64,000 bases of DNA from a virus, in IMG/VR virus record IMGVR_UViG_3300045119_000200, positions 1 through 64,000 of that record. One strand, written 5' to 3'. A model generated the notes under the pieces. The model searched no databases. It saw only the letters and a list, made by a program, of their open reading frames with translations, and was not told the DNA's origin. Position 1 is the first letter of the stretch. Each line of letters starts with the position of its first letter. Positions 1 through 64,000 of the stretch are shown piece by piece. The translations under genes were made by a program, and so were the position numbers.

Positions 1-29
1 GCGTTAAAATATTTGTATTCTTTTTTCAT
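1..29 (-). CDS. Truncated gene at the left window edge
   Basis: Only the first nine codons are in the window (MKKEYKYFN), so no function can be given. The start is supported by the AATCACTGTC element that directly precedes its ATG, as it does for four complete genes in this arm. The gene runs leftwards out of the window. Confidence 0.55.
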
Positions 30-40
30 GACAGTGATTA
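29..40 (-). promoter_or_regulatory. AATCACTGTC start-codon element, copy 1
   Basis: On the minus strand the sequence TAATCACTGTC abuts the ATG of the edge gene. It is one of six copies in the left 5 kb; five sit immediately before an ATG. Confidence 0.6.
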
Positions 41-45
41 ATTTA

Positions 46-237
46 TTAAACAATCGTATTTGTTAAAGCCATATAAGCGAAATGACTGATGAAAGTAATC
101 GTCATTATTACAACTGATATAAGCGTGTAAAAAAGGTATTTGTCAGCGGCAAACAGTTCGTCTTTGAAATGTTTATAAAACATGATGATTAACAAAACTG
201 AAATTAGAATCGATTCTATGATATAAACTGTTTCCAT
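46..237 (-). CDS. Small two-helix membrane protein
   Basis: 63 residues with two hydrophobic segments (about 5-21 and 35-60) separated by a short charged loop (KHFKDE), so an inner-membrane hairpin protein is likely. Family not recognised. Its start lies against the stop of the next upstream gene (237-545), so it is probably translated from the same message. It has no AATCACTGTC element of its own. Confidence 0.6.
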   Translation of the reverse strand: METVYIIESILISVLLIIMFYKHFKDELFAADKYLFYTLISVVIMTITFISHFAYMALTNTIV

Positions 238-545
238 TATTCGAGTGATTTAATTATTCTTTCTAAAAATGTAGATCTGGATTCGAAATCAGACGGTGAC
301 CAAAAACCAGATCCAGATAATGAACCAATTTTTGGTTTCACATTTGCTTTAAACGGAATAGATATTTTCCACAAATCTGGATCGGTCTTATCTATATTCG
401 AAAGCCTGTTTTTTAAATCTTGGAAAAGCTTTATGTTTAAATAACATTCTTCGATAGCGATCAAACAAAGAAATAATTGATCGTTATTTGATCGTTTTCT
501 TCTTAATGTTGATAACATTCTTTTATAAAAATCAATTGTTTCCAT
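237..545 (-). CDS. Paralogous small protein, left-arm family A
   Basis: 102 residues, function unknown. The C-terminal part (WSPSDFESRSTFLERIIKSL) matches the pattern W-S-x-x-[DY]-[FY]-x-x-R-x-x-FL-x-x-[IL] also seen in the genes at 874-1233 and 2028-2333 and, more weakly, 3047-3385. A Leu-Cys-Leu segment near residue 27 is also shared. This looks like a local gene family made by duplication. The start is one base from the stop of the upstream gene, so it is part of an operon. Confidence 0.65.
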   Translation of the reverse strand: METIDFYKRMLSTLRRKRSNNDQLFLCLIAIEECYLNIKLFQDLKNRLSNIDKTDPDLWKISIPFKANVKPKIGSLSGSGFWSPSDFESRSTFLERIIKSLE

Positions 546-893
546 TTATAATAAATTTCTATGTTTATACACAAAATCAATAGCTTCAATTCGGTCAGCT
601 GGTTTATTATGTTCCGCTAACAATCTCATGTAGTCGAACGCTTTGTATTTTACGTCTTTATCAGAGGTAGCATTAACTACTTTTTCCAACGATCTCACCA
701 CAGGGTATATGTATGTATCAAAACGTGGATTATGTAGCGGATTTGCCCATACGTCCAAGTAATCATCCCAGACAGAATCATAAGGTCTGCTAATCGATTT
801 GTCTTGGTAATTTCCAATAACTACACCTCTGACATTATCCGTGACAGTGATTTCTATACAACCACCTAATTGATTAAGAGTTAATTTCTTCAT
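546..893 (-). CDS. Hypothetical protein
   Basis: 115 residues, not recognised. It starts with a short beta-rich stretch and ends with a helical, charged region. It overlaps the upstream gene (874-1233) by 20 bases and abuts the downstream one, so translation is probably coupled. No signal peptide or membrane segment. Confidence 0.6.
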   Translation of the reverse strand: MKKLTLNQLGGCIEITVTDNVRGVVIGNYQDKSISRPYDSVWDDYLDVWANPLHNPRFDTYIYPVVRSLEKVVNATSDKDVKYKAFDYMRLLAEHNKPADRIEAIDFVYKHRNLL

Positions 894-1233
894 GATTTTC
901 TAATTTTGTTAAGATCGATTGTAAAAACTTTGTTCTGTTATCATAGTCATATGTTGACCATAAGCCCCAACTGTCTTGATAAACTCTGAAAGGATTTCTG
1001 CCTATAGTGTGTTCTGTTGAGGTCTTATAACTTTCCGGATACCAAGCTTTCATATTTCTTACCTGAAGAGAGAAAAACCATCTGAATTCAGGTGAAATAT
1101 ATTCGCTTAAATTAATCCAAGGGCATAAATAAGCTGAAGTTTTATTCAGTTCTGCCATGTTCATTACTTTAATCAGTTTTTTAATGTCTTTAATCAACTG
1201 ATCTTTCGGTGCGGATAATACAAATTTGTTCAT
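874..1233 (-). CDS. Paralogous small protein, left-arm family A
   Basis: 119 residues. It shares with 237-545 and 2028-2333 a central SAYLC-type segment, a PESYKT segment and a C-terminal WSTYDYDNRTKFLQSIL motif. Function unknown. The bases before its ATG (AATCAATAAGTC) resemble a degraded or expanded version of the AATCACTGTC element. Confidence 0.65.
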   Translation of the reverse strand: MNKFVLSAPKDQLIKDIKKLIKVMNMAELNKTSAYLCPWINLSEYISPEFRWFFSLQVRNMKAWYPESYKTSTEHTIGRNPFRVYQDSWGLWSTYDYDNRTKFLQSILTKLENHEEINS

Positions 1234-1236
1234 GAC

Positions 1237-1392
1237 TTATTGATTATTTGTTAATAAAACAATGCCTGTTATAAAGCAAACGATAGCTATTACAAAGAAA
1301 TAGCACCAATACCATTTACCTCGTCTGATTAATTCTAATGCTATTAGAAAAAATATAATTGCGGATATGATCCAATAGGTTGATAAATTCAT
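1237..1392 (-). CDS. 51-residue membrane protein
   Basis: Reading the minus strand from the ATG at 1392 gives an uninterrupted 51-residue product (begins MNLSTYWIISAIIFFLIALE). It has two strongly hydrophobic segments (about 5-20 and 28-47) split by the positive loop RRGKWYW. It fills the gap between the neighbouring genes and ends just before the start of 874-1233. A small inner-membrane protein; function unknown. Confidence 0.6.
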   Translation of the reverse strand: MNLSTYWIISAIIFFLIALELIRRGKWYWCYFFVIAIVCFITGIVLLTNNQ

Positions 1393-1405
1393 GATGATTT
1401 AATTT

Positions 1406-2008
1406 TTATTTCCAAAGATTTTTATTATTTCTATAAAATACCCATGTTGCGGATTGGACCAACAACGGGCTTACATTCAGCTTTTCAGCTGCTTTCTGAT
1501 AACATGACGAAAAGAAATTGTATTGTAACACAGTCATATTGTTGTAATAGTCATCCGTAGAAATCTGGTTTGTAGCGATTGTTAAGGCGTGACGATCAAT
1601 TGTAATATTTCCACCGTTGTTTGGGTGAAGGATGTTTTTACAAAACGAAACAATCTTTTTACCGTTTAATATTTTATAAACGTCGCTTTCATCGTTAGCA
1701 AAATCTAAAATCGTTTGCGCTTTATCACAAAACTGTTTCATATGAGATCTTTCAGCACCTTTGGTCCTGATAAATAATTCAGCAATCCTTTTGTTGTTGT
1801 CCCAACGTTTTAATGGTGATAATGCTGATATTATCCCACAGGCCACGAACAATTGAACGTTATAAGTATTACTTAAATAAATAGCGAAGTTGTGTGCCTC
1901 CTTATACCAGTCGTATTTATCGGATTCGTCACATAGAAGAAACGTTCTGATAATGTTGTTAACGACTTTTGTCTGGGTTAATTGTTCGTGTTTGTAGGTA
2001 ATTTTCAT
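1406..2008 (-). CDS. Phage protein, possible helix-hairpin-helix glycosylase-like fold
   Basis: 200 residues. Two blocks stand out: ISALSPLKRWDNNKR near residues 60-74 and ITIDRHAL near 137-144, joined by a segment with LNGKKI. From memory this SALSP...DRHA arrangement matches a widespread phage family of unknown function that has been likened to HhH-GPD DNA glycosylases. The catalytic role is inference only. The start is directly preceded by the AATCACTGTC element. Confidence 0.55.
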   Translation of the reverse strand: MKITYKHEQLTQTKVVNNIIRTFLLCDESDKYDWYKEAHNFAIYLSNTYNVQLFVACGIISALSPLKRWDNNKRIAELFIRTKGAERSHMKQFCDKAQTILDFANDESDVYKILNGKKIVSFCKNILHPNNGGNITIDRHALTIATNQISTDDYYNNMTVLQYNFFSSCYQKAAEKLNVSPLLVQSATWVFYRNNKNLWK

Positions 2009-2018
2009 GACAGTGATT
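2008..2018 (-). promoter_or_regulatory. AATCACTGTC start-codon element, copy 2
   Basis: Minus-strand AATCACTGTC directly before the ATG of 1406-2008. The gap to the upstream gene's stop (2028) is only 19 bases, too small for a complete promoter, which favours a translational or RNA-level role. Confidence 0.6.
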
Positions 2019-2027
2019 GTTTATAAT

Positions 2028-2333
2028 TTATCCGTTTTCAATAACGTCTTCTTTCAGATCGTGTAAAAATTGTTTTCTTGATTGATAATCATAAGCACTC
2101 CAAACAGGTTTTAAATCTGTATTCGTTGTTTCTACGTTCGTGATCGTTGTTTCATATGACTTCGGTGAAATCTTTTTCAGTCTCTTTAAATTCCTTTGTA
2201 AGAAATAGTAAAAGTCACTATTGATATTTTTAGCAGTTGAGCATAAATATAGTGTATAACGTCCATCATATAATTCATCGAGTCTATTTTCAGCAGTTTC
2301 GATATCTTTGATTTGTTGATCTAATGTGTACAT
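2028..2333 (-). CDS. Paralogous small protein, left-arm family A
   Basis: 101 residues. It has the family signature: YTLYLCS in the middle, PKSYET, then WSAYDYQSRKQFLHDL at the C-terminus, matching 874-1233 most closely. Soluble, charged; function unknown. Preceded by an exact AATCACTGTC element. Confidence 0.65.
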   Translation of the reverse strand: MYTLDQQIKDIETAENRLDELYDGRYTLYLCSTAKNINSDFYYFLQRNLKRLKKISPKSYETTITNVETTNTDLKPVWSAYDYQSRKQFLHDLKEDVIENG

Positions 2334-2343
2334 GACAGTGATT
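2333..2343 (-). promoter_or_regulatory. AATCACTGTC start-codon element, copy 3
   Basis: Minus-strand TAATCACTGTC directly before the ATG of 2028-2333. Confidence 0.6.
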
Positions 2344-2345
2344 AT

Positions 2346-2435
2346 TTAAAGTTTAATTTTTGATTTTGATTTTGATTGTAATAATCCTGCTGCAATTAAC
2401 AACAGGATTATATAAGTTGCGATTAACAGATACAT
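2346..2435 (-). CDS. 29-residue membrane peptide
   Basis: The ATG at 2435 opens a 29-codon frame: a single hydrophobic helix (MYLLIATYIILLLIAAGLL) followed by a repeated Ser-Lys tail. It fits exactly between its neighbours, two bases after the stop of 2438-3034. A one-helix membrane peptide is the natural reading. A chance frame cannot be ruled out at this length. Confidence 0.45.
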   Translation of the reverse strand: MYLLIATYIILLLIAAGLLQSKSKSKIKL

Positions 2436-2437
2436 AA

Positions 2438-3034
2438 TTATAATGTTTTATCAATTTGCTCTGTAAATATTGCTTTCTCAGGATCAGTGATGTACATACT
2501 GATAAATTCCCTGTGATCTTTTACATAATCCTTATGGATTTTGTAGTATTGGTTTGTCCCTGCGATTTGAGCAATGATTAATTCTTTTTCGAACAACCAT
2601 TCTTCTGGAAGCTTACTTGATTGTACTGATGCAACAATTGACTCAGATCCAACATCAAAACCACAATTACACATTACGTGTAAATAGTCATGCCATGCAC
2701 GGAACTTATCGTAAACCTCTGAGTCACCGAAGATTGTAGGGAAATTTGTTTTAACAACTTGAATTTTTCCAGTTTCATCAAAACGATTTTTCATGTTGGC
2801 GAACGCTGTTTTATAATCGCTGTCATCGAACTCGTCATGCTCTGTCATGGTAAACATTGCTTTGTTTTCTTCAAACCAAGTTTCAACAAAGATGTTTAAA
2901 CGTTGGCTAAATGGCTCAATCGTATGCAATTTAGATGCGTTTTTCATTTTCTCTTTAGATAACAGGTAGTTATCTACGATTGATAATTTCGCTGCAATAG
3001 CGGTTGCGGATGGTAAAATGTTTTTCGTTTCCAT
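2438..3034 (-). CDS. FRAWHDxxHV paralog 1, unknown function
   Basis: 198 residues, tandem paralog of 3394-4011. Shared blocks in order: PFSQRLN, GKI(Q/V)V, FGDxxVY, FRAWHDYLHV (residues about 86-95), SES(I/V)V, LPEEWLFE-x-E/Q-LI and QYY-x-x-H. The His-Asp-x-x-His with later Glu and His residues suggests metal binding, but the family is not one I can name. It lacks the AATCACTGTC element before its start, unlike several neighbours. Confidence 0.65.
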   Translation of the reverse strand: METKNILPSATAIAAKLSIVDNYLLSKEKMKNASKLHTIEPFSQRLNIFVETWFEENKAMFTMTEHDEFDDSDYKTAFANMKNRFDETGKIQVVKTNFPTIFGDSEVYDKFRAWHDYLHVMCNCGFDVGSESIVASVQSSKLPEEWLFEKELIIAQIAGTNQYYKIHKDYVKDHREFISMYITDPEKAIFTEQIDKTL

Positions 3035-3046
3035 AATGAATAATGT

Positions 3047-3385
3047 TTAAAGGTTTTTATTTTTGTTTAAGGTTTGTTCCAACTGTTCAATCCAAAGTTT
3101 TAAGTATTTTTCTCTGGTTGAAATTATATCTTCCGAAGCACGTCTACGTTGAATTGTATTAATAACTTCAACAGTTAACTCTGGGAATGCTATTTTAGTA
3201 TCATCAAAGTCCCAGTCCAATCCATCCGGCCCATCGTCTAAATAATGTATGTCCCATAATTTTGTAGGAAGTAATAAACAAAGACCATAGCCTTTTTCAA
3301 CATTTGCCAAAGCTTCTTTGTAAACTTCTAAACGAATTGTATCAGGTACTACTGAAAGAAGATTTTTTATATGTGTATTTTTCAT
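3047..3385 (-). CDS. Small protein, distant member of left-arm family A
   Basis: 112 residues. A YGLCLLLP segment and the C-terminal ISTREKYLKLWIEQLE resemble the LC and R-x-x-FL blocks of the other family A proteins, though more weakly. Function unknown. It starts at an AATCACTGTC element and is followed closely by 2438-3034. Confidence 0.6.
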   Translation of the reverse strand: MKNTHIKNLLSVVPDTIRLEVYKEALANVEKGYGLCLLLPTKLWDIHYLDDGPDGLDWDFDDTKIAFPELTVEVINTIQRRRASEDIISTREKYLKLWIEQLEQTLNKNKNL

Positions 3386-3395
3386 GACAGTGATT
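3385..3395 (-). promoter_or_regulatory. AATCACTGTC start-codon element, copy 4
   Basis: Minus-strand TAATCACTGTC directly before the ATG of 3047-3385. It overlaps the stop codon of 3394-4011, so it sits within a transcribed operon. Confidence 0.6.
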
Positions 3396-4011
3396 AATTT
3401 TTACGTAAATCAATAAATCCTTTTTGTTGTCTCGTATGAATGGCTGTTACAGGATTCTGTAAATAGTCATAAGCAAACTTCCGCTGATCGATCAAGAACG
3501 CTTTATGCTGTCTGTAATATTGGTTTTGCCCTAATATTTCAGCTGTGATAAGTTGTTGTTCAAAGATCCAGTCTGACGGTAATTGATGGACCTGTGCGGT
3601 CCCGACTACAGACTCACCAGCAAAACCAAAGTCTTGGTTTAATAACACATGAGTTAAGTCATGCCATGCTCTGAAGATGTGATTATACACCGGATCACCG
3701 AAGATTGTACCTTCGCTTTCACCTGTCCAAATAACTATTTTTCCCGTTGCTGCATAATCGTTTTTCATTTTCTCAAAAGCCTGTTTTGGAGTCATTTCTG
3801 TAAAATAATCCACCTCAGAAAAGATAAATTTATCTTTGTGATCTGAATACCAACCTTTTAACCAATCGTTTAAACGCTGACTAAATGGCAGATCTTTTTT
3901 AAATCTGATAAAGTTCACACGCAAGTTTTCTTTTGCGTTTAAATATTGATCTGCAAATCCTAATTTGATTGCTATTTCGGCTAATACTGGGTTTGTTAAT
4001 GTTGTGTTCAT
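3394..4011 (-). CDS. FRAWHDxxHV paralog 2, unknown function
   Basis: 205 residues, clearly homologous to 2438-3034 along its whole length: PFSQRLNDWLKGW, GKIVIW, IFGDPVYN, FRAWHDLTHVL, GESVVG, LPSDWIFEQQLI, QNQYYRQHK. The two copies differ strongly outside these blocks, so the duplication is old and the blocks are under selection. Conserved His, Asp, Glu and Tyr suggest an enzyme or metal site; no function can be assigned. It starts five bases after the stop of 4016-4228's reading frame. Confidence 0.65.
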   Translation of the reverse strand: MNTTLTNPVLAEIAIKLGFADQYLNAKENLRVNFIRFKKDLPFSQRLNDWLKGWYSDHKDKFIFSEVDYFTEMTPKQAFEKMKNDYAATGKIVIWTGESEGTIFGDPVYNHIFRAWHDLTHVLLNQDFGFAGESVVGTAQVHQLPSDWIFEQQLITAEILGQNQYYRQHKAFLIDQRKFAYDYLQNPVTAIHTRQQKGFIDLRKN

Positions 4012-4015
4012 GACT

Positions 4016-4228
4016 TTATAGATTTATGGTTTTTACTAATTTGAATGTTTCTTCTCTGTAGAAATTGGTAAATGTAAACACTTTAATTTGTGTTGCACCC
4101 TTTGATGGTTTGAACCAATCTAAACGGTTTTGTACCTTACGGAATGTTTTCGCATCCCTTACTATAGCGGAATCAAGCGATCCCAAAATTTCTTGTTCAC
4201 CTCTGTAGGCTCTGATAAAATAATCCAT
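4016..4228 (-). CDS. Hypothetical 70-residue protein
   Basis: Basic, soluble, 70 residues with an FKPSKGATQIKVFTF segment; not recognised. It is the first gene of the leftward operon after the long non-coding region and is headed by an AATCACTGTC element. Confidence 0.6.
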   Translation of the reverse strand: MDYFIRAYRGEQEILGSLDSAIVRDAKTFRKVQNRLDWFKPSKGATQIKVFTFTNFYREETFKLVKTINL

Positions 4229-4238
4229 GACAGTGATT
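4228..4238 (-). promoter_or_regulatory. AATCACTGTC start-codon element, copy 5
   Basis: Minus-strand AAATCACTGTC directly before the ATG of 4016-4228. Confidence 0.6.
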
Positions 4239-4773
4239 TATATTTGCTACTATTGCTGAGTTCGACTCTAAACGCTATAAACTTTTCTTTATCCTTTCGG
4301 ACGTTCAATCAATTACGATTTCTTCCGTAGTTTATCCGTTGGCAATAGCAATAGGTTTGTTTAAACAGTATATTGCTACGAATACGTTTGGGCACAATCC
4401 CCCTGATATATCCCCTACTTATTGGGTCATTCTCATATTATCGGTGTATTAATCCGGTTCCGTTAAATTCAATGAACTTGCAAGGCGATTATAACAATTG
4501 TTTTATATCTGTTTTCAGCTAAATTTGGCTTACTGTAGGATATTAAACAAAGATTTATAAAACTTAAACCTTTCCTGTTTACGCTTGCTTTAGGGGTTTG
4601 GTACGTGATCGCTGTACTTTAAAAATTGCTTTATCTGTTTTCGATAAATTGTAGTCTCTACTATAGGACAAAGCAATTTACTTTCCATTAAACGGGCTCG
4701 TTTCCCATTCCTAAAGTTTATATTAATGAACTCTTTTCTTACTGGTATTAACCAGTGTTTCAGTTTGTTAAGG

Positions 4774-4781
4774 CAAAGATA
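4774..4781 (-). promoter_or_regulatory. TAnnTTTG-type -7 box
   Basis: Minus-strand TATCTTTG followed by a CCTTAACAAAC start region. The same arrangement (TTAC-TAnnTTTG-CnnnAACAAA) recurs at 5119 and 5463. No gene follows closely, so the product would be an RNA or the leader of the 4016-4228 operon. Confidence 0.45.
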
Positions 4782-4982
4782 TGTAAAAGATTTTACACTC
4801 ACAAACAAAATTTAAAACTTTAACACTTTTTAACATTTGTTGGTTATAATTGTATGCTGTAGCCCTTATATTGCGAGGTCAAGCCAAAAACACTTTATTA
4901 TATTGCTATAATATACACACCTGTATCAAATACAACTCAATTAAGAATTGCGTTTCTCAACTCATACAAACCAGTCAAATTA

Positions 4983-4993
4983 TGACAGTGATT
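4983..4993 (-). promoter_or_regulatory. Orphan AATCACTGTC element, copy 6
   Basis: Minus-strand CAATCACTGTC followed by ATA rather than ATG and then a quick stop (ATA ATT TGA). It looks like the remains of a deleted gene start, or an element acting without a start codon. Confidence 0.45.
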
Positions 4994-5118
4994 GAAGTTT
5001 AGTTTTTAAATGATCGTCTATTCTTTGTCTACCTGATTAAGCAGTTTAGTACTTAATCAACGCTTTGAGCCTAAAGACCTATTTTTATAGTCGCTCAATC
5101 GACTTGTTTTTGTTGGGA

Positions 5119-5126
5119 CAAATGTA
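5119..5126 (-). promoter_or_regulatory. TAnnTTTG-type -7 box
   Basis: Minus-strand TACATTTG followed by TCCCAACAAAAAC, matching the layout of the boxes at 4774 and 5463. It would drive the non-coding stretch that contains the orphan start element. Confidence 0.4.
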
Positions 5127-5181
5127 GTAAAACATTTTGTTAAGTTCCAAATCTAAAAGTGTTAAAGTTTTGTTAAAGTTT

Positions 5182-5421
5182 CTAAAACCCCGTAACTGGT
5201 AGTGTTTCAGCCTTTACTTCTTTTAACTTGTTTTCATAAATCTTTGTTCTTTCATGCCCTTTAACACGTCGTCCTGATACTGTATCAATTAAGTTATATC
5301 TTACTGTTTGGACCTCGGTAACTGTATAGTATTGTTTAGAGGTGCAAGAGGATAAACCAAAAATAATAAGTGCGATTGCTAAAAAGAATCCCGCAAAGAT
5401 TGCTTTGTCTAATGTTTTCAT
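5182..5421 (-). CDS. Predicted lipoprotein
   Basis: 79 residues with a Lys-containing start, a hydrophobic core and an LSSC lipobox (Cys near residue 26), so a membrane-anchored lipoprotein is likely. The mature part is short and charged. Phage lipoproteins of this type can act in superinfection exclusion or lysis, but nothing here decides that. It is preceded by a good Bacteroidota promoter (TATCTTTG at 5463-5470 with TTG about 21 bases further upstream). Confidence 0.6.
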   Translation of the reverse strand: MKTLDKAIFAGFFLAIALIIFGLSSCTSKQYYTVTEVQTVRYNLIDTVSGRRVKGHERTKIYENKLKEVKAETLPVTGF

Positions 5422-5462
5422 AGTGTATATGTTTAAAGATCGTTTGTTCTGTTTTGTTGCAG

Positions 5463-5470
5463 CAAAGATA
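5463..5470 (-). promoter_or_regulatory. Promoter of the lipoprotein gene
   Basis: Minus-strand TATCTTTG, with a TTG about 21 bases upstream, fits the Bacteroidota -33/-7 pattern. The GTGACAA repeats at 5495-5526 lie just upstream of the -33 region, the right place for an activator or operator. Confidence 0.55.
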
Positions 5471-5494
5471 TGTAATGAGAGTGATACAAAACAA

Positions 5495-5514
5495 GTGACA
5501 ATATGGCACGATAT
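5495..5514 (+). repeat. GTGACAA-N-ATGGCACGATAT repeat, copy 1
   Basis: GTGACAATATGGCACGATAT. It is immediately followed by a half copy (5515-5526, GTGACAACATGG), and a second full copy lies at 5588-5607. Confidence 0.6.
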
Positions 5515-5526
5515 GTGACAACATGG
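5515..5526 (+). repeat. GTGACAA repeat, half copy
   Basis: GTGACAACATGG, sharing the left half of the two full copies. Confidence 0.5.
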
Positions 5527-5587
5527 TTCAAAGGTGCATGAATAGGGGAAATTGGTAATGTGTTAAAATTATGTTAAAGTATAATAT

Positions 5588-5607
5588 GTGACAAAATGGC
5601 ACGATAT
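5588..5607 (+). repeat. GTGACAA-N-ATGGCACGATAT repeat, copy 2
   Basis: GTGACAAAATGGCACGATAT, 19 of 20 bases equal to the copy at 5495. The 93-base period and position in the divergent region suit a regulator-binding site or an initiator-binding iteron. Confidence 0.6.
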
Positions 5608-5849
5608 AAATGAACTAATGTGACAGATAGTCAGTTGAGCCCCGACCAAAGACAGACCAAACAAAATAAATAATTGAGCAAAACAATTGATTAATCAGTA
5701 AGCACACTAATAACATTTATATAACGAACGTTTGTTATTTGATTTTCCCACTGTAAAAAGATATGTTTCATTTTACCGGCCGGTCCGGTTGGGCTTATGT
5801 ATAAACGGTTGGGGAAATTTCAAACATCGGTTCTAATCGGCTTACAAAA

Positions 5850-5869
5850 TTGTTAGTTTCATCTAACAA
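5850..5869. promoter_or_regulatory. TTGTTAG palindrome, copy 1
   Basis: TTGTTAG-TTTCAT-CTAACAA, a 7-bp inverted repeat. It shares its arms with the palindromes at 6661 and 6694 and lies about 330 bases upstream of the sigma-54 promoter at 6198. Confidence 0.55.
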
Positions 5870-6025
5870 AATGTTTTTCGTCGAAGGGGAGTGGGTCGAA
5901 AAAAGTTGATTTCCTTTTGGCACTGGTGGGGGTCATTGTCTACATATACCCTAATCTCCCTAATTTTCTCAAATCGTATTTTGCTTAACCTTAAAAAATT
6001 TTTATAAAATTTACAACCTACCTCT

Positions 6026-6123
6026 GAACCAAACATCCATTTCTTGGGGTGACATTTCTCTCAAAAATCAATCTTCTCTATTCTTTAACCCAATCATACC
6101 AGACAACATATTCAAATCGAAAA
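6026..6123 (+). repeat. Diverged direct repeat, unit 1
   Basis: Begins GAACCAAA, contains GGGGTGACATTTCTCTCA and TCATACC, ends AATCGAAAA. Unit 2 at 6233-6337 has the same blocks in the same order. Confidence 0.5.
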
Positions 6124-6197
6124 ATCCTACCCACGTCATCTAAATCAATTTGATCAACCAGTCATCCTGTAAAATAATTTACAAAAAGTAAAATATT

Positions 6198-6212
6198 TGG
6201 CACAGTGTTTGC
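6198..6212 (+). promoter_or_regulatory. Sigma-54 (RpoN) promoter for the gene at 6372
   Basis: TGGCAC-AGTGT-TTGC matches the -24/-12 consensus TGGCAC-N5-TTGC exactly, with the required GG-N10-GC spacing. Expected transcription start is near 6224, giving a leader of about 150 bases that contains repeat unit 2. The flanking AGTAAAATATT is shared with the second such promoter at 7078. Confidence 0.7.
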
Positions 6213-6232
6213 TCCATCATAAAACATGAGAT

Positions 6233-6337
6233 GAACCAAAACCTCAAACATTAAATTTAAGGGGTAGCATTTCTCTCATACGTCAACTCAAATACATTTC
6301 TAATATATTCATACCGGAAAATAATTTGAATCGAAAA
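6233..6337 (+). repeat. Diverged direct repeat, unit 2
   Basis: Begins GAACCAAA, contains GGGGTAGCATTTCTCTCA and TCATACCGGA, ends AATCGAAAA, parallel to unit 1 at a 207-base offset. It lies within the expected leader of the sigma-54 transcript. Confidence 0.5.
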
Positions 6338-6371
6338 TTTAAAGAAATGTCAACAAAACAATTAAAACAAA

Positions 6372-6656
6372 ATGGAACAATTAGCAAGAACAATTGAATT
6401 ACGTGGTTTGGGTGAACCAATCACAGCAACTGAAGTAAAGAGAACAGGAAAGGTTTGTATGTACTTACGATCAGATAATGTTTACGAAGTCTTCATCGTT
6501 AAAGTTGCCAAAGCAAAGAATTTATTCGGGAAGCAATATGAAGAAAGGGAAGTCTACCCAACCAATGAAGACTTTGGTTCTAATGCTTGGTGCTTTTCGA
6601 AAGAGATCGAACCGGCAGATAGACTTTTTAATAAATTGGTAAACGAAGGAAACTAA
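6372..6656 (+). CDS. Hypothetical early protein
   Basis: 94 residues, no membrane segment, begins MEQLARTIELRGLGEPITA. It has the look of a small beta-rich protein; not recognised. It is the first rightward gene and the only one between the two sigma-54 promoters. The stop is followed at once by two TGTTAGA palindromes. A cluster of A-rich bases, not a Shine-Dalgarno, precedes the ATG. Confidence 0.65.
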   Translation: MEQLARTIELRGLGEPITATEVKRTGKVCMYLRSDNVYEVFIVKVAKAKNLFGKQYEEREVYPTNEDFGSNAWCFSKEIEPADRLFNKLVNEGN

Positions 6657-6660
6657 TAAA

Positions 6661-6680
6661 TTGTTAGACGACTCTAACAA
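6661..6680. promoter_or_regulatory. TTGTTAG palindrome, copy 2
   Basis: TTGTTAGA-CGAC-TCTAACAA, an 8-bp perfect inverted repeat just after the stop of 6372-6656. No T-tract follows, so an operator or enhancer site fits better than a terminator. About 400 bases upstream of the sigma-54 promoter at 7078. Confidence 0.55.
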
Positions 6681-6693
6681 TTAGCTTAAAAAA

Positions 6694-6711
6694 TGTTAGA
6701 CGAGTCTAACA
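6694..6711. promoter_or_regulatory. TTGTTAG palindrome, copy 3
   Basis: TGTTAGA-CGAG-TCTAACA, a near-copy of the palindrome at 6661, centre to centre 32 bases apart, about three helical turns. Confidence 0.55.
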
Positions 6712-6779
6712 ATATAGGCAGACCAGCCAAAGAAAGTAAGCAAAGAAAACCCAGAATAGAAAGTATACACTTCGTGTAA

Positions 6780-7010
6780 TAGGAATTAAATAGATTAGAT
6801 GATTATAATTTTAAATATTATACGGTAAGATTATAATATTACATATAGATTAATTGTATATACTTCTTCTTTAATTCAATACTTCAGAAGTTATAACATA
6901 CTATTCTTTATTATCGTAGAAGTATTATCTAATAACATCTATATACTATAATATTATATAATATAATAATATAAGATAATTATTCTATACATCAATTTGT
7001 ATTGCTTAAT
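6780..7010. other. Extremely AT-rich stretch
   Basis: This stretch is almost entirely A and T, with runs such as ATAATATTATATAATATAATAATATAAG split over 6947-6975 and no open frame of note. It could be a DNA unwinding element of an origin or a bendable spacer between the palindromes and the sigma-54 promoter at 7078. Confidence 0.45.
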
Positions 7011-7077
7011 CAACCTCAACCCCTTTATTGATCAAACTTCCGGCCACTTCAGTAATGAAATTCGGAAGTAAAATATT

Positions 7078-7092
7078 TGGCACGGTCTTTGC
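7078..7092 (+). promoter_or_regulatory. Sigma-54 (RpoN) promoter for the 7118 operon
   Basis: TGGCAC-GGTCT-TTGC, again a full -24/-12 match with GG-N10-GC spacing, followed by CTAAATT. The predicted start near 7104 lies about 14 bases before the ATG at 7118. The 14 bases upstream are the same as at the 6198 promoter. Confidence 0.7.
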
Positions 7093-7117
7093 TAAATTAA
7101 CATTATAAACTTTAAAA

Positions 7118-7306
7118 ATGGAAAACGAGATAAAATATCTTAATAAAGCGATCAAAGAAATCAGAGAAGGTAAGATTCATTATTCTCAAATGACATCTTG
7201 GTCAAAGAATAGAGATGAAGGTTATAATGATGGTTTAGAAGCAGCATCTTTGTATTTAGAAAAGCGAGTAAAGTATTTAAATAAAAGAATTAAAAATGGA
7301 AAATAA
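7118..7306 (+). CDS. Hypothetical early protein
   Basis: 62 residues, highly charged and helical, with Lys-rich ends; not recognised. It is the first gene of the operon behind the second sigma-54 promoter and overlaps the next gene by 11 bases. Confidence 0.6.
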   Translation: MENEIKYLNKAIKEIREGKIHYSQMTSWSKNRDEGYNDGLEAASLYLEKRVKYLNKRIKNGK

Positions 7307-7505
7307 AATATTAAGACTCGGAAATGTAGCTGATGGCTACGGAGCATACGGAATAATACTTGATCAAATATTCTCTGTTGAGAAAGTTGAAGATAATAAA
7401 TTTCGACTACGAGAAGAATGTGACGCTTGGTATTCAAAAGATCTGACCAAAGCAGAATTACTTTTAATGATCGAAGAACTTAAAAACTGGGTAGAAGAAC
7501 AATGA
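7296..7505 (+). CDS. Hypothetical early protein
   Basis: 69 residues beginning MENKILRLGNVADGYGAYG; acidic C-terminal helix. Not recognised. It overlaps 7118-7306 and the recombinase gene (by four bases), so the three are probably translated together. Confidence 0.6.
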   Translation: MENKILRLGNVADGYGAYGIILDQIFSVEKVEDNKFRLREECDAWYSKDLTKAELLLMIEELKNWVEEQ

Positions 7506-8200
7506 AAAAATACATAGCATACTACAGAGTTTCCACAAAAGAACAAGGGAACTCCAACCTTGGTTTATCAGCACAACGACAATCTGTTCAACAGTTTACA
7601 TCCGACGGCCAATTAATTAAAGAATTCCAAGAAGTTGAATCCGGTCGTAAATCAAATAGACCAGTTCTTTTAAAAGCCATTGCTGAAGCAAATAAATTAA
7701 AAGCAACTTTAGTCATTGCTAAATTAGATCGTCTGGCAAGGAATGTTGAATTCGTTTATGCTTTAAAGAATTCCGGAGTAGATTTCATTTGCGCTGATAT
7801 GCCTGATGCAAATTCTTTAACTATTGGAATTATGGCGGTCCTTGCTGAGAATGAAGCTAAAACAACTGCTGAACGAACGAAATCTGCTTTGAATGTAATT
7901 CAGGACAAACTGTCACGTGGCGAAACACATATTTCAAAAACCGGACAAATTGTCACAAAGCTTGGTGGTAATCATAGAATTACTTCTGAAGAAAGAAATA
8001 AAGGATCGGAGATTCTAAAGAATAAAGCGAATAATAATCAAGACAATATTAAAGCTTTCGCTTTCATCAATGCTCTGGTAGAAGCCGGAGATAATTTTAA
8101 AATAATAACTGATAAACTTAATAACGCTGGATTTGTAACTTCCAGAGGAGGAAAGTTTTACGCAGCACAAACAAAAAGAGTTTATGAGCGATTTAAATAA
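7502..8200 (+). CDS. Serine recombinase (resolvase/invertase family)
   Basis: 232 residues. The N-terminal catalytic domain is clear: YYRVSTKEQ near residues 7-15 with the nucleophilic Ser, a conserved Arg-rich helix, and KLDRLAR near 74-80. The C-terminal third is a helical DNA-binding part, shorter than in large serine integrases. Such enzymes cut and rejoin DNA at two sites through a phosphoserine link, giving resolution, inversion or integration. In this phage it could resolve genome multimers, invert a segment or integrate; no att or res pair was found. ATGA overlap with the gene before. Confidence 0.85.
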   Translation: MKKYIAYYRVSTKEQGNSNLGLSAQRQSVQQFTSDGQLIKEFQEVESGRKSNRPVLLKAIAEANKLKATLVIAKLDRLARNVEFVYALKNSGVDFICADMPDANSLTIGIMAVLAENEAKTTAERTKSALNVIQDKLSRGETHISKTGQIVTKLGGNHRITSEERNKGSEILKNKANNNQDNIKAFAFINALVEAGDNFKIITDKLNNAGFVTSRGGKFYAAQTKRVYERFK

Positions 8201-8525
8201 AGAACCAATAGAGATCAAGGATCAAGAAGGAAAGATAATCGGATGGATTGATTTCGATGAATGGAATCTTGAAAAAGCTTGGTTGCAGAAGAGACAGGAT
8301 GAATGGTTGGAAGGATGTTTGTTCGGTTTCCCTGAAGCAACTGAAGAAGAGAAATATATGCGAGGTATCTCCGGAGTAATCACCAAAGAAAGAGGTTTGG
8401 TATTCTGGCATGACGATGGAAAGTTCTATGAGCCGGAAATCGAATACCCTGCATTGAAAATCCCTTTGACTGAAATAACTGAGAAATTAACAGTAATACG
8501 AGGGGCCACAAGCTTCGATTTTTAA
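8184..8525 (+). CDS. Hypothetical protein
   Basis: 113 residues, acidic, Trp-rich, no membrane segment. Not recognised. It overlaps the end of the recombinase gene by 17 bases and is followed two bases later by 8527-8844. Confidence 0.6.
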   Translation: MSDLNKEPIEIKDQEGKIIGWIDFDEWNLEKAWLQKRQDEWLEGCLFGFPEATEEEKYMRGISGVITKERGLVFWHDDGKFYEPEIEYPALKIPLTEITEKLTVIRGATSFDF

Positions 8526-8526
8526 T

Positions 8527-8844
8527 ATGGGAGAAATAGCAGATTACTACAGAACTTGGGAGCAGGATGAAGATAGCTTCGTCGGACAAGAAAATAAAAT
8601 TCCAAGAGAAAAAATGGAGTCTATGTTCAATCCAAATTGGGTGACGTTACATGGACCTATTTGGATTACAGGCACTTTGAAAAGAATTCCGATACATAAC
8701 ATGACAACAAAACATATTCTTCATACAATACGCGCATGGTTAGGTTTAGGTAAAACAACTCCACCAGAAGGATGGTGTGGCGGAAAAGATATATGGCTTG
8801 ATTTATTAACAGAAGAATTATTAAGAAGGGATAAATTACGATGA
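8527..8844 (+). CDS. Hypothetical protein
   Basis: 105 residues, soluble, Trp-rich with an IPIHNMTTKHILHTIRAW segment. The His- and Trp-rich middle recalls a small phage protein family of unknown role; I cannot name it. It overlaps the next gene by four bases (ATGA). Confidence 0.6.
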   Translation: MGEIADYYRTWEQDEDSFVGQENKIPREKMESMFNPNWVTLHGPIWITGTLKRIPIHNMTTKHILHTIRAWLGLGKTTPPEGWCGGKDIWLDLLTEELLRRDKLR

Positions 8845-9209
8845 TAGGATTAGGAATAACAAGAATAGTTCTAATTGTTGGAAATTATGCTTATAAATTT
8901 CCAACAATAATTTATGGGATGAAGAATTTTTTAAATGGGTGTTATTCAAATTGGGCTGAAAGAAAATTTAATAAAGATTTTAAATCAGCTAATTTTGAAG
9001 AAAATATGATTGATTATGTTGCGCCATCAATATTTTGCAGTTGGTTTGGTTTAATACAAATACAGAAAAGATGTGATGTATTAACAGAAGAACTATCTAA
9101 CGAAGAAAAAATATTTTTTAATCCCGTTAGTGGCGGTGATAATAAGAAAGAAAATTTTGGTTTTTATATGGGTAAAAAAGTATGTTTAGATTATGGACAA
9201 AATGTATAA
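8841..9209 (+). CDS. Hypothetical protein with a kinase-like N-terminus
   Basis: 122 residues. The start (GLGITR..VLIVGNYAYKFP) resembles the glycine loop and conserved Lys of a protein-kinase N-lobe, a likeness seen in a common phage protein family. No catalytic HRD or DFG follows, so kinase activity is unlikely. Its codon use is more AT-rich than its neighbours. Embedded in the early operon. Confidence 0.55.
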   Translation: MIGLGITRIVLIVGNYAYKFPTIIYGMKNFLNGCYSNWAERKFNKDFKSANFEENMIDYVAPSIFCSWFGLIQIQKRCDVLTEELSNEEKIFFNPVSGGDNKKENFGFYMGKKVCLDYGQNV

Positions 9210-9387
9210 CACAACAGAAAAAGCGAACAACATAATTCATAAGTCCAGAGACTTCGGCACCAAAAGAGAATTGGCTATGGAACTGGGAATTTCTCGTCCT
9301 ACACTTGATACACGACTGGATGAATCAAGTAAGTGGAAGAAACTGGAAATCAAATGGATTGATAAACTATACAACGATTTAAAATGA
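9193..9387 (+). CDS. Small helix-turn-helix protein
   Basis: 64 residues. KRELAMELGISRPTLDTRL (about 24-42) is a textbook helix-turn-helix, with the recognition helix at SRPTLDTRL. A small DNA-binding regulator is likely. An alternative start three codons in (MYNTT) reduces the overlap with the gene before. Confidence 0.65.
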   Translation: MDKMYNTTEKANNIIHKSRDFGTKRELAMELGISRPTLDTRLDESSKWKKLEIKWIDKLYNDLK

Positions 9388-9824
9388 CACAACAGGAAAT
9401 TATACAAAGGATCTACGGAGAATATTATGAACATAATCATACGATGATTGATGAATGGGGAAGAATGAATGTAGAAAATGTTCGAACCAAATATGATGAT
9501 CAAAGCAAGGAATTCGAAATATTCTGTAGAGATCTTAGAATTAGAAAATTTGTTTGGGAAGGAATTACATATCTTCAACCTGAAGCATTATCTAATCTGG
9601 CTCCGGAACCGACTCCGCAGATGACTAAACAGGATTTGGAATTTATCGATCAAATAGCAATTCAAACAATGTTGTTTTATCTTCATCTTCAGCAGCCGGC
9701 ATCATTCAAAGATTCTCTCAAAGCCTCACGAGTTGCTTATCGTCAGGCTTTAGCTATGTGGGATGTCAAAACAAATGGTTTACAGGGCCTTGCAGACGAA
9801 GAAGGAATTAAAGTAATAGTCTAA
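9384..9824 (+). CDS. Hypothetical protein
   Basis: 146 residues, acidic and mainly helical, with a proline-containing linker (EPTPQM) near the middle. Not recognised. Four-base overlap with the HTH gene; last gene of this operon before the promoter at 9834. Confidence 0.6.
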   Translation: MTQQEIIQRIYGEYYEHNHTMIDEWGRMNVENVRTKYDDQSKEFEIFCRDLRIRKFVWEGITYLQPEALSNLAPEPTPQMTKQDLEFIDQIAIQTMLFYLHLQQPASFKDSLKASRVAYRQALAMWDVKTNGLQGLADEEGIKVIV

Positions 9825-9833
9825 ATTTTTTTG

Positions 9834-9841
9834 TATCTTTG
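9834..9841 (+). promoter_or_regulatory. TAnnTTTG promoter box
   Basis: TTTTTTTGTATCTTTGC: TATCTTTG 20 bases before the ATG at 9862. Confidence 0.55.
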
Positions 9842-9861
9842 CTTCAATAAAAGTTACAGAG

Positions 9862-10095
9862 ATGACTGAATCAAAAATAATCAAGATAAATTTAAAGAAT
9901 TTTGTCGAGGAATTGTTGATAGCGTTTTCATCAAATGATGAAGATTCAACAAAAGAACTTGACGAGAAATTCAAGCACTTTTATGCTTCGGAAACGGATG
10001 ATATGAAAGACAACGTGAAACATTACATCAAAGGCTGTAAGCTGGTTTCAGAGAATAAATGCCTTATAAAATACTTCGAACAATTTTCTATGTAA
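9862..10095 (+). CDS. Hypothetical acidic protein
   Basis: 77 residues, acidic, helical (FVEELLIAFSSNDEDSTKEL). Not recognised. A single-gene unit between two TAnnTTTG promoters. Confidence 0.6.
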   Translation: MTESKIIKINLKNFVEELLIAFSSNDEDSTKELDEKFKHFYASETDDMKDNVKHYIKGCKLVSENKCLIKYFEQFSM

Positions 10096-10106
10096 AATAT
10101 TATTCG

Positions 10107-10114
10107 TATATTTG
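10107..10114 (+). promoter_or_regulatory. TAnnTTTG promoter box
   Basis: TTCGTATATTTGCAAAAG upstream of the BIG_2 protein gene at 10149. Confidence 0.55.
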
Positions 10115-10148
10115 CAAAAGTAATTTATAATTAAACAAATTTAAAAAT

Positions 10149-10688
10149 ATGAGAAGTTCACTTAAAGCATTGAGACCTGTAAATCTTAGTTTAGTTGGAG
10201 CAATGGACCCAGCAGCGATTGGAGGTGTATATCACAAAGTTAGAGAATTAGAAGACAGATATGAAAACAGTCTTAATGCTGCCGGAGTAAGTGTAGGATT
10301 GACAGATTTGACAGCTGCTAAGTGTGTGATTACAGTTAATCATCCATGGAAGATTTATGTATTCAATTTAACGACAGTTTTTGCAACGGGTACATATACG
10401 TTCTCCTTTGTTGAATCGGCACCTAATACAGAATCGGTTGTGGATGTTACAAGCATTGATGTAACACCTGCTACTGCCACAATAGCTGTCGCTGGTACAA
10501 GACAATTGGTTGTAGCGTTTACTCCAAGTGATGCATCATCTAATGCTGTCACTTATACATCTTCTGATGTAACAAAAGCCACTGTAAGCGCGTCAGGTTT
10601 AGTTACCGGAGTTGCTTCAGGTTCAGCTACAATTACAATTAGATCTGCAAATGGTAAAACAGATACAGTAGCGATTACAGTATCATAA
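10149..10688 (+). CDS. Ig-like (BIG_2) domain protein, probable virion surface protein
   Basis: 179 residues. Residues about 98-179 form a bacterial Ig-like group 2 domain: a VTSIDVTPATATI start, a central YTSSDVTKATVS block and a GLVTGVASGSATIT block, all hallmark strands of the fold. The first 97 residues are unlike it and may bind the capsid or tail. Ig-like domains on phage particles usually decorate the surface and stick to glycans. Its own promoter and distance from the capsid genes are consistent with high expression. Virion location is inferred. Confidence 0.7.
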   Translation: MRSSLKALRPVNLSLVGAMDPAAIGGVYHKVRELEDRYENSLNAAGVSVGLTDLTAAKCVITVNHPWKIYVFNLTTVFATGTYTFSFVESAPNTESVVDVTSIDVTPATATIAVAGTRQLVVAFTPSDASSNAVTYTSSDVTKATVSASGLVTGVASGSATITIRSANGKTDTVAITVS

Positions 10689-10725
10689 CAAAATAGGTTT
10701 TGCCACCTCGCTTCTTCGGAAGCAT

Positions 10726-10797
10726 GCTCCGTTCATCTATCGGTTAGGATCTCAGGTTTTCGACCTGATCAGGCGAGTTCGATTCTCGCACGGAGTA
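10726..10797 (+). tRNA. tRNA-Glu (anticodon TTC)
   Basis: A complete cloverleaf: acceptor GCTCCGT/ACGGAGT, D-arm with ATCGGTTA loop, anticodon stem TCAGG/CCTGA around loop TTTTCGA, T-arm GCGAG-TTCGATT-CTCGC. The anticodon TTC reads GAA and GAG. CCA is not encoded. GAA is very frequent in these genes, so it may support late translation. Confidence 0.85.
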
Positions 10798-10840
10798 CAC
10801 ATTTTTTCATAAAATAGGTTTTTAAGATTAATACGGAAGG

Positions 10841-10869
10841 TGCCTCAGATTAAGTTCTGGGGCATTTTT
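10841..10869 (+). terminator. Rho-independent terminator
   Basis: TGCCTCAGA-TTAAGT-TCTGGGGCA (nine pairs, one G-U) followed by TTTTT. The T-tract is also the upstream part of the next promoter (TTTTTCGTATCTTTG). Confidence 0.7.
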
Positions 10870-10871
10870 CG

Positions 10872-10879
10872 TATCTTTG
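10872..10879 (+). promoter_or_regulatory. TAnnTTTG promoter box
   Basis: TATCTTTG directly after the terminator T-tract, 16 bases before the ATG at 10896. Confidence 0.55.
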
Positions 10880-10895
10880 TATTAAATAAAATAAA

Positions 10896-11447
10896 ATGAC
10901 ATTAGTGAATAATGGTTTACCTTATAATCGCAAAGGTCAGCCACTAAAGAAGATTCGGAAGTATCATAATGTGAGAAATACCAAACCTTTAGCTAAGACT
11001 GAGACAGAAAGGGAATATGATTTTCTAAAGTACATCAGAGTAGTTTTTAGATGGGCCACTGAGCACACTGGTTTATCAAGACCAGAGATTGAAGTAATTT
11101 TATATCTCTATTCCAAAGGAGTTTTTACCAAAGCTGAATTTGCGGACTATTATAAAACAATTGGTTTGACTACGAAAGCCAGATGGCAAAAATACATGGA
11201 TGATGGATGGATCAGAGAATGGAGAACCAGTAAACGGAATATGAAAGGGCTGTTTGATCTCACTAGTAAAGCAAAGATAGTATGCAGCAAAATGCATCAA
11301 ATGTGTGTTGGTGATATGGACATTCCGACATCACGAAGATCTAATCCAATGAATAGAAACAAGGATATTAAGATCAATGCACATTACACGAAATTGTTCA
11401 AGCAAATGAATGCTGAACGTAATAAAACAAAAGAGGAGGATGAATAA
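10896..11447 (+). CDS. Winged-helix-like protein
   Basis: 183 residues. The middle (about 50-125) looks like a winged-helix domain: helix with GLSRPEIEVILYLY, FTKAEFADYY, a possible recognition helix TKARWQKYMDDGW, then a basic wing WRTSKRNMKG. Similar to MarR-type DNA binders and to a conserved crAss-like phage protein, from memory. Basic tail. Single-gene transcription unit with its own promoter and terminator; a regulator of late transcription is one possibility. Confidence 0.6.
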   Translation: MTLVNNGLPYNRKGQPLKKIRKYHNVRNTKPLAKTETEREYDFLKYIRVVFRWATEHTGLSRPEIEVILYLYSKGVFTKAEFADYYKTIGLTTKARWQKYMDDGWIREWRTSKRNMKGLFDLTSKAKIVCSKMHQMCVGDMDIPTSRRSNPMNRNKDIKINAHYTKLFKQMNAERNKTKEEDE

Positions 11448-11464
11448 CACCCTCCTCTTTTTAT
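11431..11464. terminator. Bidirectional terminator
   Basis: AAAGAGGAGG-...-CCTCCTCTTT hairpin with T-tracts on both strands, between the convergent genes 10896-11447 and 11461-11952. The left arm is inside the coding end of the first. Confidence 0.7.
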
Positions 11465-11952
11465 TTTGAACCTTTGCTTAAATTACATTTAGCATGAGCC
11501 CATTGTACATTGTTTATTGAATTTAAACCACCTTTGATTAAAGGTATGATGTGGTCAAGATGTATTTTAGATTTATCTGACCAATCTAAAGGTTTGTTAC
11601 ATATTCCGCAAATTTCTTTTGGTAACAATCTTAAATTCCTTGCTGTGATCGTTCCATCTGATAATTTTTTTGATCTGGATCTTCGCTCACTTTTATAAAT
11701 TCTGTTTTTATCAGGATTTTTATCATGCCATTTTTTGTTTATTTTCGATCGTTTTTCAGGATTGTTTCTATTCCAAGTAGTTGCTCTTTCTAACGCTTTA
11801 CTATTATTTTTCGTTTTGTTTTGACAAATTCTACAATATGGATGATAACCAGATTTACGAGATTTATCTTTTGTAAATTCTCTTTGTGTTTTATGTTCTA
11901 AACATTTTTTACACTGAACTTTATCTTGGTCCTTTTTTCCTTCCGCCTTCAC
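11461..11952 (-). CDS. HNH endonuclease
   Basis: About 163 residues from a GTG at 11952. It has paired zinc-ligand motifs CKKC...CRIC, CGIC, then the HNH core HLDHIIP with GGLNSINNVQ and CxxC-like AKCN at the end. HNH enzymes nick or cut DNA; free-standing phage copies are often homing endonucleases. ATG starts at 12006 or 12051 would overlap the upstream gene by 86-131 bases, so the GTG is preferred, though not proven. It faces against its neighbours, as homing genes often do. Confidence 0.75.
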   Translation of the reverse strand: MKAEGKKDQDKVQCKKCLEHKTQREFTKDKSRKSGYHPYCRICQNKTKNNSKALERATTWNRNNPEKRSKINKKWHDKNPDKNRIYKSERRSRSKKLSDGTITARNLRLLPKEICGICNKPLDWSDKSKIHLDHIIPLIKGGLNSINNVQWAHAKCNLSKGSK

Positions 11953-12175
11953 CGGCTCTCCCTCTGTTTGTTGAAGATTTGACAAATCTATTAACCGCAT
12001 GATCATAGTCTTTATTTTTGATATCCTGCCCTTTCTTTTTTGCTTCAGCACGTTTCTGATTGGACTCAGTTCTTTTTTTCACCTGTTCCGGTCTTGCCCC
12101 AAGTTTTTTGTCATATTCTTGTTTTTTCTTTCTGGCTTCCGGATGGGTCTGATAATATTTTGTACTTGCTCCCAT
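11921..12175 (-). CDS. Small basic phage protein (THPEARKKK family)
   Basis: 84 residues, very basic and helical, ending in a Gly-Arg-rich tail. The opening YYQTHPEARKKKQEYDKK and KKRTESNQKRAEAKKKG recall a small protein common in aquatic and crAss-like phages whose function is unknown. RNA or DNA binding is plausible from charge alone. It precedes the HNH gene on the same strand and overlaps it. Confidence 0.65.
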   Translation of the reverse strand: MGASTKYYQTHPEARKKKQEYDKKLGARPEQVKKRTESNQKRAEAKKKGQDIKNKDYDHAVNRFVKSSTNRGRAGEGGRKKGPR

Positions 12176-12200
12176 AAAATTTTAACTTAATTATTTTTCG

Positions 12201-12208
12201 TATCTTTG
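12201..12208 (+). promoter_or_regulatory. TAnnTTTG promoter box (upstream of twin pair)
   Basis: TATTTTTCGTATCTTTGCAAAG. A second equal box follows at 12299. The first transcript would start with the hairpin at 12224-12265. Confidence 0.5.
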
Positions 12209-12223
12209 CAAAGTTACAAAAAA

Positions 12224-12265
12224 TTTTAACACGATGGTTATATTGCAATAATTAACGTGTTAAAA
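12224..12265 (+). other. Hairpin between twin promoters
   Basis: TTTTAACACG ... CGTGTTAAAA, ten perfect pairs around a 22-base loop holding the palindrome ATTGCAAT and a five-codon frame (MVILQ). No T-tract follows. It could be a 5' leader structure or a small RNA. Confidence 0.45.
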
Positions 12266-12298
12266 ATAGATAAATAAAAAGCAGATATGAATTTTTCG

Positions 12299-12306
12299 TA
12301 TCTTTG
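12299..12306 (+). promoter_or_regulatory. TAnnTTTG promoter box
   Basis: GAATTTTTCGTATCTTTGTAAAATAAT, 24 bases before the ATG at 12330. Confidence 0.55.
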
Positions 12307-12329
12307 TAAAATAATAAATTTTTTAAATT

Positions 12330-13085
12330 ATGACAATTATTGAAACTGGTAGCAGTGACAAATTATTCAAAAAAGACGGATATAATTACCGATTGGGTAT
12401 GTATGAAGTGTATTACACTACAGAAGCAGATGGTGTTACGGTGCTAGTTGGTATCAGACATATTTACGGAGTTCATACTCTTGTTTCCCCTATTGAACCG
12501 GAAGATTATCAGGTTAATGGATCAACATATTCTAGTAACGATTTAAATTTGCTTGTTTCAGATTTGAGCGAAGTGTTAGGATATAATTTTGGAAACAGTG
12601 GTGGCGGAGGAACCATTCCTACATTCCAACAAGTATTAGAAGCCCAAGATGACATAAGAGCAACTCTAGCTGTTGATACAACAAGTTATGTAAGAGGATC
12701 TCAATTGATTGGAGATTTATTAGCATTGAATACTCCAAGTAATGGTAGTCAGAGTTCAATAAGCGCGTTAAATGTTACAGCATCAAGATCTTATGATCTT
12801 CTTGATAAGTCTGGAACATTAGCAATGATTGAGAAATACACAACTTATTATGAAACATTAACTTCTGATATTTGGAGTGATAATAATTCCCCTGTTTACA
12901 GATTTACATTTTCTGGATTAACTTCAGATCCTACTGTAATAGAAGGAGAACCTTTACCAGCAGATCTTATTTCAGCTAATATTGGTGACCCTAATAATAT
13001 TATGATAACAAGATTAAACTATGTTAGAAATGGTAATGGTGTATGGAATGGCTATGTTATAATAGAATATTATAAAATATCTTAA
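12330..13085 (+). CDS. Putative tail-fibre or appendage protein
   Basis: 251 residues, rich in Ser, Thr, Gly and Asn with beta-type composition and a glycine hinge (GGGG near residue 91-95). The part after the hinge (TFQQVLEAQDDIRATL) has the coiled start typical of trimeric fibre modules. No enzyme motif. Its own promoter and terminator, and the nearby fibre-like gene 14930-16033, support a receptor-binding or appendage role. Confidence 0.5.
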   Translation: MTIIETGSSDKLFKKDGYNYRLGMYEVYYTTEADGVTVLVGIRHIYGVHTLVSPIEPEDYQVNGSTYSSNDLNLLVSDLSEVLGYNFGNSGGGGTIPTFQQVLEAQDDIRATLAVDTTSYVRGSQLIGDLLALNTPSNGSQSSISALNVTASRSYDLLDKSGTLAMIEKYTTYYETLTSDIWSDNNSPVYRFTFSGLTSDPTVIEGEPLPADLISANIGDPNNIMITRLNYVRNGNGVWNGYVIIEYYKIS

Positions 13086-13089
13086 CACT

Positions 13090-13122
13090 AATAGGTAGGT
13101 GTAAAAGCCTACCTATTTTAAT
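13090..13122 (+). terminator. Rho-independent terminator
   Basis: AATAGGTAGG-TGTAAAAG-CCTACCTATT, ten pairs, then a T-rich TTAATTTT. Confidence 0.65.
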
Positions 13123-13131
13123 TTTATATAA

Positions 13132-13617
13132 ATGGATAATATAACAAAACAAAGAATAGAAAAACTTCATCCTAGTGTTAGGAATGAGATTTTACAAATA
13201 GTATCAGAATGCGATAAAGCATTGACAGGCAGAGCCAAAGTAAGAATCGCACAAGGAATGAGAACCTTTGCTGAACAAGATGCTTTGTATAAACAAAGAC
13301 CAAAAGTAACGAATGCTAAAGGTGGTCAAAGTATTCATAATTATGGATTAGCAGTAGACATCGTTTTAATTATTGATGGTAAAACAGCAAGTTGGGATAC
13401 AGCTAAAGATTGGGATAACGATAAAATATCCGATTGGATGGAAGTCGTAAAGATCTTTAAATCCCATGGTTGGAATTGGGGAGGCGATTGGAAATCATTC
13501 AAAGATCTTCCTCACTTTGAGAAAGCTGTATTTGTAGTAAAAGGAAAACAAATTAAAACCGATTGGAAAAATCTTAAAGATCTTCCAAGAGATAAAGACG
13601 GATACATAATTCAATAG
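13132..13617 (+). CDS. Endolysin, M15-type peptidase
   Basis: 161 residues. It has the zinc-peptidase signature of the VanY/L-alanyl-D-glutamate peptidase group: a Gly-Met-Arg-Thr-x-x-Glu-Gln segment, QSIHNYGLAVDI (SxHxxGxAxD) with His and Asp ligands, and PHFE near the end. Such enzymes cut peptide bridges in peptidoglycan. No signal sequence, so release through the holin encoded next door is expected. First gene of the lysis cassette. Confidence 0.85.
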   Translation: MDNITKQRIEKLHPSVRNEILQIVSECDKALTGRAKVRIAQGMRTFAEQDALYKQRPKVTNAKGGQSIHNYGLAVDIVLIIDGKTASWDTAKDWDNDKISDWMEVVKIFKSHGWNWGGDWKSFKDLPHFEKAVFVVKGKQIKTDWKNLKDLPRDKDGYIIQ

Positions 13618-13922
13618 TGATGATTAACAAAGAAGAGTTTTTAAAATTAATATTCTATTTCGCAGCAGCAGCCACAGCAAGCTTAATCAGATTCCTGAGA
13701 AATGAAAAGAAATCATTTTCAGTATTTATGGTGGAAATGCTTATGGGTGCTTCATTTGCCTTCTTTGTTGTTCCAGCAATTGTAGATTATTATGGATGGT
13801 CACTGTATTATGGTACAGGTATAACATGGTTACTTACAATGCTTTCAGAGAGTGTGTTAAGAAAAATAGAAAGTAGAATCAATAAAAAGATAGATGATGT
13901 CGCTGATAATATTGATAAATAG
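13617..13922 (+). CDS. Holin-like membrane protein
   Basis: 101 residues with two or three hydrophobic helices (about 8-25, 35-57, 65-80) and a charged C-terminal tail (ESRINKKIDD...), the layout of a phage holin. It directly follows the endolysin gene and overlaps the next membrane-protein gene by 29 bases. Holins form the membrane lesions that set the time of lysis. Confidence 0.65.
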   Translation: MMINKEEFLKLIFYFAAAATASLIRFLRNEKKSFSVFMVEMLMGASFAFFVVPAIVDYYGWSLYYGTGITWLLTMLSESVLRKIESRINKKIDDVADNIDK

Positions 13923-14229
13923 TCTGATCTGTTTGATCACAGGAGTACTGTTCTATTTTTACATTCATGAGTTTAAAGATGAACTTACAAAAGGCAGAAC
14001 AATTACATATTTTATCTTAGGAGCCTACTTTATTTTTAGTGGGTTCTTTGGATTAAAAATGATACTATCAGAACCTTTTTCAATAAAGAGTTTTGATATT
14101 TATAATACTCTTCATATATTTGCGTTAATGCATCTATTGTCGAATATTGGATTTACAATATTTATTACTAATTCAATAAAATACGAGAAAAATGTTATTA
14201 ATGATAACAAAAATAAAAGCAGTGTTTAA
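13894..14229 (+). CDS. Membrane protein in the lysis cassette
   Basis: 111 residues with three or four hydrophobic segments (about 3-22, 36-56, 75-98) and a charged tail. Not recognised. Being sandwiched between the holin-like gene and the spanin-like gene suggests a second holin or an antiholin. Start overlaps the gene before; the second Met is equally possible. Confidence 0.55.
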   Translation: MMSLIILINSLICLITGVLFYFYIHEFKDELTKGRTITYFILGAYFIFSGFFGLKMILSEPFSIKSFDIYNTLHIFALMHLLSNIGFTIFITNSIKYEKNVINDNKNKSSV

Positions 14230-14923
14230 CTGGTGTAAAAGGAACATGAAAGCGATTGTTCCATCAATTCTTTTGATAGGAATGATAATCTTTCATTTCT
14301 TTTGGACTTATAATCCGCCTTTGGAATCTCCAATGGTAATAAGCCCTATAACCAAACCAGTTATTTTTAACAATGGTCAGAAGGGCCAAACTAAAGTTTA
14401 TACGCCACAAACGTCTTCTCCGGAAGCATCTGGTTTTTCAGAACAGTTTGTAAACGATACAATAAATAAGATAATGGGGATCAAGAATAAGGAAATCCTT
14501 GCTATCAATCAAATAAAAGGAAAATACGTTGATTCATTAGATTATGTCAAAGAAGAACGCGATGAACAAAACAGAGTCATCAAATACTACGAATCTAAAA
14601 ATGCAAATGGTCGTGTTATCGGGAGTGGCAAGACTGTGGATGGCAATACAATGGTTATTACGGGTGATCTCGACTTAATAAGCGCAGTTCGAAAAGCACC
14701 TAATAAAAAATCTCGTGACAGTTTGGTGTTTTATGACCCCGATCAGAGATTTACAGTTAACCAGTCGAAGGAGTTTACTTATGCCATTCCTGAGAAAACT
14801 GTCACCAAACGATGGACATTTGGGATCAGTGTTGGTGCCGGTGTAGTAGTTCCAAACTTTGATACAAAGAAAACAACCTTTGGTGGATACATTGGAGGAT
14901 CAGTAAATTATAACTTTAAATAA
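14192..14923 (+). CDS. Candidate unimolecular spanin-like envelope protein
   Basis: 243 residues. A basic N-terminus precedes one membrane helix (KAIVPSILLIGMIIFHFFW). Then comes a long periplasmic part with a helical, charged stretch (about 90-140), and the C-terminus has alternating, glycine-rich strands (GISVGAGVVVP, GGYIGGSVNYNFK) ending like an outer-membrane beta signal. Inner-membrane anchor plus outer-membrane-type end is what a single-chain spanin needs to join the two membranes. The role is inferred from this and from its place in the lysis cassette. The start could also be the Met at 14246, which would avoid overlap. Confidence 0.5.
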   Translation: MLLMITKIKAVFNWCKRNMKAIVPSILLIGMIIFHFFWTYNPPLESPMVISPITKPVIFNNGQKGQTKVYTPQTSSPEASGFSEQFVNDTINKIMGIKNKEILAINQIKGKYVDSLDYVKEERDEQNRVIKYYESKNANGRVIGSGKTVDGNTMVITGDLDLISAVRKAPNKKSRDSLVFYDPDQRFTVNQSKEFTYAIPEKTVTKRWTFGISVGAGVVVPNFDTKKTTFGGYIGGSVNYNFK

Positions 14924-14929
14924 TAAAGA

Positions 14930-16033
14930 ATGGGACAAATAAAAAATACGAGCAAGTATCCTAACGATACAGACATAACTGGAAACGAGTCTGTCATTGG
15001 AAGTGATAATGACAACAATGGTAAAACAATGAATTATAAGCTGTCAGATTTAGCAGCTTATTTTACTGAATATTTTAATTCTCAGAATCAAAGTGTTTCT
15101 TTATCTGGAAATATAACTGGTGGAAATGGAGTTGTAGTTATTTCTACCACTGCTCAACCATCATTAATTAATGATAAACCGGTCGCCACAGAAATGTCTG
15201 AAGGAGGTCAGTTTTTATATTTGGATGTTGATGGAACTTTGAAGAAGTTAGATGCCGAAATAATTATAAGTAGTGGTGGATATGTACCACCAACTTATAC
15301 ACCTATTACATTAGTCGGATCAGGTCTTGAATTTGTTGATACATTATCTACGAATAATTTAGGTCATATTATTGCTGCATCAGTAAGAGCGATTCAAGAT
15401 TCAACAATAACACAAAAAGGAGTAATTAGAATAGCCAATCCTTCTGAATACGGAGGAGGTTCAACAACATTAGCTTTACCACCAGCAGCCTTAACAGGGA
15501 TTATTTCAGGGACATTAAATTTTTTACCAAAATTTACAGGAACTAATACCATTGGTAATTCTGTAGTCAGAGAATCTGGTGGAAATATCGGAATAGGAAT
15601 TACTCCGACTTCTGATAAGTTAGCGGTTGCCGGAGTAGTATTAGCAGATGGTTTTAAATCGCCTTTAAATAGCGAATTTTCAGTTCATACTACTGATGGA
15701 GGAAGTGTTGAAATGGGAACCAATCTTATCATAGATTCTGGTGTTATGTCAGTAAAAGCTTTTAATTTGAACACTGACGTAGGTGTTACAATACCTACTA
15801 ATAAAAGTCAATTAAGTTATGTAACATTTACAGGATCTAGTCCAGCTACTATATTCGTTCCTGCATCACCTGTTGTCGGTATGAGAATTGATGTCTATAA
15901 CAGTGGTACAGCAGATCTTACTGTTAATATAAATGGTGCGATTATCGAATTGGTAGTTGGAGACGGATTAAGATTATATTTCAATGGTATTAAATGGGTA
16001 GCGTTCACAGTAGAAAAAATATCATTTTATTAA
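14930..16033 (+). CDS. Tail-fibre-like protein
   Basis: 367 residues. The N-terminus (MGQIKNTSKYP...TGNESVIGSD) is a recurring start of appendage proteins in Bacteroidota phages. The rest is beta-rich with Gly, Thr and Ser, including repeated strand patterns such as GGNIGIGITP typical of tail-spike shafts. No chaperone endosialidase-type C-terminus. Probable receptor-binding or short-fibre component. Confidence 0.55.
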   Translation: MGQIKNTSKYPNDTDITGNESVIGSDNDNNGKTMNYKLSDLAAYFTEYFNSQNQSVSLSGNITGGNGVVVISTTAQPSLINDKPVATEMSEGGQFLYLDVDGTLKKLDAEIIISSGGYVPPTYTPITLVGSGLEFVDTLSTNNLGHIIAASVRAIQDSTITQKGVIRIANPSEYGGGSTTLALPPAALTGIISGTLNFLPKFTGTNTIGNSVVRESGGNIGIGITPTSDKLAVAGVVLADGFKSPLNSEFSVHTTDGGSVEMGTNLIIDSGVMSVKAFNLNTDVGVTIPTNKSQLSYVTFTGSSPATIFVPASPVVGMRIDVYNSGTADLTVNINGAIIELVVGDGLRLYFNGIKWVAFTVEKISFY

Positions 16034-16058
16034 AAAATGCATCACTCTAAATTTTTCG

Positions 16059-16066
16059 TATTTTTG
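16059..16066 (+). promoter_or_regulatory. TAnnTTTG promoter box
   Basis: AAATTTTTCGTATTTTTGTATAAA, 17 bases before the ATG at 16083; heads the packaging and capsid operon. Confidence 0.55.
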
Positions 16067-16082
16067 TATAAATTTAAATAAA

Positions 16083-16337
16083 ATGAATAATACTCAAATA
16101 CGAAAAGTTTCTGTGGGTAATGGGCATCCAGATCAAATGATGCATTACCAAGTAGGTAAAGTCTACACGATCAATAATAAACAATTTGAACTTACTGATA
16201 TTCTACTGGTCCAAGAACTTTTGGAAAAAGGAATTCTAGCCTATCATCTATATGTATTTGATGGTGAAGTAAGACTATTGTGGAAAACTCTGATCAACCT
16301 TCCTATGGTGATCGAAAACAATATTTCATTCGAATAA
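16083..16337 (+). CDS. Hypothetical protein
   Basis: 84 residues, soluble, with a mixed alpha/beta look. Not recognised. First gene of the structural operon, one base before the GroES-like gene. Confidence 0.55.
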   Translation: MNNTQIRKVSVGNGHPDQMMHYQVGKVYTINNKQFELTDILLVQELLEKGILAYHLYVFDGEVRLLWKTLINLPMVIENNISFE

Positions 16338-16338
16338 T

Positions 16339-16920
16339 ATGAAGTCGGTTAATTTTATAATCGTTGAGGTTGAAGAAGCTTATAACAACGAAAAGAAAAT
16401 CGGTGACGTTTCAATTGTAGTAAATTCAACTATTGAAAGCGTAGAACATATTAATCGTATAGCAAAAGTAATTACGTCACCCTCTTTCACCCCGTTGAAG
16501 GAAGGTGACGAAGTTATTATACACCATAACATATGTAGATTGAGAAACGGAACCAAAGGTGGGAAAGTACAAAGTGATTATCATATCGAAGGAAACAAAT
16601 ATTTTGTTCCATTGACTGAAGTATTTATGTACAGACGAGATGGCGATTGGATCGCACTCGCCCCATATTGTTTCGTCGAACCAATCAAGGATGAAACCAA
16701 AATGATTGGATCAATTATCGTGCCAAACTCCGGAGAAACTCATAAAGGTATGATCTCACATGAAGGGATCATGAAATATTCAAATCCTGAATTAAATGAA
16801 TACGGGATAAACAATGACGATCATATCTCGTTTTCTGAAGATTCAGAATATGAATTTATGATTGACGGAAAAATATATTACAAGATGGCTACTAGAGACA
16901 TTCTTGGAAAATTCGATTAA
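16339..16920 (+). CDS. Tandem GroES-fold protein
   Basis: 193 residues that I read as two co-chaperonin-like halves. Half one (about 4-103): NFIIVEVEEA, IAKVITSP, a LKEGDEVIIHHN strand, then a KYFVPLTEVFMY end. Half two (about 104-193): YCFVEPI, GSIIVPNSG for the mobile-loop edge, and KIYYKMATRDILGKF as the last strands. This mirrors the VLVxP...GGIIIP...GDxVxF...EYLIxxEEDIL order of GroES. A role in capsid-protein folding with host GroEL, as for T4 gp31, is inference. It sits just before the terminase gene. Confidence 0.5.
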   Translation: MKSVNFIIVEVEEAYNNEKKIGDVSIVVNSTIESVEHINRIAKVITSPSFTPLKEGDEVIIHHNICRLRNGTKGGKVQSDYHIEGNKYFVPLTEVFMYRRDGDWIALAPYCFVEPIKDETKMIGSIIVPNSGETHKGMISHEGIMKYSNPELNEYGINNDDHISFSEDSEYEFMIDGKIYYKMATRDILGKFD

Positions 16921-16921
16921 C

Positions 16922-19780
16922 ATGGAACATTTAAGTGAACATATTGAGAGTAGTATAGTTACGCTGCTCGAAGGTCTTGACCTTGATATACAAATTGACT
17001 ACAGAATTCAGAATGATAGTGAGTATAAGAACTTTATCGGTTCTCATATAAATATTGAACTGAAGACCAGAGCCAAGTTGAAAGGTAAGATCAAAAACGT
17101 GGAGGATAAGGAATTCACCATAACATATTTCGTTGTTAACGGGAAGGAAAGAACTCTTACGGAAAAGACAATAAAGTTCACCTCTGTTAAAACAGCCAGA
17201 GTATTCGATGAAGAATCAAGTATCTTGGAACCTGATAAAATGAAACAGATTATCGGTTCCAAGATTTCTTCGTTTAAATCAATCACGACAATCCTTAATC
17301 GTTGGGCCTCTTCTCCGAATGCACCAAGTAAGGATAAAGTGAGATATTATATGGATAAAATAGTTGAGTCCGGTGAAAAAGCTTTACAGTTCTTATACAA
17401 AGCTTTGTCTCACGATATTGACTATGATTCTATTGAAATCCATAAGATTCAAAATGCTGCCGCTGCAAAGCCTCTTATCTTAGATGCTATTTACGATCTG
17501 GATTCAAATATCAAAGAGATCAAAGAAAAGCTGCTGTCGGATGATATGACATTGGTTGAACGAGAATTCAGACTGGGTTATCCAGAACGTTTTGCTAAAG
17601 GTGAATTTTTCCCAATAGGGAATTACTTCAAAGACTGGTATGATGCCCCTACAGATTCCGTAAAAATCTGTCCATTTGGTACAAGTGGGCAATCCATAGT
17701 CTTAGAAGATTTGAGGATCATTTTACCGAAAAAGCCAAGGAATAAAAAAGAGATTCTTTTCTCTGATTTTCCGAAGAAAGAACAGTATTGGAGACGACCA
17801 GAAATCCCCGATACAATCACACCTGATAATCAGGATCAATGGGATGATTTCATTAAAGAAGAATTCAGACGTAGACGAGAAGGAATTTGGTTCATGAATA
17901 ACGGTGAAGCTGTTTATTTAACAGGGAATCATTATTATGCTTTGACCCATTGTAAGATGTTGGATACCGGTGGTTACATGGATTATCGTGAAGCACAGAG
18001 AGATATTTTTTATCATGTTCAGGCGTGTATCGTTGATGATCGTTGTCTTGGACAACTGTTTGTTAAATCAAGACGTACAGGATTTACATACATCATTCTT
18101 TGTTGTTTCGCTAATGACTCAACTGGTATGAGAAATAAAAACTTTGGAATCACTTCTAAATCTGACGATGATGCTAAAAAAGCGTTTATCAAATTCAGAT
18201 ATATGTTGTTGAACCTTCCTTTCTATTTCATTCCGTTGATTAAAGGTAAAGTCGATTCTCCGAAAGAGTTTGAGTTTGGGGCTCCAATGAGCAACTCTCG
18301 TGCTACAAAGAAAAGTAAAACTTTCGTATTAGATGATTATCTGAATAATCTTATTGACTATGAGCCAACTAAAAATGACTCTTATGATGGTCAAGCGTTA
18401 TTCCGTTATCTTGGAGATGAAGCAGGGAAGTGGAAAAAACCAATGGATTATATTCAGCATTTTGGTCAGATCTCTCCGACCATGAACCAAGGTGGTAGAA
18501 TCGTTGGTAAATCATTTATCGGATCAACTGTAGGTGCAATGAACCAAGGTGGATCTCAGTTTAAAGAAATGTGGAATTCTTCTGATGTTAAGCAGAGAGA
18601 TCCGGTTACAAGAATGACAGGTTCAGGATTGTACAGATTCTTTTTGGCAGCACAGAAAAACATGGAGGAGTTCACAGACAAATATGGAAAATGTCATGAA
18701 ATTGTTCCAGATGTTCCTACTTATAATGTAGCCGGCAAACTTATCAGAGTTGGTGCTATTCATTATTTGGAATCTCAGGAAGGTATGAAAAAGAAGATCT
18801 CAGATAAATCTCTTAACGAACAGTACAGAGCGTATCCAAGAACAATCGATCATGCTTTCCGTGATGAAGCAAATGAGTGTGTTTACAACATCACCAAGCT
18901 TTATGAACAAATGGAACACAATGATTTGATGGAAGAAAACCAGAAATATATCATTGGTAATTTCGAATGGGTCAATGAAATTGATGGAGATGTGTTCTTC
19001 GCTCCGAATCCAAATGGTAGATTTAAGGTAGCGTGGTTACCTTCAGCTATTGATGGAACAGAAGGATTGGCAAACAGAGTTGAGCAAAGAGGAGATAAAT
19101 TCTATCCTTTGAACTTAGAATGCGTGAGATTTGGTTGTGACCCTTTCTCATTGAAATCCACACATGGAGAAGGATCTAAAGGTGCTATTCATGGAAAAAC
19201 AATTCTGATTCCGGAAGGAGGGGCACCAAGTAATGAATTCGTTATTGAATATATTGCTCGTCCACAGGATGAAACGATTTTCTTCGAAGACGTTATTAAA
19301 GTGATCAGATATTACGGGGCACCAATCCTTGTTGAATCAAACAGAATCGATTTACTTCGTCATATGAGAAACAGAGGTTATAGACCGTTTGCGATGAATA
19401 GATTAGATAAACCACTTAATAAATTGAATCCAAACGAATTGGAATATGGTGGTCAAACAATGTCTGGAAAAGATATTCTTGATTCACATATGAACGGTAT
19501 TGGAGTTTGGATTGAAAAATATGTTGGATTATCTGTGACTGAGGAATTTAGATTAGAAGGAGAAATGGGAAATATGCCTTTCAACGAAACGTTAAAAGAC
19601 TGGTTGAAATTCGATCCGGATAATAGAACTAAGTACGATGCTACTATTTCAAGCGGTTTGGCAATAATGGCCTGTTCCACTGAAAAGTACAAAGGTGTCA
19701 AAAAAGAACGTAAGCCAAAAATCGTTAACTTTGTAAAAAAATTCAACAATAACGGAAACGTCGGACAAAGAATAAATTAA
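16922..19780 (+). CDS. terL: Terminase large subunit
   Basis: 952 residues from the ATG at 16922; a longer frame from 16862 would overlap the gene before by 59 bases. The ATPase part has KSRRTGFTY (about 382-390) in the place of Walker A and RYLGDEAGK (about 494-502) as Walker B. The nuclease part has FGCDPF (near 738) and a late KYDATISSG (near 905) with the acidic metal ligands. The long N-terminal extension (about 350 residues) is usual for crAss-like terminases. It pumps DNA into the prohead and cuts it. Confidence 0.9.
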   Translation: MEHLSEHIESSIVTLLEGLDLDIQIDYRIQNDSEYKNFIGSHINIELKTRAKLKGKIKNVEDKEFTITYFVVNGKERTLTEKTIKFTSVKTARVFDEESSILEPDKMKQIIGSKISSFKSITTILNRWASSPNAPSKDKVRYYMDKIVESGEKALQFLYKALSHDIDYDSIEIHKIQNAAAAKPLILDAIYDLDSNIKEIKEKLLSDDMTLVEREFRLGYPERFAKGEFFPIGNYFKDWYDAPTDSVKICPFGTSGQSIVLEDLRIILPKKPRNKKEILFSDFPKKEQYWRRPEIPDTITPDNQDQWDDFIKEEFRRRREGIWFMNNGEAVYLTGNHYYALTHCKMLDTGGYMDYREAQRDIFYHVQACIVDDRCLGQLFVKSRRTGFTYIILCCFANDSTGMRNKNFGITSKSDDDAKKAFIKFRYMLLNLPFYFIPLIKGKVDSPKEFEFGAPMSNSRATKKSKTFVLDDYLNNLIDYEPTKNDSYDGQALFRYLGDEAGKWKKPMDYIQHFGQISPTMNQGGRIVGKSFIGSTVGAMNQGGSQFKEMWNSSDVKQRDPVTRMTGSGLYRFFLAAQKNMEEFTDKYGKCHEIVPDVPTYNVAGKLIRVGAIHYLESQEGMKKKISDKSLNEQYRAYPRTIDHAFRDEANECVYNITKLYEQMEHNDLMEENQKYIIGNFEWVNEIDGDVFFAPNPNGRFKVAWLPSAIDGTEGLANRVEQRGDKFYPLNLECVRFGCDPFSLKSTHGEGSKGAIHGKTILIPEGGAPSNEFVIEYIARPQDETIFFEDVIKVIRYYGAPILVESNRIDLLRHMRNRGYRPFAMNRLDKPLNKLNPNELEYGGQTMSGKDILDSHMNGIGVWIEKYVGLSVTEEFRLEGEMGNMPFNETLKDWLKFDPDNRTKYDATISSGLAIMACSTEKYKGVKKERKPKIVNFVKKFNNNGNVGQRIN

Positions 19781-19782
19781 AA

Positions 19783-22299
19783 ATGAAAATAGATAAAAAA
19801 CAAGTTATACCAAACATAGGATTTCCTGATCATCTTGCTTCGGATGAAACAAAGAATACTGAAGAGTTTGGTTTACAAATGGCTCAGGCCATACAGTACG
19901 AATGGTTCCGTCGCCCCAATGGTGGCGGATCTTGTCCGTTCTATGATCAAAGAGACGAATATCATAAACTAAGATTGTACGCAAGAGGTGAACAATCAAC
20001 CAAGATATATAAGGATTTACTTAACGGTGGTGATGATGATTCGTACTCAAACTATGACTGGCGACCGTTACAAATTATTCCTAAATTTGTCAAGCTGATT
20101 GTTAACCAAATGAGCGAAAGACTGTTTGATATTAAAGCTGAAGCAACTGATAAATTTTCGACAGATTTAAAAGACGGTTATAGAAACGCTTTGCAAAGTA
20201 TGATGATCGCTCGTCCTATTATGGAGGAAGCTAAGAATCAATTGGGAATCGATATGTTCCCTGAAGGATTCGAAACATATCCTCATACTCAGGAAGAAAT
20301 TGATCTTCATATGCAACTTGAATATAAGCCGGCTATTGAAATCGCCTGTGAAGAAGCGTTGAAGTTCACATTAGATTTGAATGATTATGCTGAAACTCAA
20401 AGTAAAATAATTGAAGATATTGTTGTCCTTGGTAAAGGTGGATTGAAACATTCTACAGACCTTGGTAAAGGAATCGCTGTTAAATATTGTGATCCAGCAA
20501 TGATGATCAATTCTTTTGCTAGAAAAAGAAATTTTGAAGACGTTTATTATTACGGGGAAGTTGAAAGAATTTCAATCAATGAGTTGAAAAGAATTTCTAA
20601 CAATCGTTATACAGATGACGAGTTGAGAGAAATGGTCGCTCAATCTTCTGAGTTCTACAGATATGAGAACAATACGAATGAAGGAAGTAATATCAATTCT
20701 GATGACTTCGCTGGAATGATGGTAGACGTAATGAATTTCACATTCAAATCAACCAACACTCTTTCTTTCAAAAAGAAGTACATGAGCAATGGTGGATTCA
20801 AAATGACAAAGAAAGAAAGTACTTTCAACAAAGGGAAATATGCCGAAGGGTTTGATGCTGTAAAGAAAACGATTGATGTTTGGTATGAAGGAACGATTGT
20901 TCTGGGTACTGAATTTATATTCAATTATGGATTATGTAAGAACATGATCAGGCCTGAAGGATTGCTTAATATCACAATTCCTAATTTTATTTTCTTTGCT
21001 CCGGAACTTTATCAAAACAGAACCAGATCAACAGTTCAGAGAATTATTCCTTATGTTGATCAGATGCAACAGATTCATATTAAGATTCAACAATTGGTTG
21101 CTAAAGCAAGGCCGAATGGTATATTTATCGATATTGATGGATTAAGTGAAATTGATTTAGGTGATGGTAATATTCTTACACCGCTTCAATTGATCAAAAT
21201 TTATGATCAGACTGGTAATATTATTGGTACATCTGTGACAGCTGAAGGCGATTATAATTACGGAAGATCTCCGATTCAAGAACTTAAAAACGGTATTGTT
21301 TCAGGACTTCCAGAATTGATTAATCTTTACAATCATTATATGAACTTAGTTCGTGATGCAATAGGAATTCCTGTGGGAGCCGATGCTTCTACGCCTCACC
21401 CTGATATGCTTGTTGGAGTTCAACAACAATTGGCTCTTAACTCAAATACAGCGTTGAGACATATTCTTGATGCATCATTGAGTATTAGTCAGAAATTAGG
21501 GAAAGGACTCGCATTGAGATTGAAAGATATTTTCAAATATCCAAATTTGAAAAATGTTTATATCAATGCGATTGGTAAATTAAACGTCGATGTGTTGAAA
21601 GCATTGGAAAATTATCATATTCATGATCTTGGTATTAATATTGAATTAAAACCAGATTTCCAAGAAGAACAACAATTGGAAATAAATATAAACAACGCTA
21701 TAGCTAAGGGGCTTATTGGTGTAGAAGATGCGATCGATATTAAAAGTATCAAGAACATCAAACTTGCGAATCAGTTGTTAAAAGTGAGAAAAGCTAAGAA
21801 AGAAGCAACCGAAAGAGCGCATCAAGAAAAGATGATTCAGGTACAAGGTCAAAGTCAAGCACAAGCTGCTCAGGCCGCTGGTCAAGCAAAACAACAAGAA
21901 ATTCAAATTGGAGCCCAAGCTGAGATCGCTGTTGTTGATGCTAAGAAACAGGCTAAGTTAGCAGAGATTGATGCTGAGACACAAGCTAAAGCGATGTTAA
22001 TGGAAAAAGAATTCCATTATAACATGGTGTTAAAAGGAATAACTGATTCACAAGCGCAACAATTACAAGAGCAAGCGGAGAACAGAAAAGATGCGAGACA
22101 AGATAAGCAGAACACCCAGATGTCTGCTATTCAAGAACAAAAAATGAAAGGACTACCTGCTCAGGATTTTAGCAAAGGTGAAAACCCTGCGATGCCGACA
22201 GAGCCGATACAGAATGCTCAACAAGATCTTGGGACATTCGAAAGTAGTAACGATCATGTAAACGGTGATATGGGACTTGGGGATTTAGAACCACAGTAA
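19783..22299 (+). CDS. Portal protein
   Basis: 838 residues, the size of crAss-like and P22-like portals. It begins three bases after the terminase, the standard order. The centre has long helices and an RNRTRSTVQRIIPYVDQMQ-like crown/stem segment (only partly quoted). The end, about 680-770, is an Ala-Gln-Lys-rich coiled coil (barrel-type helix). It forms the dodecameric DNA gate at one capsid vertex. Assignment rests on position, length and overall composition. Confidence 0.8.
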   Translation: MKIDKKQVIPNIGFPDHLASDETKNTEEFGLQMAQAIQYEWFRRPNGGGSCPFYDQRDEYHKLRLYARGEQSTKIYKDLLNGGDDDSYSNYDWRPLQIIPKFVKLIVNQMSERLFDIKAEATDKFSTDLKDGYRNALQSMMIARPIMEEAKNQLGIDMFPEGFETYPHTQEEIDLHMQLEYKPAIEIACEEALKFTLDLNDYAETQSKIIEDIVVLGKGGLKHSTDLGKGIAVKYCDPAMMINSFARKRNFEDVYYYGEVERISINELKRISNNRYTDDELREMVAQSSEFYRYENNTNEGSNINSDDFAGMMVDVMNFTFKSTNTLSFKKKYMSNGGFKMTKKESTFNKGKYAEGFDAVKKTIDVWYEGTIVLGTEFIFNYGLCKNMIRPEGLLNITIPNFIFFAPELYQNRTRSTVQRIIPYVDQMQQIHIKIQQLVAKARPNGIFIDIDGLSEIDLGDGNILTPLQLIKIYDQTGNIIGTSVTAEGDYNYGRSPIQELKNGIVSGLPELINLYNHYMNLVRDAIGIPVGADASTPHPDMLVGVQQQLALNSNTALRHILDASLSISQKLGKGLALRLKDIFKYPNLKNVYINAIGKLNVDVLKALENYHIHDLGINIELKPDFQEEQQLEININNAIAKGLIGVEDAIDIKSIKNIKLANQLLKVRKAKKEATERAHQEKMIQVQGQSQAQAAQAAGQAKQQEIQIGAQAEIAVVDAKKQAKLAEIDAETQAKAMLMEKEFHYNMVLKGITDSQAQQLQEQAENRKDARQDKQNTQMSAIQEQKMKGLPAQDFSKGENPAMPTEPIQNAQQDLGTFESSNDHVNGDMGLGDLEPQ

Positions 22300-22322
22300 A
22301 ATTACCCATAGAAAAAATTTAG

Positions 22323-22330
22323 TATATTTG
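22323..22330 (+). promoter_or_regulatory. TAnnTTTG promoter box
   Basis: TTTAGTATATTTGCATAATC, 20 bases before the ATG at 22350; would raise capsid gene expression. Confidence 0.55.
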
Positions 22331-22349
22331 CATAATCAAATTGAATAAA

Positions 22350-23507
22350 ATGTCAGACCAACAAAACAAAATCAATTTCGGAGACGATGTTGATATTACT
22401 GGAATCGAACAAAGAGGTCCAGAAAAACAGGCGAATGAATTACCTGATGAAGTAATTGTCGGAGGAGAATCAAATGATAATCCTGATAACAATCAACCAC
22501 CAGCTGATCAAGGTCAACCGCCAGTAGAAACAAACACAGGAGGTGACGAGCCACCAGTAGATAATCAACCACCGGTTGAAAACCAAATCGAACTTAATGA
22601 TGATTTAGTTTTTGAATACCTTAGCAAGTCGCAAGGTAAAGAGATCAAAAGCTTAGATGATCTAATTGTTAGAGAAGAAGTCAATCCACTTGATAATGAT
22701 CCTTATATGAAAGGCTTATTTGAATGGAGACAAAAAACCGGAAGAAATGTTGAAGAATATTTCGAATTTCAAAAAGATTGGAGCAAAGAAAATGATCTTA
22801 CAGTTGCAAGAAAGTATCTGCAAATTAAGTATCCAAATTTCGATGATTCAGAGATCGATTATGAAATGAGAAAAATCACTCCTACTGAAGAAGACTATGA
22901 AGATGACGCTATTGCGAAAAAGATTGAACTAAAGAAACTTGCTACTGAAGGCAGAGCAAAATTTACAGAGTTCCAAGCTGATTTGGGAAATCCTACGGAA
23001 GTAAGATATTCACCGGAAGTTCAGCAGGATCTTGAATTAGCCAAATTGGTTAAACAAGATTATCAATCTAATCAGCAAAGGCTTGCAGAATATGGTCAAG
23101 GTATCGTTCAAGCCTCACAAAATATGCAGACGATTCCGTTGAAGATCACGGAAGATTTATCTATCGACTTTGCTGTATCAGAAGACAGAAGAAAATCTCT
23201 TCCTGAAATGATCGGCACCATGCCAAATTGGCATAATGAAGATGGAAGCTGGAATCATGCGAAAGTAGTTGAAGACGGTTTGAAAGCCTTATACTTCGAT
23301 GAAATTTTAAAAGTGGCCGTTGATCAAGCATTCAATGCAGGTCAAGAGGCTGTGTTAAAACAGGGAAACAATACAGTTACCACTAATCCAACTCCTATGA
23401 GTTCTGAAAACAATAATCGTGCCAAAGACATTGTTGTTGAAGGACAAGATGATTTATTTAATAAAAGAGGTCATCAAATTAGATTTGGGAAAGGATTTGG
23501 TAAATAA
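22350..23507 (+). CDS. Scaffold-like capsid assembly protein
   Basis: 385 residues from the ATG at 22350 (an upstream TTG is less likely). The first 80 residues are disordered and rich in Pro, Gln, Asn and acidic residues; the rest is acidic and helical. This is the composition of a scaffold and the gene lies just before the capsid gene, the usual place. No protease motif was seen. Confidence 0.6.
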   Translation: MSDQQNKINFGDDVDITGIEQRGPEKQANELPDEVIVGGESNDNPDNNQPPADQGQPPVETNTGGDEPPVDNQPPVENQIELNDDLVFEYLSKSQGKEIKSLDDLIVREEVNPLDNDPYMKGLFEWRQKTGRNVEEYFEFQKDWSKENDLTVARKYLQIKYPNFDDSEIDYEMRKITPTEEDYEDDAIAKKIELKKLATEGRAKFTEFQADLGNPTEVRYSPEVQQDLELAKLVKQDYQSNQQRLAEYGQGIVQASQNMQTIPLKITEDLSIDFAVSEDRRKSLPEMIGTMPNWHNEDGSWNHAKVVEDGLKALYFDEILKVAVDQAFNAGQEAVLKQGNNTVTTNPTPMSSENNNRAKDIVVEGQDDLFNKRGHQIRFGKGFGK

Positions 23508-23534
23508 TAAAAATTTTAAATTTAAAATAACAAC

Positions 23535-24881
23535 ATGGCACTAAACGATGTACCAAGCGTAAAGCTTACACCATCAGCTGAAAAGGTTCAATTACCTACA
23601 AATTACGTTTCATATTATGATTTTTCAAGTCAGTTTATTCCTGATACTCATGAAGAAATGGCATGCACATACGGTAACCAGTCAATCGCTGGTATGCTTT
23701 ATATGTTTGGTAATGAAAGCGGAATGTCAGCCGATAAAACAATTTGGACTGAAGAAGGGAGATTACACACAGTTTACAAAGATGTTTCCAGAACAGGAAA
23801 TGTTTTTTCTAAAGCTAATCACAATTTCAGAAACAATGAGATCTTGATGATCAGTGATGGATCAACTACAAGAAAAGTTCTTGTTACAGCGAACGACGAT
23901 AATACTTTTACAGTAGCTGCTTATAAAAACGCAGGTTTGTCAGGATTCGCTACAACAAATATTACAGCTTTCAGTATTGGTTCCGAGTTCAGAAAAGGAA
24001 CTTCTGGTATGAAAGGTTCACTAGAATCTGATTTCACAGTATTGGAAAATAAACCAATTATCCTTAAAGATGTATTTGAAGTATCAGGTTCTGATGCAAC
24101 AAACATCGGATGGATCAAGACTCCACAAGGGTACTACTGGTACATGAAGTCTGAGATGGATACAAGACGTAGATGGGAGGACAGATTAGAATTAGCTATG
24201 ATTTTCGGTGAGAAAGCCGATGTAGGATCTGAAGCTGACGCTAAAGGATTCACTGGTACCGAAGGTCTTATTGAAGCCGTTGAAACAAGAGGAAACGTAT
24301 TTCAAGGTATTCCTGACGAATTGACTGATTGGGATACAATCTTAAAAAGATTCGATGCTCAGGGTAAAATTCAAGATTACATGGGATATGTTGACAGAGA
24401 TTTCTCTCTTGGTGTAGATAACATGTTAGGAACTCTTAACGCTGGTTACAACGGTGGTGTTTCTTACGGTATCTTCCAAAACAGTGAGCAAATGGCTGTG
24501 AACTTAGGGTTCAGAGGATTCAAAAGAGGAACTTATAACTTCTTCAAAACTGACTGGAAATTACTTAATGATCCAACCTTAATTGGGGCTATTCCGGCAG
24601 CAGCTGGTAAAGTAAGAGGACTTTTAATTCCTGTAGGAACTAAAGAAGTTTACGACGGTGTTTACAATGGAGTTTCTGGTGGTCAAAAAATCACTACTCC
24701 GTTCTTAGAACAAAAATATAAAGTTGGACCAAACGAAAACAGAAAATACAAAACTTGGGTACTTGGTACTGTAGGTGGAGTTCATACTAACGATAATGAT
24801 AACATGGAAGTCCATCACTTATCAGAACGTTTGTTAAAAACTGTTGGAGCAAACAACTTCATGGTATTCAAAGGAAACTAA
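23535..24881 (+). CDS. Major capsid protein (HK97-type, crAss-like)
   Basis: 448 residues, directly after the scaffold-like gene and followed by a strong terminator, as expected for the most expressed gene. The N-terminal region (VPSVKLTPSAEKVQLP) and the repeated aromatic-glycine segments resemble crAss-like capsid proteins from memory. Its codons use preferred triplets more than its neighbours, consistent with high expression. The assignment rests on context and general similarity. Confidence 0.8.
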   Translation: MALNDVPSVKLTPSAEKVQLPTNYVSYYDFSSQFIPDTHEEMACTYGNQSIAGMLYMFGNESGMSADKTIWTEEGRLHTVYKDVSRTGNVFSKANHNFRNNEILMISDGSTTRKVLVTANDDNTFTVAAYKNAGLSGFATTNITAFSIGSEFRKGTSGMKGSLESDFTVLENKPIILKDVFEVSGSDATNIGWIKTPQGYYWYMKSEMDTRRRWEDRLELAMIFGEKADVGSEADAKGFTGTEGLIEAVETRGNVFQGIPDELTDWDTILKRFDAQGKIQDYMGYVDRDFSLGVDNMLGTLNAGYNGGVSYGIFQNSEQMAVNLGFRGFKRGTYNFFKTDWKLLNDPTLIGAIPAAAGKVRGLLIPVGTKEVYDGVYNGVSGGQKITTPFLEQKYKVGPNENRKYKTWVLGTVGGVHTNDNDNMEVHHLSERLLKTVGANNFMVFKGN

Positions 24882-24898
24882 GAATATCTAAAATAAAT

Positions 24899-24933
24899 AA
24901 GAAGAGGGTTTTTATTAATCCTCTTCTTTTTCA
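24899..24933 (+). terminator. Rho-independent terminator after the capsid gene
   Basis: AAGAAGAGG-GTTTTTATTAAT-CCTCTTCTT then TTTT. Confidence 0.7.
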
Positions 24934-24954
24934 ATAAAATTAAATATTAATACG

Positions 24955-25749
24955 ATGGCAACAGCTGCAAAAACAAAAAAACTTAAAGACAAATCTTATA
25001 GACTACTTGGAGAAATCGCTCCTTTAACTTTTTTATTACAAGTAGGAAAAAATAAAAAATTACTCGTTTTTGATAAAACGAAACAAAGAAATAGATCGGT
25101 GAGACATTGCCCTAATGAACAATCTATATTTATTGATGAACAATCTGACAACGCTGTATGTGAACCAATTATGTTTCTAACAGGTATCTTAGATGTTGAT
25201 CAATACAATGTTCATACGCAAGAATTCATGGATAATCATCCGGATAATAGAGCAAATGGAGGCATTTGGTTTGAAGAAATAGATGAAGCTGCGGAAGCAA
25301 CAGAAGATGTTGAAACTGAAGAATTGATCCAAGATATTAAGAACATGATTCGTAATAAATACAAAGAAAAAGATGGAGTTGCCAAATTAGAAATGGTTGT
25401 TTCAATTTTATTCGGATCACTCGATCAAGCGGCTAAGCTAACACCAGATGAATTGAAACGAGTTTTATATACTGAAGCCGAAGATAATCCGAAATTCTTT
25501 ATCAATGAAACAACCAAAGAAGTTGATGTATTTGATAATGAATTAAACACTAGAAAATATATTACTTTAAGAGGTCTTAAAAATGGTATTATTTCAAAAA
25601 GTTTAAACGGAAGATCAATGGTTTGGGGAAGTGATAAAAAAAATATTATTTACACTGCACCAGTCGGAAAAGACTTGACAGAATCTTTTGCTAACTATCT
25701 TGAAACAGATGAAGGTATATTGGTTATGTCAGAACTAATAAAAAACTAA
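24955..25749 (+). CDS. Probable virion protein, unknown role
   Basis: 264 residues. The start is rich in Ala and Lys, and an acidic linker (EEIDEAAEATEDVETEEL) lies near the middle. Not recognised. Position between the capsid gene and the connector genes suggests a capsid accessory or head-completion protein. Confidence 0.6.
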   Translation: MATAAKTKKLKDKSYRLLGEIAPLTFLLQVGKNKKLLVFDKTKQRNRSVRHCPNEQSIFIDEQSDNAVCEPIMFLTGILDVDQYNVHTQEFMDNHPDNRANGGIWFEEIDEAAEATEDVETEELIQDIKNMIRNKYKEKDGVAKLEMVVSILFGSLDQAAKLTPDELKRVLYTEAEDNPKFFINETTKEVDVFDNELNTRKYITLRGLKNGIISKSLNGRSMVWGSDKKNIIYTAPVGKDLTESFANYLETDEGILVMSELIKN

Positions 25750-25766
25750 AATAAACTTGATATATA

Positions 25767-25796
25767 AACCTCCTATTTTGCGATAGGAGGTTTTTT
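25767..25796 (+). terminator. Rho-independent terminator
   Basis: AACCTCCTAT-TTTGCG-ATAGGAGGTT then TTTT; the T-tract runs into the next promoter. Confidence 0.75.
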
Positions 25797-25798
25797 CG

Positions 25799-25806
25799 TA
25801 TCTTTG
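25799..25806 (+). promoter_or_regulatory. TAnnTTTG promoter box
   Basis: TTTTTTCGTATCTTTGTG, immediately after the terminator hairpin; 27 bases before the ATG at 25833. Confidence 0.55.
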
Positions 25807-25832
25807 TGTTATTAAAAAATTAAAGCAAGAAA

Positions 25833-26528
25833 ATGATAGACTTGATTTTTAGAGTGGTCCAAGCGATCATTAATAAAGAAAACAACGGCTACGTTTCTCC
25901 ATCTGAATTCAATCGAATCGCTAAATTAGTACAAGACGAAATATTCGAAATGTATTTTGATAATGAAAATCGAGACAAGAATAGAAAGAACCGAGGACTG
26001 ACAAATAAAGGTTATGGGAACCTTGATTCTAATCAACGACAAAAAATCACACAATTAGCCGAAATGGCTTTGTTAACTAAAGTCGCTGGTAAATTCAATC
26101 TCCCTACAGACTGGTACTTCATTGAAGATAAAGGGATCTTTTCTGACCCTGCTGGAAAAGTTGTTGAAGAATGTGAGAAAAGCAATTTAGGTTATCTTAG
26201 AAATTCTAAAGGGAAACCTTCGGAGACATTTCCGATTTACGAGCAGTTTAAAAATTATCTGGTAGTTTATCCTTCCACAATTGAGAACATCGAAATTCGG
26301 TACATACGTACCCCTAAAAATCCAAACTGGACATATGTGGTTGTAGCTGGAAAAGAACAATTCGATGCATCAAACGGAGATTATCAAGATTTTGAACTTC
26401 ATGTATCAGAATTTAACAATTTGGTAATTCGAATATTATCTTATTTCTCAATCAATTTAAGAGAAGAAGAAGTAACAAGAATTGCTGAATCATTGAAAGA
26501 TAAAAAAACATCAAACGAAAATAATTAA
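25833..26528 (+). CDS. Probable ring or head-tail connector protein
   Basis: 231 residues, helical N-terminus (YVSPSEFNRIAKLVQDEIFEM is the kind of opening seen) and a beta-rich second half with YEQFKNYLVVYP. In crAss-like phages a protein of this size and start lies between the capsid and tail-tube genes and forms a connector ring. Assignment by context and memory of the family. Confidence 0.6.
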   Translation: MIDLIFRVVQAIINKENNGYVSPSEFNRIAKLVQDEIFEMYFDNENRDKNRKNRGLTNKGYGNLDSNQRQKITQLAEMALLTKVAGKFNLPTDWYFIEDKGIFSDPAGKVVEECEKSNLGYLRNSKGKPSETFPIYEQFKNYLVVYPSTIENIEIRYIRTPKNPNWTYVVVAGKEQFDASNGDYQDFELHVSEFNNLVIRILSYFSINLREEEVTRIAESLKDKKTSNENN

Positions 26529-26530
26529 TA

Positions 26531-27397
26531 ATGTCAGCATACGATTATTACGAAAATCCTGAAGAATGGGGTAATTATCAGAACGTCACCTTAGAAGAAA
26601 TCATCAACGATTTCATGGCTGGTGGAGATCCAGATGATTACACTTCGACAGTAACAAGAGCCCAAGTGCTGATTAAAGCACGAAGAGCATTACAAGAACT
26701 GTACTTCGATGTATCAAATGATATACGAGCGATCAGTTTAACAATTGATAAACGCCTAACAATGGTGTTACCACCAGATTATGTTGATTATGTTAGAATT
26801 TCATGGGTAGACCAAAATGGAATATTACACCCAATTGCAGCGAATAGAAACAAGGCTGCCGCTCAGACTTATTTGCAGGATCATGAATATAACATCCTAT
26901 TTGACGGGGAGGGATGTGTACTTACTGATTCGAGTTATGTCGCTTCTGCTGGCGACAGCTTAGTAGACGGAGATAAAGCAAGAAGTAAAAGATCAGATGG
27001 TTGTGAGTGTTATGGTTTTGCTCCAAACGTCAACTTTGCAAATGTTTATAACCATGGAAGCTTTGTAGTAAACAAATCGATGGGTGTGATTCAGTTCAGT
27101 TCTGACATTGAGTCAAAGAGCATTGTTCTGGAATATGTTTCAGATGGTTTGTTTAGAGGATGCTCAGGAAAAGATGATGGTCAAATATCGATCCATAAAT
27201 TCTGTGAATCAGCTGTACAAAATTATATTTATTTTGAACTGATTAAAAACAGACGAAATGTTCCGTATAATGAAAAGGCCAGAGCAAGGAAAGAATATTA
27301 TAATTCTCGACGAATAGCTAAAAGAAGATTAGGTGGTATGAAACTTGCTGATATTCTCCAAGCTTTCAAAGGGGGAAGTCGATGGATTAAAGCATAA
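26531..27397 (+). CDS. Tail tubular/ring protein (P22 gp4-like)
   Basis: 288 residues. The central part (ISLTIDKRLTMVLPPDYVDY, RISWVDQNG) and the C-terminal helix bundle with QNYIYFELIKNRRNVP match, from memory, the crAss-like tail tubular protein that is related to P22 gp4 and T7 gp11 gatekeepers. It extends the portal into the short tail. It starts two bases after the previous gene. Confidence 0.7.
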   Translation: MSAYDYYENPEEWGNYQNVTLEEIINDFMAGGDPDDYTSTVTRAQVLIKARRALQELYFDVSNDIRAISLTIDKRLTMVLPPDYVDYVRISWVDQNGILHPIAANRNKAAAQTYLQDHEYNILFDGEGCVLTDSSYVASAGDSLVDGDKARSKRSDGCECYGFAPNVNFANVYNHGSFVVNKSMGVIQFSSDIESKSIVLEYVSDGLFRGCSGKDDGQISIHKFCESAVQNYIYFELIKNRRNVPYNEKARARKEYYNSRRIAKRRLGGMKLADILQAFKGGSRWIKA

Positions 27398-27414
27398 CAA
27401 TTAAATTAAACAGA

Positions 27415-27681
27415 ATGGAAATTAAACGATTACTGAACGGAAACGTTCTTGTAAGACCAGTTAAAAAAGAAGAAAATAAAACAGCGGGAGGATTGATCAT
27501 AATTCCAACAGCAAATACAAAAAGTGTTAATGAGGTTGAAATACTTCAGCTTCCGGAAAACGCAGGAAGTTACGAAGTTGGAGATATTGCTCTGGTTTCA
27601 CTATATGCTGGAATACCGTATAATATTGATGGTGAAGATGTATTGATCGTCAACCTGCAAGAAATCATTTTAGTTTTATAA
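27415..27681 (+). CDS. GroES-like co-chaperonin
   Basis: 88 residues, close to the 95-97 of GroES. Order of blocks: GNVLVRPVKKEENKTAGGLI with the mobile-loop IIIPTA edge, then EVEILQLP, VGDIALVSLYAGIPYNID, DVLIVNLQEIIL. These match KVxVKP..EExKTAGGIxxP...GDxVxFxKYxGxEVxxDGxxYLIxxExDIL of GroES. As in T4 gp31, it may cap host GroEL for a viral protein. The TAATGG junction couples it to the muzzle gene. Confidence 0.75.
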   Translation: MEIKRLLNGNVLVRPVKKEENKTAGGLIIIPTANTKSVNEVEILQLPENAGSYEVGDIALVSLYAGIPYNIDGEDVLIVNLQEIILVL

Positions 27682-30600
27682 TGGAAATAAAGAAAACATT
27701 TGTCCAAGGGAAGATGAATTTTGATATTGATGAAAGATTACTTCCCGATGGTCAATACCCATATGCAGAAAATATTAGAGTTGCTACGACCGATGGATCA
27801 AACCTAGGCTCTGTTCAAAATATAGAAGGTAACACTCAAATGACAAGTTATTCATTAACTAACGCTTCTACTATAGGAGCGTTTGCTGATGGAGCAAGGT
27901 ACAAAATTTATTGGTTGGTAACATCGGATGAAAAAGATATGGTTATCGAATTTGATACGCAAACCGAAATACCGACGGTTCTTTTAGAATCGAACAAACC
28001 AAACAGTGTTCTTAATTTTGATCCTAACTATTTAGTTACAGGAATGGTTAAGATTGTGAACGATGTTTATAATAAAAATTTGTTAGCTTGGACCGATGAC
28101 AGAAATAATCCGAGATGTATTAACATCGAAAGAGCAAAAACTTATGGGCCGGATGGATTTGAAGAAGAAGACATTTGTTTAATCAAAATGCCACCGAAAT
28201 ATGCTTTGAAAACTCAGCTTACTTATACGGCATCTTCTTTGGAAAATAATATGGAAGATAAGTTTCTTTCATTTTGTTACAGATATAAATATCTTGATGG
28301 AGAATATTCTGCTTTATCAACGTATACAAATTATCAATTTTCTCCAAAAGAGTTTGATTTAGATTATCAAACAATGGAGAACGAAGGAATGGTGAATTCA
28401 TTTAATGCGGTTAAATTATTATTTGATACAGGAAGTAAAAGAGTTACTGATATCGAATTGATTTATAAAGAATCTAATTCGAATACTTTATATGTGATTC
28501 AAAGATTTAATAAAGCTGAAGAAGGATGGAATGATGACAGTGAACAATTTTTCGTTTTCGCTAATGATAAAAAGTATAAAGCACTTCCACCAGATGAATT
28601 ATTTAGATCTTACGATAACGTTCCCAGAGTTGCTAAAGCTTTAGATCTTATCGGGAACAGATTGGTGTTTGGTAATTATGTAGAAGGATACGATTTGGTT
28701 AATATCTATGGTGAGAATATTAGTTTGGATTACGATTTAGAAATAATATCTAATAAAATTGAAGGAAAAACTGTACCAATTACTTTGTTATCCAGTAGAG
28801 AAAATTTATCTTTTGATTTATCTGGTATTCAATTATTAAAAAACACGAGATTGAATTTTGTGTTAGAATTAGAAAACAGTGTTATAGATGGTGAATCGAC
28901 AGCTGATGCAGATTTTATATTAAACAGAGATTATGTTGACGCGAATGATTTAGCGAGTGATGCAGATTTTATATTGTTTGTCAATACTATTTTAACAAAC
29001 AGATTTATTCAAAATTATACAGCAACACCGCCAGCTAATTCACAACCGCCTTCTGTAACAGGTATTTCAATAGTAAGTTCAACAGCGACAACAATTGTTT
29101 TCGATTCACCGACGTTGACTTATACGATAGATGATACACCTAATGATCCTAATGATAATACTACTCATGACGAATCATTTAAATGGCAGTTTAAAAGTTC
29201 TTCTGTAATAACTTTTGATAATATCGCTACAGCATCATCTCTTAAAACAAATAGGAGTTATGAAGTTGGAATGTTATATAGAGATAATTTTACCAGATGT
29301 ACATCAGTATTAACTTGTCCTGAGAATACAATATATGTTCCACAAGAACATTCTGTTGATCAAAACAAAATTAAAGTTACTGTAAATCATTTACCACCTA
29401 GCTGGGCAGATACATATAAGTTTGTAGTTAAGCAGAATAAAGCCGAGTATCAAACAATTTATACCAATTTCTTTTATCAAGATGGTATTTACAGATGGAT
29501 ATTGCTAGAAGGTGCTAATAAAGATAAAGTTCATGAAGGAGATACGTTGATTGTTAAATCGGACATTAGTGGACCATTGAGCAAAATAATTAAAGTAAGA
29601 GTATTAGAAATCACAACAAAAGAAGCTGATTTTATTCAAGATAATTTTGATGTAGATGGAAATCCTATTATTGAAGAAGCAGGGGTTTATATGAAAATAA
29701 AACCAGTTGGTTTTGATATGACTTTTGATGCAGCTACCTTTAGATTATTTCAAGGAAACAGAGCAGGGTTTTATCCGAATAGAGCATTCACAAGTCCTAT
29801 TTTTGGTCAAATTATAAACGGATCATTCGTTCCATATAAATTGAAATCCGGAAGTAGAGTAAGAATATACATATTGGTTATGAATACTTCTCTTAATGCT
29901 CAGGAGCAACAAATTTATGATAAACGATTTAGAGTTCAGTCCGATTACAATAGTGTTAAGGAATGGTTTGATGCAGAAGTAGAAAACTTAGGAGATTTCG
30001 GAATTGATTATCTTTGGGATGGTATTGAAGACATAGGACCAAACACCACAACGAACGCTGGTTACGGTCAAGGAGATGCATTTAACAGAGGATCAGGATG
30101 GGACTTCACTTCGGATGGATCTCAATTTTGGGCAATGTATCATAAAAGAGCCGGTAACTTAGGTCAAGTATACGTTCTTCCAGTTAAGTTTGAAATATTC
30201 TTTTCAGAAGGAAATGTGATATTTGAAACAGAACCGGATGAAAGTGAATCGGATATTTATTATGAAACAGAACAGACTTTTGATATTGTTGATGGTAAGC
30301 ATACAGGAAATTTAGTAAATCAGACCAACAGTCTTCCAGCGGAAGTAGAAATGGATTTCTTTAATTGCTATGTTCAGGGTAATGGTGCGGAAAGTTACAG
30401 ATATAAAGATCAGTTCAACGGTAAGTATTTGAATATTGATTTACGTCCATCAACGACAACGATTGAAAAATATAGAGAAATCAGAAGATATGCAGATATG
30501 ACTTATAGCGAACCTTATTCTGCGAATACAAATATCAATGGTTTAAATGAATTTAATTTAGCGAAAGCGAATTACAAAGATGATTTAGACAAAAGATATG

Positions 30601-31391
30601 GATCAATTCAAAAACTTTTTGCTAGAGAATCAAACGTTCTCGTAATGCAAGAGGATAAAATTGGTCAGGTGTTCTACGGAAAAGATTTGTTATATAACGC
30701 AGATGGAAGTAGTAATTTAGCATCTATAGATCAAGTATTAGGAGAATGGAAACCATACCTTGGTGAATATGGAATTAGTAGAAATCCTGAAAGTTTTGTA
30801 TTTGATGGATTTAATATTTATTTCACAGACGTTAAAAGAGGAGCGGTTATGAGATTGGCTGGAGATGGCATAAATGAAATTCCTTTTGGAATGAAGCAAT
30901 TCTTTAAAACTCAATTTAGTAACGATGATGACACTGTTAAAAAAGGTGGTTATGATGCAAATTATGATGAATATTATCTTTATGATTCAGATGACGCTCT
31001 TATAAGACCTGAACAAATTGATTGTGGTCAATCAATTACTAAAATTAATTTCAGAGAAGCTTTTGATTTAATGGTTAATTTTACACCGAATGAAGGACTG
31101 GCAGGTTTTTCTTTTGTAACGAATGGTAAGCCGGTTAAGTTTAAAATTAAATTTTCAAATTTTGAATTAGAAACAGGGTTTTATGGAGATCCATCTTACA
31201 ATGATGAATTGATAAATTTAGGTTATGAACCGGTTGTAGGAAATAGTTCAGATAATATAACATTTAATAAATCAAGATCGTTACCTGAAACAATAAATTC
31301 GAAAACGATGCCTTTGAGTATTGGGAAAATAACAGTTTTTTCTCCTTTCGAAAATGTAAATATAACACTAATAACAACTTGTCCTATATAG
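27681..31391 (+). CDS. Large tail (muzzle or nozzle) protein
   Basis: 1236 residues. It opens with KKTFVQGKMNFDIDERLLPDGQ and YPYAENIRVATTDG, the recognised start of the crAss-like tail hub, which is related to the P22 gp10/T7 gp12 nozzle. The rest is beta-propeller-like with repeated Asp-Gly and Asn turns and an inserted Ser/Thr/Pro-rich domain (about 440-540). It forms the outer end of the tail tube. Follows the ring protein gene as expected. Confidence 0.75.
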   Translation: MEIKKTFVQGKMNFDIDERLLPDGQYPYAENIRVATTDGSNLGSVQNIEGNTQMTSYSLTNASTIGAFADGARYKIYWLVTSDEKDMVIEFDTQTEIPTVLLESNKPNSVLNFDPNYLVTGMVKIVNDVYNKNLLAWTDDRNNPRCINIERAKTYGPDGFEEEDICLIKMPPKYALKTQLTYTASSLENNMEDKFLSFCYRYKYLDGEYSALSTYTNYQFSPKEFDLDYQTMENEGMVNSFNAVKLLFDTGSKRVTDIELIYKESNSNTLYVIQRFNKAEEGWNDDSEQFFVFANDKKYKALPPDELFRSYDNVPRVAKALDLIGNRLVFGNYVEGYDLVNIYGENISLDYDLEIISNKIEGKTVPITLLSSRENLSFDLSGIQLLKNTRLNFVLELENSVIDGESTADADFILNRDYVDANDLASDADFILFVNTILTNRFIQNYTATPPANSQPPSVTGISIVSSTATTIVFDSPTLTYTIDDTPNDPNDNTTHDESFKWQFKSSSVITFDNIATASSLKTNRSYEVGMLYRDNFTRCTSVLTCPENTIYVPQEHSVDQNKIKVTVNHLPPSWADTYKFVVKQNKAEYQTIYTNFFYQDGIYRWILLEGANKDKVHEGDTLIVKSDISGPLSKIIKVRVLEITTKEADFIQDNFDVDGNPIIEEAGVYMKIKPVGFDMTFDAATFRLFQGNRAGFYPNRAFTSPIFGQIINGSFVPYKLKSGSRVRIYILVMNTSLNAQEQQIYDKRFRVQSDYNSVKEWFDAEVENLGDFGIDYLWDGIEDIGPNTTTNAGYGQGDAFNRGSGWDFTSDGSQFWAMYHKRAGNLGQVYVLPVKFEIFFSEGNVIFETEPDESESDIYYETEQTFDIVDGKHTGNLVNQTNSLPAEVEMDFFNCYVQGNGAESYRYKDQFNGKYLNIDLRPSTTTIEKYREIRRYADMTYSEPYSANTNINGLNEFNLAKANYKDDLDKRYGSIQKLFARESNVLVMQEDKIGQVFYGKDLLYNADGSSNLASIDQVLGEWKPYLGEYGISRNPESFVFDGFNIYFTDVKRGAVMRLAGDGINEIPFGMKQFFKTQFSNDDDTVKKGGYDANYDEYYLYDSDDALIRPEQIDCGQSITKINFREAFDLMVNFTPNEGLAGFSFVTNGKPVKFKIKFSNFELETGFYGDPSYNDELINLGYEPVVGNSSDNITFNKSRSLPETINSKTMPLSIGKITVFSPFENVNITLITTCPI

Positions 31392-31400
31392 GATTTAAAT

Positions 31401-32153
31401 ATGGAAAATAATAGATATGTAATATCTTTCAATGAGGATATAAAAGGATGGACATCGTTTCATCCTTTTGTTCCTGATTGGATGATTAGCATGAATAGTC
31501 AATTTTATAGTTTTAAGAACGGAAACTTATATAAACATTTTGACCCTGCTGCACCAAGAAATACTTTTTATGGAATAGAATATCCATCGAAAATATCTGT
31601 GATGGTTAATGCAAGTCCTTCTGTAATTAAAGAATTGCAAGTAGTTGGATTAGAAGGAAATTTACCATGGGATATGATTATCACAGCTTATGTATCAGAC
31701 GTTGAGGATTTCATTTCATCAACAATTGATGCCTCAGAATTTGAAAAAGATGAAGGTTTGTGGTCAACTTACGCAAGACGTAATGAAGATGCGAATCAAA
31801 CAGATTCATCTGCTGTCTATGGAATCGGAAGAGTAAATAATATTTCTGGCACGACTATTGTAGTAAATGGCTTTAGTGATGTTATTACGATCGGAGATAA
31901 ATTGTTTAATGTTAATTTAGATTTGATCGGAACAATTCAAAGTCATTCAAGAGTTGGAAATGAAACTACAATTGTTTTAAATACTGTGAATAACTTATCT
32001 ACAACAGATTTTGTTTTAGGAGGTAAAGATGTAAGAATTGAAGGTGGGAATTTACGTGGTTATACAATAAGATTTGACCTAGAAATCAATTCTACTCAAC
32101 GTGCTGAACTCTTCGCTTTAAACGCAGAAGTGATAAAAAGTTTCCAATCATAA
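31401..32153 (+). CDS. Tail-associated structural protein
   Basis: 250 residues. The N-terminal half has a SFHPFVPDWMISMNSQFYSF segment, then RNTFYGIEYPSKISVMVN and VIKELQVVGLEG, which also occur in crAss-like phage virion proteins encoded next to the muzzle gene, from memory. Mostly beta. Likely bound to the muzzle. Confidence 0.6.
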   Translation: MENNRYVISFNEDIKGWTSFHPFVPDWMISMNSQFYSFKNGNLYKHFDPAAPRNTFYGIEYPSKISVMVNASPSVIKELQVVGLEGNLPWDMIITAYVSDVEDFISSTIDASEFEKDEGLWSTYARRNEDANQTDSSAVYGIGRVNNISGTTIVVNGFSDVITIGDKLFNVNLDLIGTIQSHSRVGNETTIVLNTVNNLSTTDFVLGGKDVRIEGGNLRGYTIRFDLEINSTQRAELFALNAEVIKSFQS

Positions 32154-32165
32154 GGAAATTTTCAG

Positions 32166-32173
32166 TATCTTTG
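32166..32173 (+). promoter_or_regulatory. TAnnTTTG promoter box
   Basis: TTTTCAGTATCTTTGTATAATT, 21 bases before the ATG at 32194; heads the ejected-protein genes. Confidence 0.55.
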
Positions 32174-32193
32174 TATAATTAAAATTTATTAAA

Positions 32194-32586
32194 ATGAAAA
32201 CAGTAAGATATAGAACTGTAGATATTTATCAAAAGGTTTGCAACTGGTGGAAAGCACATGGTTTTCCAGTTTTACCAGTTGATTTCCTTCCATTTGAAGG
32301 ATATATAATCTCTGATAACGATGTAGAACTTTATGCAGTTTTCTTATATGTCACAGATTCAGCATTGTGTTGGTTAACTTTTCCGGTTTCAAATCCGAAA
32401 GCGACATATGAACAGAAGCAAGGAGCAATGGAACAATTGTTCAAAGACGTAGCAGAGGATGCTAAGTCAGAAGGATTTAAATTTATGTTCACAACATCAC
32501 CTTTACCGAGAGTACAAGAAGCATTGATTAATTCAGGTTTTGAATTAGGTGATCAGAACGTTAATCATTATATGAAATTAATATGA
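32194..32586 (+). CDS. GNAT-like acetyltransferase-fold protein
   Basis: 130 residues. Order of elements (a TVDIYQKVCNWWKAHG start, central strands LYAVFLYVTDSALCWLTFPV, helix, then KFMFTTSPLPRVQEALINSGFE) resembles a GNAT domain, the last block being the GNAT strand-5 to helix region. Similar small GNAT-like genes lie near tail genes in several phages. The usual Q/R-x-x-G-x-G/A acetyl-CoA loop is not plain, so activity is doubtful. Confidence 0.55.
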   Translation: MKTVRYRTVDIYQKVCNWWKAHGFPVLPVDFLPFEGYIISDNDVELYAVFLYVTDSALCWLTFPVSNPKATYEQKQGAMEQLFKDVAEDAKSEGFKFMFTTSPLPRVQEALINSGFELGDQNVNHYMKLI

Positions 32587-33338
32587 TAGCAACAGCAGTA
32601 TTAGCGGCAGGATCACTGGCTATGGGAGTAGCAGGAGGAATCTCCAAACAGAAAGAAGGTCGTAGAATGCAACAAGAAGCACAAAGACAAATTGATGCTT
32701 TTAAATGGCAAGAGTTACAAAACCCTTATAAAAATATGCAGGTTAGTACTCTTGCAGCAGATCTTCAAAGAGAAGAAGCAGATGTAACAGAAGCAGGAAT
32801 GATAGATTCGCTTCAAACAGCTGGTAACAGAGCGATGGTCGGATCAGTTGGTAAAGTTCAAGCTAATGCAAATACTCTTAATAGAGAAATTGCAACAAAC
32901 TTAGATGAACAACAAAAAGCAATTGATAGAGCAGCGGCTCAACAAGACATTAATAATCAATCTGTAATCGAAGGAAGACAACAACAAGAATTAGCCGGAT
33001 ACGGACAACAATTAAATGTCGGTATGGGAATGAAATATCAAGGTCAAGCAGATGTCGTTAATGGTATTGCATCGGCCGGTCAAGCGATAGGTGCTTATAG
33101 TAAAGCTGGAACAGGCGCGGCAGCAACAGATACTTCTCAAATGGGAGGAGGGAATTTTCAACAATTCGATTTCAGTAAATATACTGATCCGAATTATTCT
33201 GGGGCGATGGCTTATGGAGTAGGACAAAAAGTAAATGAACTTGTTGGATCAATATCAAATAGTCCAGATTATGCCAAAGTCTACGGAACAAGTTCTTTCG
33301 GAATGGGACAAGGTATGGGATTTGGTTTAAGTTATTAA
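32583..33338 (+). CDS. Putative internal virion (ejected) protein
   Basis: 251 residues, Ala-, Gln- and Gly-rich. A short hydrophobic N-terminus (TAVLAAGSLAMGVAGG) precedes a long Gln-rich helix and a Gly-rich end. This composition is typical of small ejection or cargo proteins of podoviruses (T7 gp14-like). Four-base overlap with the GNAT-like gene. Confidence 0.6.
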   Translation: MIATAVLAAGSLAMGVAGGISKQKEGRRMQQEAQRQIDAFKWQELQNPYKNMQVSTLAADLQREEADVTEAGMIDSLQTAGNRAMVGSVGKVQANANTLNREIATNLDEQQKAIDRAAAQQDINNQSVIEGRQQQELAGYGQQLNVGMGMKYQGQADVVNGIASAGQAIGAYSKAGTGAAATDTSQMGGGNFQQFDFSKYTDPNYSGAMAYGVGQKVNELVGSISNSPDYAKVYGTSSFGMGQGMGFGLSY

Positions 33339-33350
33339 TAAAATATAAAT

Positions 33351-34919
33351 ATGGCAGGACAAGGAGGAGGGGCCGCTTATCAGAGATTAACAACACCTGA
33401 TGACGGTCTTTCTCGTTCTCTACAATATTGGGGAGGTTTGTATAATCAACAGGCTCAACAAAACAGAGAAAGAGAAGATAAAGAAAAAATTCGTAAACAG
33501 AAAGAAGTTTCTGACTGGGAAGAAAAGAACCAAGTTAACTACGATGATTTTAAACAAACGATTACCGGTTACAACACTTATGATGACGTAGGACGTTCAT
33601 ATGCTCAAAAAGCTATGGATGCATATGTTGAGCAATACAATAAAGCTGAAGAAGCAATGAAAAACGGAAAGACTAAAGAGATGCAGTCATACCGAAATAA
33701 TATGCTTAAGATCAAAGGAACTTTTGGTCAAATCAAAGATATGAACGTTGCTCTTTCAAAACGTAATGCTGAATATGAAGATCTTGTTGCTAAAGGAAAA
33801 ATGTCCGGAGTTGATAAAGATACTTGGGAAGCACAGAATTACGCGCTACTTGGTAAGAACATGGATATTGGTTTAGATCAAAACTTTAATCCGGTTGTAA
33901 AAGGTATCACGAATTTAGATGATCCTAACGGTCAAGAATCTCCGTTTGAAATTCCATATAACCAAATGGTTAACGGAAATTGGAGAGCGTATCAACGTCA
34001 AGAACTTGTAGGTAAGGATGGGTTAATACCAACCGTACTTGGAACAATCGGAACATATGAAGAAGTGAAACGTAAAAATGGAAATATTATTACTTCTAAT
34101 CTTTGGACTGATAATATGACTCAAGCCACTAAATCATTGATTAATCCGATGGTTAAGTCAGATGAAGTAATGGCAGACTTAACAAATCAATTTGATCCAT
34201 CAAGTAAGAAAAGAACAGGATTTACTGACGAAGAAAGAAATGCTATGACTGATAAACTTTCAGGAATGGTTCAAGATAGTTTTAAAGAAAAATATAAAGA
34301 AGAGTGGGATAAAGATTACGCTGCACTTCAGGAAACCAAACGTCATAATAAATCGAATGAAGATATCGGTAGATCAAATGCAGCATCAAACAAACAACGT
34401 GCTGATAACGATTCGAAACGTACAGCAGTATATGGTTATCGTGCTAAGACCGATCGTATTAAAGCTGAGAATGAAAGAGAAAGAAATACTCCGGATCTTA
34501 AAATCGGTACAGCTTGGGTTGACAAAGTTAAGATAGACGGTAAATATCAAAATGTTCCGATGAAAAATTATCAAGTGTTCACAAAAGATAATGTGGTACA
34601 ACCGATTATCCTTGGTGCAACAAAAGATAAAGACGGAAACACCATTGTAACAAAAGCTTCTTCAGTTGACGTATCATCTGATGGAACTTTAATGAGATTA
34701 CAAATTGAAGGTCGTAAAGAACCGATGTATATTTCCAGAAAAGGAAACACACAGTCAAAAGCATTATTTGAGAAAATCGAAACTCAATTAGGTGACAGAG
34801 ACGTAAAAGAAGTTAATTTATTCGGAGCGGAGAATACAAGTCCGATCCAATCAAGTAAGCCGACTAAAAATAAAAAAATGACTGTACAAGAAATACAGAA
34901 TAAATATAATATAAATTAA
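33351..34919 (+). CDS. Putative cargo (internal virion) protein
   Basis: 522 residues, highly charged and largely helical, with Gln-Arg-Glu-Lys-rich coiled coils (about 35-75, 310-380) and a beta-rich end. Not recognised as an enzyme. Its location between the small ejection-like protein and the giant protein suggests it is packed in the capsid or tail and ejected. Confidence 0.6.
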   Translation: MAGQGGGAAYQRLTTPDDGLSRSLQYWGGLYNQQAQQNREREDKEKIRKQKEVSDWEEKNQVNYDDFKQTITGYNTYDDVGRSYAQKAMDAYVEQYNKAEEAMKNGKTKEMQSYRNNMLKIKGTFGQIKDMNVALSKRNAEYEDLVAKGKMSGVDKDTWEAQNYALLGKNMDIGLDQNFNPVVKGITNLDDPNGQESPFEIPYNQMVNGNWRAYQRQELVGKDGLIPTVLGTIGTYEEVKRKNGNIITSNLWTDNMTQATKSLINPMVKSDEVMADLTNQFDPSSKKRTGFTDEERNAMTDKLSGMVQDSFKEKYKEEWDKDYAALQETKRHNKSNEDIGRSNAASNKQRADNDSKRTAVYGYRAKTDRIKAENERERNTPDLKIGTAWVDKVKIDGKYQNVPMKNYQVFTKDNVVQPIILGATKDKDGNTIVTKASSVDVSSDGTLMRLQIEGRKEPMYISRKGNTQSKALFEKIETQLGDRDVKEVNLFGAENTSPIQSSKPTKNKKMTVQEIQNKYNIN

Positions 34920-34923
34920 AATA

Positions 34924-37900
34924 ATGGACGAATTTAATGAACAAGTAAATCCAACAGATAATGCTACTCCTAATCAGAGTGGCATTTCTGGTAATGGAGA
35001 AGATCCTAAATTAAATCCGAAGGATAAAGAAAGGTTAACAAAGGCTGTTATGCAAATGACAAATGATGGTATCGATGATGAAACTATTAAAAAGGCCGTA
35101 TCTAATTTTAAAAATAAATATGGAATCAAACCAGCTGCTACACCAAAACCTGTTGAAACAAAACCAGTAGGTGCAACAGCTGTTTCCGAACCTATTCAAA
35201 AACCAACCACACAACCTAATCCAGAACAGCCTGAAATTGGGGGTACAGTTTCACCAAAAACCGACTCAAATCCTAAAGAGGTAGGTAAACCTACACTTGA
35301 AGTTGGAGAGGTCAAAAGCGAAGGAATTGTGCCAGAACGTCCAACGACTTATCAAGGGCTTCCGATTACTTATGGAGAAACTGATGATAGTGGTGTTGTA
35401 GATTTTGGAAACGGAATTAATTTACCAGCTTCAGTTCTTCCTAAAGAAGAAAAAGCACAACCTGTTATTCGTGTTGCTGAATATATTTCTTCCCTTGGTC
35501 CAGATGGTAAACAACCGGTTGACATAACTGGTCAAACAATTACCAAAGATGCTGAGAACAAGATGTATGAAGATTGGCAGACGAAAGGTTGGGGTAAGAT
35601 TGTTAAGACTGATGAAAACACAGGTCGTTTCATTTTTGCTCCAAATGAAGAAGGTAGAGATAAGATCAAAAAAGTTTATGAGGAACAGCTTGGTTACAAC
35701 AAACCGATGAAAGAAGAGGAAGGCGATTTCCTTGGTGAATATGCTGCTGACATCCATAAAAAATACGGAGTCCTTCTTACCAATGAAGATCGTGCGAAGC
35801 TTGGAACAAAAGAAGGGAGAGATTCCCTTGAAATTGATCTTCAGGCTAAACAACTGGTTAAAAACAATCCGAACCTTTCTTATGATCAAGCATGGGATCA
35901 AGTTGCCAACGAATATTCTATTAATTCAAATGAAACAAGTCGTGATCTTGCTTCCAATTTCTTTTATGAAAGATTAACTCAAATGAGATGGGGGAAGGAT
36001 GAAGATACTAAAGATGAAGCTGAATGGATTAAAAGTACGATGGGTAATCAGGATATGATGCAACAGTTCGGTCAATTCTTGCAATCCGATGAAGGAAAAG
36101 CATATTCAACTTCTACGAATAAGTTCTTATCCACTATGAATCAGAAGGATATGAAGGATGTTGTGAATGCTTTCTTCCAATATGAGAACAAACAGAATAT
36201 GATCAATACTCAGGCCAACATCGAACAATATAAAGATACTCAGGCTAAATTGGTAAATTCTGCTAAATCTGGAAATGTTGATGAAGCAAGACAAGTTCTT
36301 CAGTCTCTTAATGAATCTGGTGAAAAAATTCGTAGTAATGATACTCAGGCCCAAAACCTTTTCTTACAACAACAAGCTATCAACGGAGTTTTCACCGAAG
36401 CGAATTATTGGGAAGATAAAGCTGGTGAATATTATGGAGACGTTGAAAATGGAAAACGTACTGTAGAAAATGTGATCAACGGATCTTCTCTTATGGCGAC
36501 CAACGCTGTTAAAAGAACTGCCGGAGGAATTCTTTCTGTGTTCTTGTCACCAATGACAATGATGGGAGATGAAAATAAACAGGATTATTACGACCTTGTT
36601 CGAGCAATGGGTAAACCGTTGGAAATGAAAGGTGTGAAACTTCATGATGCTTTTTATTCTCAGGAAGTCGGTAAGGACAAAAATGGAATTGAATACGTTC
36701 GTCTTGACGATGGTAAAGTTTATCAACGTACTGAAGATGGACAAATGCAATATCTTACTAAAGAAGAATATGATCTTAATGATATTAAGTTTGATAAAAC
36801 AGAACATGAATGGAGTACTACAGGTATAGCCAACGCTGTTCAATCATTTGGATGGGATGTTTACATGGCCGGTGGAATCGGAAACGTTGTGACTAAACCA
36901 ATCGCAGCATTATCTGAGTATGCAGCTGTAGCAAATGCAACTAAGAACTTAGCCAGAGCCGGTGTAGCCATCGGTGAAGAATCTGCTGTAACAAGAGGTT
37001 TAGCTAATTTCACAAGAGCAATGAGATCTCCTCATACAGCTACGAATGCAGGTTTCTTCACTCAGATGTATCAGGATAATTTGATCAAAGCAAAAGATGC
37101 TGGAATTGAATCTGACCTTGGTGCATCAATGTATGCAACTTTAAATTCAGCTTTTGATTCATTCTTGATTTCAAAAGTTGTTCCGGAGTTTAAAATGGGA
37201 CAATTGAATAACCAAGTAAGAGCGATCACAAGAAATCTTGCTGAGAACAAAATGGCTTCAGCTTCCCAAGGAATGTATAACTTCCTGAAAGAAACCGCTC
37301 CGAACATGGCTCATACTTATTTGACCATGTTGGCAATTGAAACCAAAACAAAGTTGACAGATACTAATTTGAATACTTTGACAGATGCTCATTTTAACGT
37401 AGATAATTCAGAAAGTATTTTTGCTTCATCTGCTAAAGGAGCGTTACCATTGGTGCTTTTCTCTATGATCAGCAAATCTCCAATGATGATGCGAAACAAA
37501 GCTGTGTTGAATGAACAACTTGTCGATTTATCGAAAATGGATAAAGATCAGATCATGGTGAGTTTAGCAAGACAAGGAGATCATATCTTCCCGTTATTGA
37601 AGAACGAAGCACAAAATGCATATTTTAAATCTTATGGTGATGAAGTAAATAACATCGCTGATAGAATTAAAGAAAAACAGGTATTGATTCAGAAAATTCC
37701 GAACTATGAAAAATATAGTGATAAGGATCTTACTGATATGACCGATTTAATGGAACTTAAACAGAAAAAGCAAACTGAGATTGATAATGCTGATGGTGCT
37801 TTTAAAAGTTCTTTAAACAAAGATATTAAAAATATTGATTTACAAATTGAAGAAATAGCAAATGGAAAAACAGGCACCAGTACCAAGACCGGATCTGAAA

Positions 37901-40900
37901 AAGGTCCTGCGGGAGCAGAAGGCAAAGCCGGCAGCGGGGAAACCGAGAACAAGAAGACAGAAACGTTAATAAAAGATCCAGCTGTAGTAGAACGTCTTAA
38001 AAAGGCAGGAGTTACAGATGAAATATTAGCAGCACTTCCGGAGAATTTCCATATCAATGATAGATTGTTGATGGGAGATAAAGACGAACCATTAATGCAA
38101 AGACTTGCTGAATCGACTTATGTAGGAGGACGAAGCTATAACACTGTTACAACTTCTGAAGGAAGAGTAACTAAATATGATAACGCTCGTGTAGATCTTA
38201 ATAGAATATTAGGATTTATTTACGGAACAAAAGATCGTAATACTGTTCATGAAGCGGCTCACGCTGCTACGATTGTAGCGATGAATGATATCAAAGTTTA
38301 TAATGAACTTCCGGATAATAAAAAGGATGGTCGTTATACACCAGAACAGGCGGATGCAGTTGATAGCTTGGAATTCTTTGCTAAATACATGAAAGAGAAG
38401 TTAGATACAGGTAAGATCAAAGCTGATGGAGTAAGTACTTATGGATTGACAAACGGGTTTGAATTTGTTGCTGAATTCATGTCTAATAAAAAATTCAGAA
38501 ATTGGATATTGACTTCAGAATATGAAGCAGGTATTAAACAAAATAAAGAACAAAATATTGTTAGATCGATCTATGACAAAATTATGACAGTGATTGGTCT
38601 TAAATCTAAAGACAAAGAGGTTCTTGTAAAAGACATGGGATTCCAGAAAGATATTGAAAGAGACATCAATACTCTTCTTGAACACCAAAGAAGAATTTAC
38701 GGAGAAGCTGAGTTTTTAACCCCTGCTGAACGTGATAGATTAATAAACGAACAAAAAGCTAAAGATGAATCGACCAAAACAGAAAATTCCGGAACAGAGT
38801 CAACGCCAAAAGAAACAGAAAGAACTCCTGTATCAGAAGAAAAGAAAGCAAAAATAAATGATATTGATCAACGTCGAGATTTAGAACTCAACAAACTTGA
38901 TGAACCGTTACATCCGGTTGAAGGAGTTACAGAGAACTACGAACAGGCGATGAAAGATTATAAGGAGAAACTTGATAAGTACAATAACGAATTCGAAGCG
39001 ATTGATGCAAAATATGATGCTGAGATTGATGCGATTGATACTACTCCTAAATCTGAACCATATGAAGGTGCTGCTGAAATTCACAAGAACTCAAAGGAAC
39101 TTACTGAAATAGGAACCGATCAAGAATACAAGGAGTATTTAAAAACAGTTTTTCCAGAAAGTTCAATGACAGATGTGGTTCATCATTTGACTAAACATGA
39201 CTTCGAAGCTTTTGAAAGAAAACCTGAAGGTGAAACAAATAAAACAGAAACTGAAGGTATTCATTTTGTGGAAGAGCAAGCCGTAGAAGAATATAAAAAT
39301 GTTTTCGGTAAGAATAAAAAATCTGTAATATTAGATTTTAAAAATCCTATATACACAGAAGCTAATGTTAAGACTGCTGAAAAATTAGAATTTTTAACTA
39401 AGGATGGAATCAAAGAATTTGAAGAAAAAGGATATGATTCAGGAATTATAGTAAGGAAAAAAGATACTGAATATGTCGCTTTTCATCCTGAACAAATTCA
39501 CATTCTTGGAAGTAAAAAAGATGCTGAGGATTTCAGAAAATGGAAAGAAGGGAAAACTCCACCGGATGATTTCAGTCGAATTGATTTATCAGAGCAACTC
39601 GGAATCAATAAGGTGAACGATTTCTTAGATGGATTGAATAAAAAGCTTGATGACTTTGGTAAAGACAACTTGGGGATGAATATCCCTGTAGTTGTTCTTA
39701 AAGGAGCGTTGACTGCAATGAGAGGTGCTGTTAAAACCGCTAAAGTAGGGGCAGATGTAATTTCTGCTGGTTTGAATCACGTTCGTGAAACAAGTTGGTA
39801 TAAAAAATTATCTGATGAACAGAAGAAAGAATTTGAAGACAAAGGAATATTGGCTCACTTTGACGATTTACAAAACAAAAAGGCTGCTGAAGCTGTTGTA
39901 AAAAATCAAACTGAAGGTAAATCAAAACCTGTTAAAACTCAGGTGAGAGAATCTTCAGGACAAGCGGATACTTCTAAGAAAGTAAATATTTCTGAAAAAG
40001 GAATGCTTCGTGAGAAATTCAAAAACTTACAGAGAGGTTTTAAAACCGGTGCTAAAGAAGTTCAAGAATTGAAAAAAGGATTCATTGATCAATTGAAAGA
40101 AGACATCAAAGGTCTTGGAAAAGATATGAACCAAGGGGAAATCAATTCGTTACTTAATCAGGTTGGAAAAATCAATGATAAAAACATTGCTGAGGTAGAA
40201 GCTGTTGTGAACAGAGTGATCGATAAGATCGAAGCCCGTCAGGATCGTAAAGAATTATCTTCTTTGAAAAACTCTTTGAAGAAGTTCGGTAAATCTAAAG
40301 GAAAAGCAGTCCCAAGAAATATCAGAGATCTTGCTCAAAATGCTACGATTATTGACGAAAGATATTTATCTGAGAAAAGTAGAGAGGAATATAAGGACGT
40401 ACTGGCTGAAATTAGGGATACATTTCGACCAAGCAGGGACGATAATTATAGAATGGTAGATTATGATCGGGCGATGGATAAACTGGCAAAATTGAACGAA
40501 GAGTCGGAAGCTGCTAAAGTGGAAGAATTGGTGGAAAAAATGGGAATTGATGTAACTGGATTGACAACTAAGGAAATCAAAGATCTTTGGAGAGAAGAAA
40601 ATGCAGACTTATACGCTGAGAATTTATCTGAAAAAAAACAAAAAGAAGCACATGATGCTTTTATAAATCAAGCTGAGTATTCTCAAATTGGTTTAGAATA
40701 TGCTGAAACAGATGGGATGACCGGTAAAGAGAAAGCAGCTTTGAAAGTTTTGAAAGAAATGAAGTTCAAAGATCTTCCTTTGGAAACGATCAAACAATAT
40801 ATCAAGATTGCTGACAACATTATAACCAATAAAGATTTCTCTAATGCAGGAGCGATCGTTGCTAAAGTAAAAGCTGACAGAAATGTTGCTTCATTCATCA

Positions 40901-43440
40901 ACTACATCAATTCCAAAGGGATTAAACCTAAAAGAATTGACAGAGATCAAAATGCAGATTCAATTCTTGGTGTTCCAGTTTCATCTGTGATCAATCCTTT
41001 AGAATGGGTTAAACATGGTGTTGATTATATGACAACTCTTAATGTGTTCATGGAAGGTGTGATGGGCGGATCTGAAGCCGGTGCGAAGTTGTATAACGAT
41101 GCAGGATTCTTTGATATGTCGAATGCGAGAGTAAGAGCCACTGTAAGAAAAACGAATTTCGATAATTATTACAATGGTTTGGTTCATAAGCTTTCTAAGA
41201 AAAATCCAGCAATCACCGAAGGGAAAGAAGTTGTAAAACGATCTATCTTCGGAACATTGTTACAAGCCGATAGAGAATCTTCGGAAAATATGGAGTTTTA
41301 TAAAAAGTCATATATTGAGAAATCAATCAAATCATTGGAAGCATATTCCAGTAACAAACAGGCTCAGGCCAAGATTGAGATCTTGAAAGAAACTTTGAAC
41401 CAATTGAAAGACGTAAATACGAAAGAAGAGTTAATCGACTATCTGAAAACAAATGAACCAGATAACTTCCGTTTATTAAAAGCAGCAAGTGATTATTTCC
41501 TAAGACATTCTCAGGAATTCTCTGATAACTCTTATTTCAACCATGGTGAAAGATTTGATCCACGTACAGCAGATGATTTCTATTTACCACTTACACGTCA
41601 ATCGTTGGTAAATAAATCAATGAGAACTAAAGTTGATGAAGTGAAGGGAACTGTAGCAAGTAGTTTCAATCGTCCTTCTCAGGCGATGTCTGGATCAGTA
41701 TTTTCAAGAGAAAGACAGGCCAGACTTCAGGAGAGCGAAACGATTAATTTCGACTTCGATTCAATGGTAAGTAATAAAATGGGAGAGCAACTTTATGACA
41801 TGGAGTCAGCACAAGAGATTTTAAAAATGAAAGCTATCCTTACACATCCGGAAATGAAGAAAGCATTCGGTTCAACAATAGCCAGTTTAACTGACAAAGC
41901 GTTGGATAAGATTGCGATTGATTCTGGTGTAGCGATGAACTCTTCAACAAACATTGAAAAGAACATCATTAAGATCGAAAGAGTTACCAGAAAGATTGCT
42001 TCAGTGAATGCTCTTGGTGGTGTAGATCAGTATTTAAAACAGTATCCTTCCGTTATTATCGGAGCCGGTATTCGTTTGGGAAGAGATATGCATCTTTTAC
42101 CAAAATATATGTTCACCAACAAAGCTGATATCGAACTTTTGAAAATGAGTTCAATCAGAATGAGAAAAGAAGCAGATGCCGGAACGAAAAGAGTTTCTGA
42201 TGATGTGAAGTTCACTGAGTTGTCTGTAGCGGAAAGAAACGCTGTGCAACGTGTAGCAGTTGATCTATCAAAAGGTCTGGGGATTGGAATAGACAAAGCG
42301 AGAGAGATCTCAATGTTGTCATTAAGAATGGGTGACGTTAATGCAGCGGGTACAACGTTCTTGGCTTATTACCATTCATTCCTTTTAAAACATGGAGTGA
42401 AGGAAGCAGACATTGACATGAGAACTGAACACGCTAAAGTTGAAACAGATCCTGTGAGAAAAGATGCGTTAGCTTATGCACAACATATGATCAACACGAC
42501 TCAGACTTCTTCTGACTTATCTGAAGGATCAAAAATGGCAACATCTCCTCACGTTATGGCGAAGATCATGAGTGGAATTTTGATTCCGTTCTCTACGTTC
42601 TCAAATAACGCTATGATCCGTTTGGCGAAAGCTGTGGGAAATGTGAGTAGAAGTCCTAAAGAAAATTCGAAAGAAATTGCTGCATCTCTAACCGAGATTG
42701 TTGCATTCCAATCGATTAAAGCTTTAGCGATTGCTCCGGCCGCTGCGATTATAGGAAGTTTGATTTTCGGAGGTGATGATGAAGAACAGGAAAATGTTGT
42801 TGACTGGGCTTTCCAAGTAAATAAAATGGCTTCAGGTGTTATCGGTGACGTTAACCCTGCTCCGGATTCATTTGATATCGATGCGATCAACTACATGGTT
42901 TATTTGAAAAACCGTGATAAGATCAAAGAACAGATTGGATGGGAAGGAGATTTTTCATATCGTGATTATGATATATGGAGAAAGAAATCAGCTGCGAATG
43001 CTAAGAAGAAAGGATTGGCTACACCAGAAGTTCCTTACCATTTCTACAGATTTGGTGATCAGGACGGATGGGATGTCATGAATGGAGCAAAATCAGATCT
43101 TGGGATGTATGACATTCCTAAGAAACAGGTTGAGCGAACAGTTGAAGCTTGGGATGTATTACTTGACGGTAAGAAAGAAGGTTATAATGATTTTGGTGGA
43201 AAAGAAACATACAACTTTGGTGATGAACATAGAAATTTATTAATGTTCTACACATTGTATGAAACTGCTGCATCAATTGGTTTATCAGATGCTACAAGCC
43301 GAAGAATGATTGAGAAGCAATTTGATAAAATCAAACGTGAATCTAAAGAGGATAAAGACAAGAAATCTAATCCTAAGAAAGATAATTACAAAAGTTTTGG
43401 AAAAGATTCTTATGGTGCCAGTGGGTACGGAAAGTTATAA
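34924..43440 (+). CDS. Giant ejected polyvalent protein with protease-like and ART-like segments
   Basis: 2838 residues. The first 140 are Pro/Thr-rich. A zincin motif HEAAHA lies at 1109-1114, followed by NGFEFVAEFMSN (about 1177-1188) whose Glu is a likely third zinc ligand. A segment at about 1415-1535 starts VHHLT..DFEAFE, continues IHFVEEQ and ends GYDSGIIV, YVAFHPEQIHILGS, the layout of ADP-ribosyltransferase-like domains in phage polyvalent proteins. A hydrophobic helix is near 2597-2617. Long coiled coils fill the rest. No RNA polymerase DxDGD motif was found. It is the last late gene, and probably enters the host with the DNA (inference). Confidence 0.7.
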   Translation: MDEFNEQVNPTDNATPNQSGISGNGEDPKLNPKDKERLTKAVMQMTNDGIDDETIKKAVSNFKNKYGIKPAATPKPVETKPVGATAVSEPIQKPTTQPNPEQPEIGGTVSPKTDSNPKEVGKPTLEVGEVKSEGIVPERPTTYQGLPITYGETDDSGVVDFGNGINLPASVLPKEEKAQPVIRVAEYISSLGPDGKQPVDITGQTITKDAENKMYEDWQTKGWGKIVKTDENTGRFIFAPNEEGRDKIKKVYEEQLGYNKPMKEEEGDFLGEYAADIHKKYGVLLTNEDRAKLGTKEGRDSLEIDLQAKQLVKNNPNLSYDQAWDQVANEYSINSNETSRDLASNFFYERLTQMRWGKDEDTKDEAEWIKSTMGNQDMMQQFGQFLQSDEGKAYSTSTNKFLSTMNQKDMKDVVNAFFQYENKQNMINTQANIEQYKDTQAKLVNSAKSGNVDEARQVLQSLNESGEKIRSNDTQAQNLFLQQQAINGVFTEANYWEDKAGEYYGDVENGKRTVENVINGSSLMATNAVKRTAGGILSVFLSPMTMMGDENKQDYYDLVRAMGKPLEMKGVKLHDAFYSQEVGKDKNGIEYVRLDDGKVYQRTEDGQMQYLTKEEYDLNDIKFDKTEHEWSTTGIANAVQSFGWDVYMAGGIGNVVTKPIAALSEYAAVANATKNLARAGVAIGEESAVTRGLANFTRAMRSPHTATNAGFFTQMYQDNLIKAKDAGIESDLGASMYATLNSAFDSFLISKVVPEFKMGQLNNQVRAITRNLAENKMASASQGMYNFLKETAPNMAHTYLTMLAIETKTKLTDTNLNTLTDAHFNVDNSESIFASSAKGALPLVLFSMISKSPMMMRNKAVLNEQLVDLSKMDKDQIMVSLARQGDHIFPLLKNEAQNAYFKSYGDEVNNIADRIKEKQVLIQKIPNYEKYSDKDLTDMTDLMELKQKKQTEIDNADGAFKSSLNKDIKNIDLQIEEIANGKTGTSTKTGSEKGPAGAEGKAGSGETENKKTETLIKDPAVVERLKKAGVTDEILAALPENFHINDRLLMGDKDEPLMQRLAESTYVGGRSYNTVTTSEGRVTKYDNARVDLNRILGFIYGTKDRNTVHEAAHAATIVAMNDIKVYNELPDNKKDGRYTPEQADAVDSLEFFAKYMKEKLDTGKIKADGVSTYGLTNGFEFVAEFMSNKKFRNWILTSEYEAGIKQNKEQNIVRSIYDKIMTVIGLKSKDKEVLVKDMGFQKDIERDINTLLEHQRRIYGEAEFLTPAERDRLINEQKAKDESTKTENSGTESTPKETERTPVSEEKKAKINDIDQRRDLELNKLDEPLHPVEGVTENYEQAMKDYKEKLDKYNNEFEAIDAKYDAEIDAIDTTPKSEPYEGAAEIHKNSKELTEIGTDQEYKEYLKTVFPESSMTDVVHHLTKHDFEAFERKPEGETNKTETEGIHFVEEQAVEEYKNVFGKNKKSVILDFKNPIYTEANVKTAEKLEFLTKDGIKEFEEKGYDSGIIVRKKDTEYVAFHPEQIHILGSKKDAEDFRKWKEGKTPPDDFSRIDLSEQLGINKVNDFLDGLNKKLDDFGKDNLGMNIPVVVLKGALTAMRGAVKTAKVGADVISAGLNHVRETSWYKKLSDEQKKEFEDKGILAHFDDLQNKKAAEAVVKNQTEGKSKPVKTQVRESSGQADTSKKVNISEKGMLREKFKNLQRGFKTGAKEVQELKKGFIDQLKEDIKGLGKDMNQGEINSLLNQVGKINDKNIAEVEAVVNRVIDKIEARQDRKELSSLKNSLKKFGKSKGKAVPRNIRDLAQNATIIDERYLSEKSREEYKDVLAEIRDTFRPSRDDNYRMVDYDRAMDKLAKLNEESEAAKVEELVEKMGIDVTGLTTKEIKDLWREENADLYAENLSEKKQKEAHDAFINQAEYSQIGLEYAETDGMTGKEKAALKVLKEMKFKDLPLETIKQYIKIADNIITNKDFSNAGAIVAKVKADRNVASFINYINSKGIKPKRIDRDQNADSILGVPVSSVINPLEWVKHGVDYMTTLNVFMEGVMGGSEAGAKLYNDAGFFDMSNARVRATVRKTNFDNYYNGLVHKLSKKNPAITEGKEVVKRSIFGTLLQADRESSENMEFYKKSYIEKSIKSLEAYSSNKQAQAKIEILKETLNQLKDVNTKEELIDYLKTNEPDNFRLLKAASDYFLRHSQEFSDNSYFNHGERFDPRTADDFYLPLTRQSLVNKSMRTKVDEVKGTVASSFNRPSQAMSGSVFSRERQARLQESETINFDFDSMVSNKMGEQLYDMESAQEILKMKAILTHPEMKKAFGSTIASLTDKALDKIAIDSGVAMNSSTNIEKNIIKIERVTRKIASVNALGGVDQYLKQYPSVIIGAGIRLGRDMHLLPKYMFTNKADIELLKMSSIRMRKEADAGTKRVSDDVKFTELSVAERNAVQRVAVDLSKGLGIGIDKAREISMLSLRMGDVNAAGTTFLAYYHSFLLKHGVKEADIDMRTEHAKVETDPVRKDALAYAQHMINTTQTSSDLSEGSKMATSPHVMAKIMSGILIPFSTFSNNAMIRLAKAVGNVSRSPKENSKEIAASLTEIVAFQSIKALAIAPAAAIIGSLIFGGDDEEQENVVDWAFQVNKMASGVIGDVNPAPDSFDIDAINYMVYLKNRDKIKEQIGWEGDFSYRDYDIWRKKSAANAKKKGLATPEVPYHFYRFGDQDGWDVMNGAKSDLGMYDIPKKQVERTVEAWDVLLDGKKEGYNDFGGKETYNFGDEHRNLLMFYTLYETAASIGLSDATSRRMIEKQFDKIKRESKEDKDKKSNPKKDNYKSFGKDSYGASGYGKL

Positions 43441-43450
43441 ACAAAGAAAA

Positions 43451-43478
43451 GGGAGATCAGAAATGACCTCCCTTTTTT
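43451..43478. terminator. Bidirectional terminator at the convergence point
   Basis: GGGAGATCA-GAAA-TGACCTCCC then TTTTTT, with an A-run on the left. It ends the plus-strand late genes and abuts the stop of the minus-strand operon. Confidence 0.75.
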
Positions 43479-43479
43479 A

Positions 43480-43599
43480 TTACTTCTTTTTATATGCTTC
43501 CTTCTTCTCTACAGAAGCACGTTTTGATTTAGACATCGAAGCTTCACGCTTCTCTTCTTTTTTCGGTTCGGATTTCTCCGATAAAACTTTCTTTTTCAT
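43480..43599 (-). CDS. 39-residue Lys-rich peptide
   Basis: The frame from the ATG at 43599 gives 39 residues, nearly half Lys, Glu or Ser, with no hydrophobic segment. A TAnnTTTG box lies only five bases before this ATG, so either the message is nearly leaderless or translation begins at the internal Met at 43536 (18 residues). Function unknown; nucleic acid binding is possible from charge. Confidence 0.45.
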   Translation of the reverse strand: MKKKVLSEKSEPKKEEKREASMSKSKRASVEKKEAYKKK

Positions 43600-43603
43600 T
43601 TTA

Positions 43604-43611
43604 CAAATATA
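43604..43611 (-). promoter_or_regulatory. TAnnTTTG promoter box
   Basis: Minus-strand TTCGTATATTTGTAAAATG, with the same TTCGTA context as the plus-strand promoters. Confidence 0.5.
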
Positions 43612-43630
43612 CGAATTTATTTTTAATTTA

Positions 43631-43756
43631 TTATAAATATCCTCCTTCAGTTAATCTAATGAATGCTTCACAGTCTGCCAAGCTTCCTTGGAAAAGTGAT
43701 TCTCCTTCAGAGTTAATCACTTCGTATGTCTGATCTTGATAAAATTGTACTTTCAT
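43631..43756 (-). CDS. 41-residue hypothetical protein
   Basis: Minus-strand frame from the ATG at 43756 gives 41 residues (starts MKVQFYQDQTYEVINSEGE), acidic, beta-type opening and a short helix. It overlaps the stop of the next upstream gene in ATGA fashion, which supports it. Function unknown. Confidence 0.55.
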   Translation of the reverse strand: MKVQFYQDQTYEVINSEGESLFQGSLADCEAFIRLTEGGYL

Positions 43757-43884
43757 ATTAATAAACAAATTATTAATGTTAATAATGCTGGAATAACTAC
43801 TATACCAATGACTGCATTAAAAGTATTTCCGAATGGCCAATTTGGTTCAGTAAATATCCAATGGTCTTTAAATTTCTTCTTCAT
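43753..43884 (-). CDS. 43-residue membrane protein
   Basis: Frame from the ATG at 43884: a short polar start, then one membrane helix (FNAVIGIVVIPALLTLIICLLI) at the C-terminus. It overlaps 43868-44089 by 17 bases and 43631-43756 by four, as in a compact phage operon. Function unknown. Confidence 0.55.
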   Translation of the reverse strand: MKKKFKDHWIFTEPNWPFGNTFNAVIGIVVIPALLTLIICLLI

Positions 43885-44089
43885 CTTGTAAGTCCCCTGT
43901 TTTAATAATTAAACTTTTCTCAAATTCCTCCATACAGTTTACCGAACAAACGTTTACTTCGTAAAATTCTCCGTCGTAACATTGAACAGCTATTGATGGT
44001 TTTCCGGCTTTGATGTGTTTGTTACAATTTTCACACCATTTGTTTGAAGCCGTTTTCTTTATGTCTTTGGTTTCTATGATGTAACCCAT
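43868..44089 (-). CDS. Small zinc-finger-like protein
   Basis: 73 residues with four Cys pairs in a treble-clef or ribbon layout: CENC (about 19-22), then CYDG, and CSVNC (about 47-52). Such small zinc-ribbon proteins often bind nucleic acid or proteins. Acidic tail. It overlaps the upstream gene by 16 bases. Confidence 0.6.
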   Translation of the reverse strand: MGYIIETKDIKKTASNKWCENCNKHIKAGKPSIAVQCYDGEFYEVNVCSVNCMEEFEKSLIIKTGDLQDEEEI

Positions 44090-44694
44090 TTTTGATCGTT
44101 ATTTAGAATTCTTTTCAACTGTTCAATGTCGTGAGCATCTAAATAAAAGTTTGAGAACTGCATGACTGGTTCAGGAGTCGGTTCATCAACAGGCTGTTCT
44201 CTAACTTCAGTTTCGTAAACTGGTTCGAACCAAAGATCTAATACACCGGCTTTTCTAAGAATTTGTTCAATTGCGCCTTCTCCTACAGATGTTTTAAAAT
44301 TGCAACCTAATTGCCTTAAATTCGAATCGAAACAGGCGTTGAACCACATTTCAGCATCTTCGGCATTTAATATTTCTTTAACAGCACTATGATATTGAGG
44401 TTTGATCAATTTATACCCGTAAATTTTTTCTGTAATAATTTCCGGCTCTGATTGTTCCATCGGTTCATCCTCTGGAAGACGTTGCCATTCACCAAATGAT
44501 ATTCTCGTTAGATCGTCAAACATCATTAAACGGTGATCACCGTTGTCAAATTTATCTATCGACTCACCTCTTTTAGTAACGAAATCCCAATTTTTAAAAG
44601 TATGAGGATGATTAAAATAACTCATTATTTCACCAGCTTTCCCCGTTATGTCTCTAGGATTAAGGACAACTACATAATCTGATTGTTTTGTCAT
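44074..44694 (-). CDS. Hypothetical protein
   Basis: 206 residues from the Met at 44694 (MTKQSDYVVVLNP). A longer frame to 44757 would run into the tRNA-like sequence and is rejected. Two alpha/beta-type regions are joined by an acidic linker (EDEPMEQSEPE) and the end carries a Pro-Glu-rich stretch. Not recognised. Confidence 0.6.
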   Translation of the reverse strand: MTKQSDYVVVLNPRDITGKAGEIMSYFNHPHTFKNWDFVTKRGESIDKFDNGDHRLMMFDDLTRISFGEWQRLPEDEPMEQSEPEIITEKIYGYKLIKPQYHSAVKEILNAEDAEMWFNACFDSNLRQLGCNFKTSVGEGAIEQILRKAGVLDLWFEPVYETEVREQPVDEPTPEPVMQFSNFYLDAHDIEQLKRILNNDQKWVTS

Positions 44695-44722
44695 AATAAA
44701 AATTTTTAAAATTAAAATTTGG

Positions 44723-44803
44723 GACGACTGTTGGATTCGAACCAACGATCTAGGCACTTGTTTTGTGTGGCCACCCTTGCTTTATCCACTAAGCTAAGTC
44801 GTC
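44723..44803 (-). tRNA. tRNA-like sequence with abnormal anticodon arm
   Basis: Minus strand: a perfect seven-pair acceptor (GACGACT/AGTCGTC), D-arm GCTT-AGTGGATA-AAGC, and T-arm GTTGG-TTCGAAT-CCAAC are all canonical. The part that should be the anticodon arm is nine bases too long (31 against 22 between positions 26 and 49) and gives no five-pair stem with a seven-base loop. The D-loop AGTGGATAAAGC recalls tRNA-Arg. No anticodon can be named; it may be a remnant or a decoy. Confidence 0.5.
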
Positions 44804-44807
44804 TTTG

Positions 44808-44876
44808 TAACCGATGAGGAATCGAACCTCCCTTGCTATTAGTTCACCGTGCTAACCAAATACACTTTACGGCCGT
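44808..44876 (-). tRNA. Second tRNA-like sequence, degenerate
   Basis: Minus strand: a D-arm (GTGT-ATTTGGTTA-GCAC) and T-arm (GAGG-TTCGATT-CCTC) are clear. The acceptor pairs poorly (GGCCG/CGGTT at best) and the anticodon region is about six bases short with no stem. It lies five bases from the first tRNA-like sequence. Ends are approximate. Confidence 0.35.
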
Positions 44877-44941
44877 GTGGACTTATGTATTTTAAGAACA
44901 ATGTTTATTGATCTAATGTGTTGGCTACATAAGCCCTGTTT

Positions 44942-45115
44942 TTATTGTTGTGATAATATTGATATTATCAAACAAATTATATACCAAACAATCATAACTA
45001 TGATCATATGTTTCTCTTTCTTTAATTTAATTCCTCCCATATCTGGTGAAAATAACATTATTATTAACCAGCTGGTGAAAAGGAATAATATAATTGATAA
45101 AATGAATGTAAGCAT
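44942..45115 (-). CDS. 57-residue two-helix membrane protein
   Basis: Reading the minus strand from the ATG at 45115 gives 57 residues: helix one (about 3-22, LTFILSIILFLFTSWLIIM), a short charged loop (KLKKEKH), helix two (about 38-55). It fills a gap that otherwise has no minus-strand gene. A near-consensus sigma-54 site lies about 37 bases upstream. Function unknown. Confidence 0.55.
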   Translation of the reverse strand: MLTFILSIILFLFTSWLIIMLFSPDMGGIKLKKEKHMIIVMIVWYIICLIISILSQQ

Positions 45116-45151
45116 TATTCTAATTATGGGTTATTTATATATACATTTCCT

Positions 45152-45168
45152 TCAAATTCCGTGCCAAA
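45152..45168 (-). promoter_or_regulatory. Near-consensus sigma-54 promoter
   Basis: Minus-strand TTTTGGCAC-GGAAT-TTGAAG: the -24 element is perfect and the spacing right, but the key -12 GC is GA. It precedes the 57-residue membrane protein and the tRNA-like pair. Confidence 0.4.
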
Positions 45169-45228
45169 ATAAATTCTGAGTAGATAATACTTAAAAATAT
45201 TTTAAATCGATAAATGAAAGAAATGTCG

Positions 45229-45867
45229 TTAAATCTTATTAAGTCTATCTCTTATAGCAGATTCATAAACGTAATAAGTTTTATCAAACAATTTCTCCGG
45301 ACTCAAAAAATCTTTATGAATAAACTTTCCGTCCTTTATCTTTTTCACCTTAAGATCTTCAGTGATATACAACAATCCGGCATAATCCGGAACTTCTTCA
45401 GGTTTAATCATTCCTTCAGGAACAGCGTAGAAAAATTTATTTGGTAGTTTTAAATTCTTTATTTCCCTGAATTCTATTGGTGAATAAGGAGTATAAGAAA
45501 GTCGTATGTCTGTATCTCCTCTTCTACTTCCATAACGATTATATTCCATTGCAATAACCAGTTCTGGAAAATTCCGGCAAAAATCCCAATCAGGGTCTGA
45601 TATAACTTTTGCTGAATCAGATCTTCTTTCAATGTAATGGGTATTACCGGAACCTTGCTTAGTTCGAACTTCATGACGAGGTTTCTTAAAATCTGCCTTA
45701 AAGTCAGATCGACTGATCTTCACTTCTATTTCGTAACAATAACCTGTCGGAAGAAAACTCAACCAGTCGCTTTCGTTATCGAAATAATAAACGTTGATGA
45801 ATTTATATTTATGTGATTCAAATTTATTCATCAACGCCTTCTGTATCTTTTTCTCTGTTAAAGCCAT
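45229..45867 (-). CDS. PD-(D/E)XK-like protein (MmcB-like)
   Basis: 212 residues. It starts with a helix, followed by WLSFLPTGYCYEIEVKISRSDFKADFKKPRH: the EIEVKxS strand gives the E-x-K of a PD-(D/E)XK nuclease. A late block FFYAVPEGMIKPEEVPDYAGLLYI is typical of a phage and bacterial family related to MmcB DNA-repair proteins, from memory. Probably cuts or binds DNA. It overlaps the oxygenase-like gene by one base. Confidence 0.55.
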   Translation of the reverse strand: MALTEKKIQKALMNKFESHKYKFINVYYFDNESDWLSFLPTGYCYEIEVKISRSDFKADFKKPRHEVRTKQGSGNTHYIERRSDSAKVISDPDWDFCRNFPELVIAMEYNRYGSRRGDTDIRLSYTPYSPIEFREIKNLKLPNKFFYAVPEGMIKPEEVPDYAGLLYITEDLKVKKIKDGKFIHKDFLSPEKLFDKTYYVYESAIRDRLNKI

Positions 45868-46502
45868 TATTTTGTAACCTGTGGCATATTACGTTCAACA
45901 TTTCTCGGTCTCATTCTCCAATCATAATCTAATTCGTAATTGTGAGAATTTCCTTCGAGATCATATTTGTTTTTACTGAAGGAGATTTTAGCAAATGTTC
46001 TCATTCCTGCATAGTCCGATACATCATTTACTTTGTGAACGACATACTGATCAATCCTTGTCAGCATATTATCTCCGACAATAATATTGTTTTTAGGATC
46101 AGCCTGTTCTTTCATTTCACCTAATGATAGTGAATCATCCAGAGTCAGATTAAAATCACCTATGTTAAATATCGTTGGTTGATGATCGCTCCAAACATAA
46201 ACAATGTCATCTGTTAGAAATCCGTCACAATGCCATCCTTGACGATTCATTCTGAAAGCAGGTGAAACAAATTGTTTCTTCGCTGTAATGTACATGAAAT
46301 GATCTACAAATGTTGCATGACCATATTCATTTTTAAAATCGGCTATTGCTCTATCAATCAGTTCTTCGAAAGGTTTCAATCTTTCTTCAAGAACGTAGTG
46401 TTCTTCTCTTGGAAATTTGATGGGCATATCTTGATACAACATCATTTCCTTTACGTCCAATTGAATATAATCTATTGGCTCTGGGTGTTTTCCGTATTTC
46501 AT
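45867..46502 (-). CDS. 2OG-Fe(II) oxygenase-like protein
   Basis: 211 residues. RQGWHCDGF (about 119-127) has the His-x-Asp iron-binding pair, YVVHKV (about 163-168) would give the second His, and MRTFAKISFSK (about 178) the Arg that binds 2-oxoglutarate. This order is that of the double-stranded beta-helix dioxygenases. Phage members may modify DNA bases or protect against damage. Activity and substrate are inference. It lies between a nuclease-like gene and the ligase. Confidence 0.5.
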   Translation of the reverse strand: MKYGKHPEPIDYIQLDVKEMMLYQDMPIKFPREEHYVLEERLKPFEELIDRAIADFKNEYGHATFVDHFMYITAKKQFVSPAFRMNRQGWHCDGFLTDDIVYVWSDHQPTIFNIGDFNLTLDDSLSLGEMKEQADPKNNIIVGDNMLTRIDQYVVHKVNDVSDYAGMRTFAKISFSKNKYDLEGNSHNYELDYDWRMRPRNVERNMPQVTK

Positions 46503-46507
46503 AGGTT

Positions 46508-47563
46508 TTATTTATCAAGCCTAATTCCAACACAAACGGGGAATCTTGGAATTCCGTCTTCAGAATATTCAAAGAATCTGATCTCCCCTGTTTTACCGAT
46601 ATAGTCCTGTTTATTAATTAAAATGTTTGCTCTTTCTTCGTGTGAAAATCTCATTCCACAACCGAACGTTCTTCCGTCTTCAAGCTTACAAATAAAACTG
46701 CCGTGTTCCGGACGTTTCTCTGAAGGTTTTACATCAACGATCTCACAAGCAATATCTTGAAAATCTTTGAACTTCAGGAGTGAACCCGAACGTTTGTTAG
46801 GTTCGTAGCCAGTGTCACCCCATCGAATGATTGTTCCTTCATATCCCTGTTCTAAAAACTCATTGTGCTTCTGTAACAATTCTTCTTTATTCTTTACAAG
46901 AAATGTAGGGACCAATTCGATGTTTTTAGGTTTTTCTTTATCGATAAGATAATTTAAAGCTGCATACCTTTTATCAAAAGGTAAATCCATAATAATATCA
47001 TATACGTGATACTTCACCTGTTCTGATTCTCCTTCGCGATATTTCTTGATCAATTCCATATTTCGTTCGAAGGATTCTCCATGAGCATATAGTTCTCCGT
47101 CAAGAATGTTAGAGAACTTTGGAATATCTTCAGCGATATGATTCATTGTTGTGATTACCTTACCGGTTCTGGATACAAGTTCATCTCTTTTCTTTAAAGA
47201 TCTCATTCCATCCAATTTCGGTTGAACATAGAAAGGATATTTTACTTTCTTTTCTTCTTTCTTAAAATCCTTTGCCAACATCGGGAGAATTAAATCTCCT
47301 GTCATTGCTTCAGCTTCAGTTTCGTAATATCCTTCTTCTAATTTCTTCTTCACCTTAGCATTGAATTCTAAAACGGCCTGTTCTTCAGCAGTTGTCTCAT
47401 TCGATCTACCAATGTTCTTCCCAACACATTCGCTACGATTAATAACTGATTTATCGCTTCCGACTAAACCACTGGTTTGAACAATTGTACTTCCTTCAAC
47501 GGATAAACCGATGAATCTCATTTTCCCTTTGGAATCTACTTTAAATACTTGTTTGTATGTCAT
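46508..47563 (-). CDS. ATP-dependent DNA ligase
   Basis: 351 residues. The nucleotidyltransferase motif I is QPKLDGMR with Lys116 as the AMP acceptor, then SRTGKVI (motif Ia/III region), LDGELYAH, and EGTIIRW and LLKFKDF as motifs IV and V. The C-terminal OB domain follows. The first 75 residues look like a WGR-type domain (KVDSKGKMRFIGLSVEG). It seals nicks during replication or repair. Overlaps 47541-47813 by 23 bases. Confidence 0.85.
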   Translation of the reverse strand: MTYKQVFKVDSKGKMRFIGLSVEGSTIVQTSGLVGSDKSVINRSECVGKNIGRSNETTAEEQAVLEFNAKVKKKLEEGYYETEAEAMTGDLILPMLAKDFKKEEKKVKYPFYVQPKLDGMRSLKKRDELVSRTGKVITTMNHIAEDIPKFSNILDGELYAHGESFERNMELIKKYREGESEQVKYHVYDIIMDLPFDKRYAALNYLIDKEKPKNIELVPTFLVKNKEELLQKHNEFLEQGYEGTIIRWGDTGYEPNKRSGSLLKFKDFQDIACEIVDVKPSEKRPEHGSFICKLEDGRTFGCGMRFSHEERANILINKQDYIGKTGEIRFFEYSEDGIPRFPVCVGIRLDK

Positions 47564-47813
47564 TGTAATTTATTTTTTCTTCATAAACATATCCTTCGAA
47601 TAAAATCTTCCCTTTATTTCCATAACGTCTGATCTTTCTCCGGAATCTAAATCTCTTTCCTTTCACTTCACAGAAGAAACTGATTCCTCCTGATGGCGAA
47701 TTGTGATCCCATCCAATTTTTCCATAAGGGAAGTACAGGATGAAATGTAGTATTGCATTAATTAAGCAATTACTTACAAATGTGTTTCTCTTTAAGTTTG
47801 TATGGTTCTTCAT
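47541..47813 (-). CDS. Hypothetical protein
   Basis: 90 residues, basic and aromatic, with a hydrophobic piece (LINAILHFILYF) and a beta-type end (KGKRFRFRRKI). Not recognised. First gene of the ligase operon, downstream of the RlpA-like gene's terminator. Confidence 0.5.
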   Translation of the reverse strand: MKNHTNLKRNTFVSNCLINAILHFILYFPYGKIGWDHNSPSGGISFFCEVKGKRFRFRRKIRRYGNKGKILFEGYVYEEKINYNDIQTSI

Positions 47814-47841
47814 TGTTAAATTTTTTACATTTGATTACAAA

Positions 47842-47874
47842 CAAAAAGGATGCCAAAATCAATTGACATCCTAA
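47842..47874 (-). terminator. Rho-independent terminator after the RlpA-like gene
   Basis: Minus-strand AGGATG-...-CATCCT hairpin followed by TTTTTGTTTG. Confidence 0.6.
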
Positions 47875-47876
47875 AA

Positions 47877-48209
47877 TTATAATTTTTTAATATAAACTTT
47901 CCCAACTCCTTGCTTCAGCGGAAACAATTCCCTGAATGCTTTGGGAGATAAATCAAGGCTCACTCCATGTTTTTCAAAGTCTCCTCTATCTGTGACCTTA
48001 ACCTTGATTTTTCGATGATCTTTTATCGACTGGACTTCTAATACCTCTCCGAGTTTATAAGCGGAGGAAGCCGCACACGTCATACCATTTCGGTCAAATA
48101 TCTGACCATTTGCCATTCGCCTTCCATGCAGATCATACCATTTTACTTTGTGGACTGGTTGGAACGTCAGAAATAACATTGTAACCAGACTCATTATAAA
48201 ATTTGTCAT
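47877..48209 (-). CDS. RlpA-like double-psi beta-barrel protein
   Basis: 110 residues with a hydrophobic N-terminus (MTNFIMSLVTMLFLTFQ) that looks like a signal peptide. The mature part is an RlpA-type barrel: WYDLHGRRMANGQIFDRNGMTCA, LGEVLEVQ, VKVTDRGDF, LDLSPKAF and the closing GVGKVYIKK. In bacteria RlpA is a peptidoglycan lytic transglycosylase; the catalytic Asp (VTDRG) is present. It may serve in lysis or envelope remodelling, away from the main lysis cassette. A promoter and an attenuator-like hairpin precede it. Confidence 0.75.
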   Translation of the reverse strand: MTNFIMSLVTMLFLTFQPVHKVKWYDLHGRRMANGQIFDRNGMTCAASSAYKLGEVLEVQSIKDHRKIKVKVTDRGDFEKHGVSLDLSPKAFRELFPLKQGVGKVYIKKL

Positions 48210-48225
48210 AACTGTTGTTTAATGA

Positions 48226-48252
48226 AAAAGGCCCTGACGAGCAGAGCCTTTT
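48226..48252 (-). terminator. Terminator or attenuator hairpin
   Basis: Minus-strand AAAAGGCTCTG-CTCGT-CAGGGCCTTTT then T5. It lies between the promoter at 48264 and the start of the RlpA-like gene, so besides ending the upstream operon it can attenuate this gene. Confidence 0.65.
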
Positions 48253-48263
48253 AAAATGATTTG

Positions 48264-48271
48264 CAAAGATA
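48264..48271 (-). promoter_or_regulatory. TAnnTTTG promoter for the RlpA-like gene
   Basis: Minus-strand AATCCGTATCTTTGCAAATC, 55 bases upstream of the start at 48209. Confidence 0.55.
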
Positions 48272-48281
48272 CGGATTATAT

Positions 48282-48509
48282 TTAGAAGTCAAGTTCTTCG
48301 AATAATCTGGAAATTGCATTTTTTCTATTCTCAAATCTGAATAGAAATTCTTCATCGTTTTTAATACTGTCTTTCGTTGATTGATCAAATTGGTCATGCA
48401 AAGCACTTAATTCTTCGAAAGACTCTTTCAACTTTTTAAACTTGTACAGATGTTGAACCATTTCTGAAGAAACATCAACAATCTGTTTCTTAAATTCTGC
48501 TTCTGTCAT
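48282..48509 (-). CDS. Small helical protein
   Basis: 75 residues, acidic, heptad-like (coiled coil), no membrane part. It resembles its neighbour 48511-48732 in size and opening (MTEAEFKKQIVDVSSEMV versus MNKAEVKQAVIKLAKEVI). Probably a pair from duplication; function unknown. Confidence 0.6.
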   Translation of the reverse strand: MTEAEFKKQIVDVSSEMVQHLYKFKKLKESFEELSALHDQFDQSTKDSIKNDEEFLFRFENRKNAISRLFEELDF

Positions 48510-48510
48510 A

Positions 48511-48732
48511 TTACATATCGTTTTCTTCGATCAGATCTTCATATCTTTTTCCAAGAGCTTTTACATCTTCATCGTTTTCAATAAGATCGTTAAAATAATC
48601 ATCGAATTCATCTTCATCGAATTCGTCGAACTTATCTTCAAATTCTTCTTTTATCACTTTGATAGCTTCTAAGTGTTCAATTACTTCTTTGGCTAATTTA
48701 ATGACCGCCTGTTTTACTTCTGCTTTGTTCAT
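48511..48732 (-). CDS. Small acidic helical protein
   Basis: 73 residues with a strongly acidic middle (DEFDEDEFDDYFNDLIEND). Starts in an ATGA overlap with the 56-residue gene before it. Related in layout to 48282-48509. An acidic protein of this type can mimic DNA, but nothing more supports that. Confidence 0.6.
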   Translation of the reverse strand: MNKAEVKQAVIKLAKEVIEHLEAIKVIKEEFEDKFDEFDEDEFDDYFNDLIENDEDVKALGKRYEDLIEENDM

Positions 48733-48899
48733 TTCTTCTTAATTTGTTTAGTATAATATTCGATCAGCTTCTCCATACGATCTTCATAAAATAAATCGAA
48801 CTCCTCGAAGCCGTCGTCATCTTTTTCCCACATATGGAACAAAACTGTTCTGAACCTTTTAGCAGGAGATTCTTTTGGTGCTTTTCTACTTCTTGACAT
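48729..48899 (-). CDS. 56-residue protein
   Basis: Frame from the ATG at 48899 gives 56 residues: a basic N-terminus (MSRSRKAPKESPAKRFR), a Trp-containing acidic centre and a basic helix at the end. ATGA overlaps at both ends support it as a real gene. Function unknown. Confidence 0.6.
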   Translation of the reverse strand: MSRSRKAPKESPAKRFRTVLFHMWEKDDDGFEEFDLFYEDRMEKLIEYYTKQIKKK

Positions 48900-49534
48900 T
48901 ATAGTAGTTTTAAAAATACTTGATAATATTCAGAGATCTGTTTAACGATTTTCTCAATCTTTTCTTTGACCTCGATCACTCGTTCCGGAGTAACTTTCTT
49001 TTCAACTTTCTCCCAACGATCACCGATCTTCAGTTCTTCACGTTTGAAGCCATTACCAGTTCTCTCAATAATAAACACATCTACTTCATCCGGTAAATAT
49101 CCCAATTCCTGTTCAATGGCTGCTGCATAGATGTCCAACTGAATGTACTTGTCACTATCATATTTTGGTCTGACGCTTTCAATAATACCAGTTTTATAAT
49201 CCGCAATAGCTTTACAGTTTTTTGTTGATGTATCAATATATCCGACAACATAATACTCGTCACCAAACCAAAGCTTGATCTTTCTTTCAAAATCATCATA
49301 TCTCGGAACTGTCATCAAAGTCTTCTGTTCGTCTTCATCGAATTTAGAAAAATCATTATGTTCCAATGCTTCACCAACATCATTCCCTTTTTCAGTATAG
49401 GAGTTACCAAGAAACTTTTCTTTGAAGAAATATCTACGGATATAATTCCGTAGACTTTCCTCAAAAGTAGATAACTGACTATATGATACGAACGGTTCCC
49501 CTGTTTCTTTATCTTTCGTCGGTAGTATCATCAT
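48899..49534 (-). CDS. PD-(D/E)XK exonuclease (RecB/Cas4-like)
   Basis: 211 residues. SYSQLSTFEES near the start is the RecB-family opening. YVVGYIDTST...AIADYKTG gives the D...D-x-K active site, and DKYIQLDIYAAAIEQELG the Q-x-x-x-Y motif that closes the site in this family. Phage relatives process DNA ends for recombination. It is encoded with three exonuclease and polymerase genes. ATGA overlap with 49531-50469. Confidence 0.75.
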   Translation of the reverse strand: MMILPTKDKETGEPFVSYSQLSTFEESLRNYIRRYFFKEKFLGNSYTEKGNDVGEALEHNDFSKFDEDEQKTLMTVPRYDDFERKIKLWFGDEYYVVGYIDTSTKNCKAIADYKTGIIESVRPKYDSDKYIQLDIYAAAIEQELGYLPDEVDVFIIERTGNGFKREELKIGDRWEKVEKKVTPERVIEVKEKIEKIVKQISEYYQVFLKLL

Positions 49535-50469
49535 TTACAAAGTTCTTTTAATTCTTTTAAATTTTCTGCTGTGAACTTGGTTACTTTTCCTTTCGCTTTA
49601 CTTACCATAGCTTTAAGAATATCAAAAGCTTTCACTTTTTCATCTTCGTCCATAGCTTTGATTTTTTCAACCAATTCTTTTTTATGAGCAACTGTATATC
49701 TTGCTCCTGCGAATAATTGCTTGATAACTGGAATCTGTTCTTCATCTTCTGCCGGTAAAGAACTTACAGGTTCAAACGGTTCTTCGAATCTGCATTTTCT
49801 AATTACATTAGCAACAGTTAAAACATCTTTCTCACAATATCTGGAAATCCTTTCGATACCTCCTTCAATTGCTCCATAATAAACATCTCCTACTTGCGCT
49901 CCGGAAATATCATCTTTCGGAGAAGGAAGACCTAATGCTACAGCAATGTTGATTAACGAAGCAGGTGTTGGTGAAGATCCTTTCCAAATATCTTTCGTAT
50001 CCACAGCTGTTACTTCCCATGGTTTCAATGTCGATGTATCCAGTAACTCATGAGGTTCAACCTGATTAACCATACATCTTCGTGTAATAAACGGGATGTC
50101 GAAATAAATAATGTAATGACCTGCCAGACGAGTTTTTGAGTTCTTGTCTGTGAACTTATGAAGATCTTCAATGAACTCTGTTAAAAGTTCTTTCTCGTCT
50201 TCGTTGTTATAAGTCTTCAGCACCAAATTATCTCCTTTGGCATAACCCATTGTAATAACAGCAATTCGAGCGAATTCCGGATGTAAAGCGGCTTTGTCTT
50301 TGTAAGCGGCAATGAGTTCCTCACTGGTTGCTCCTTTCATCTCGTAGGTCATTTTATAGGCCCAGCTATCAAATAAAGGAGTATCGATTTGTAACTCGTC
50401 TTCTACTCTTACTGTTTCAATATCCAGAAACAGTAGATCTTTTATTAATAAATCAGTTAGTGCTTTCAT
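49531..50469 (-). CDS. DEDDy 3'-5' exonuclease (PolB-type)
   Basis: 312 residues. LLFLDIETVR (Exo I), GHYIIYFDIPFI (Exo II) and RYCEKDVLTV (Exo III, Y-x-x-x-D) give a complete DEDDy site. A helical C-terminus follows (about 220-312). Separate exonucleases of this kind occur in crAss-like phages. It may proofread or trim primers along with the polymerase encoded nearby. Confidence 0.8.
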   Translation of the reverse strand: MKALTDLLIKDLLFLDIETVRVEDELQIDTPLFDSWAYKMTYEMKGATSEELIAAYKDKAALHPEFARIAVITMGYAKGDNLVLKTYNNEDEKELLTEFIEDLHKFTDKNSKTRLAGHYIIYFDIPFITRRCMVNQVEPHELLDTSTLKPWEVTAVDTKDIWKGSSPTPASLINIAVALGLPSPKDDISGAQVGDVYYGAIEGGIERISRYCEKDVLTVANVIRKCRFEEPFEPVSSLPAEDEEQIPVIKQLFAGARYTVAHKKELVEKIKAMDEDEKVKAFDILKAMVSKAKGKVTKFTAENLKELKELCK

Positions 50470-51403
50470 TGTTTTCTAAGTATTGTAAATACAATTTGTT
50501 TGTTAATTTAAATAACGTTTGATCATTCTCACACTGCATAACTCTCTGAACTGTTCCAGCCGGTGTTACCTGAGTCTGATACAATTTAATATGATTTCCT
50601 CCACAATTAGGACAAGTGTATTTTGCTTTATCATCAAACACACCTAAATGCATTTTATGTCCCATGTACTGACGTAAAGAAAGATAAAGATCTTCAGTTG
50701 TTAAAATATCCTGAATATTATAATCAACCATTTTCTTTAAATATTCTTTTTGTTGATCAGGAGTTCCATCTTCAATCATATCCCACATGATAATTCCTTC
50801 ATGTTGCTGTTTCTGTTGATCTAAACCGAAGAACTTCGCTGCATACTTCATTGAATAACTTGGAATTCTGAAAAGTCTTTTGAACTCTTTCTGAATATCA
50901 AATGATCTAATCATTGTGTTCACCTGCAATCTATATTTAGCAGCACGTGCATTGATCCATCTGTTATCGAAATTGTCGTTATTAACTCCGATTACCATAT
51001 CAGCTTTATTATATTCCGGAAGGAAATCCACCAACATTTGCTTATCGCTATGATCTTTATCCCAAGTCAAATAATGAACTTTATCTTCTCCAAGCCATTT
51101 CCAGCTAATTGAAATGATTTTTGGTTCAGTCTTCAACTTATCAAAACCAACGTATTGCTTTCCAGTCCAGAAAACTTTAGCAACGATCTGAGATGTTTCA
51201 ATATCGTAGATCATTACATTTGCTGAACTCACACGATTCTTCGGAAGAACATTCAGTTCTAATTTATTTGCCCATCCTCTAATTGTTCTTTCGGATACAC
51301 CAAAGAAACCGGCCAGAAAACCCTGAGCATATTCTTTAGTACTGTTTTCGTAATGGAATCGAATTAAATCCTTATTCTCTTCTGTAAGATTCTTAAACTT
51401 CAT
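50453..51403 (-). CDS. DEDDy exonuclease with HTH and zinc ribbon
   Basis: 316 residues. An N-terminal helix-turn-helix (FFGVSERTIRGWANKL) leads to MIYDIETSQ (Exo I), IGVNNDNFDNRW (Exo II) and DYNIQDILTTEDLY (Exo III). A C-terminal CPNCGGNH..(C) zinc ribbon ends it. The HTH and ribbon could recruit the nuclease to particular DNA. Overlaps 49531-50469 by 17 bases. Confidence 0.8.
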   Translation of the reverse strand: MKFKNLTEENKDLIRFHYENSTKEYAQGFLAGFFGVSERTIRGWANKLELNVLPKNRVSSANVMIYDIETSQIVAKVFWTGKQYVGFDKLKTEPKIISISWKWLGEDKVHYLTWDKDHSDKQMLVDFLPEYNKADMVIGVNNDNFDNRWINARAAKYRLQVNTMIRSFDIQKEFKRLFRIPSYSMKYAAKFFGLDQQKQQHEGIIMWDMIEDGTPDQQKEYLKKMVDYNIQDILTTEDLYLSLRQYMGHKMHLGVFDDKAKYTCPNCGGNHIKLYQTQVTPAGTVQRVMQCENDQTLFKLTNKLYLQYLENNESTN

Positions 51404-51572
51404 CTTTTATTGTTAAATTATTTTTTAGATCCTTTAGATGTTGAATTGCTAAATCAATATTCTTGATCGCTTCCTCAACATCGTCATCTGAAGCAGATTC
51501 ATAAACATTATCAATGTCAGTATGAATCTCTTCTGTGATGAAATACAAAGCTTTGCTTTTATTTTCGTCCAT
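51393..51572 (-). CDS. 59-residue acidic protein
   Basis: The ATG at 51572 gives 59 residues (MDENKSKALYFITEEIHTDI...), acidic and helical. It overlaps the end of the PD-(D/E)XK gene and the start of the exonuclease gene, as its neighbours do. Function unknown. Confidence 0.55.
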   Translation of the reverse strand: MDENKSKALYFITEEIHTDIDNVYESASDDDVEEAIKNIDLAIQHLKDLKNNLTIKDEV

Positions 51573-52053
51573 ATCCTTTTGCTTTTAAAATTTCTACAAC
51601 TTGTCTACAGTCTGCAACCGACATTGGTTTGAACAACATTGGTGCATTTCCTGAATTGTTTACCATGTGCTTGAACATTTTCCATCGTAATGGAAATGAT
51701 TCGTTTGCAAAACCTTTTGTTTCGATAACAAATTCCGGATTCTCAGGATCAGGTCCAACAAAGTCAGGAGTGTACTTCATAGCAAGTATTCTTCTCTTGT
51801 CTTTTAGTTCTGCATCCCTTTTCGGAGTTCTTTCGTAACACTCGATTGGATATGAAATGGGTTCAAGGATCACATATTCTTTCCCCTCGTATTTATTGGG
51901 GATTCCGGCTTCTTTAAGAAGTTCATGCATTCTACCTTCAAGATTGGATTTGAATTCAATTCCATCCATTAAATATTTTGCTGAATTTATCTTACGTCTG
52001 CTCTTTGGTTTTGAAGCCTCTGCTTTAGAGGCTTTCTTAACTATTTTTCTCAT
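51559..52053 (-). CDS. PD-(D/E)XK endonuclease
   Basis: 164 residues. A basic start, DGIEFKSNLEGRMHELLKEA with the early Glu, then AMKYTPDFVG and FVIETKGF: the D...E-x-K site of phage endonuclease I or DUF1064-like enzymes. Such proteins resolve branched DNA. It is next to the AAA+ ATPase and polymerase genes, fitting a role in recombination or branch removal. Confidence 0.75.
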   Translation of the reverse strand: MRKIVKKASKAEASKPKSRRKINSAKYLMDGIEFKSNLEGRMHELLKEAGIPNKYEGKEYVILEPISYPIECYERTPKRDAELKDKRRILAMKYTPDFVGPDPENPEFVIETKGFANESFPLRWKMFKHMVNNSGNAPMLFKPMSVADCRQVVEILKAKGYGRK

Positions 52054-53181
52054 TTATTTAACACCGAAGCCTATTGCTCTTCGTTCTTTTTGAGACGTGC
52101 TGGCTCCATCGTTCATATTGAAGATTTCAGCAACTGTCATTGGCTTATTAATTTCCCCTTCGATATTGTTTTCTTCAGCGATTCTTTTTGCTTTTTCAAT
52201 ATCCAGAGGACCAAAATCATATTCAGCGATCAATCTACCTTTTCTTAATAAAGCTGAGTCGATATTTTCGATGTCAGCATTAAATGTAGCGATGATCTGA
52301 AGTTCTAAAACATCGGAGAGAATACCATCGGAGAGATTCAAAAGTGATGAAATCACATTGTTTCCTTCTTTCCTGTCTTTCAAATATGTCTCACAATCTT
52401 CTAAAACTAAAACTGATCCTTTGTTCTCAATAAGCCCACTGATAAAGGAAGGATCGTCTAAATGAGCAATCATGCTCTGAGTGATGTAGATGAATTTTTT
52501 ATCCGGAACATCAATAGTAAGATTTTTGATCAAATTGGTTTTCCCTGTTCCGGCTGCTCCATGAAATAAAATAATTCCTTTCCCTTCTTCACCTGTTTTT
52601 CTCAATGTTTCAACAACATGATCATAAACTGGTCTGAAATCATCATTGTACATTTTATCAATGTCAATCGCTAAAGGTTTGATTTTCTTTCTTTTGAATT
52701 CAAATCCACTCATTGTTTTAAGAACAACGAAAATCACAGCTTCATCTCCTTTCTGCTGAAGAAAACAGTCATTCAGTTCTTTGGTCATTTTGTTACAAAG
52801 AGCCATGTCTTCTCCATCGAAATACACGTAATCAAGTCTGAAATCACCAGATTTAAAATCATATTTTGTCGTTGCATCATCTTCACTGATGTTCGGACTG
52901 ATCAGAATATAATAATCGTGTTTCTTACTTTTGTAACATTGTTGATAAGCAAAGAATTCTTTTTCTTGTCTGTAATGTTCGAAATAAACAATGTTATCGA
53001 CAACTTCAAAATGTTTGAAAAACTTTTCTTTAATTGATAACACTCTTTCATTTACCGGAAGCTGTCTCAGCCCCAAGCTACTAAAAATATTATAAGGACC
53101 AGCTGGAACGCCTGATACAATAACTGTATCTCGATTACCATCTAAAAGATGTTTTGCTCCTCTATCATATTCTATTTTCAT
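52054..53181 (-). CDS. AAA+ ATPase
   Basis: 375 residues. Residues about 1-185 are an unknown domain. The ATPase follows: Walker A GAAGTGKTN (about 206-214), Walker B SVLVLEDCE (about 254-262), sensor 1 IATFNAD, and an arginine-finger LLRKGRL. The order recalls BCS1-like AAA proteins. It lies directly between the polymerase and endonuclease genes, so a role in replication such as loading or remodelling is likely but inferred. Confidence 0.7.
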   Translation of the reverse strand: MKIEYDRGAKHLLDGNRDTVIVSGVPAGPYNIFSSLGLRQLPVNERVLSIKEKFFKHFEVVDNIVYFEHYRQEKEFFAYQQCYKSKKHDYYILISPNISEDDATTKYDFKSGDFRLDYVYFDGEDMALCNKMTKELNDCFLQQKGDEAVIFVVLKTMSGFEFKRKKIKPLAIDIDKMYNDDFRPVYDHVVETLRKTGEEGKGIILFHGAAGTGKTNLIKNLTIDVPDKKFIYITQSMIAHLDDPSFISGLIENKGSVLVLEDCETYLKDRKEGNNVISSLLNLSDGILSDVLELQIIATFNADIENIDSALLRKGRLIAEYDFGPLDIEKAKRIAEENNIEGEINKPMTVAEIFNMNDGASTSQKERRAIGFGVK

Positions 53182-55244
53182 AATTCTATTTTTGGTTTAC
53201 GAACCGGACTAGGTTTAATAACAGCTGGCCTACCATATTTTTCAATAAGCCAATCCTGTTTACAATCATCAAATTGTCTTTGAGTCGGGATCTTGTTAAT
53301 ACAAAATTTTAAATATTTTTCTTCTGCTTTAGCAGCTTTTTCAGCTTCTCTTGCTGCTCTTCTTTCATTCTCAATACGTTCAGCCGTTCCATCGATAACA
53401 TGGATAATTTTATAACATTCTGCGATATAATAATCGTAATCAATATTATATTCATCAAATGGTTTTTCAACGAATTTATTAAAAACTGTCACCTTTCTTC
53501 CACCTGCTTCAATCAATTCTGATTTCTCAGGGGTTGATTTGGTGAATAATTGTCCATCTGTAGAAACAAAATATCTATTGTTTTTCTGCTGCAACACTCT
53601 GTTTCCTCCGTCTTCATCATGGGTTTCGGCAATCCATCCTTTTGAGATATTCGCCTGTTTACCAAAATCATACAAATTCGTACACGATGTTACTGTTTCT
53701 TCTACAGGAACATTTTCAAAATAAAACTTCTCCAACGCATAAGCAACAATCGGTTGATTCAATGCTTTATGATAAGTTTCTTCTTCTAACATTTGAGCGT
53801 AAGTAACGAACGCTCCTTTTCTCTTGATCTTTCCTTTAGCGGATTTCGAAGCGTAGTTGTTGACATCACGAATAATCATTTTGTCATATGCAACATACTC
53901 CAATCCAAGGTGAGTGTGTTCTTCCCATGCTTGACATGTGTTGTAGAACAATCTTTTTTTGCTTTCCGGAATCATGACAGTGATACCATCGGTATTGATC
54001 TGTAACATTTTTAGTTCCGGAATCGCAAGCTTAACTCTTTCAGAAAGCATACAAAGACCAAGTTGACCAGCGATCGTTGTTTTGATCGTATATAACGGAT
54101 CATACAACCAGCTGAATTCTGAGTTCGATTTCCCATACACTGAGTTAGCGGATAATTTAAATCCGTTTGTCATCACCTTATCACCTTCAGCTTTCGCTTT
54201 CAGTCTTGGTTTAACAATTCCATCTTCGTAGACAGTTACAAACTCTTTTCCTAAGTGGGCAGGGAAAATACCTAATGCTATTGCTAAAGATGGATACAGA
54301 GAGTTAACATCAATGTCAACAATGATCCATCCGTCTTTTGATTCATAAACACCGGCTCTGGTACATCCATGTATTCCACCGGTCCCTAAATCAAATGTAA
54401 ATCCTTCATGTTCAAATGAATACTTGAAAGATCCTTTTAATTCCGTCACCACAATTCCTTCCAGATATTTCTGAAGTTCAAGGAATTCAGGTGTTTTAAA
54501 GTCTAAGAACCAAGGTAGGATTTCTTTAAATTTAAAAACCTTTCTTGGAGTTCTCAGCTTTCTTACTTCAGATTCTTTTCTACCAGTTGCCTCGCAGTAA
54601 AGTTTCAGAGTAAGTTCTTCCCCGATCTTCGAATCGGAAAAGTTCATGCATCGTAGTCCGTATTTATTATAAAGACCTTTGCGAAGTTCTATCTTTTCAA
54701 GAGTCTTGGTATAAAAATCATATGTAGACAAAACATCATTTAAGTTATAATCAAGAATTTCCTGTACCTGTTCATATGTTTCAATCGTATCTGTATGTTG
54801 ATACGGCATATCCTGTACATTTGGATAACGCAAAGCAATCTGAAGTTTTTTCAAACTGGTCATCCTTGCTTTATTATCATAATGCCAGATCTTAAACAGA
54901 TCTAATTGAGGAACTTTGATAAACTTATCTTTGACATTAGGCCATTGATCTTTAATTGTTTCCTGAGCGCACTTGTAGATCAACTTAGCAATTTGATCTC
55001 CTGAGAGATGATCCCAGTTATATCCTTCATTCATAATAAAGTGAATAACTGGGTAGTCAAATCCAAGATTGTTGAAGCCTATTCCGCCTCCACAACTTTC
55101 TAAATGTTCTAATAATTCTGGGAGTTGATTCACATCACCCCAGATAACGAACTGAACTACTTCCTTCGTTTCCCTATTCTGCGCAGTGTAAGTGAACAGA
55201 TTGGAAATCGTTTCGATGTCATAAGTCCAGACTCCGTTTGTCAT
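53178..55244 (-). CDS. Family B DNA polymerase
   Basis: 688 residues. Proofreading domain: TYDIETIS (Asp9), GFNNLGFDYP (Asp63), DYNLND (Tyr166-Asp170). Polymerase palm: motif A IDVNSLYPS (312-319), motif B KLSANSVYG (363-371), motif C NTDG (417-420). It is short for this family, with no clear TPR2 insertion of protein-primed polymerases. It is the replicative polymerase of the phage. Four-base overlap with the AAA+ gene. Confidence 0.9.
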   Translation of the reverse strand: MTNGVWTYDIETISNLFTYTAQNRETKEVVQFVIWGDVNQLPELLEHLESCGGGIGFNNLGFDYPVIHFIMNEGYNWDHLSGDQIAKLIYKCAQETIKDQWPNVKDKFIKVPQLDLFKIWHYDNKARMTSLKKLQIALRYPNVQDMPYQHTDTIETYEQVQEILDYNLNDVLSTYDFYTKTLEKIELRKGLYNKYGLRCMNFSDSKIGEELTLKLYCEATGRKESEVRKLRTPRKVFKFKEILPWFLDFKTPEFLELQKYLEGIVVTELKGSFKYSFEHEGFTFDLGTGGIHGCTRAGVYESKDGWIIVDIDVNSLYPSLAIALGIFPAHLGKEFVTVYEDGIVKPRLKAKAEGDKVMTNGFKLSANSVYGKSNSEFSWLYDPLYTIKTTIAGQLGLCMLSERVKLAIPELKMLQINTDGITVMIPESKKRLFYNTCQAWEEHTHLGLEYVAYDKMIIRDVNNYASKSAKGKIKRKGAFVTYAQMLEEETYHKALNQPIVAYALEKFYFENVPVEETVTSCTNLYDFGKQANISKGWIAETHDEDGGNRVLQQKNNRYFVSTDGQLFTKSTPEKSELIEAGGRKVTVFNKFVEKPFDEYNIDYDYYIAECYKIIHVIDGTAERIENERRAAREAEKAAKAEEKYLKFCINKIPTQRQFDDCKQDWLIEKYGRPAVIKPSPVRKPKIEL

Positions 55245-55888
55245 TAGAATTTTTTACCTCCGTTTTTTAATCTGTTCTCTTGCTTATGATCTGCTCTTTG
55301 AGCGTTGTAAGCCAATTTCTCAACTATTGCTCCACCAAGATCATAACCCCAACGACCACAATAATCAGCGATTCTGATCACAGCGTCTGCCAATTCTACT
55401 TCTGGCATTGGTCTGTTTGGTAAATGGTCATCCATCAATCCTTTTCTTTCACCTTCCATTGCTTCAGAAATCTCTGAATGGATTAAGCAAAGCATCTCCG
55501 CTCTATTTCTGTCAAGAAGCTGACCTGTTCCGACTGCTGTATGCCAACCACCTGCGTACGAAGCTTTATAACAAACATCAACTAATGTGTTGACAGATGT
55601 AGCCAAAGCAGCGTCTTTTTGGGTATGCATTTCGTCCAAATTTCCATTATCTTCAATTTCTGGTAGGATTATATCAGAAGTGTCAATCGAATCGATTTTT
55701 TCACGATTTGTATCTTTTTTCCATTCTCTGATCCATAAAGCAGATAAAATGAAATTTGCAATACCATATGTGATGTCAATCCAAATCAATGAACCATTAA
55801 GATAACTTCCCGTTACAGAAACGATACTGAGGATTATAAGTGCGATCGGAAGCCAAAGCCCGAATAGGCTATCAAAAAATTTTCTCAT
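55244..55888 (-). CDS. Membrane-tethered MazG-like nucleotide pyrophosphohydrolase
   Basis: 214 residues. Two hydrophobic helices (about 12-30 and 36-50) open the protein, followed by a linker. The second half has the all-alpha pyrophosphohydrolase motifs: LIHSEISEAMEGERKG (E-x-x-E) and ELADAVIRIADY (E-x-x-D). MazG-like enzymes cut NTPs or dNTPs to monophosphates. The membrane anchor is unusual. One-base overlap with the polymerase gene. Confidence 0.7.
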   Translation of the reverse strand: MRKFFDSLFGLWLPIALIILSIVSVTGSYLNGSLIWIDITYGIANFILSALWIREWKKDTNREKIDSIDTSDIILPEIEDNGNLDEMHTQKDAALATSVNTLVDVCYKASYAGGWHTAVGTGQLLDRNRAEMLCLIHSEISEAMEGERKGLMDDHLPNRPMPEVELADAVIRIADYCGRWGYDLGGAIVEKLAYNAQRADHKQENRLKNGGKKF

Positions 55889-55891
55889 TGT

Positions 55892-56128
55892 TTAATTTAT
55901 TTGTTGTACTGTTAATATCTGTTTAAACACTAAATTTATTTCATTAAGAGTATATGGATAATTTGTCCCATTAATAATAAGATCTAAATTAACTCTTTTA
56001 CTCCAAGCTTTACCTACAGGCATCTCAATCTTGAACACATCGTGTTCTTTTAGTTGGGAGAAACCCTTTCGAGTTGTTGACTTTTTAATATCAACGACTG
56101 AAAAGGTTCCGGATAATTTGTTAATCAT
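55892..56128 (-). CDS. Hypothetical protein
   Basis: 78 residues, beta-type, basic (FKIEMPVGKAWSKRVNLDL). Not recognised. It directly follows 56128-56364 (shared base) on the way to the polymerase operon. Confidence 0.55.
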   Translation of the reverse strand: MINKLSGTFSVVDIKKSTTRKGFSQLKEHDVFKIEMPVGKAWSKRVNLDLIINGTNYPYTLNEINLVFKQILTVQQIN

Positions 56129-56364
56129 TAATTTTGTAATTCGATTACACCATTAAATTTTTTGAATTCAGCTTTATTAAAAGAATCTGTTAAATAACCG
56201 ATTCCGTATCCTGATTCAAAATCAAAAATTATAACTCCTGTGAATTGAGTTTCGTATTCACCTTTTCCTGTAACTAATACAATATAATTACAATCATCAT
56301 TTTCATATTCGACCATCTCTCCTTTTTCAAAATCTGGAAGTTTTTCAATCTTAGAACTTTTCAT
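56128..56364 (-). CDS. Hypothetical protein
   Basis: 78 residues, acidic, beta-barrel-like composition with KGEMVEYENDDCNYIVLVTG. Not recognised. Located between the ribonucleotide reductase gene and 55892-56128. Confidence 0.55.
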   Translation of the reverse strand: MKSSKIEKLPDFEKGEMVEYENDDCNYIVLVTGKGEYETQFTGVIIFDFESGYGIGYLTDSFNKAEFKKFNGVIELQN

Positions 56365-56382
56365 TTTATTTAATTTAAATTG

Positions 56383-58287
56383 TTACTTAACTGGACAAGC
56401 CCCTGAAGCGCAATCGTCTGAGTCTTCCATATCATCTTCATCAAACCCTACTTCCAAAGAAGTGATTGGTCTAACATTTTTGATCATCTCCTCATATAAT
56501 TCCTCAGTTATTCCCTCAAATGGCATTTGTTTAAATCCACTTGCGTCTGATTTTAATAAGAAACTCAGGGTCTTGAAATTATCTTTAAAGTTTTCTTCCA
56601 GATATTTTCTAATCTCTGGTAACTCTTCTTTCGTATAATATGCTGTGACTGAGACAGAATTATCAGACCAGTTCTTTTGTAAGAACTTCACGTCTTCTAA
56701 CTGCTCAAACACAGTCATATCTTTAGCAAGTTTCGTACCGTCTGGATATTTACAAGGGAAAGACGCAACCATTGTCGATCTGTCTAAAGTCCCATCGAAA
56801 TTCTCCTGCGGTTCGATATGATAACCGTGTGCTTTAATGACATCGATAAGTGGTGATTCAGCAGCGATTCTGATTCTTCTGATATAGAATTGATCAGCTG
56901 TTGCTGGGTGAACCCCTGAAGTCATACCTGCCAATAACGATAATGTTCCGGAAGGTTTAACGGTTGTCAGCTTGATTGAAGTAGGCCATCCCATTTTTGC
57001 TGAATAAACTTTATCAATTTCTCTTAAATATTCATAACAACTCCATAACCATCCTTTTTGTTCATCGGAAGCCATTTGAAAACCAGTGATTCCGATCCCC
57101 ATTCTCATGTTCTTATGAACAATTGCTTCAGTCTCAGGCTGATGTGACTTCAATGCTAATGAATGTTTGTTTACTTTATAAAGCATTGCTGCAACTTTAA
57201 TTAATTCAGCTTCACTTTCAATGTTCGGAAGATAAATCTCCGCTAAACAGCACGTCTCATGATTGGCTAATGATTGTTCAGCACACGGATTATATCCTTC
57301 AACATCCGGATCTGGATATTGGGTCTCACCAAGTCTCCCCTCACGTCTGGATAACTCCAGATTGATCAGCCCATATGGCTCACCTTGTTCATAAGTTTCC
57401 CAGAATTCTGCCGGAAGTGCTTTTGCATCAAAACAATCTACTGAGTTATTTGACATATTTCTCCATCTTGGAACGTTTCCTAAATCCCATCTTTTGGCCT
57501 TAAGGAATTCCAAATCATCATAATCACCTATTGCTATTTGCGCTGATCGTCTTACGTTTCCTGCAACAACAATCATCCCGATAATGTTCATGATGTCCAA
57601 ACAGTCTATCGGACGTAACTGCTGACCTCGCCTGTTGTTCAAAACAACGCTGATCAATTCCATTCCTTCTACAAGGATTGATGCTCCGGAAGCCACACCT
57701 CCGAAACCTTTGATTGCTTCACCTCTTCCACGAATAAGCTGTGTAGAATAACTAAATCCTTCACCTCCGTAGAAATGTGCTTTCAATACTTTTCCAAGAA
57801 GCTTCACCCAGCCTTCTCTTGTATCAGGCACGATATAATCTGCATCTTTTGTATCAAGTCTTTCAATCTTAATCTTTTTCTTTTGAACTTTTGGTAGTTT
57901 GTAAACGTGTTCTTTTTTGATTGAATAACCAACACCACTACCAAGCATCAACATATCCATCGCCCAAGTGAAGGGTGTAATAGGATTGTCAATAACTACG
58001 AAGGCACAGTTCTGAAGACTTGCTAATCCTAATTGATCAACCGTCTTTGTTCCAAGCTGCCACATAAAACGTCCGGCTACTGAGCCTTTCATATCATGTC
58101 TCATTTGTCTGTAGAACTCTTGCTCTTCCTCTGATAGTGATAACTTCAGTTGCTTATCAATTCCATTGAGTTCTCTCTCAACAGTTTCTGAAAACGTTTC
58201 TAATTTACCACCGAACTTTTTTCTTGCGTATGTACGGGAAAAAGTTATAAACCCTAACGGTCCCCATTTAACTGGTCTGTTCTCCAT
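56383..58287 (-). CDS. Class II (B12-dependent) ribonucleotide reductase
   Basis: 634 residues. The active-site layout of the monomeric Lactobacillus-type enzyme is present: Cys94 (QNCAF), Asn333, radical Cys335 and Glu337 (NPCAEQ), Cys346 or 347 eleven residues on, and the shuttle pair Cys626/Cys631 at the end (CASGACPVK). It converts ribonucleotides to deoxyribonucleotides using adenosylcobalamin and needs no partner subunit or oxygen. It depends on the host for B12. No intein or intron seen. Confidence 0.85.
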   Translation of the reverse strand: MENRPVKWGPLGFITFSRTYARKKFGGKLETFSETVERELNGIDKQLKLSLSEEEQEFYRQMRHDMKGSVAGRFMWQLGTKTVDQLGLASLQNCAFVVIDNPITPFTWAMDMLMLGSGVGYSIKKEHVYKLPKVQKKKIKIERLDTKDADYIVPDTREGWVKLLGKVLKAHFYGGEGFSYSTQLIRGRGEAIKGFGGVASGASILVEGMELISVVLNNRRGQQLRPIDCLDIMNIIGMIVVAGNVRRSAQIAIGDYDDLEFLKAKRWDLGNVPRWRNMSNNSVDCFDAKALPAEFWETYEQGEPYGLINLELSRREGRLGETQYPDPDVEGYNPCAEQSLANHETCCLAEIYLPNIESEAELIKVAAMLYKVNKHSLALKSHQPETEAIVHKNMRMGIGITGFQMASDEQKGWLWSCYEYLREIDKVYSAKMGWPTSIKLTTVKPSGTLSLLAGMTSGVHPATADQFYIRRIRIAAESPLIDVIKAHGYHIEPQENFDGTLDRSTMVASFPCKYPDGTKLAKDMTVFEQLEDVKFLQKNWSDNSVSVTAYYTKEELPEIRKYLEENFKDNFKTLSFLLKSDASGFKQMPFEGITEELYEEMIKNVRPITSLEVGFDEDDMEDSDDCASGACPVK

Positions 58288-58468
58288 CTTCTTTTCCTTT
58301 TTCGAAATATTCTAAATAAATGCTGGTCATGATCAAAATCACACCAAAGATTAATAAGTATCTACTGTCTGCATCAAATGATAACCCGACAAAAATACCA
58401 CCAATTGTATCTCCTATGTCAATTAAGAATTCTTTCCAGCGTGATTTCTGTTTTCTGTTTTTTCTCAT
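58268..58468 (-). CDS. Small membrane protein
   Basis: 66 residues: a very basic start (MRKNRKQKSRWK), a weakly hydrophobic segment (about 17-30) and a clear membrane helix (LLIFGVILIMTSIYL). Acidic tail. Overlaps the reductase gene by 20 bases. Function unknown. Confidence 0.55.
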   Translation of the reverse strand: MRKNRKQKSRWKEFLIDIGDTIGGIFVGLSFDADSRYLLIFGVILIMTSIYLEYFEKGKEDGEQTS

Positions 58469-58470
58469 TA

Positions 58471-58836
58471 TTAAAAGTTTGATAATTTACCACAAGGTGT
58501 TCCGTCAATAAATTCATAATTATTAAACAAATATTCAAAAGTTCGTGTTACTCCACCTCCTGTTGTAATTACATCACCTGTTGGAATATAGGAAATAATT
58601 GTTACAACCCTACCATCTTTAGATTTAATTGCTCTACCAATCAACCGCTCCGCATCTGAATAATCGAATGGAATATACTCTAACTGAGGTTTAATACGAT
58701 ATTGAGGAGTGAGTTGCCATTGTGGTTCATCTATATCTTCCCATACACCTTTGCGAAGTACTTGTATTTGTTCACCGGATGTCCATTTTTCTATAAGATA
58801 CCAGTGTTTTTTAAATTGTTCTTTTGTCATAATCAA
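58471..58836 (-). CDS. Hypothetical protein
   Basis: 121 residues. A small beta domain with W-x-x-I..GEQIQVLRKGVWEDI and PQYRIKP in the first half, the pattern of a recurrent phage domain, then a second beta half. Not recognised further. Four-base overlap with the ThyX gene. Confidence 0.6.
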   Translation of the reverse strand: MIMTKEQFKKHWYLIEKWTSGEQIQVLRKGVWEDIDEPQWQLTPQYRIKPQLEYIPFDYSDAERLIGRAIKSKDGRVVTIISYIPTGDVITTGGGVTRTFEYLFNNYEFIDGTPCGKLSNF

Positions 58837-60062
58837 AATGGTTTTAAATTATTATCAATAAAATATCGAAGTTGAATGAATCCTTGGAAGTTGTTACACC
58901 ATCCTTCTGTTCCATGTGTTGCTAAAAGAAGCCCTGTATCAGAGTCTTCAAAAAGTTTACCTCTTCTAAATTCATAATGCTCATCATCGGACATTACTTT
59001 CGCACAATGCTCAAACGGTGATGAATGAGGCGGCTCCTGACCAATCAATTTCGTTTCATAAACGTCAATCAACGATTGATAAGAAATTTCTTTCTCTTCA
59101 TCAACAACCGTGTAAGAAGTTCTTGCCGCCATCGCTGTAGAAATTTTTATTTTTATTGAATCAAAATTTTCATGTGCTTGAAATAACCTACCGTTCATAG
59201 TATTTTCAATCTTATCTCTGAAAGGAATATGCCATTCACCCGCTTCCAAATCCCTCGGAGTTGACTCATTGATCGTATCCCAAAGATTCTCCGCTAAATC
59301 TTGAATATGAATTTCTGCTAGACTGTAATCAGCTTCCAACCATTGTTCCTCAGTTAAATTCGAAAGAAAAACATTTGGATGATTTTCATATTCGACTTCT
59401 TCATTCGGACCAAACTGTTTCAACATATCTTTTCTGGATCTGAAATGGAATTCTTCAACGTCATGGAAAACATAATCTGGACATCTTAATTTAAAGAATC
59501 CTTCAAAGCTTTGTTTGTTACCGGTGATAATGTCGGTGACCCACATAAAAGGTTCTAACAATCTGTTCGCAATCTGCTTTGTAACTCCCATAGCATAAAC
59601 CATGATAGCACAACCAATAACGATGTTTCTCACCTGAATCCACCATTCTGCCGGAGTTCTTCCCTGTTCATCTTGTCTAAACAATGGCCACACATATTCG
59701 TTCATAGCGAATTCAACTTCAGCCCAATCACCGTCTTCTAAAGAAAAGTTCTTTGTGATCATCGAATGAATAACCGGTTGAACCTCTTCCCAAGAAACTT
59801 TCTTGTTCGGATCTAAATATTTATGTCCTTGCATTCCAGAATGATGTCCTTGGAAAGCATAAGGAATGAACGTGTTATCTGTCACCGATTTAACAGCTTT
59901 CCAAAAAGGAATTGCTCTACTGCTTGAAGTATTCTTACTGAGCATACGATGTGTATTTACTTCAGCTAACACTATTCTTGGAAACGTACAGAGAACGCTG
60001 ATTAATTCGTCTCCGTTGGGCCCACGACTGTGAGCCACTACTTCTACTTTTGATTTTTTCAT
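58833..60062 (-). CDS. thyX: ThyX-type flavin-dependent thymidylate synthase
   Basis: 409 residues, well above the usual 220-260. THRMLSKNTSSSRAIP (37-52) is a variant of the ThyX motif RHRxxSxNExSxRY, with a further ThyX-like helix region EWWIQVRNIVIGCA. It makes dTMP from dUMP with FAD and a folate. The motif is altered (Thr for first Arg), which occurs in phage members. Encoded close to the ribonucleotide reductase, for dTTP supply. Confidence 0.75.
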   Translation of the reverse strand: MKKSKVEVVAHSRGPNGDELISVLCTFPRIVLAEVNTHRMLSKNTSSSRAIPFWKAVKSVTDNTFIPYAFQGHHSGMQGHKYLDPNKKVSWEEVQPVIHSMITKNFSLEDGDWAEVEFAMNEYVWPLFRQDEQGRTPAEWWIQVRNIVIGCAIMVYAMGVTKQIANRLLEPFMWVTDIITGNKQSFEGFFKLRCPDYVFHDVEEFHFRSRKDMLKQFGPNEEVEYENHPNVFLSNLTEEQWLEADYSLAEIHIQDLAENLWDTINESTPRDLEAGEWHIPFRDKIENTMNGRLFQAHENFDSIKIKISTAMAARTSYTVVDEEKEISYQSLIDVYETKLIGQEPPHSSPFEHCAKVMSDDEHYEFRRGKLFEDSDTGLLLATHGTEGWCNNFQGFIQLRYFIDNNLKPF

Positions 60063-60335
60063 TTAAAAATAATTTGGTCCTTTATACGGAATTCCCGATT
60101 GTTTAGAATCATTCAAAGCTTTTTCAATACAACTTCTATCCCATTCGTCATCCCAATTAATAAATTCTATTTTTTCTCCATGAATTCCTAGAATTCCACG
60201 TATTTCAAATACAACGATGAAACGATCTTCCATTAATTCTTCTCTGTAAGTAATAACATATTTCTTTACCGGAAGAACTTTAACAATTCCAATTATTAAA
60301 ATTAGAATTAAAACTACTAATATGAATGTTGTCAT
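60063..60335 (-). CDS. Small membrane-anchored protein
   Basis: 90 residues with an N-terminal membrane helix (FILVVLILILIIGIVKV) and a soluble beta-type remainder. Adjacent to ThyX without a gap. Function unknown. Confidence 0.55.
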   Translation of the reverse strand: MTTFILVVLILILIIGIVKVLPVKKYVITYREELMEDRFIVVFEIRGILGIHGEKIEFINWDDEWDRSCIEKALNDSKQSGIPYKGPNYF

Positions 60336-60727
60336 GAGTTATAATATTCGTCTACTTGAATTAATATTTGATTTACTTCTGCTTTAGAATACTCTGTGGT
60401 ATTAATGAATTCCAAATAATCGAAATAAATATTATCGATATTATGTTCCTCGTTATACTCTTCTTGGTAGAATTCTTTAAAGCTTTGAATTTCAGAATAT
60501 TCTTCATTTAAAATATCCCAAATTTCCTTTGCTCGATCAATGTATTTATGGGCCATAAACCCAGCAAACACATCTGTTCGACCAACCGCACAAGTGTCCA
60601 GAAAATCTTCTCCAGCATCGTGATGGAAATTACACATTCTTTCGATTGTAATTTCCCTTTCTTTTTCTTCTTGGGTCAACTCTCTTTTCTCAATATCAAA
60701 CCCGTAAATGTATTCTACTTCTTCCAT
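60332..60727 (-). CDS. Hypothetical acidic protein
   Basis: 131 residues, very acidic and aromatic, helical (YSEIQSFKEFYQEEYNEEHN). Four-base overlap downstream and one-base overlap upstream. Not recognised. Confidence 0.55.
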   Translation of the reverse strand: MEEVEYIYGFDIEKRELTQEEKEREITIERMCNFHHDAGEDFLDTCAVGRTDVFAGFMAHKYIDRAKEIWDILNEEYSEIQSFKEFYQEEYNEEHNIDNIYFDYLEFINTTEYSKAEVNQILIQVDEYYNS

Positions 60728-61002
60728 TATTTCCTAATATCTATTGTTTGTAAAGCTGTTAAAATAATATCAAACGCATCATCTCTGTCTGAAGGAGTAT
60801 TGAATTTCAATCTCATATTAGATTTCTGATTATCATCAAGACTTTCATAAAATCCAATATAATAACCTATTCCTCCACCAGAATCCTGAGTTGCATTCAA
60901 AGGTCTGTTCTCTTTTAAAACTCGAACAACTTTCTGATCGATATTAATTATCTCACCTTCTTTGATTTGCACCCATGTTGTTGTAACTGTTCCTGTTGCC
61001 AT
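60727..61002 (-). CDS. Hypothetical protein
   Basis: 91 residues with a Gly-rich turn (DSGGGIGYYIGFY) between two strands and a helix at the end. Compact beta-type; function unknown. Shares end bases with both neighbours, as in the rest of this operon. Confidence 0.55.
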   Translation of the reverse strand: MATGTVTTTWVQIKEGEIINIDQKVVRVLKENRPLNATQDSGGGIGYYIGFYESLDDNQKSNMRLKFNTPSDRDDAFDIILTALQTIDIRK

Positions 61003-61208
61003 TACATTTCAAGTTTATCTGTTAATTCTTCCATTTGTTCAAACAGTTCTTTGATAACCGGATCGAATTCCACCATTACTTTGAAAGCTTCTCGACGTTT
61101 GTCATCTTCACCAAGAAATAAATCCATTGATGTTTTCGCATCATTGATCTTTTGTAAACTTTCGTTTATTTCTGTACAGTATTTCACTATCATCTCTTTT
61201 AATGTCAT
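61002..61208 (-). CDS. Small helical protein
   Basis: 68 residues, charged and helical, probably coiled coil. Not recognised. Four-base overlap with 61205-61429. Confidence 0.55.
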   Translation of the reverse strand: MTLKEMIVKYCTEINESLQKINDAKTSMDLFLGEDDKRREAFKVMVEFDPVIKELFEQMEELTDKLEM

Positions 61209-61429
61209 AGGTCTTTGGAGATTTGTTTAATCATTATTACAACCTTCTCGCCTAATTCGTTCAATTCTGTATTTTCCGTCATTGACATAAGTTCAGCAAC
61301 AGTAAAACCTTGAAAAGCTTTCTCACCTTGTTCTTGTAGATCAATGAATTGTTGTAAAATTGCTTCCATCTTTTTAAGATGTTCAAAATAGAATTCTGAA
61401 GCAGTTTGTTTTTGTTTTGTATTTGCCAT
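61205..61429 (-). CDS. Small helical protein
   Basis: 74 residues, helical, with FYFEHLKKMEAILQQFIDLQ. Not recognised; probably coiled coil like its neighbour. Confidence 0.55.
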   Translation of the reverse strand: MANTKQKQTASEFYFEHLKKMEAILQQFIDLQEQGEKAFQGFTVAELMSMTENTELNELGEKVVIMIKQISKDL

Positions 61430-61430
61430 T

Positions 61431-61703
61431 TTATTTATTTATAAGTTCTAAAATTTTTGATCTCCAATAATCTTTATCGAAATAGTATTCAATAATTAAA
61501 AATTGAGTGCCCTTTCTATAAAGCTTTGTTTCATTCATTATCTCGTCAACTCTTTGTCTCGCATCTTCTACAGATTCGAAAAAGTGACGTTGATACTTCT
61601 TTCTGTCAGTTTTATATTCACCAACTTTTCTAAGATTGCCGTCTCCATCAAATGAATAGAGACGGATGTCCTTTTTGTTCATATTAATCTTTTTTGATAA
61701 CAT
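61431..61703 (-). CDS. Hypothetical protein
   Basis: 90 residues, basic, alternating strands and a helix (RHFFESVEDARQRVDEIMNE). Start is either the Met at 61703 or, more plausibly after the A-rich stretch, the Met at 61682 (MNKKDIRLYSF). A possible 15-codon frame (61703-61750) precedes it. Not recognised. Confidence 0.5.
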   Translation of the reverse strand: MLSKKINMNKKDIRLYSFDGDGNLRKVGEYKTDRKKYQRHFFESVEDARQRVDEIMNETKLYRKGTQFLIIEYYFDKDYWRSKILELINK

Positions 61704-61749
61704 TACCTATGATTGCACATAAGCAGCAAACTACTATAAACACTAATCA

Positions 61750-63192
61750 TTACATAAGATCTTTTAAAGAATGAATTCTCTTAAATCCTACATCATAGCG
61801 TTGATTATGCTTCGCATCCATTAAGAATGTAGCAATACCAGCGTTATTTAATTCAACAAAGTTTTCATAACGATCATCAACAAAGATCTCAATCCCTGAT
61901 TCTTTTGCTACGTCCACCTTTGATTCATTAAATCCAATCGTATGAACCGGAACAGCTGGAAAACCATTAAGTTGTAACCATTCTTCAGTCCAATCATTCG
62001 GAATCATTCTGCTTGTAATATAACAGGTTGGTTCGAAAGGAAGATCTTCAGGTTTGATCTTTGGCTTCATTGTCATCCAGAATTCTTTGTCCTGTGCAAC
62101 CTCAGCAAATTTCTCCTTCATATCTTTATCGAAGTTCCAGAAATTTACCTCATTGTTGGGGTATCTTTCTCGCCATTTACCCACGAAGTCTGCCAAAACA
62201 TCGTCTATATCCAGACCGATTTTTAAAGGGCTTAAATAGCGGTGAGGTCTGTCATCTCCTTGCGGATAAATTTTGTAATAAGCGGTTAAGAAATGTGCAT
62301 TACAAGCAATATGTGCTGCATGAAGTAATCCTGTTTCCGGATCAAAGTCTTCCCCTTTCTTAATAGCTTGCAAATGTCGTTCCAAAGATGCTAAGACATT
62401 GCTCCAAGCCATTCCTCTTTCCCAGTTACGTTCAGCATATTTCTCTGCCCCTTTGGTTAATACTTTAGCCATTTGCTCATGTGCCCATGGATGAACCAGA
62501 TCATAACGAGTTTTACCGGTATTAAAACGAAGACCTTTATGTTTTTGACTATTTTCAATTTTCTCCATTGATTCAATAATAGCAATACCGACCTCTTTCA
62601 TTTGGGCTTTTGCTAATTGTTCCTCCGGTTTTTCAATTTCGTTTTCCCAAATATCTTTTAACGCTGACCATTCATCAGTAATTGGTTGAATTTCTTCGTA
62701 AAGATTAATAGCTTCACTAATAATCCGCTCATTGACTAATTTTGGTATTTCTCCATTAACATCTTCTTTTAACATTTGTTCAACTTCAGATAAATACTGT
62801 TCTTCATTAATTTCACAATGTCCCTCAGGACACGAATTCGCTGCATTTGTTTGAGCAATAGCTGAAGCTATTTCTTCGTCAGTCCAAGTCGGAACTGGAA
62901 TTGATGGAACTGGAATTGATGGAATATCCGACGCAAAAAAATTCCTTGCTTTTGCAGCTAATGTTCCACCAGCCGGTGCCACAATCTTACTAAGTTCTGC
63001 TTCTTCTTCTAGTAACCATTTACTTATAAATGAGTCACCTAAATTTCCTTCAAATGTTTCTTCAGGCCATTCATCGACCCACATCGCATATTCATCTGGT
63101 GAAACATCATTCGATAACAAATAATGAAATAGAACATTTCTATTTCTACCAGATTTTTCCCAGACTTCTTTTACTTTATCTTCTAAATTCAT
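61750..63192 (-). CDS. dATP/dGTP diphosphohydrolase-like and HAD nucleotidase-like fusion
   Basis: 480 residues in three parts. About 1-210: unknown, acidic, with a CPEGHC segment. About 212-320: KGLRFNTGKTRYDL, MAKVLTKGAEKYAERNWERG, LERHLQAIKKGEDFD and ETGLLHAAHIACNA, the signature of the dATP/dGTP diphosphohydrolase (DUF5664, MazZ-like) family. About 325-480: LDIDDVLADF (HAD nucleophile), TSRM and VDDRYEN, a 5'(3')-deoxyribonucleotidase-like HAD. Together they could turn dNTPs into dNMPs and nucleosides, adjusting pools. Fusion is as written; activity is inferred. Confidence 0.75.
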   Translation of the reverse strand: MNLEDKVKEVWEKSGRNRNVLFHYLLSNDVSPDEYAMWVDEWPEETFEGNLGDSFISKWLLEEEAELSKIVAPAGGTLAAKARNFFASDIPSIPVPSIPVPTWTDEEIASAIAQTNAANSCPEGHCEINEEQYLSEVEQMLKEDVNGEIPKLVNERIISEAINLYEEIQPITDEWSALKDIWENEIEKPEEQLAKAQMKEVGIAIIESMEKIENSQKHKGLRFNTGKTRYDLVHPWAHEQMAKVLTKGAEKYAERNWERGMAWSNVLASLERHLQAIKKGEDFDPETGLLHAAHIACNAHFLTAYYKIYPQGDDRPHRYLSPLKIGLDIDDVLADFVGKWRERYPNNEVNFWNFDKDMKEKFAEVAQDKEFWMTMKPKIKPEDLPFEPTCYITSRMIPNDWTEEWLQLNGFPAVPVHTIGFNESKVDVAKESGIEIFVDDRYENFVELNNAGIATFLMDAKHNQRYDVGFKRIHSLKDLM

Positions 63193-63203
63193 TGTATTTA
63201 ATT

Positions 63204-64000
63204 TTAAAAGGCATCTTCCGGATTCATCCGTTTAACTTGTGCCTGTACTTCTTTTTTCGAATTTAATTTAGCAAAGAATGGATTGTTCCCATCCTTATCC
63301 CAATAACCTGTGAAACCATGTCTTGTTTCATAGATTAAACCGGTGTAATCTCCATTATCATGAACTTTTCCACCTGTTTCAACTTCTTTGATTTTCTCAA
63401 CGCTTACCTGCATTTCTTTTCGAACGTCAGGATCTTCATGATTTACAATTCTATGAACTGTAAAGAAGTCATCAACTCTGTACGGGAAATCCGCACCACC
63501 TTGAATATCATACTTACTTGGTTTACCAATATATCCAGCAGAATCTTTGTTCGCCCTTGGAGAATTTGTCGAAGGGTGTGCAAGAATATATACAGAACAA
63601 TACTTTTCAGCAAACACTCTCATTTTAGAAAGCATTTCGTTGTTAAATCTATATCCGTCACCTGTTACTTTAAAAAAGTTATACGGATCAATCAAAAGAG
63701 CGTCGATTCCAAACTTCTCATACATTCGTTTCCCCATTTCTAATACATCATCGATTGAATAATGCTTTTTGTTAGAAATGATTTTGAAATTCTCTCTGGA
63801 ATAATTCACATAAAATTTCTTCTCTTCAGGTTTGTATTTGAAATACGTAATTGGTTTACCAGATAATATCTCAATCAATCTGATTCTGGACCTCGGTGTT
63901 TTGTTCTCCGGCATTACCATTCCCCACTTCCAACCATGGAGAGTTGCAGATGCAGCAGCTATGTTCAACATATAAACAGATTTACCAACGTTATCCAATC
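63204..64000 (-). CDS. DnaB-type replicative helicase, cut at the right edge
   Basis: The last 265 or so residues of a RecA-fold helicase; the N-terminal part lies beyond the window. Near the cut end is DNVGKSVYML (Walker A part), further on ALLIDPYNFF (Walker B), YILAHPSTN (a motif 3-type His) and RVDDFFTVHR. This matches the crAss-like and T7-type DnaB/gp4 family. No primase domain is visible in the part present. Confidence 0.75.
   Translation of the reverse strand, partial: LDNVGKSVYMLNIAAASATLHGWKWGMVMPENKTPRSRIRLIEILSGKPITYFKYKPEEKKFYVNYSRENFKIISNKKHYSIDDVLEMGKRMYEKFGIDALLIDPYNFFKVTGDGYRFNNEMLSKMRVFAEKYCSVYILAHPSTNSPRANKDSAGYIGKPSKYDIQGGADFPYRVDDFFTVHRIVNHEDPDVRKEMQVSVEKIKEVETGGKVHDNGDYTGLIYETRHGFTGYWDKDGNNPFFAKLNSKKEVQAQVKRMNPEDAF

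Follow-up and report, generated by a model that had tools for sequence, protein, structure and literature searches.

Two short elements in a phage genome are probably promoters for the host sigma-54 RNA polymerase, placed ahead of a small cassette of genes with a serine recombinase. The window analysed here covers 64 kb of a virus record that is 72,812 bp long. The two elements (P1 and P2) and the cassette genes are given below; L023 is a 17.8-kb contig from the closest relative.

6186..6213, + strand: putative sigma-54 promoter P1, a 28-nt repeat with TGGCAC-N5-TTGC at 6198-6212; predicted start about 6224
6372..6656, + strand: 94-aa ORF, first gene after P1; assigned to no known family and without phage relatives
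7066..7093, + strand: putative sigma-54 promoter P2, the same 28-nt repeat with the -24/-12 element at 7078-7092; predicted start about 7104
7118..7306, + strand: 62-aa ORF, first gene after P2; a 47% identical homolog in L023 lies behind the same promoter
7296..7505, + strand: 69-aa ORF of the P2 operon; L023 lacks it at this position
7502..8200, + strand: small serine recombinase (Resolvase PF00239 / DNA invertase); 62% identical in L023 and about 35% in phi38:1, where its location is similar
8184..8525, + strand: 113-aa ORF, 59% in L023; a conserved part of the cassette

Both elements have GG at -24 and GC at -12 with the exact GG-N10-GC spacing. A preliminary description had placed two such elements at these coordinates, before the first rightward genes (6372 and 7118), and was right on both points. 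The shared upstream sequence that it noticed belongs to a 28-nt direct repeat, AAGTAAAATATTTGGCAC[A/G]GT[G/C]TTTGCT, which holds each element; the two copies are 26/28 identical and 880 bp apart. P1 and P2 are the only exact matches to TGGCAC-N5-TTGC in the whole 72,812-bp record, and the reversed-pattern control gave none. Under a first-order Markov model, 64 kb should hold 0.04 exact matches, counting both strands, and 0.0006 matches to the extended form TTTGGCAC-N4-TTTGCT. Either element alone is far above chance. The claim that the presence of two copies makes chance very unlikely stands only in this sense. As both are one duplicated 28-mer, they are not independent evidence, and their likeness is due to common ancestry or common constraint. 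The predicted leader of P2 is 14 nt (to ATG 7118) and that of P1 about 148 nt (to ATG 6372), both on the same strand as the element. The P1 leader is unusually long, and we counted this against the sigma-54 reading.

The ends of the record share a 32-bp direct repeat (1-32 and 72781-72812). Therefore, the phage genome is probably complete and circular or circularly permuted, though the record is classed as linear. The terminase gene TerL (16862-19780) is 44-49% identical to those of the Flavobacterium elemo phages, Maribacter phage Panino and Cellulophaga phi38:1, and 79% to that of L023. Another gene typical of the group lies next to it.

16339-16920: GroES-like co-chaperonin Cpn10 gene (PF00166), directly before TerL; annotated likewise in several relatives

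The phage has a homologous TerL, a co-chaperonin gene upstream of it and a 72.8-kb record (about 60-77 kb for the group). By TerL homology, Cpn10 neighbour and size, it would be a flavophage related to phi38:1 (Pervagoviridae) and Elemovirus. It appears to be a virus of Bacteroidota bacteria (Flavobacterium group). Most genes fall into two modules. The leftward one, with replication and nucleotide genes, extends from 5421 through the record ends to about 44 kb. The rightward one, from 6372 to 43.4 kb, comprises small genes, the recombinase, lysis genes and structural genes. Between the two modules is a divergent control region (5422-6371). We also observed a leader, AATCACTGTC or ATCACTGTC, directly 5′ of the ATG in leftward genes at 39, 2018, 2343, 3395 and 4238 (- strand) and at record positions 70784 and 71968; it is a possible translation or regulatory signal common to these genes. 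At 5491-5599, adjoining the leftward promoter, there are three direct repeats GTGACAA-N-ATGG, two of them followed by CACGATAT, in an operator-like arrangement.

We compared the elements with a host matrix derived from groES-upstream DNA of 30 Flavobacteriaceae loci. The matrix of all ten groES-near GG-N10-GC matches was contaminated, so seven cleaned sites were used. They lie 65-76 nt 5′ of the Cpn10 match, and several have the form TTGGCACATTTTT[A/G]GC. With this matrix, 6198 ranked first and 7078 second among all phage positions on both strands, and the L023 element ranked first in its contig. The sigma-54 DNA-binding domain (PF04552) was present in 41/41 sampled Flavobacteriaceae, the likely host family. 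The same genomes had 3-15 matches each to the sigma-54 activator domain Sigma54_activat (PF00158). In the phage record, no PF00158 activator was found. An AAA protein at 52054-53181 was considered for this role and rejected, as it matches PF00004, not PF00158. The loose motif TGGCACN5TTGC occurred 151 times in the 41 genomes, compared with 82 times for the reversed pattern (1.8-fold). The strict motif was rejected as a broad host signature, since it was found in only seven of about 208 Bacteroidota genomes, a number about equal to the control. Its strictness is therefore unusual even in hosts. Six of the seven matches stood before apparent gene starts.

L023 has kept TTTGGCACACTCTTTGCT 25 nt before a 63-aa ORF, the homolog of the 62-aa ORF, and the recombinase and the 113-aa ORF follow in the same order. 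Its upstream DNA aligns poorly with that of the phage apart from the element itself. L023 is the sole relative that covers P2; its contig ends before P1, for which no relative has the corresponding stretch. Homologs of the 62-aa and 113-aa genes were found only in L023. A search of related genomes for TGGCAC-N5-TTGC had been proposed in the preliminary description. When run, it succeeded in L023, at the same place, and gave no exact element in the more distant relatives phi38:1, elemo, Panino, phi19:3, phi18:3 and Gundel. One exact match in another distant relative (G005/L010) was treated as chance, as inspection of the surrounding sequence by eye revealed no cassette. The phi38:1 recombinase operon carries a sigma-A box, TATCTTTG, in place of the sigma-54 element, and L023 has a sigma-A-like box, TATTTTTG, just upstream of its sigma-54 element. 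Together with the lack of the exact element in distant relatives, this implied that the promoter class at this locus varies between lineages.

We accept host sigma-54 promoters as the probable reading because the elements are exact and unique, have the top ranks with the host matrix and are conserved in L023, because RpoN and activators are present in 41/41 Flavobacteriaceae, and because the phage has no activator of its own. The sigma-54 identity claimed at the outset is well supported by the host-derived matrix, the nearest relative and the universal RpoN of the likely host family. How far such promoters would reach depends on the sigma-A-type boxes around them, of which two are important here.

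5463..5470, - strand: sigma-A -7 box TATCTTTG of the leftward module, with upstream TTTG
9834..9841, + strand: first good rightward sigma-A-type box TATCTTTG after the cassette, 28 nt before ATG 9862

On the leftward strand, boxes of the form TATCTTTG or TACATTTG with upstream TTTG are located at 5470, 5126 and 4781. On the + strand, no TAnnTTTG box was found in 4520-8990, so there is none before 6372, 7118 or the recombinase. From 9834 rightward, TAnnTTTG boxes stand 18-42 nt before many genes, many in the extended form TTTTTCGTATCTTTG. The box at 9834..9841 likely marks the end of the cassette. As + strand boxes are absent from 4520-8990 and frequent from 9834, sigma-54 would gate only the cassette, which spans 6372 to about 9.8 kb, and not the whole rightward module. 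The proposal that P1 and P2 control the early genes was unsupported: replication is encoded on the leftward strand, with sigma-A boxes ahead of its genes, and separate sigma-A-type boxes, TATCTTTG, stand before the lysis and structural genes farther to the right. As a separate observation, TTTTTCGTATCTTTG precedes rightward genes at 9827, 10100, 10865, 12194, 12292, 16052, 25792 and 32159 (+ strand), mostly without the -33 TTTG, and also occurs in the relative L003. It may represent a phage-specific sigma-A-type promoter class.

The same boxes bear on the alternative that survives best, in which sigma-A promoters or read-through account for transcription of the cassette, and the sigma-54 elements are weak or decaying, or act as closed-complex roadblocks or repressors. 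The TATTTTTG box of L023 and the use of TATCTTTG by the phi38:1 operon are in its favor. However, the + strand of this phage has no TAnnTTTG box in 4520-8990, and all consensus positions are intact in three elements (two here and one in L023). We consider this alternative unlikely. It is less probable still that the 28-bp repeat only looks like a sigma-54 promoter and in fact serves recombination or protein binding, with the neighbouring serine recombinase as one possible user. The recombinase does adjoin, and the two copies are almost identical along all 28 nt. Nevertheless, the repeat is not a dyad, unlike the usual resolvase and invertase sites, and L023 has kept only the sigma-54 positions, TTTGGCAC....TTTGCT, and has lost the upstream half, AAGTAAAATA. 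The high score with a host-derived matrix also speaks against such a site, as do the recombinase homologs in other viral contigs, none of which has a sigma-54 element upstream. Chance matches in AT-rich DNA, one of them copied by local duplication, are a very improbable source, because even a single exact match is hardly expected and L023 has the element in the matching position, ahead of the homologous gene, although the two copies share 28 nt and hence are not independent.

If P1 and P2 are host sigma-54 promoters, P1 would drive the 94-aa protein, and P2 a small operon of the 62-aa protein, the 69-aa protein, the serine recombinase and the 113-aa protein. Sigma-54 always requires an activator, and the preliminary description was correct to stress this. 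The sigma-54 polymerase would bind P1 and P2 as a closed complex and fire only once a host AAA+ enhancer-binding activator remodels it. The activator would have to come from the host, because the phage encodes none. Transcription from P1 and P2, the identity of the activator and of the signal, the timing and the role of the recombinase are all points that we infer from sequence. Upstream of the promoters, three features might serve as activator sites.

5850..5869, no strand assigned: dyad TTGTTAG-N6-CTAACAA, about 340 bp upstream of P1; possible binding site for an activator or a repressor
6030..6157, + strand: diverged repeat of about 100 nt, at about -70 to -190 of P1, with a second copy downstream at 6245-6370; candidate enhancer-type region
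6661..6712, no strand assigned: two tandem copies of the dyad TTGTTAG-N6-CTAACAA, about 370-410 bp upstream of P2 and just past the stop of the 94-aa ORF

The dyad occurs at 5850, 6661 and 6693 (the last with one mismatch) and nowhere else in the 64 kb at up to one mismatch. The tandem pair, just after the 94-aa ORF, folds as a strong hairpin (fold z-score -5.5) and so could be a terminator. Judged by sequence, the dyad could be an activator site but might just as well be an operator for a repressor or, in the tandem pair, a terminator. We rejected it as a general sigma-54 enhancer: among 80 diverse viral contigs from a search for the dyad, only two had a sigma-54 element at any point in the retrieved sequence. 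In one case, the dyad stands before a repressor-like ORF.

In Flavobacterium psychrophilum, the sigma-54 motif and regulon have been determined experimentally, and the regulon includes GroESL, DnaK, GrpE-DnaJ, Lon, HtpG, ClpB and the gliding operon (PMC9723704). Chaperone genes are enriched for sigma-54 across Flavobacteriia (PMC12316311). In addition, stress genes of Cellulophaga baltica are reported to rise quickly after phi38:1 infection (earlier work cited in PMC13288928). These reports make a stress-triggered cassette plausible, a step that we infer. Control by a host nutrient or stress signal had been suggested; the stress half is likelier and the nutrient half is not favored, given a flavobacterial regulon of proteostasis, envelope stress and gliding (PMC9723704). 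By analogy, heat-shock/proteostasis and envelope stress are likelier signals than nutrients. The activator would most likely take its input from the protein-quality-control/envelope-stress branch, and infection by the phage could itself switch this branch on. We put forward a broader scenario tentatively, giving it somewhat less than an even chance. A lytic-type flavophage may have wired its recombinase cassette into the host sigma-54 proteostasis/envelope-stress regulon, with infection or prior host stress as the trigger, and the locus may have switched between sigma-A and sigma-54 promoter classes among related phages.

We also surveyed viral contigs in IMG/VR. Among the matches listed, the strict motif lay inside ORFs of at least 90 aa in 72/120 cases, compared with 76/86 for the reversed control (Fisher P = 8e-6), and several copies of the motif were present in 15/120 contigs versus 0/120 controls. 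The smaller share of in-ORF matches and the multi-copy contigs indicated that sigma-54-like elements occur in other viral-classified contigs. Also among the matches listed, the viral-classified contigs L058, L081, L116, L137, L045 and L119 have 2-5 copies of TTTGGCAC-N4-TTTGCT, and a palindrome, CTGCCATTTTGGCAG, often follows the element in L058, L081, L116 and L137. Such multi-copy contigs possibly hold sigma-54 arrays.

Our literature search, with most subscription journals outside its reach, turned up no account of a phage with host sigma-54 promoters. If transcription is confirmed, a phage cassette would obey an activator-gated sigma factor of its host and stay silent without an ATP-driven host sensor. 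Because flavobacterial sigma-54 controls heat-shock and envelope-stress genes, this phage offers a direct test of how phages read host stress, and the phi38:1 group, with its sigma-A box at the recombinase operon, is a natural comparison. The phi38:1 operon (gp074-gp075) likewise has a rightward serine recombinase about 10 kb upstream of TerL with a small ORF before it. It differs in its sigma-A TATCTTTG box, and gp074 shows no detectable relationship to the 62-aa ORF. The sigma-54 (SM4) promoters of F. psychrophilum (PMC9723704) are similar in their -24/-12 elements, flavobacterial host group and, for P2, short distance to the gene; however, they serve host chaperone, protease and gliding genes, whereas small phage genes and a serine recombinase follow the predicted starts here. 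In Salmonella, phage biology is also coupled to a sigma-54 activator, through the Gifsy-1 prophage and the RtcR/sigma-54 RNA repair operon. According to the accessible part of that report (PMC9879122), prophage genes influence a host sigma-54 operon, whereas host sigma-54 is proposed here to act on phage promoters. The nearest published concept is the control of Alphaproteobacteria phages by CtrA, termed 'lytic deferment' (PMC9437464), in which a phage control region likewise consists of sites for a host regulator and phage genes follow the state of the host. That system was shown experimentally, in unrelated phages with dense clusters of sites for the CtrA response regulator; the present one, read from sequence, would rely on sigma-54, an AAA+ activator and two core promoters.
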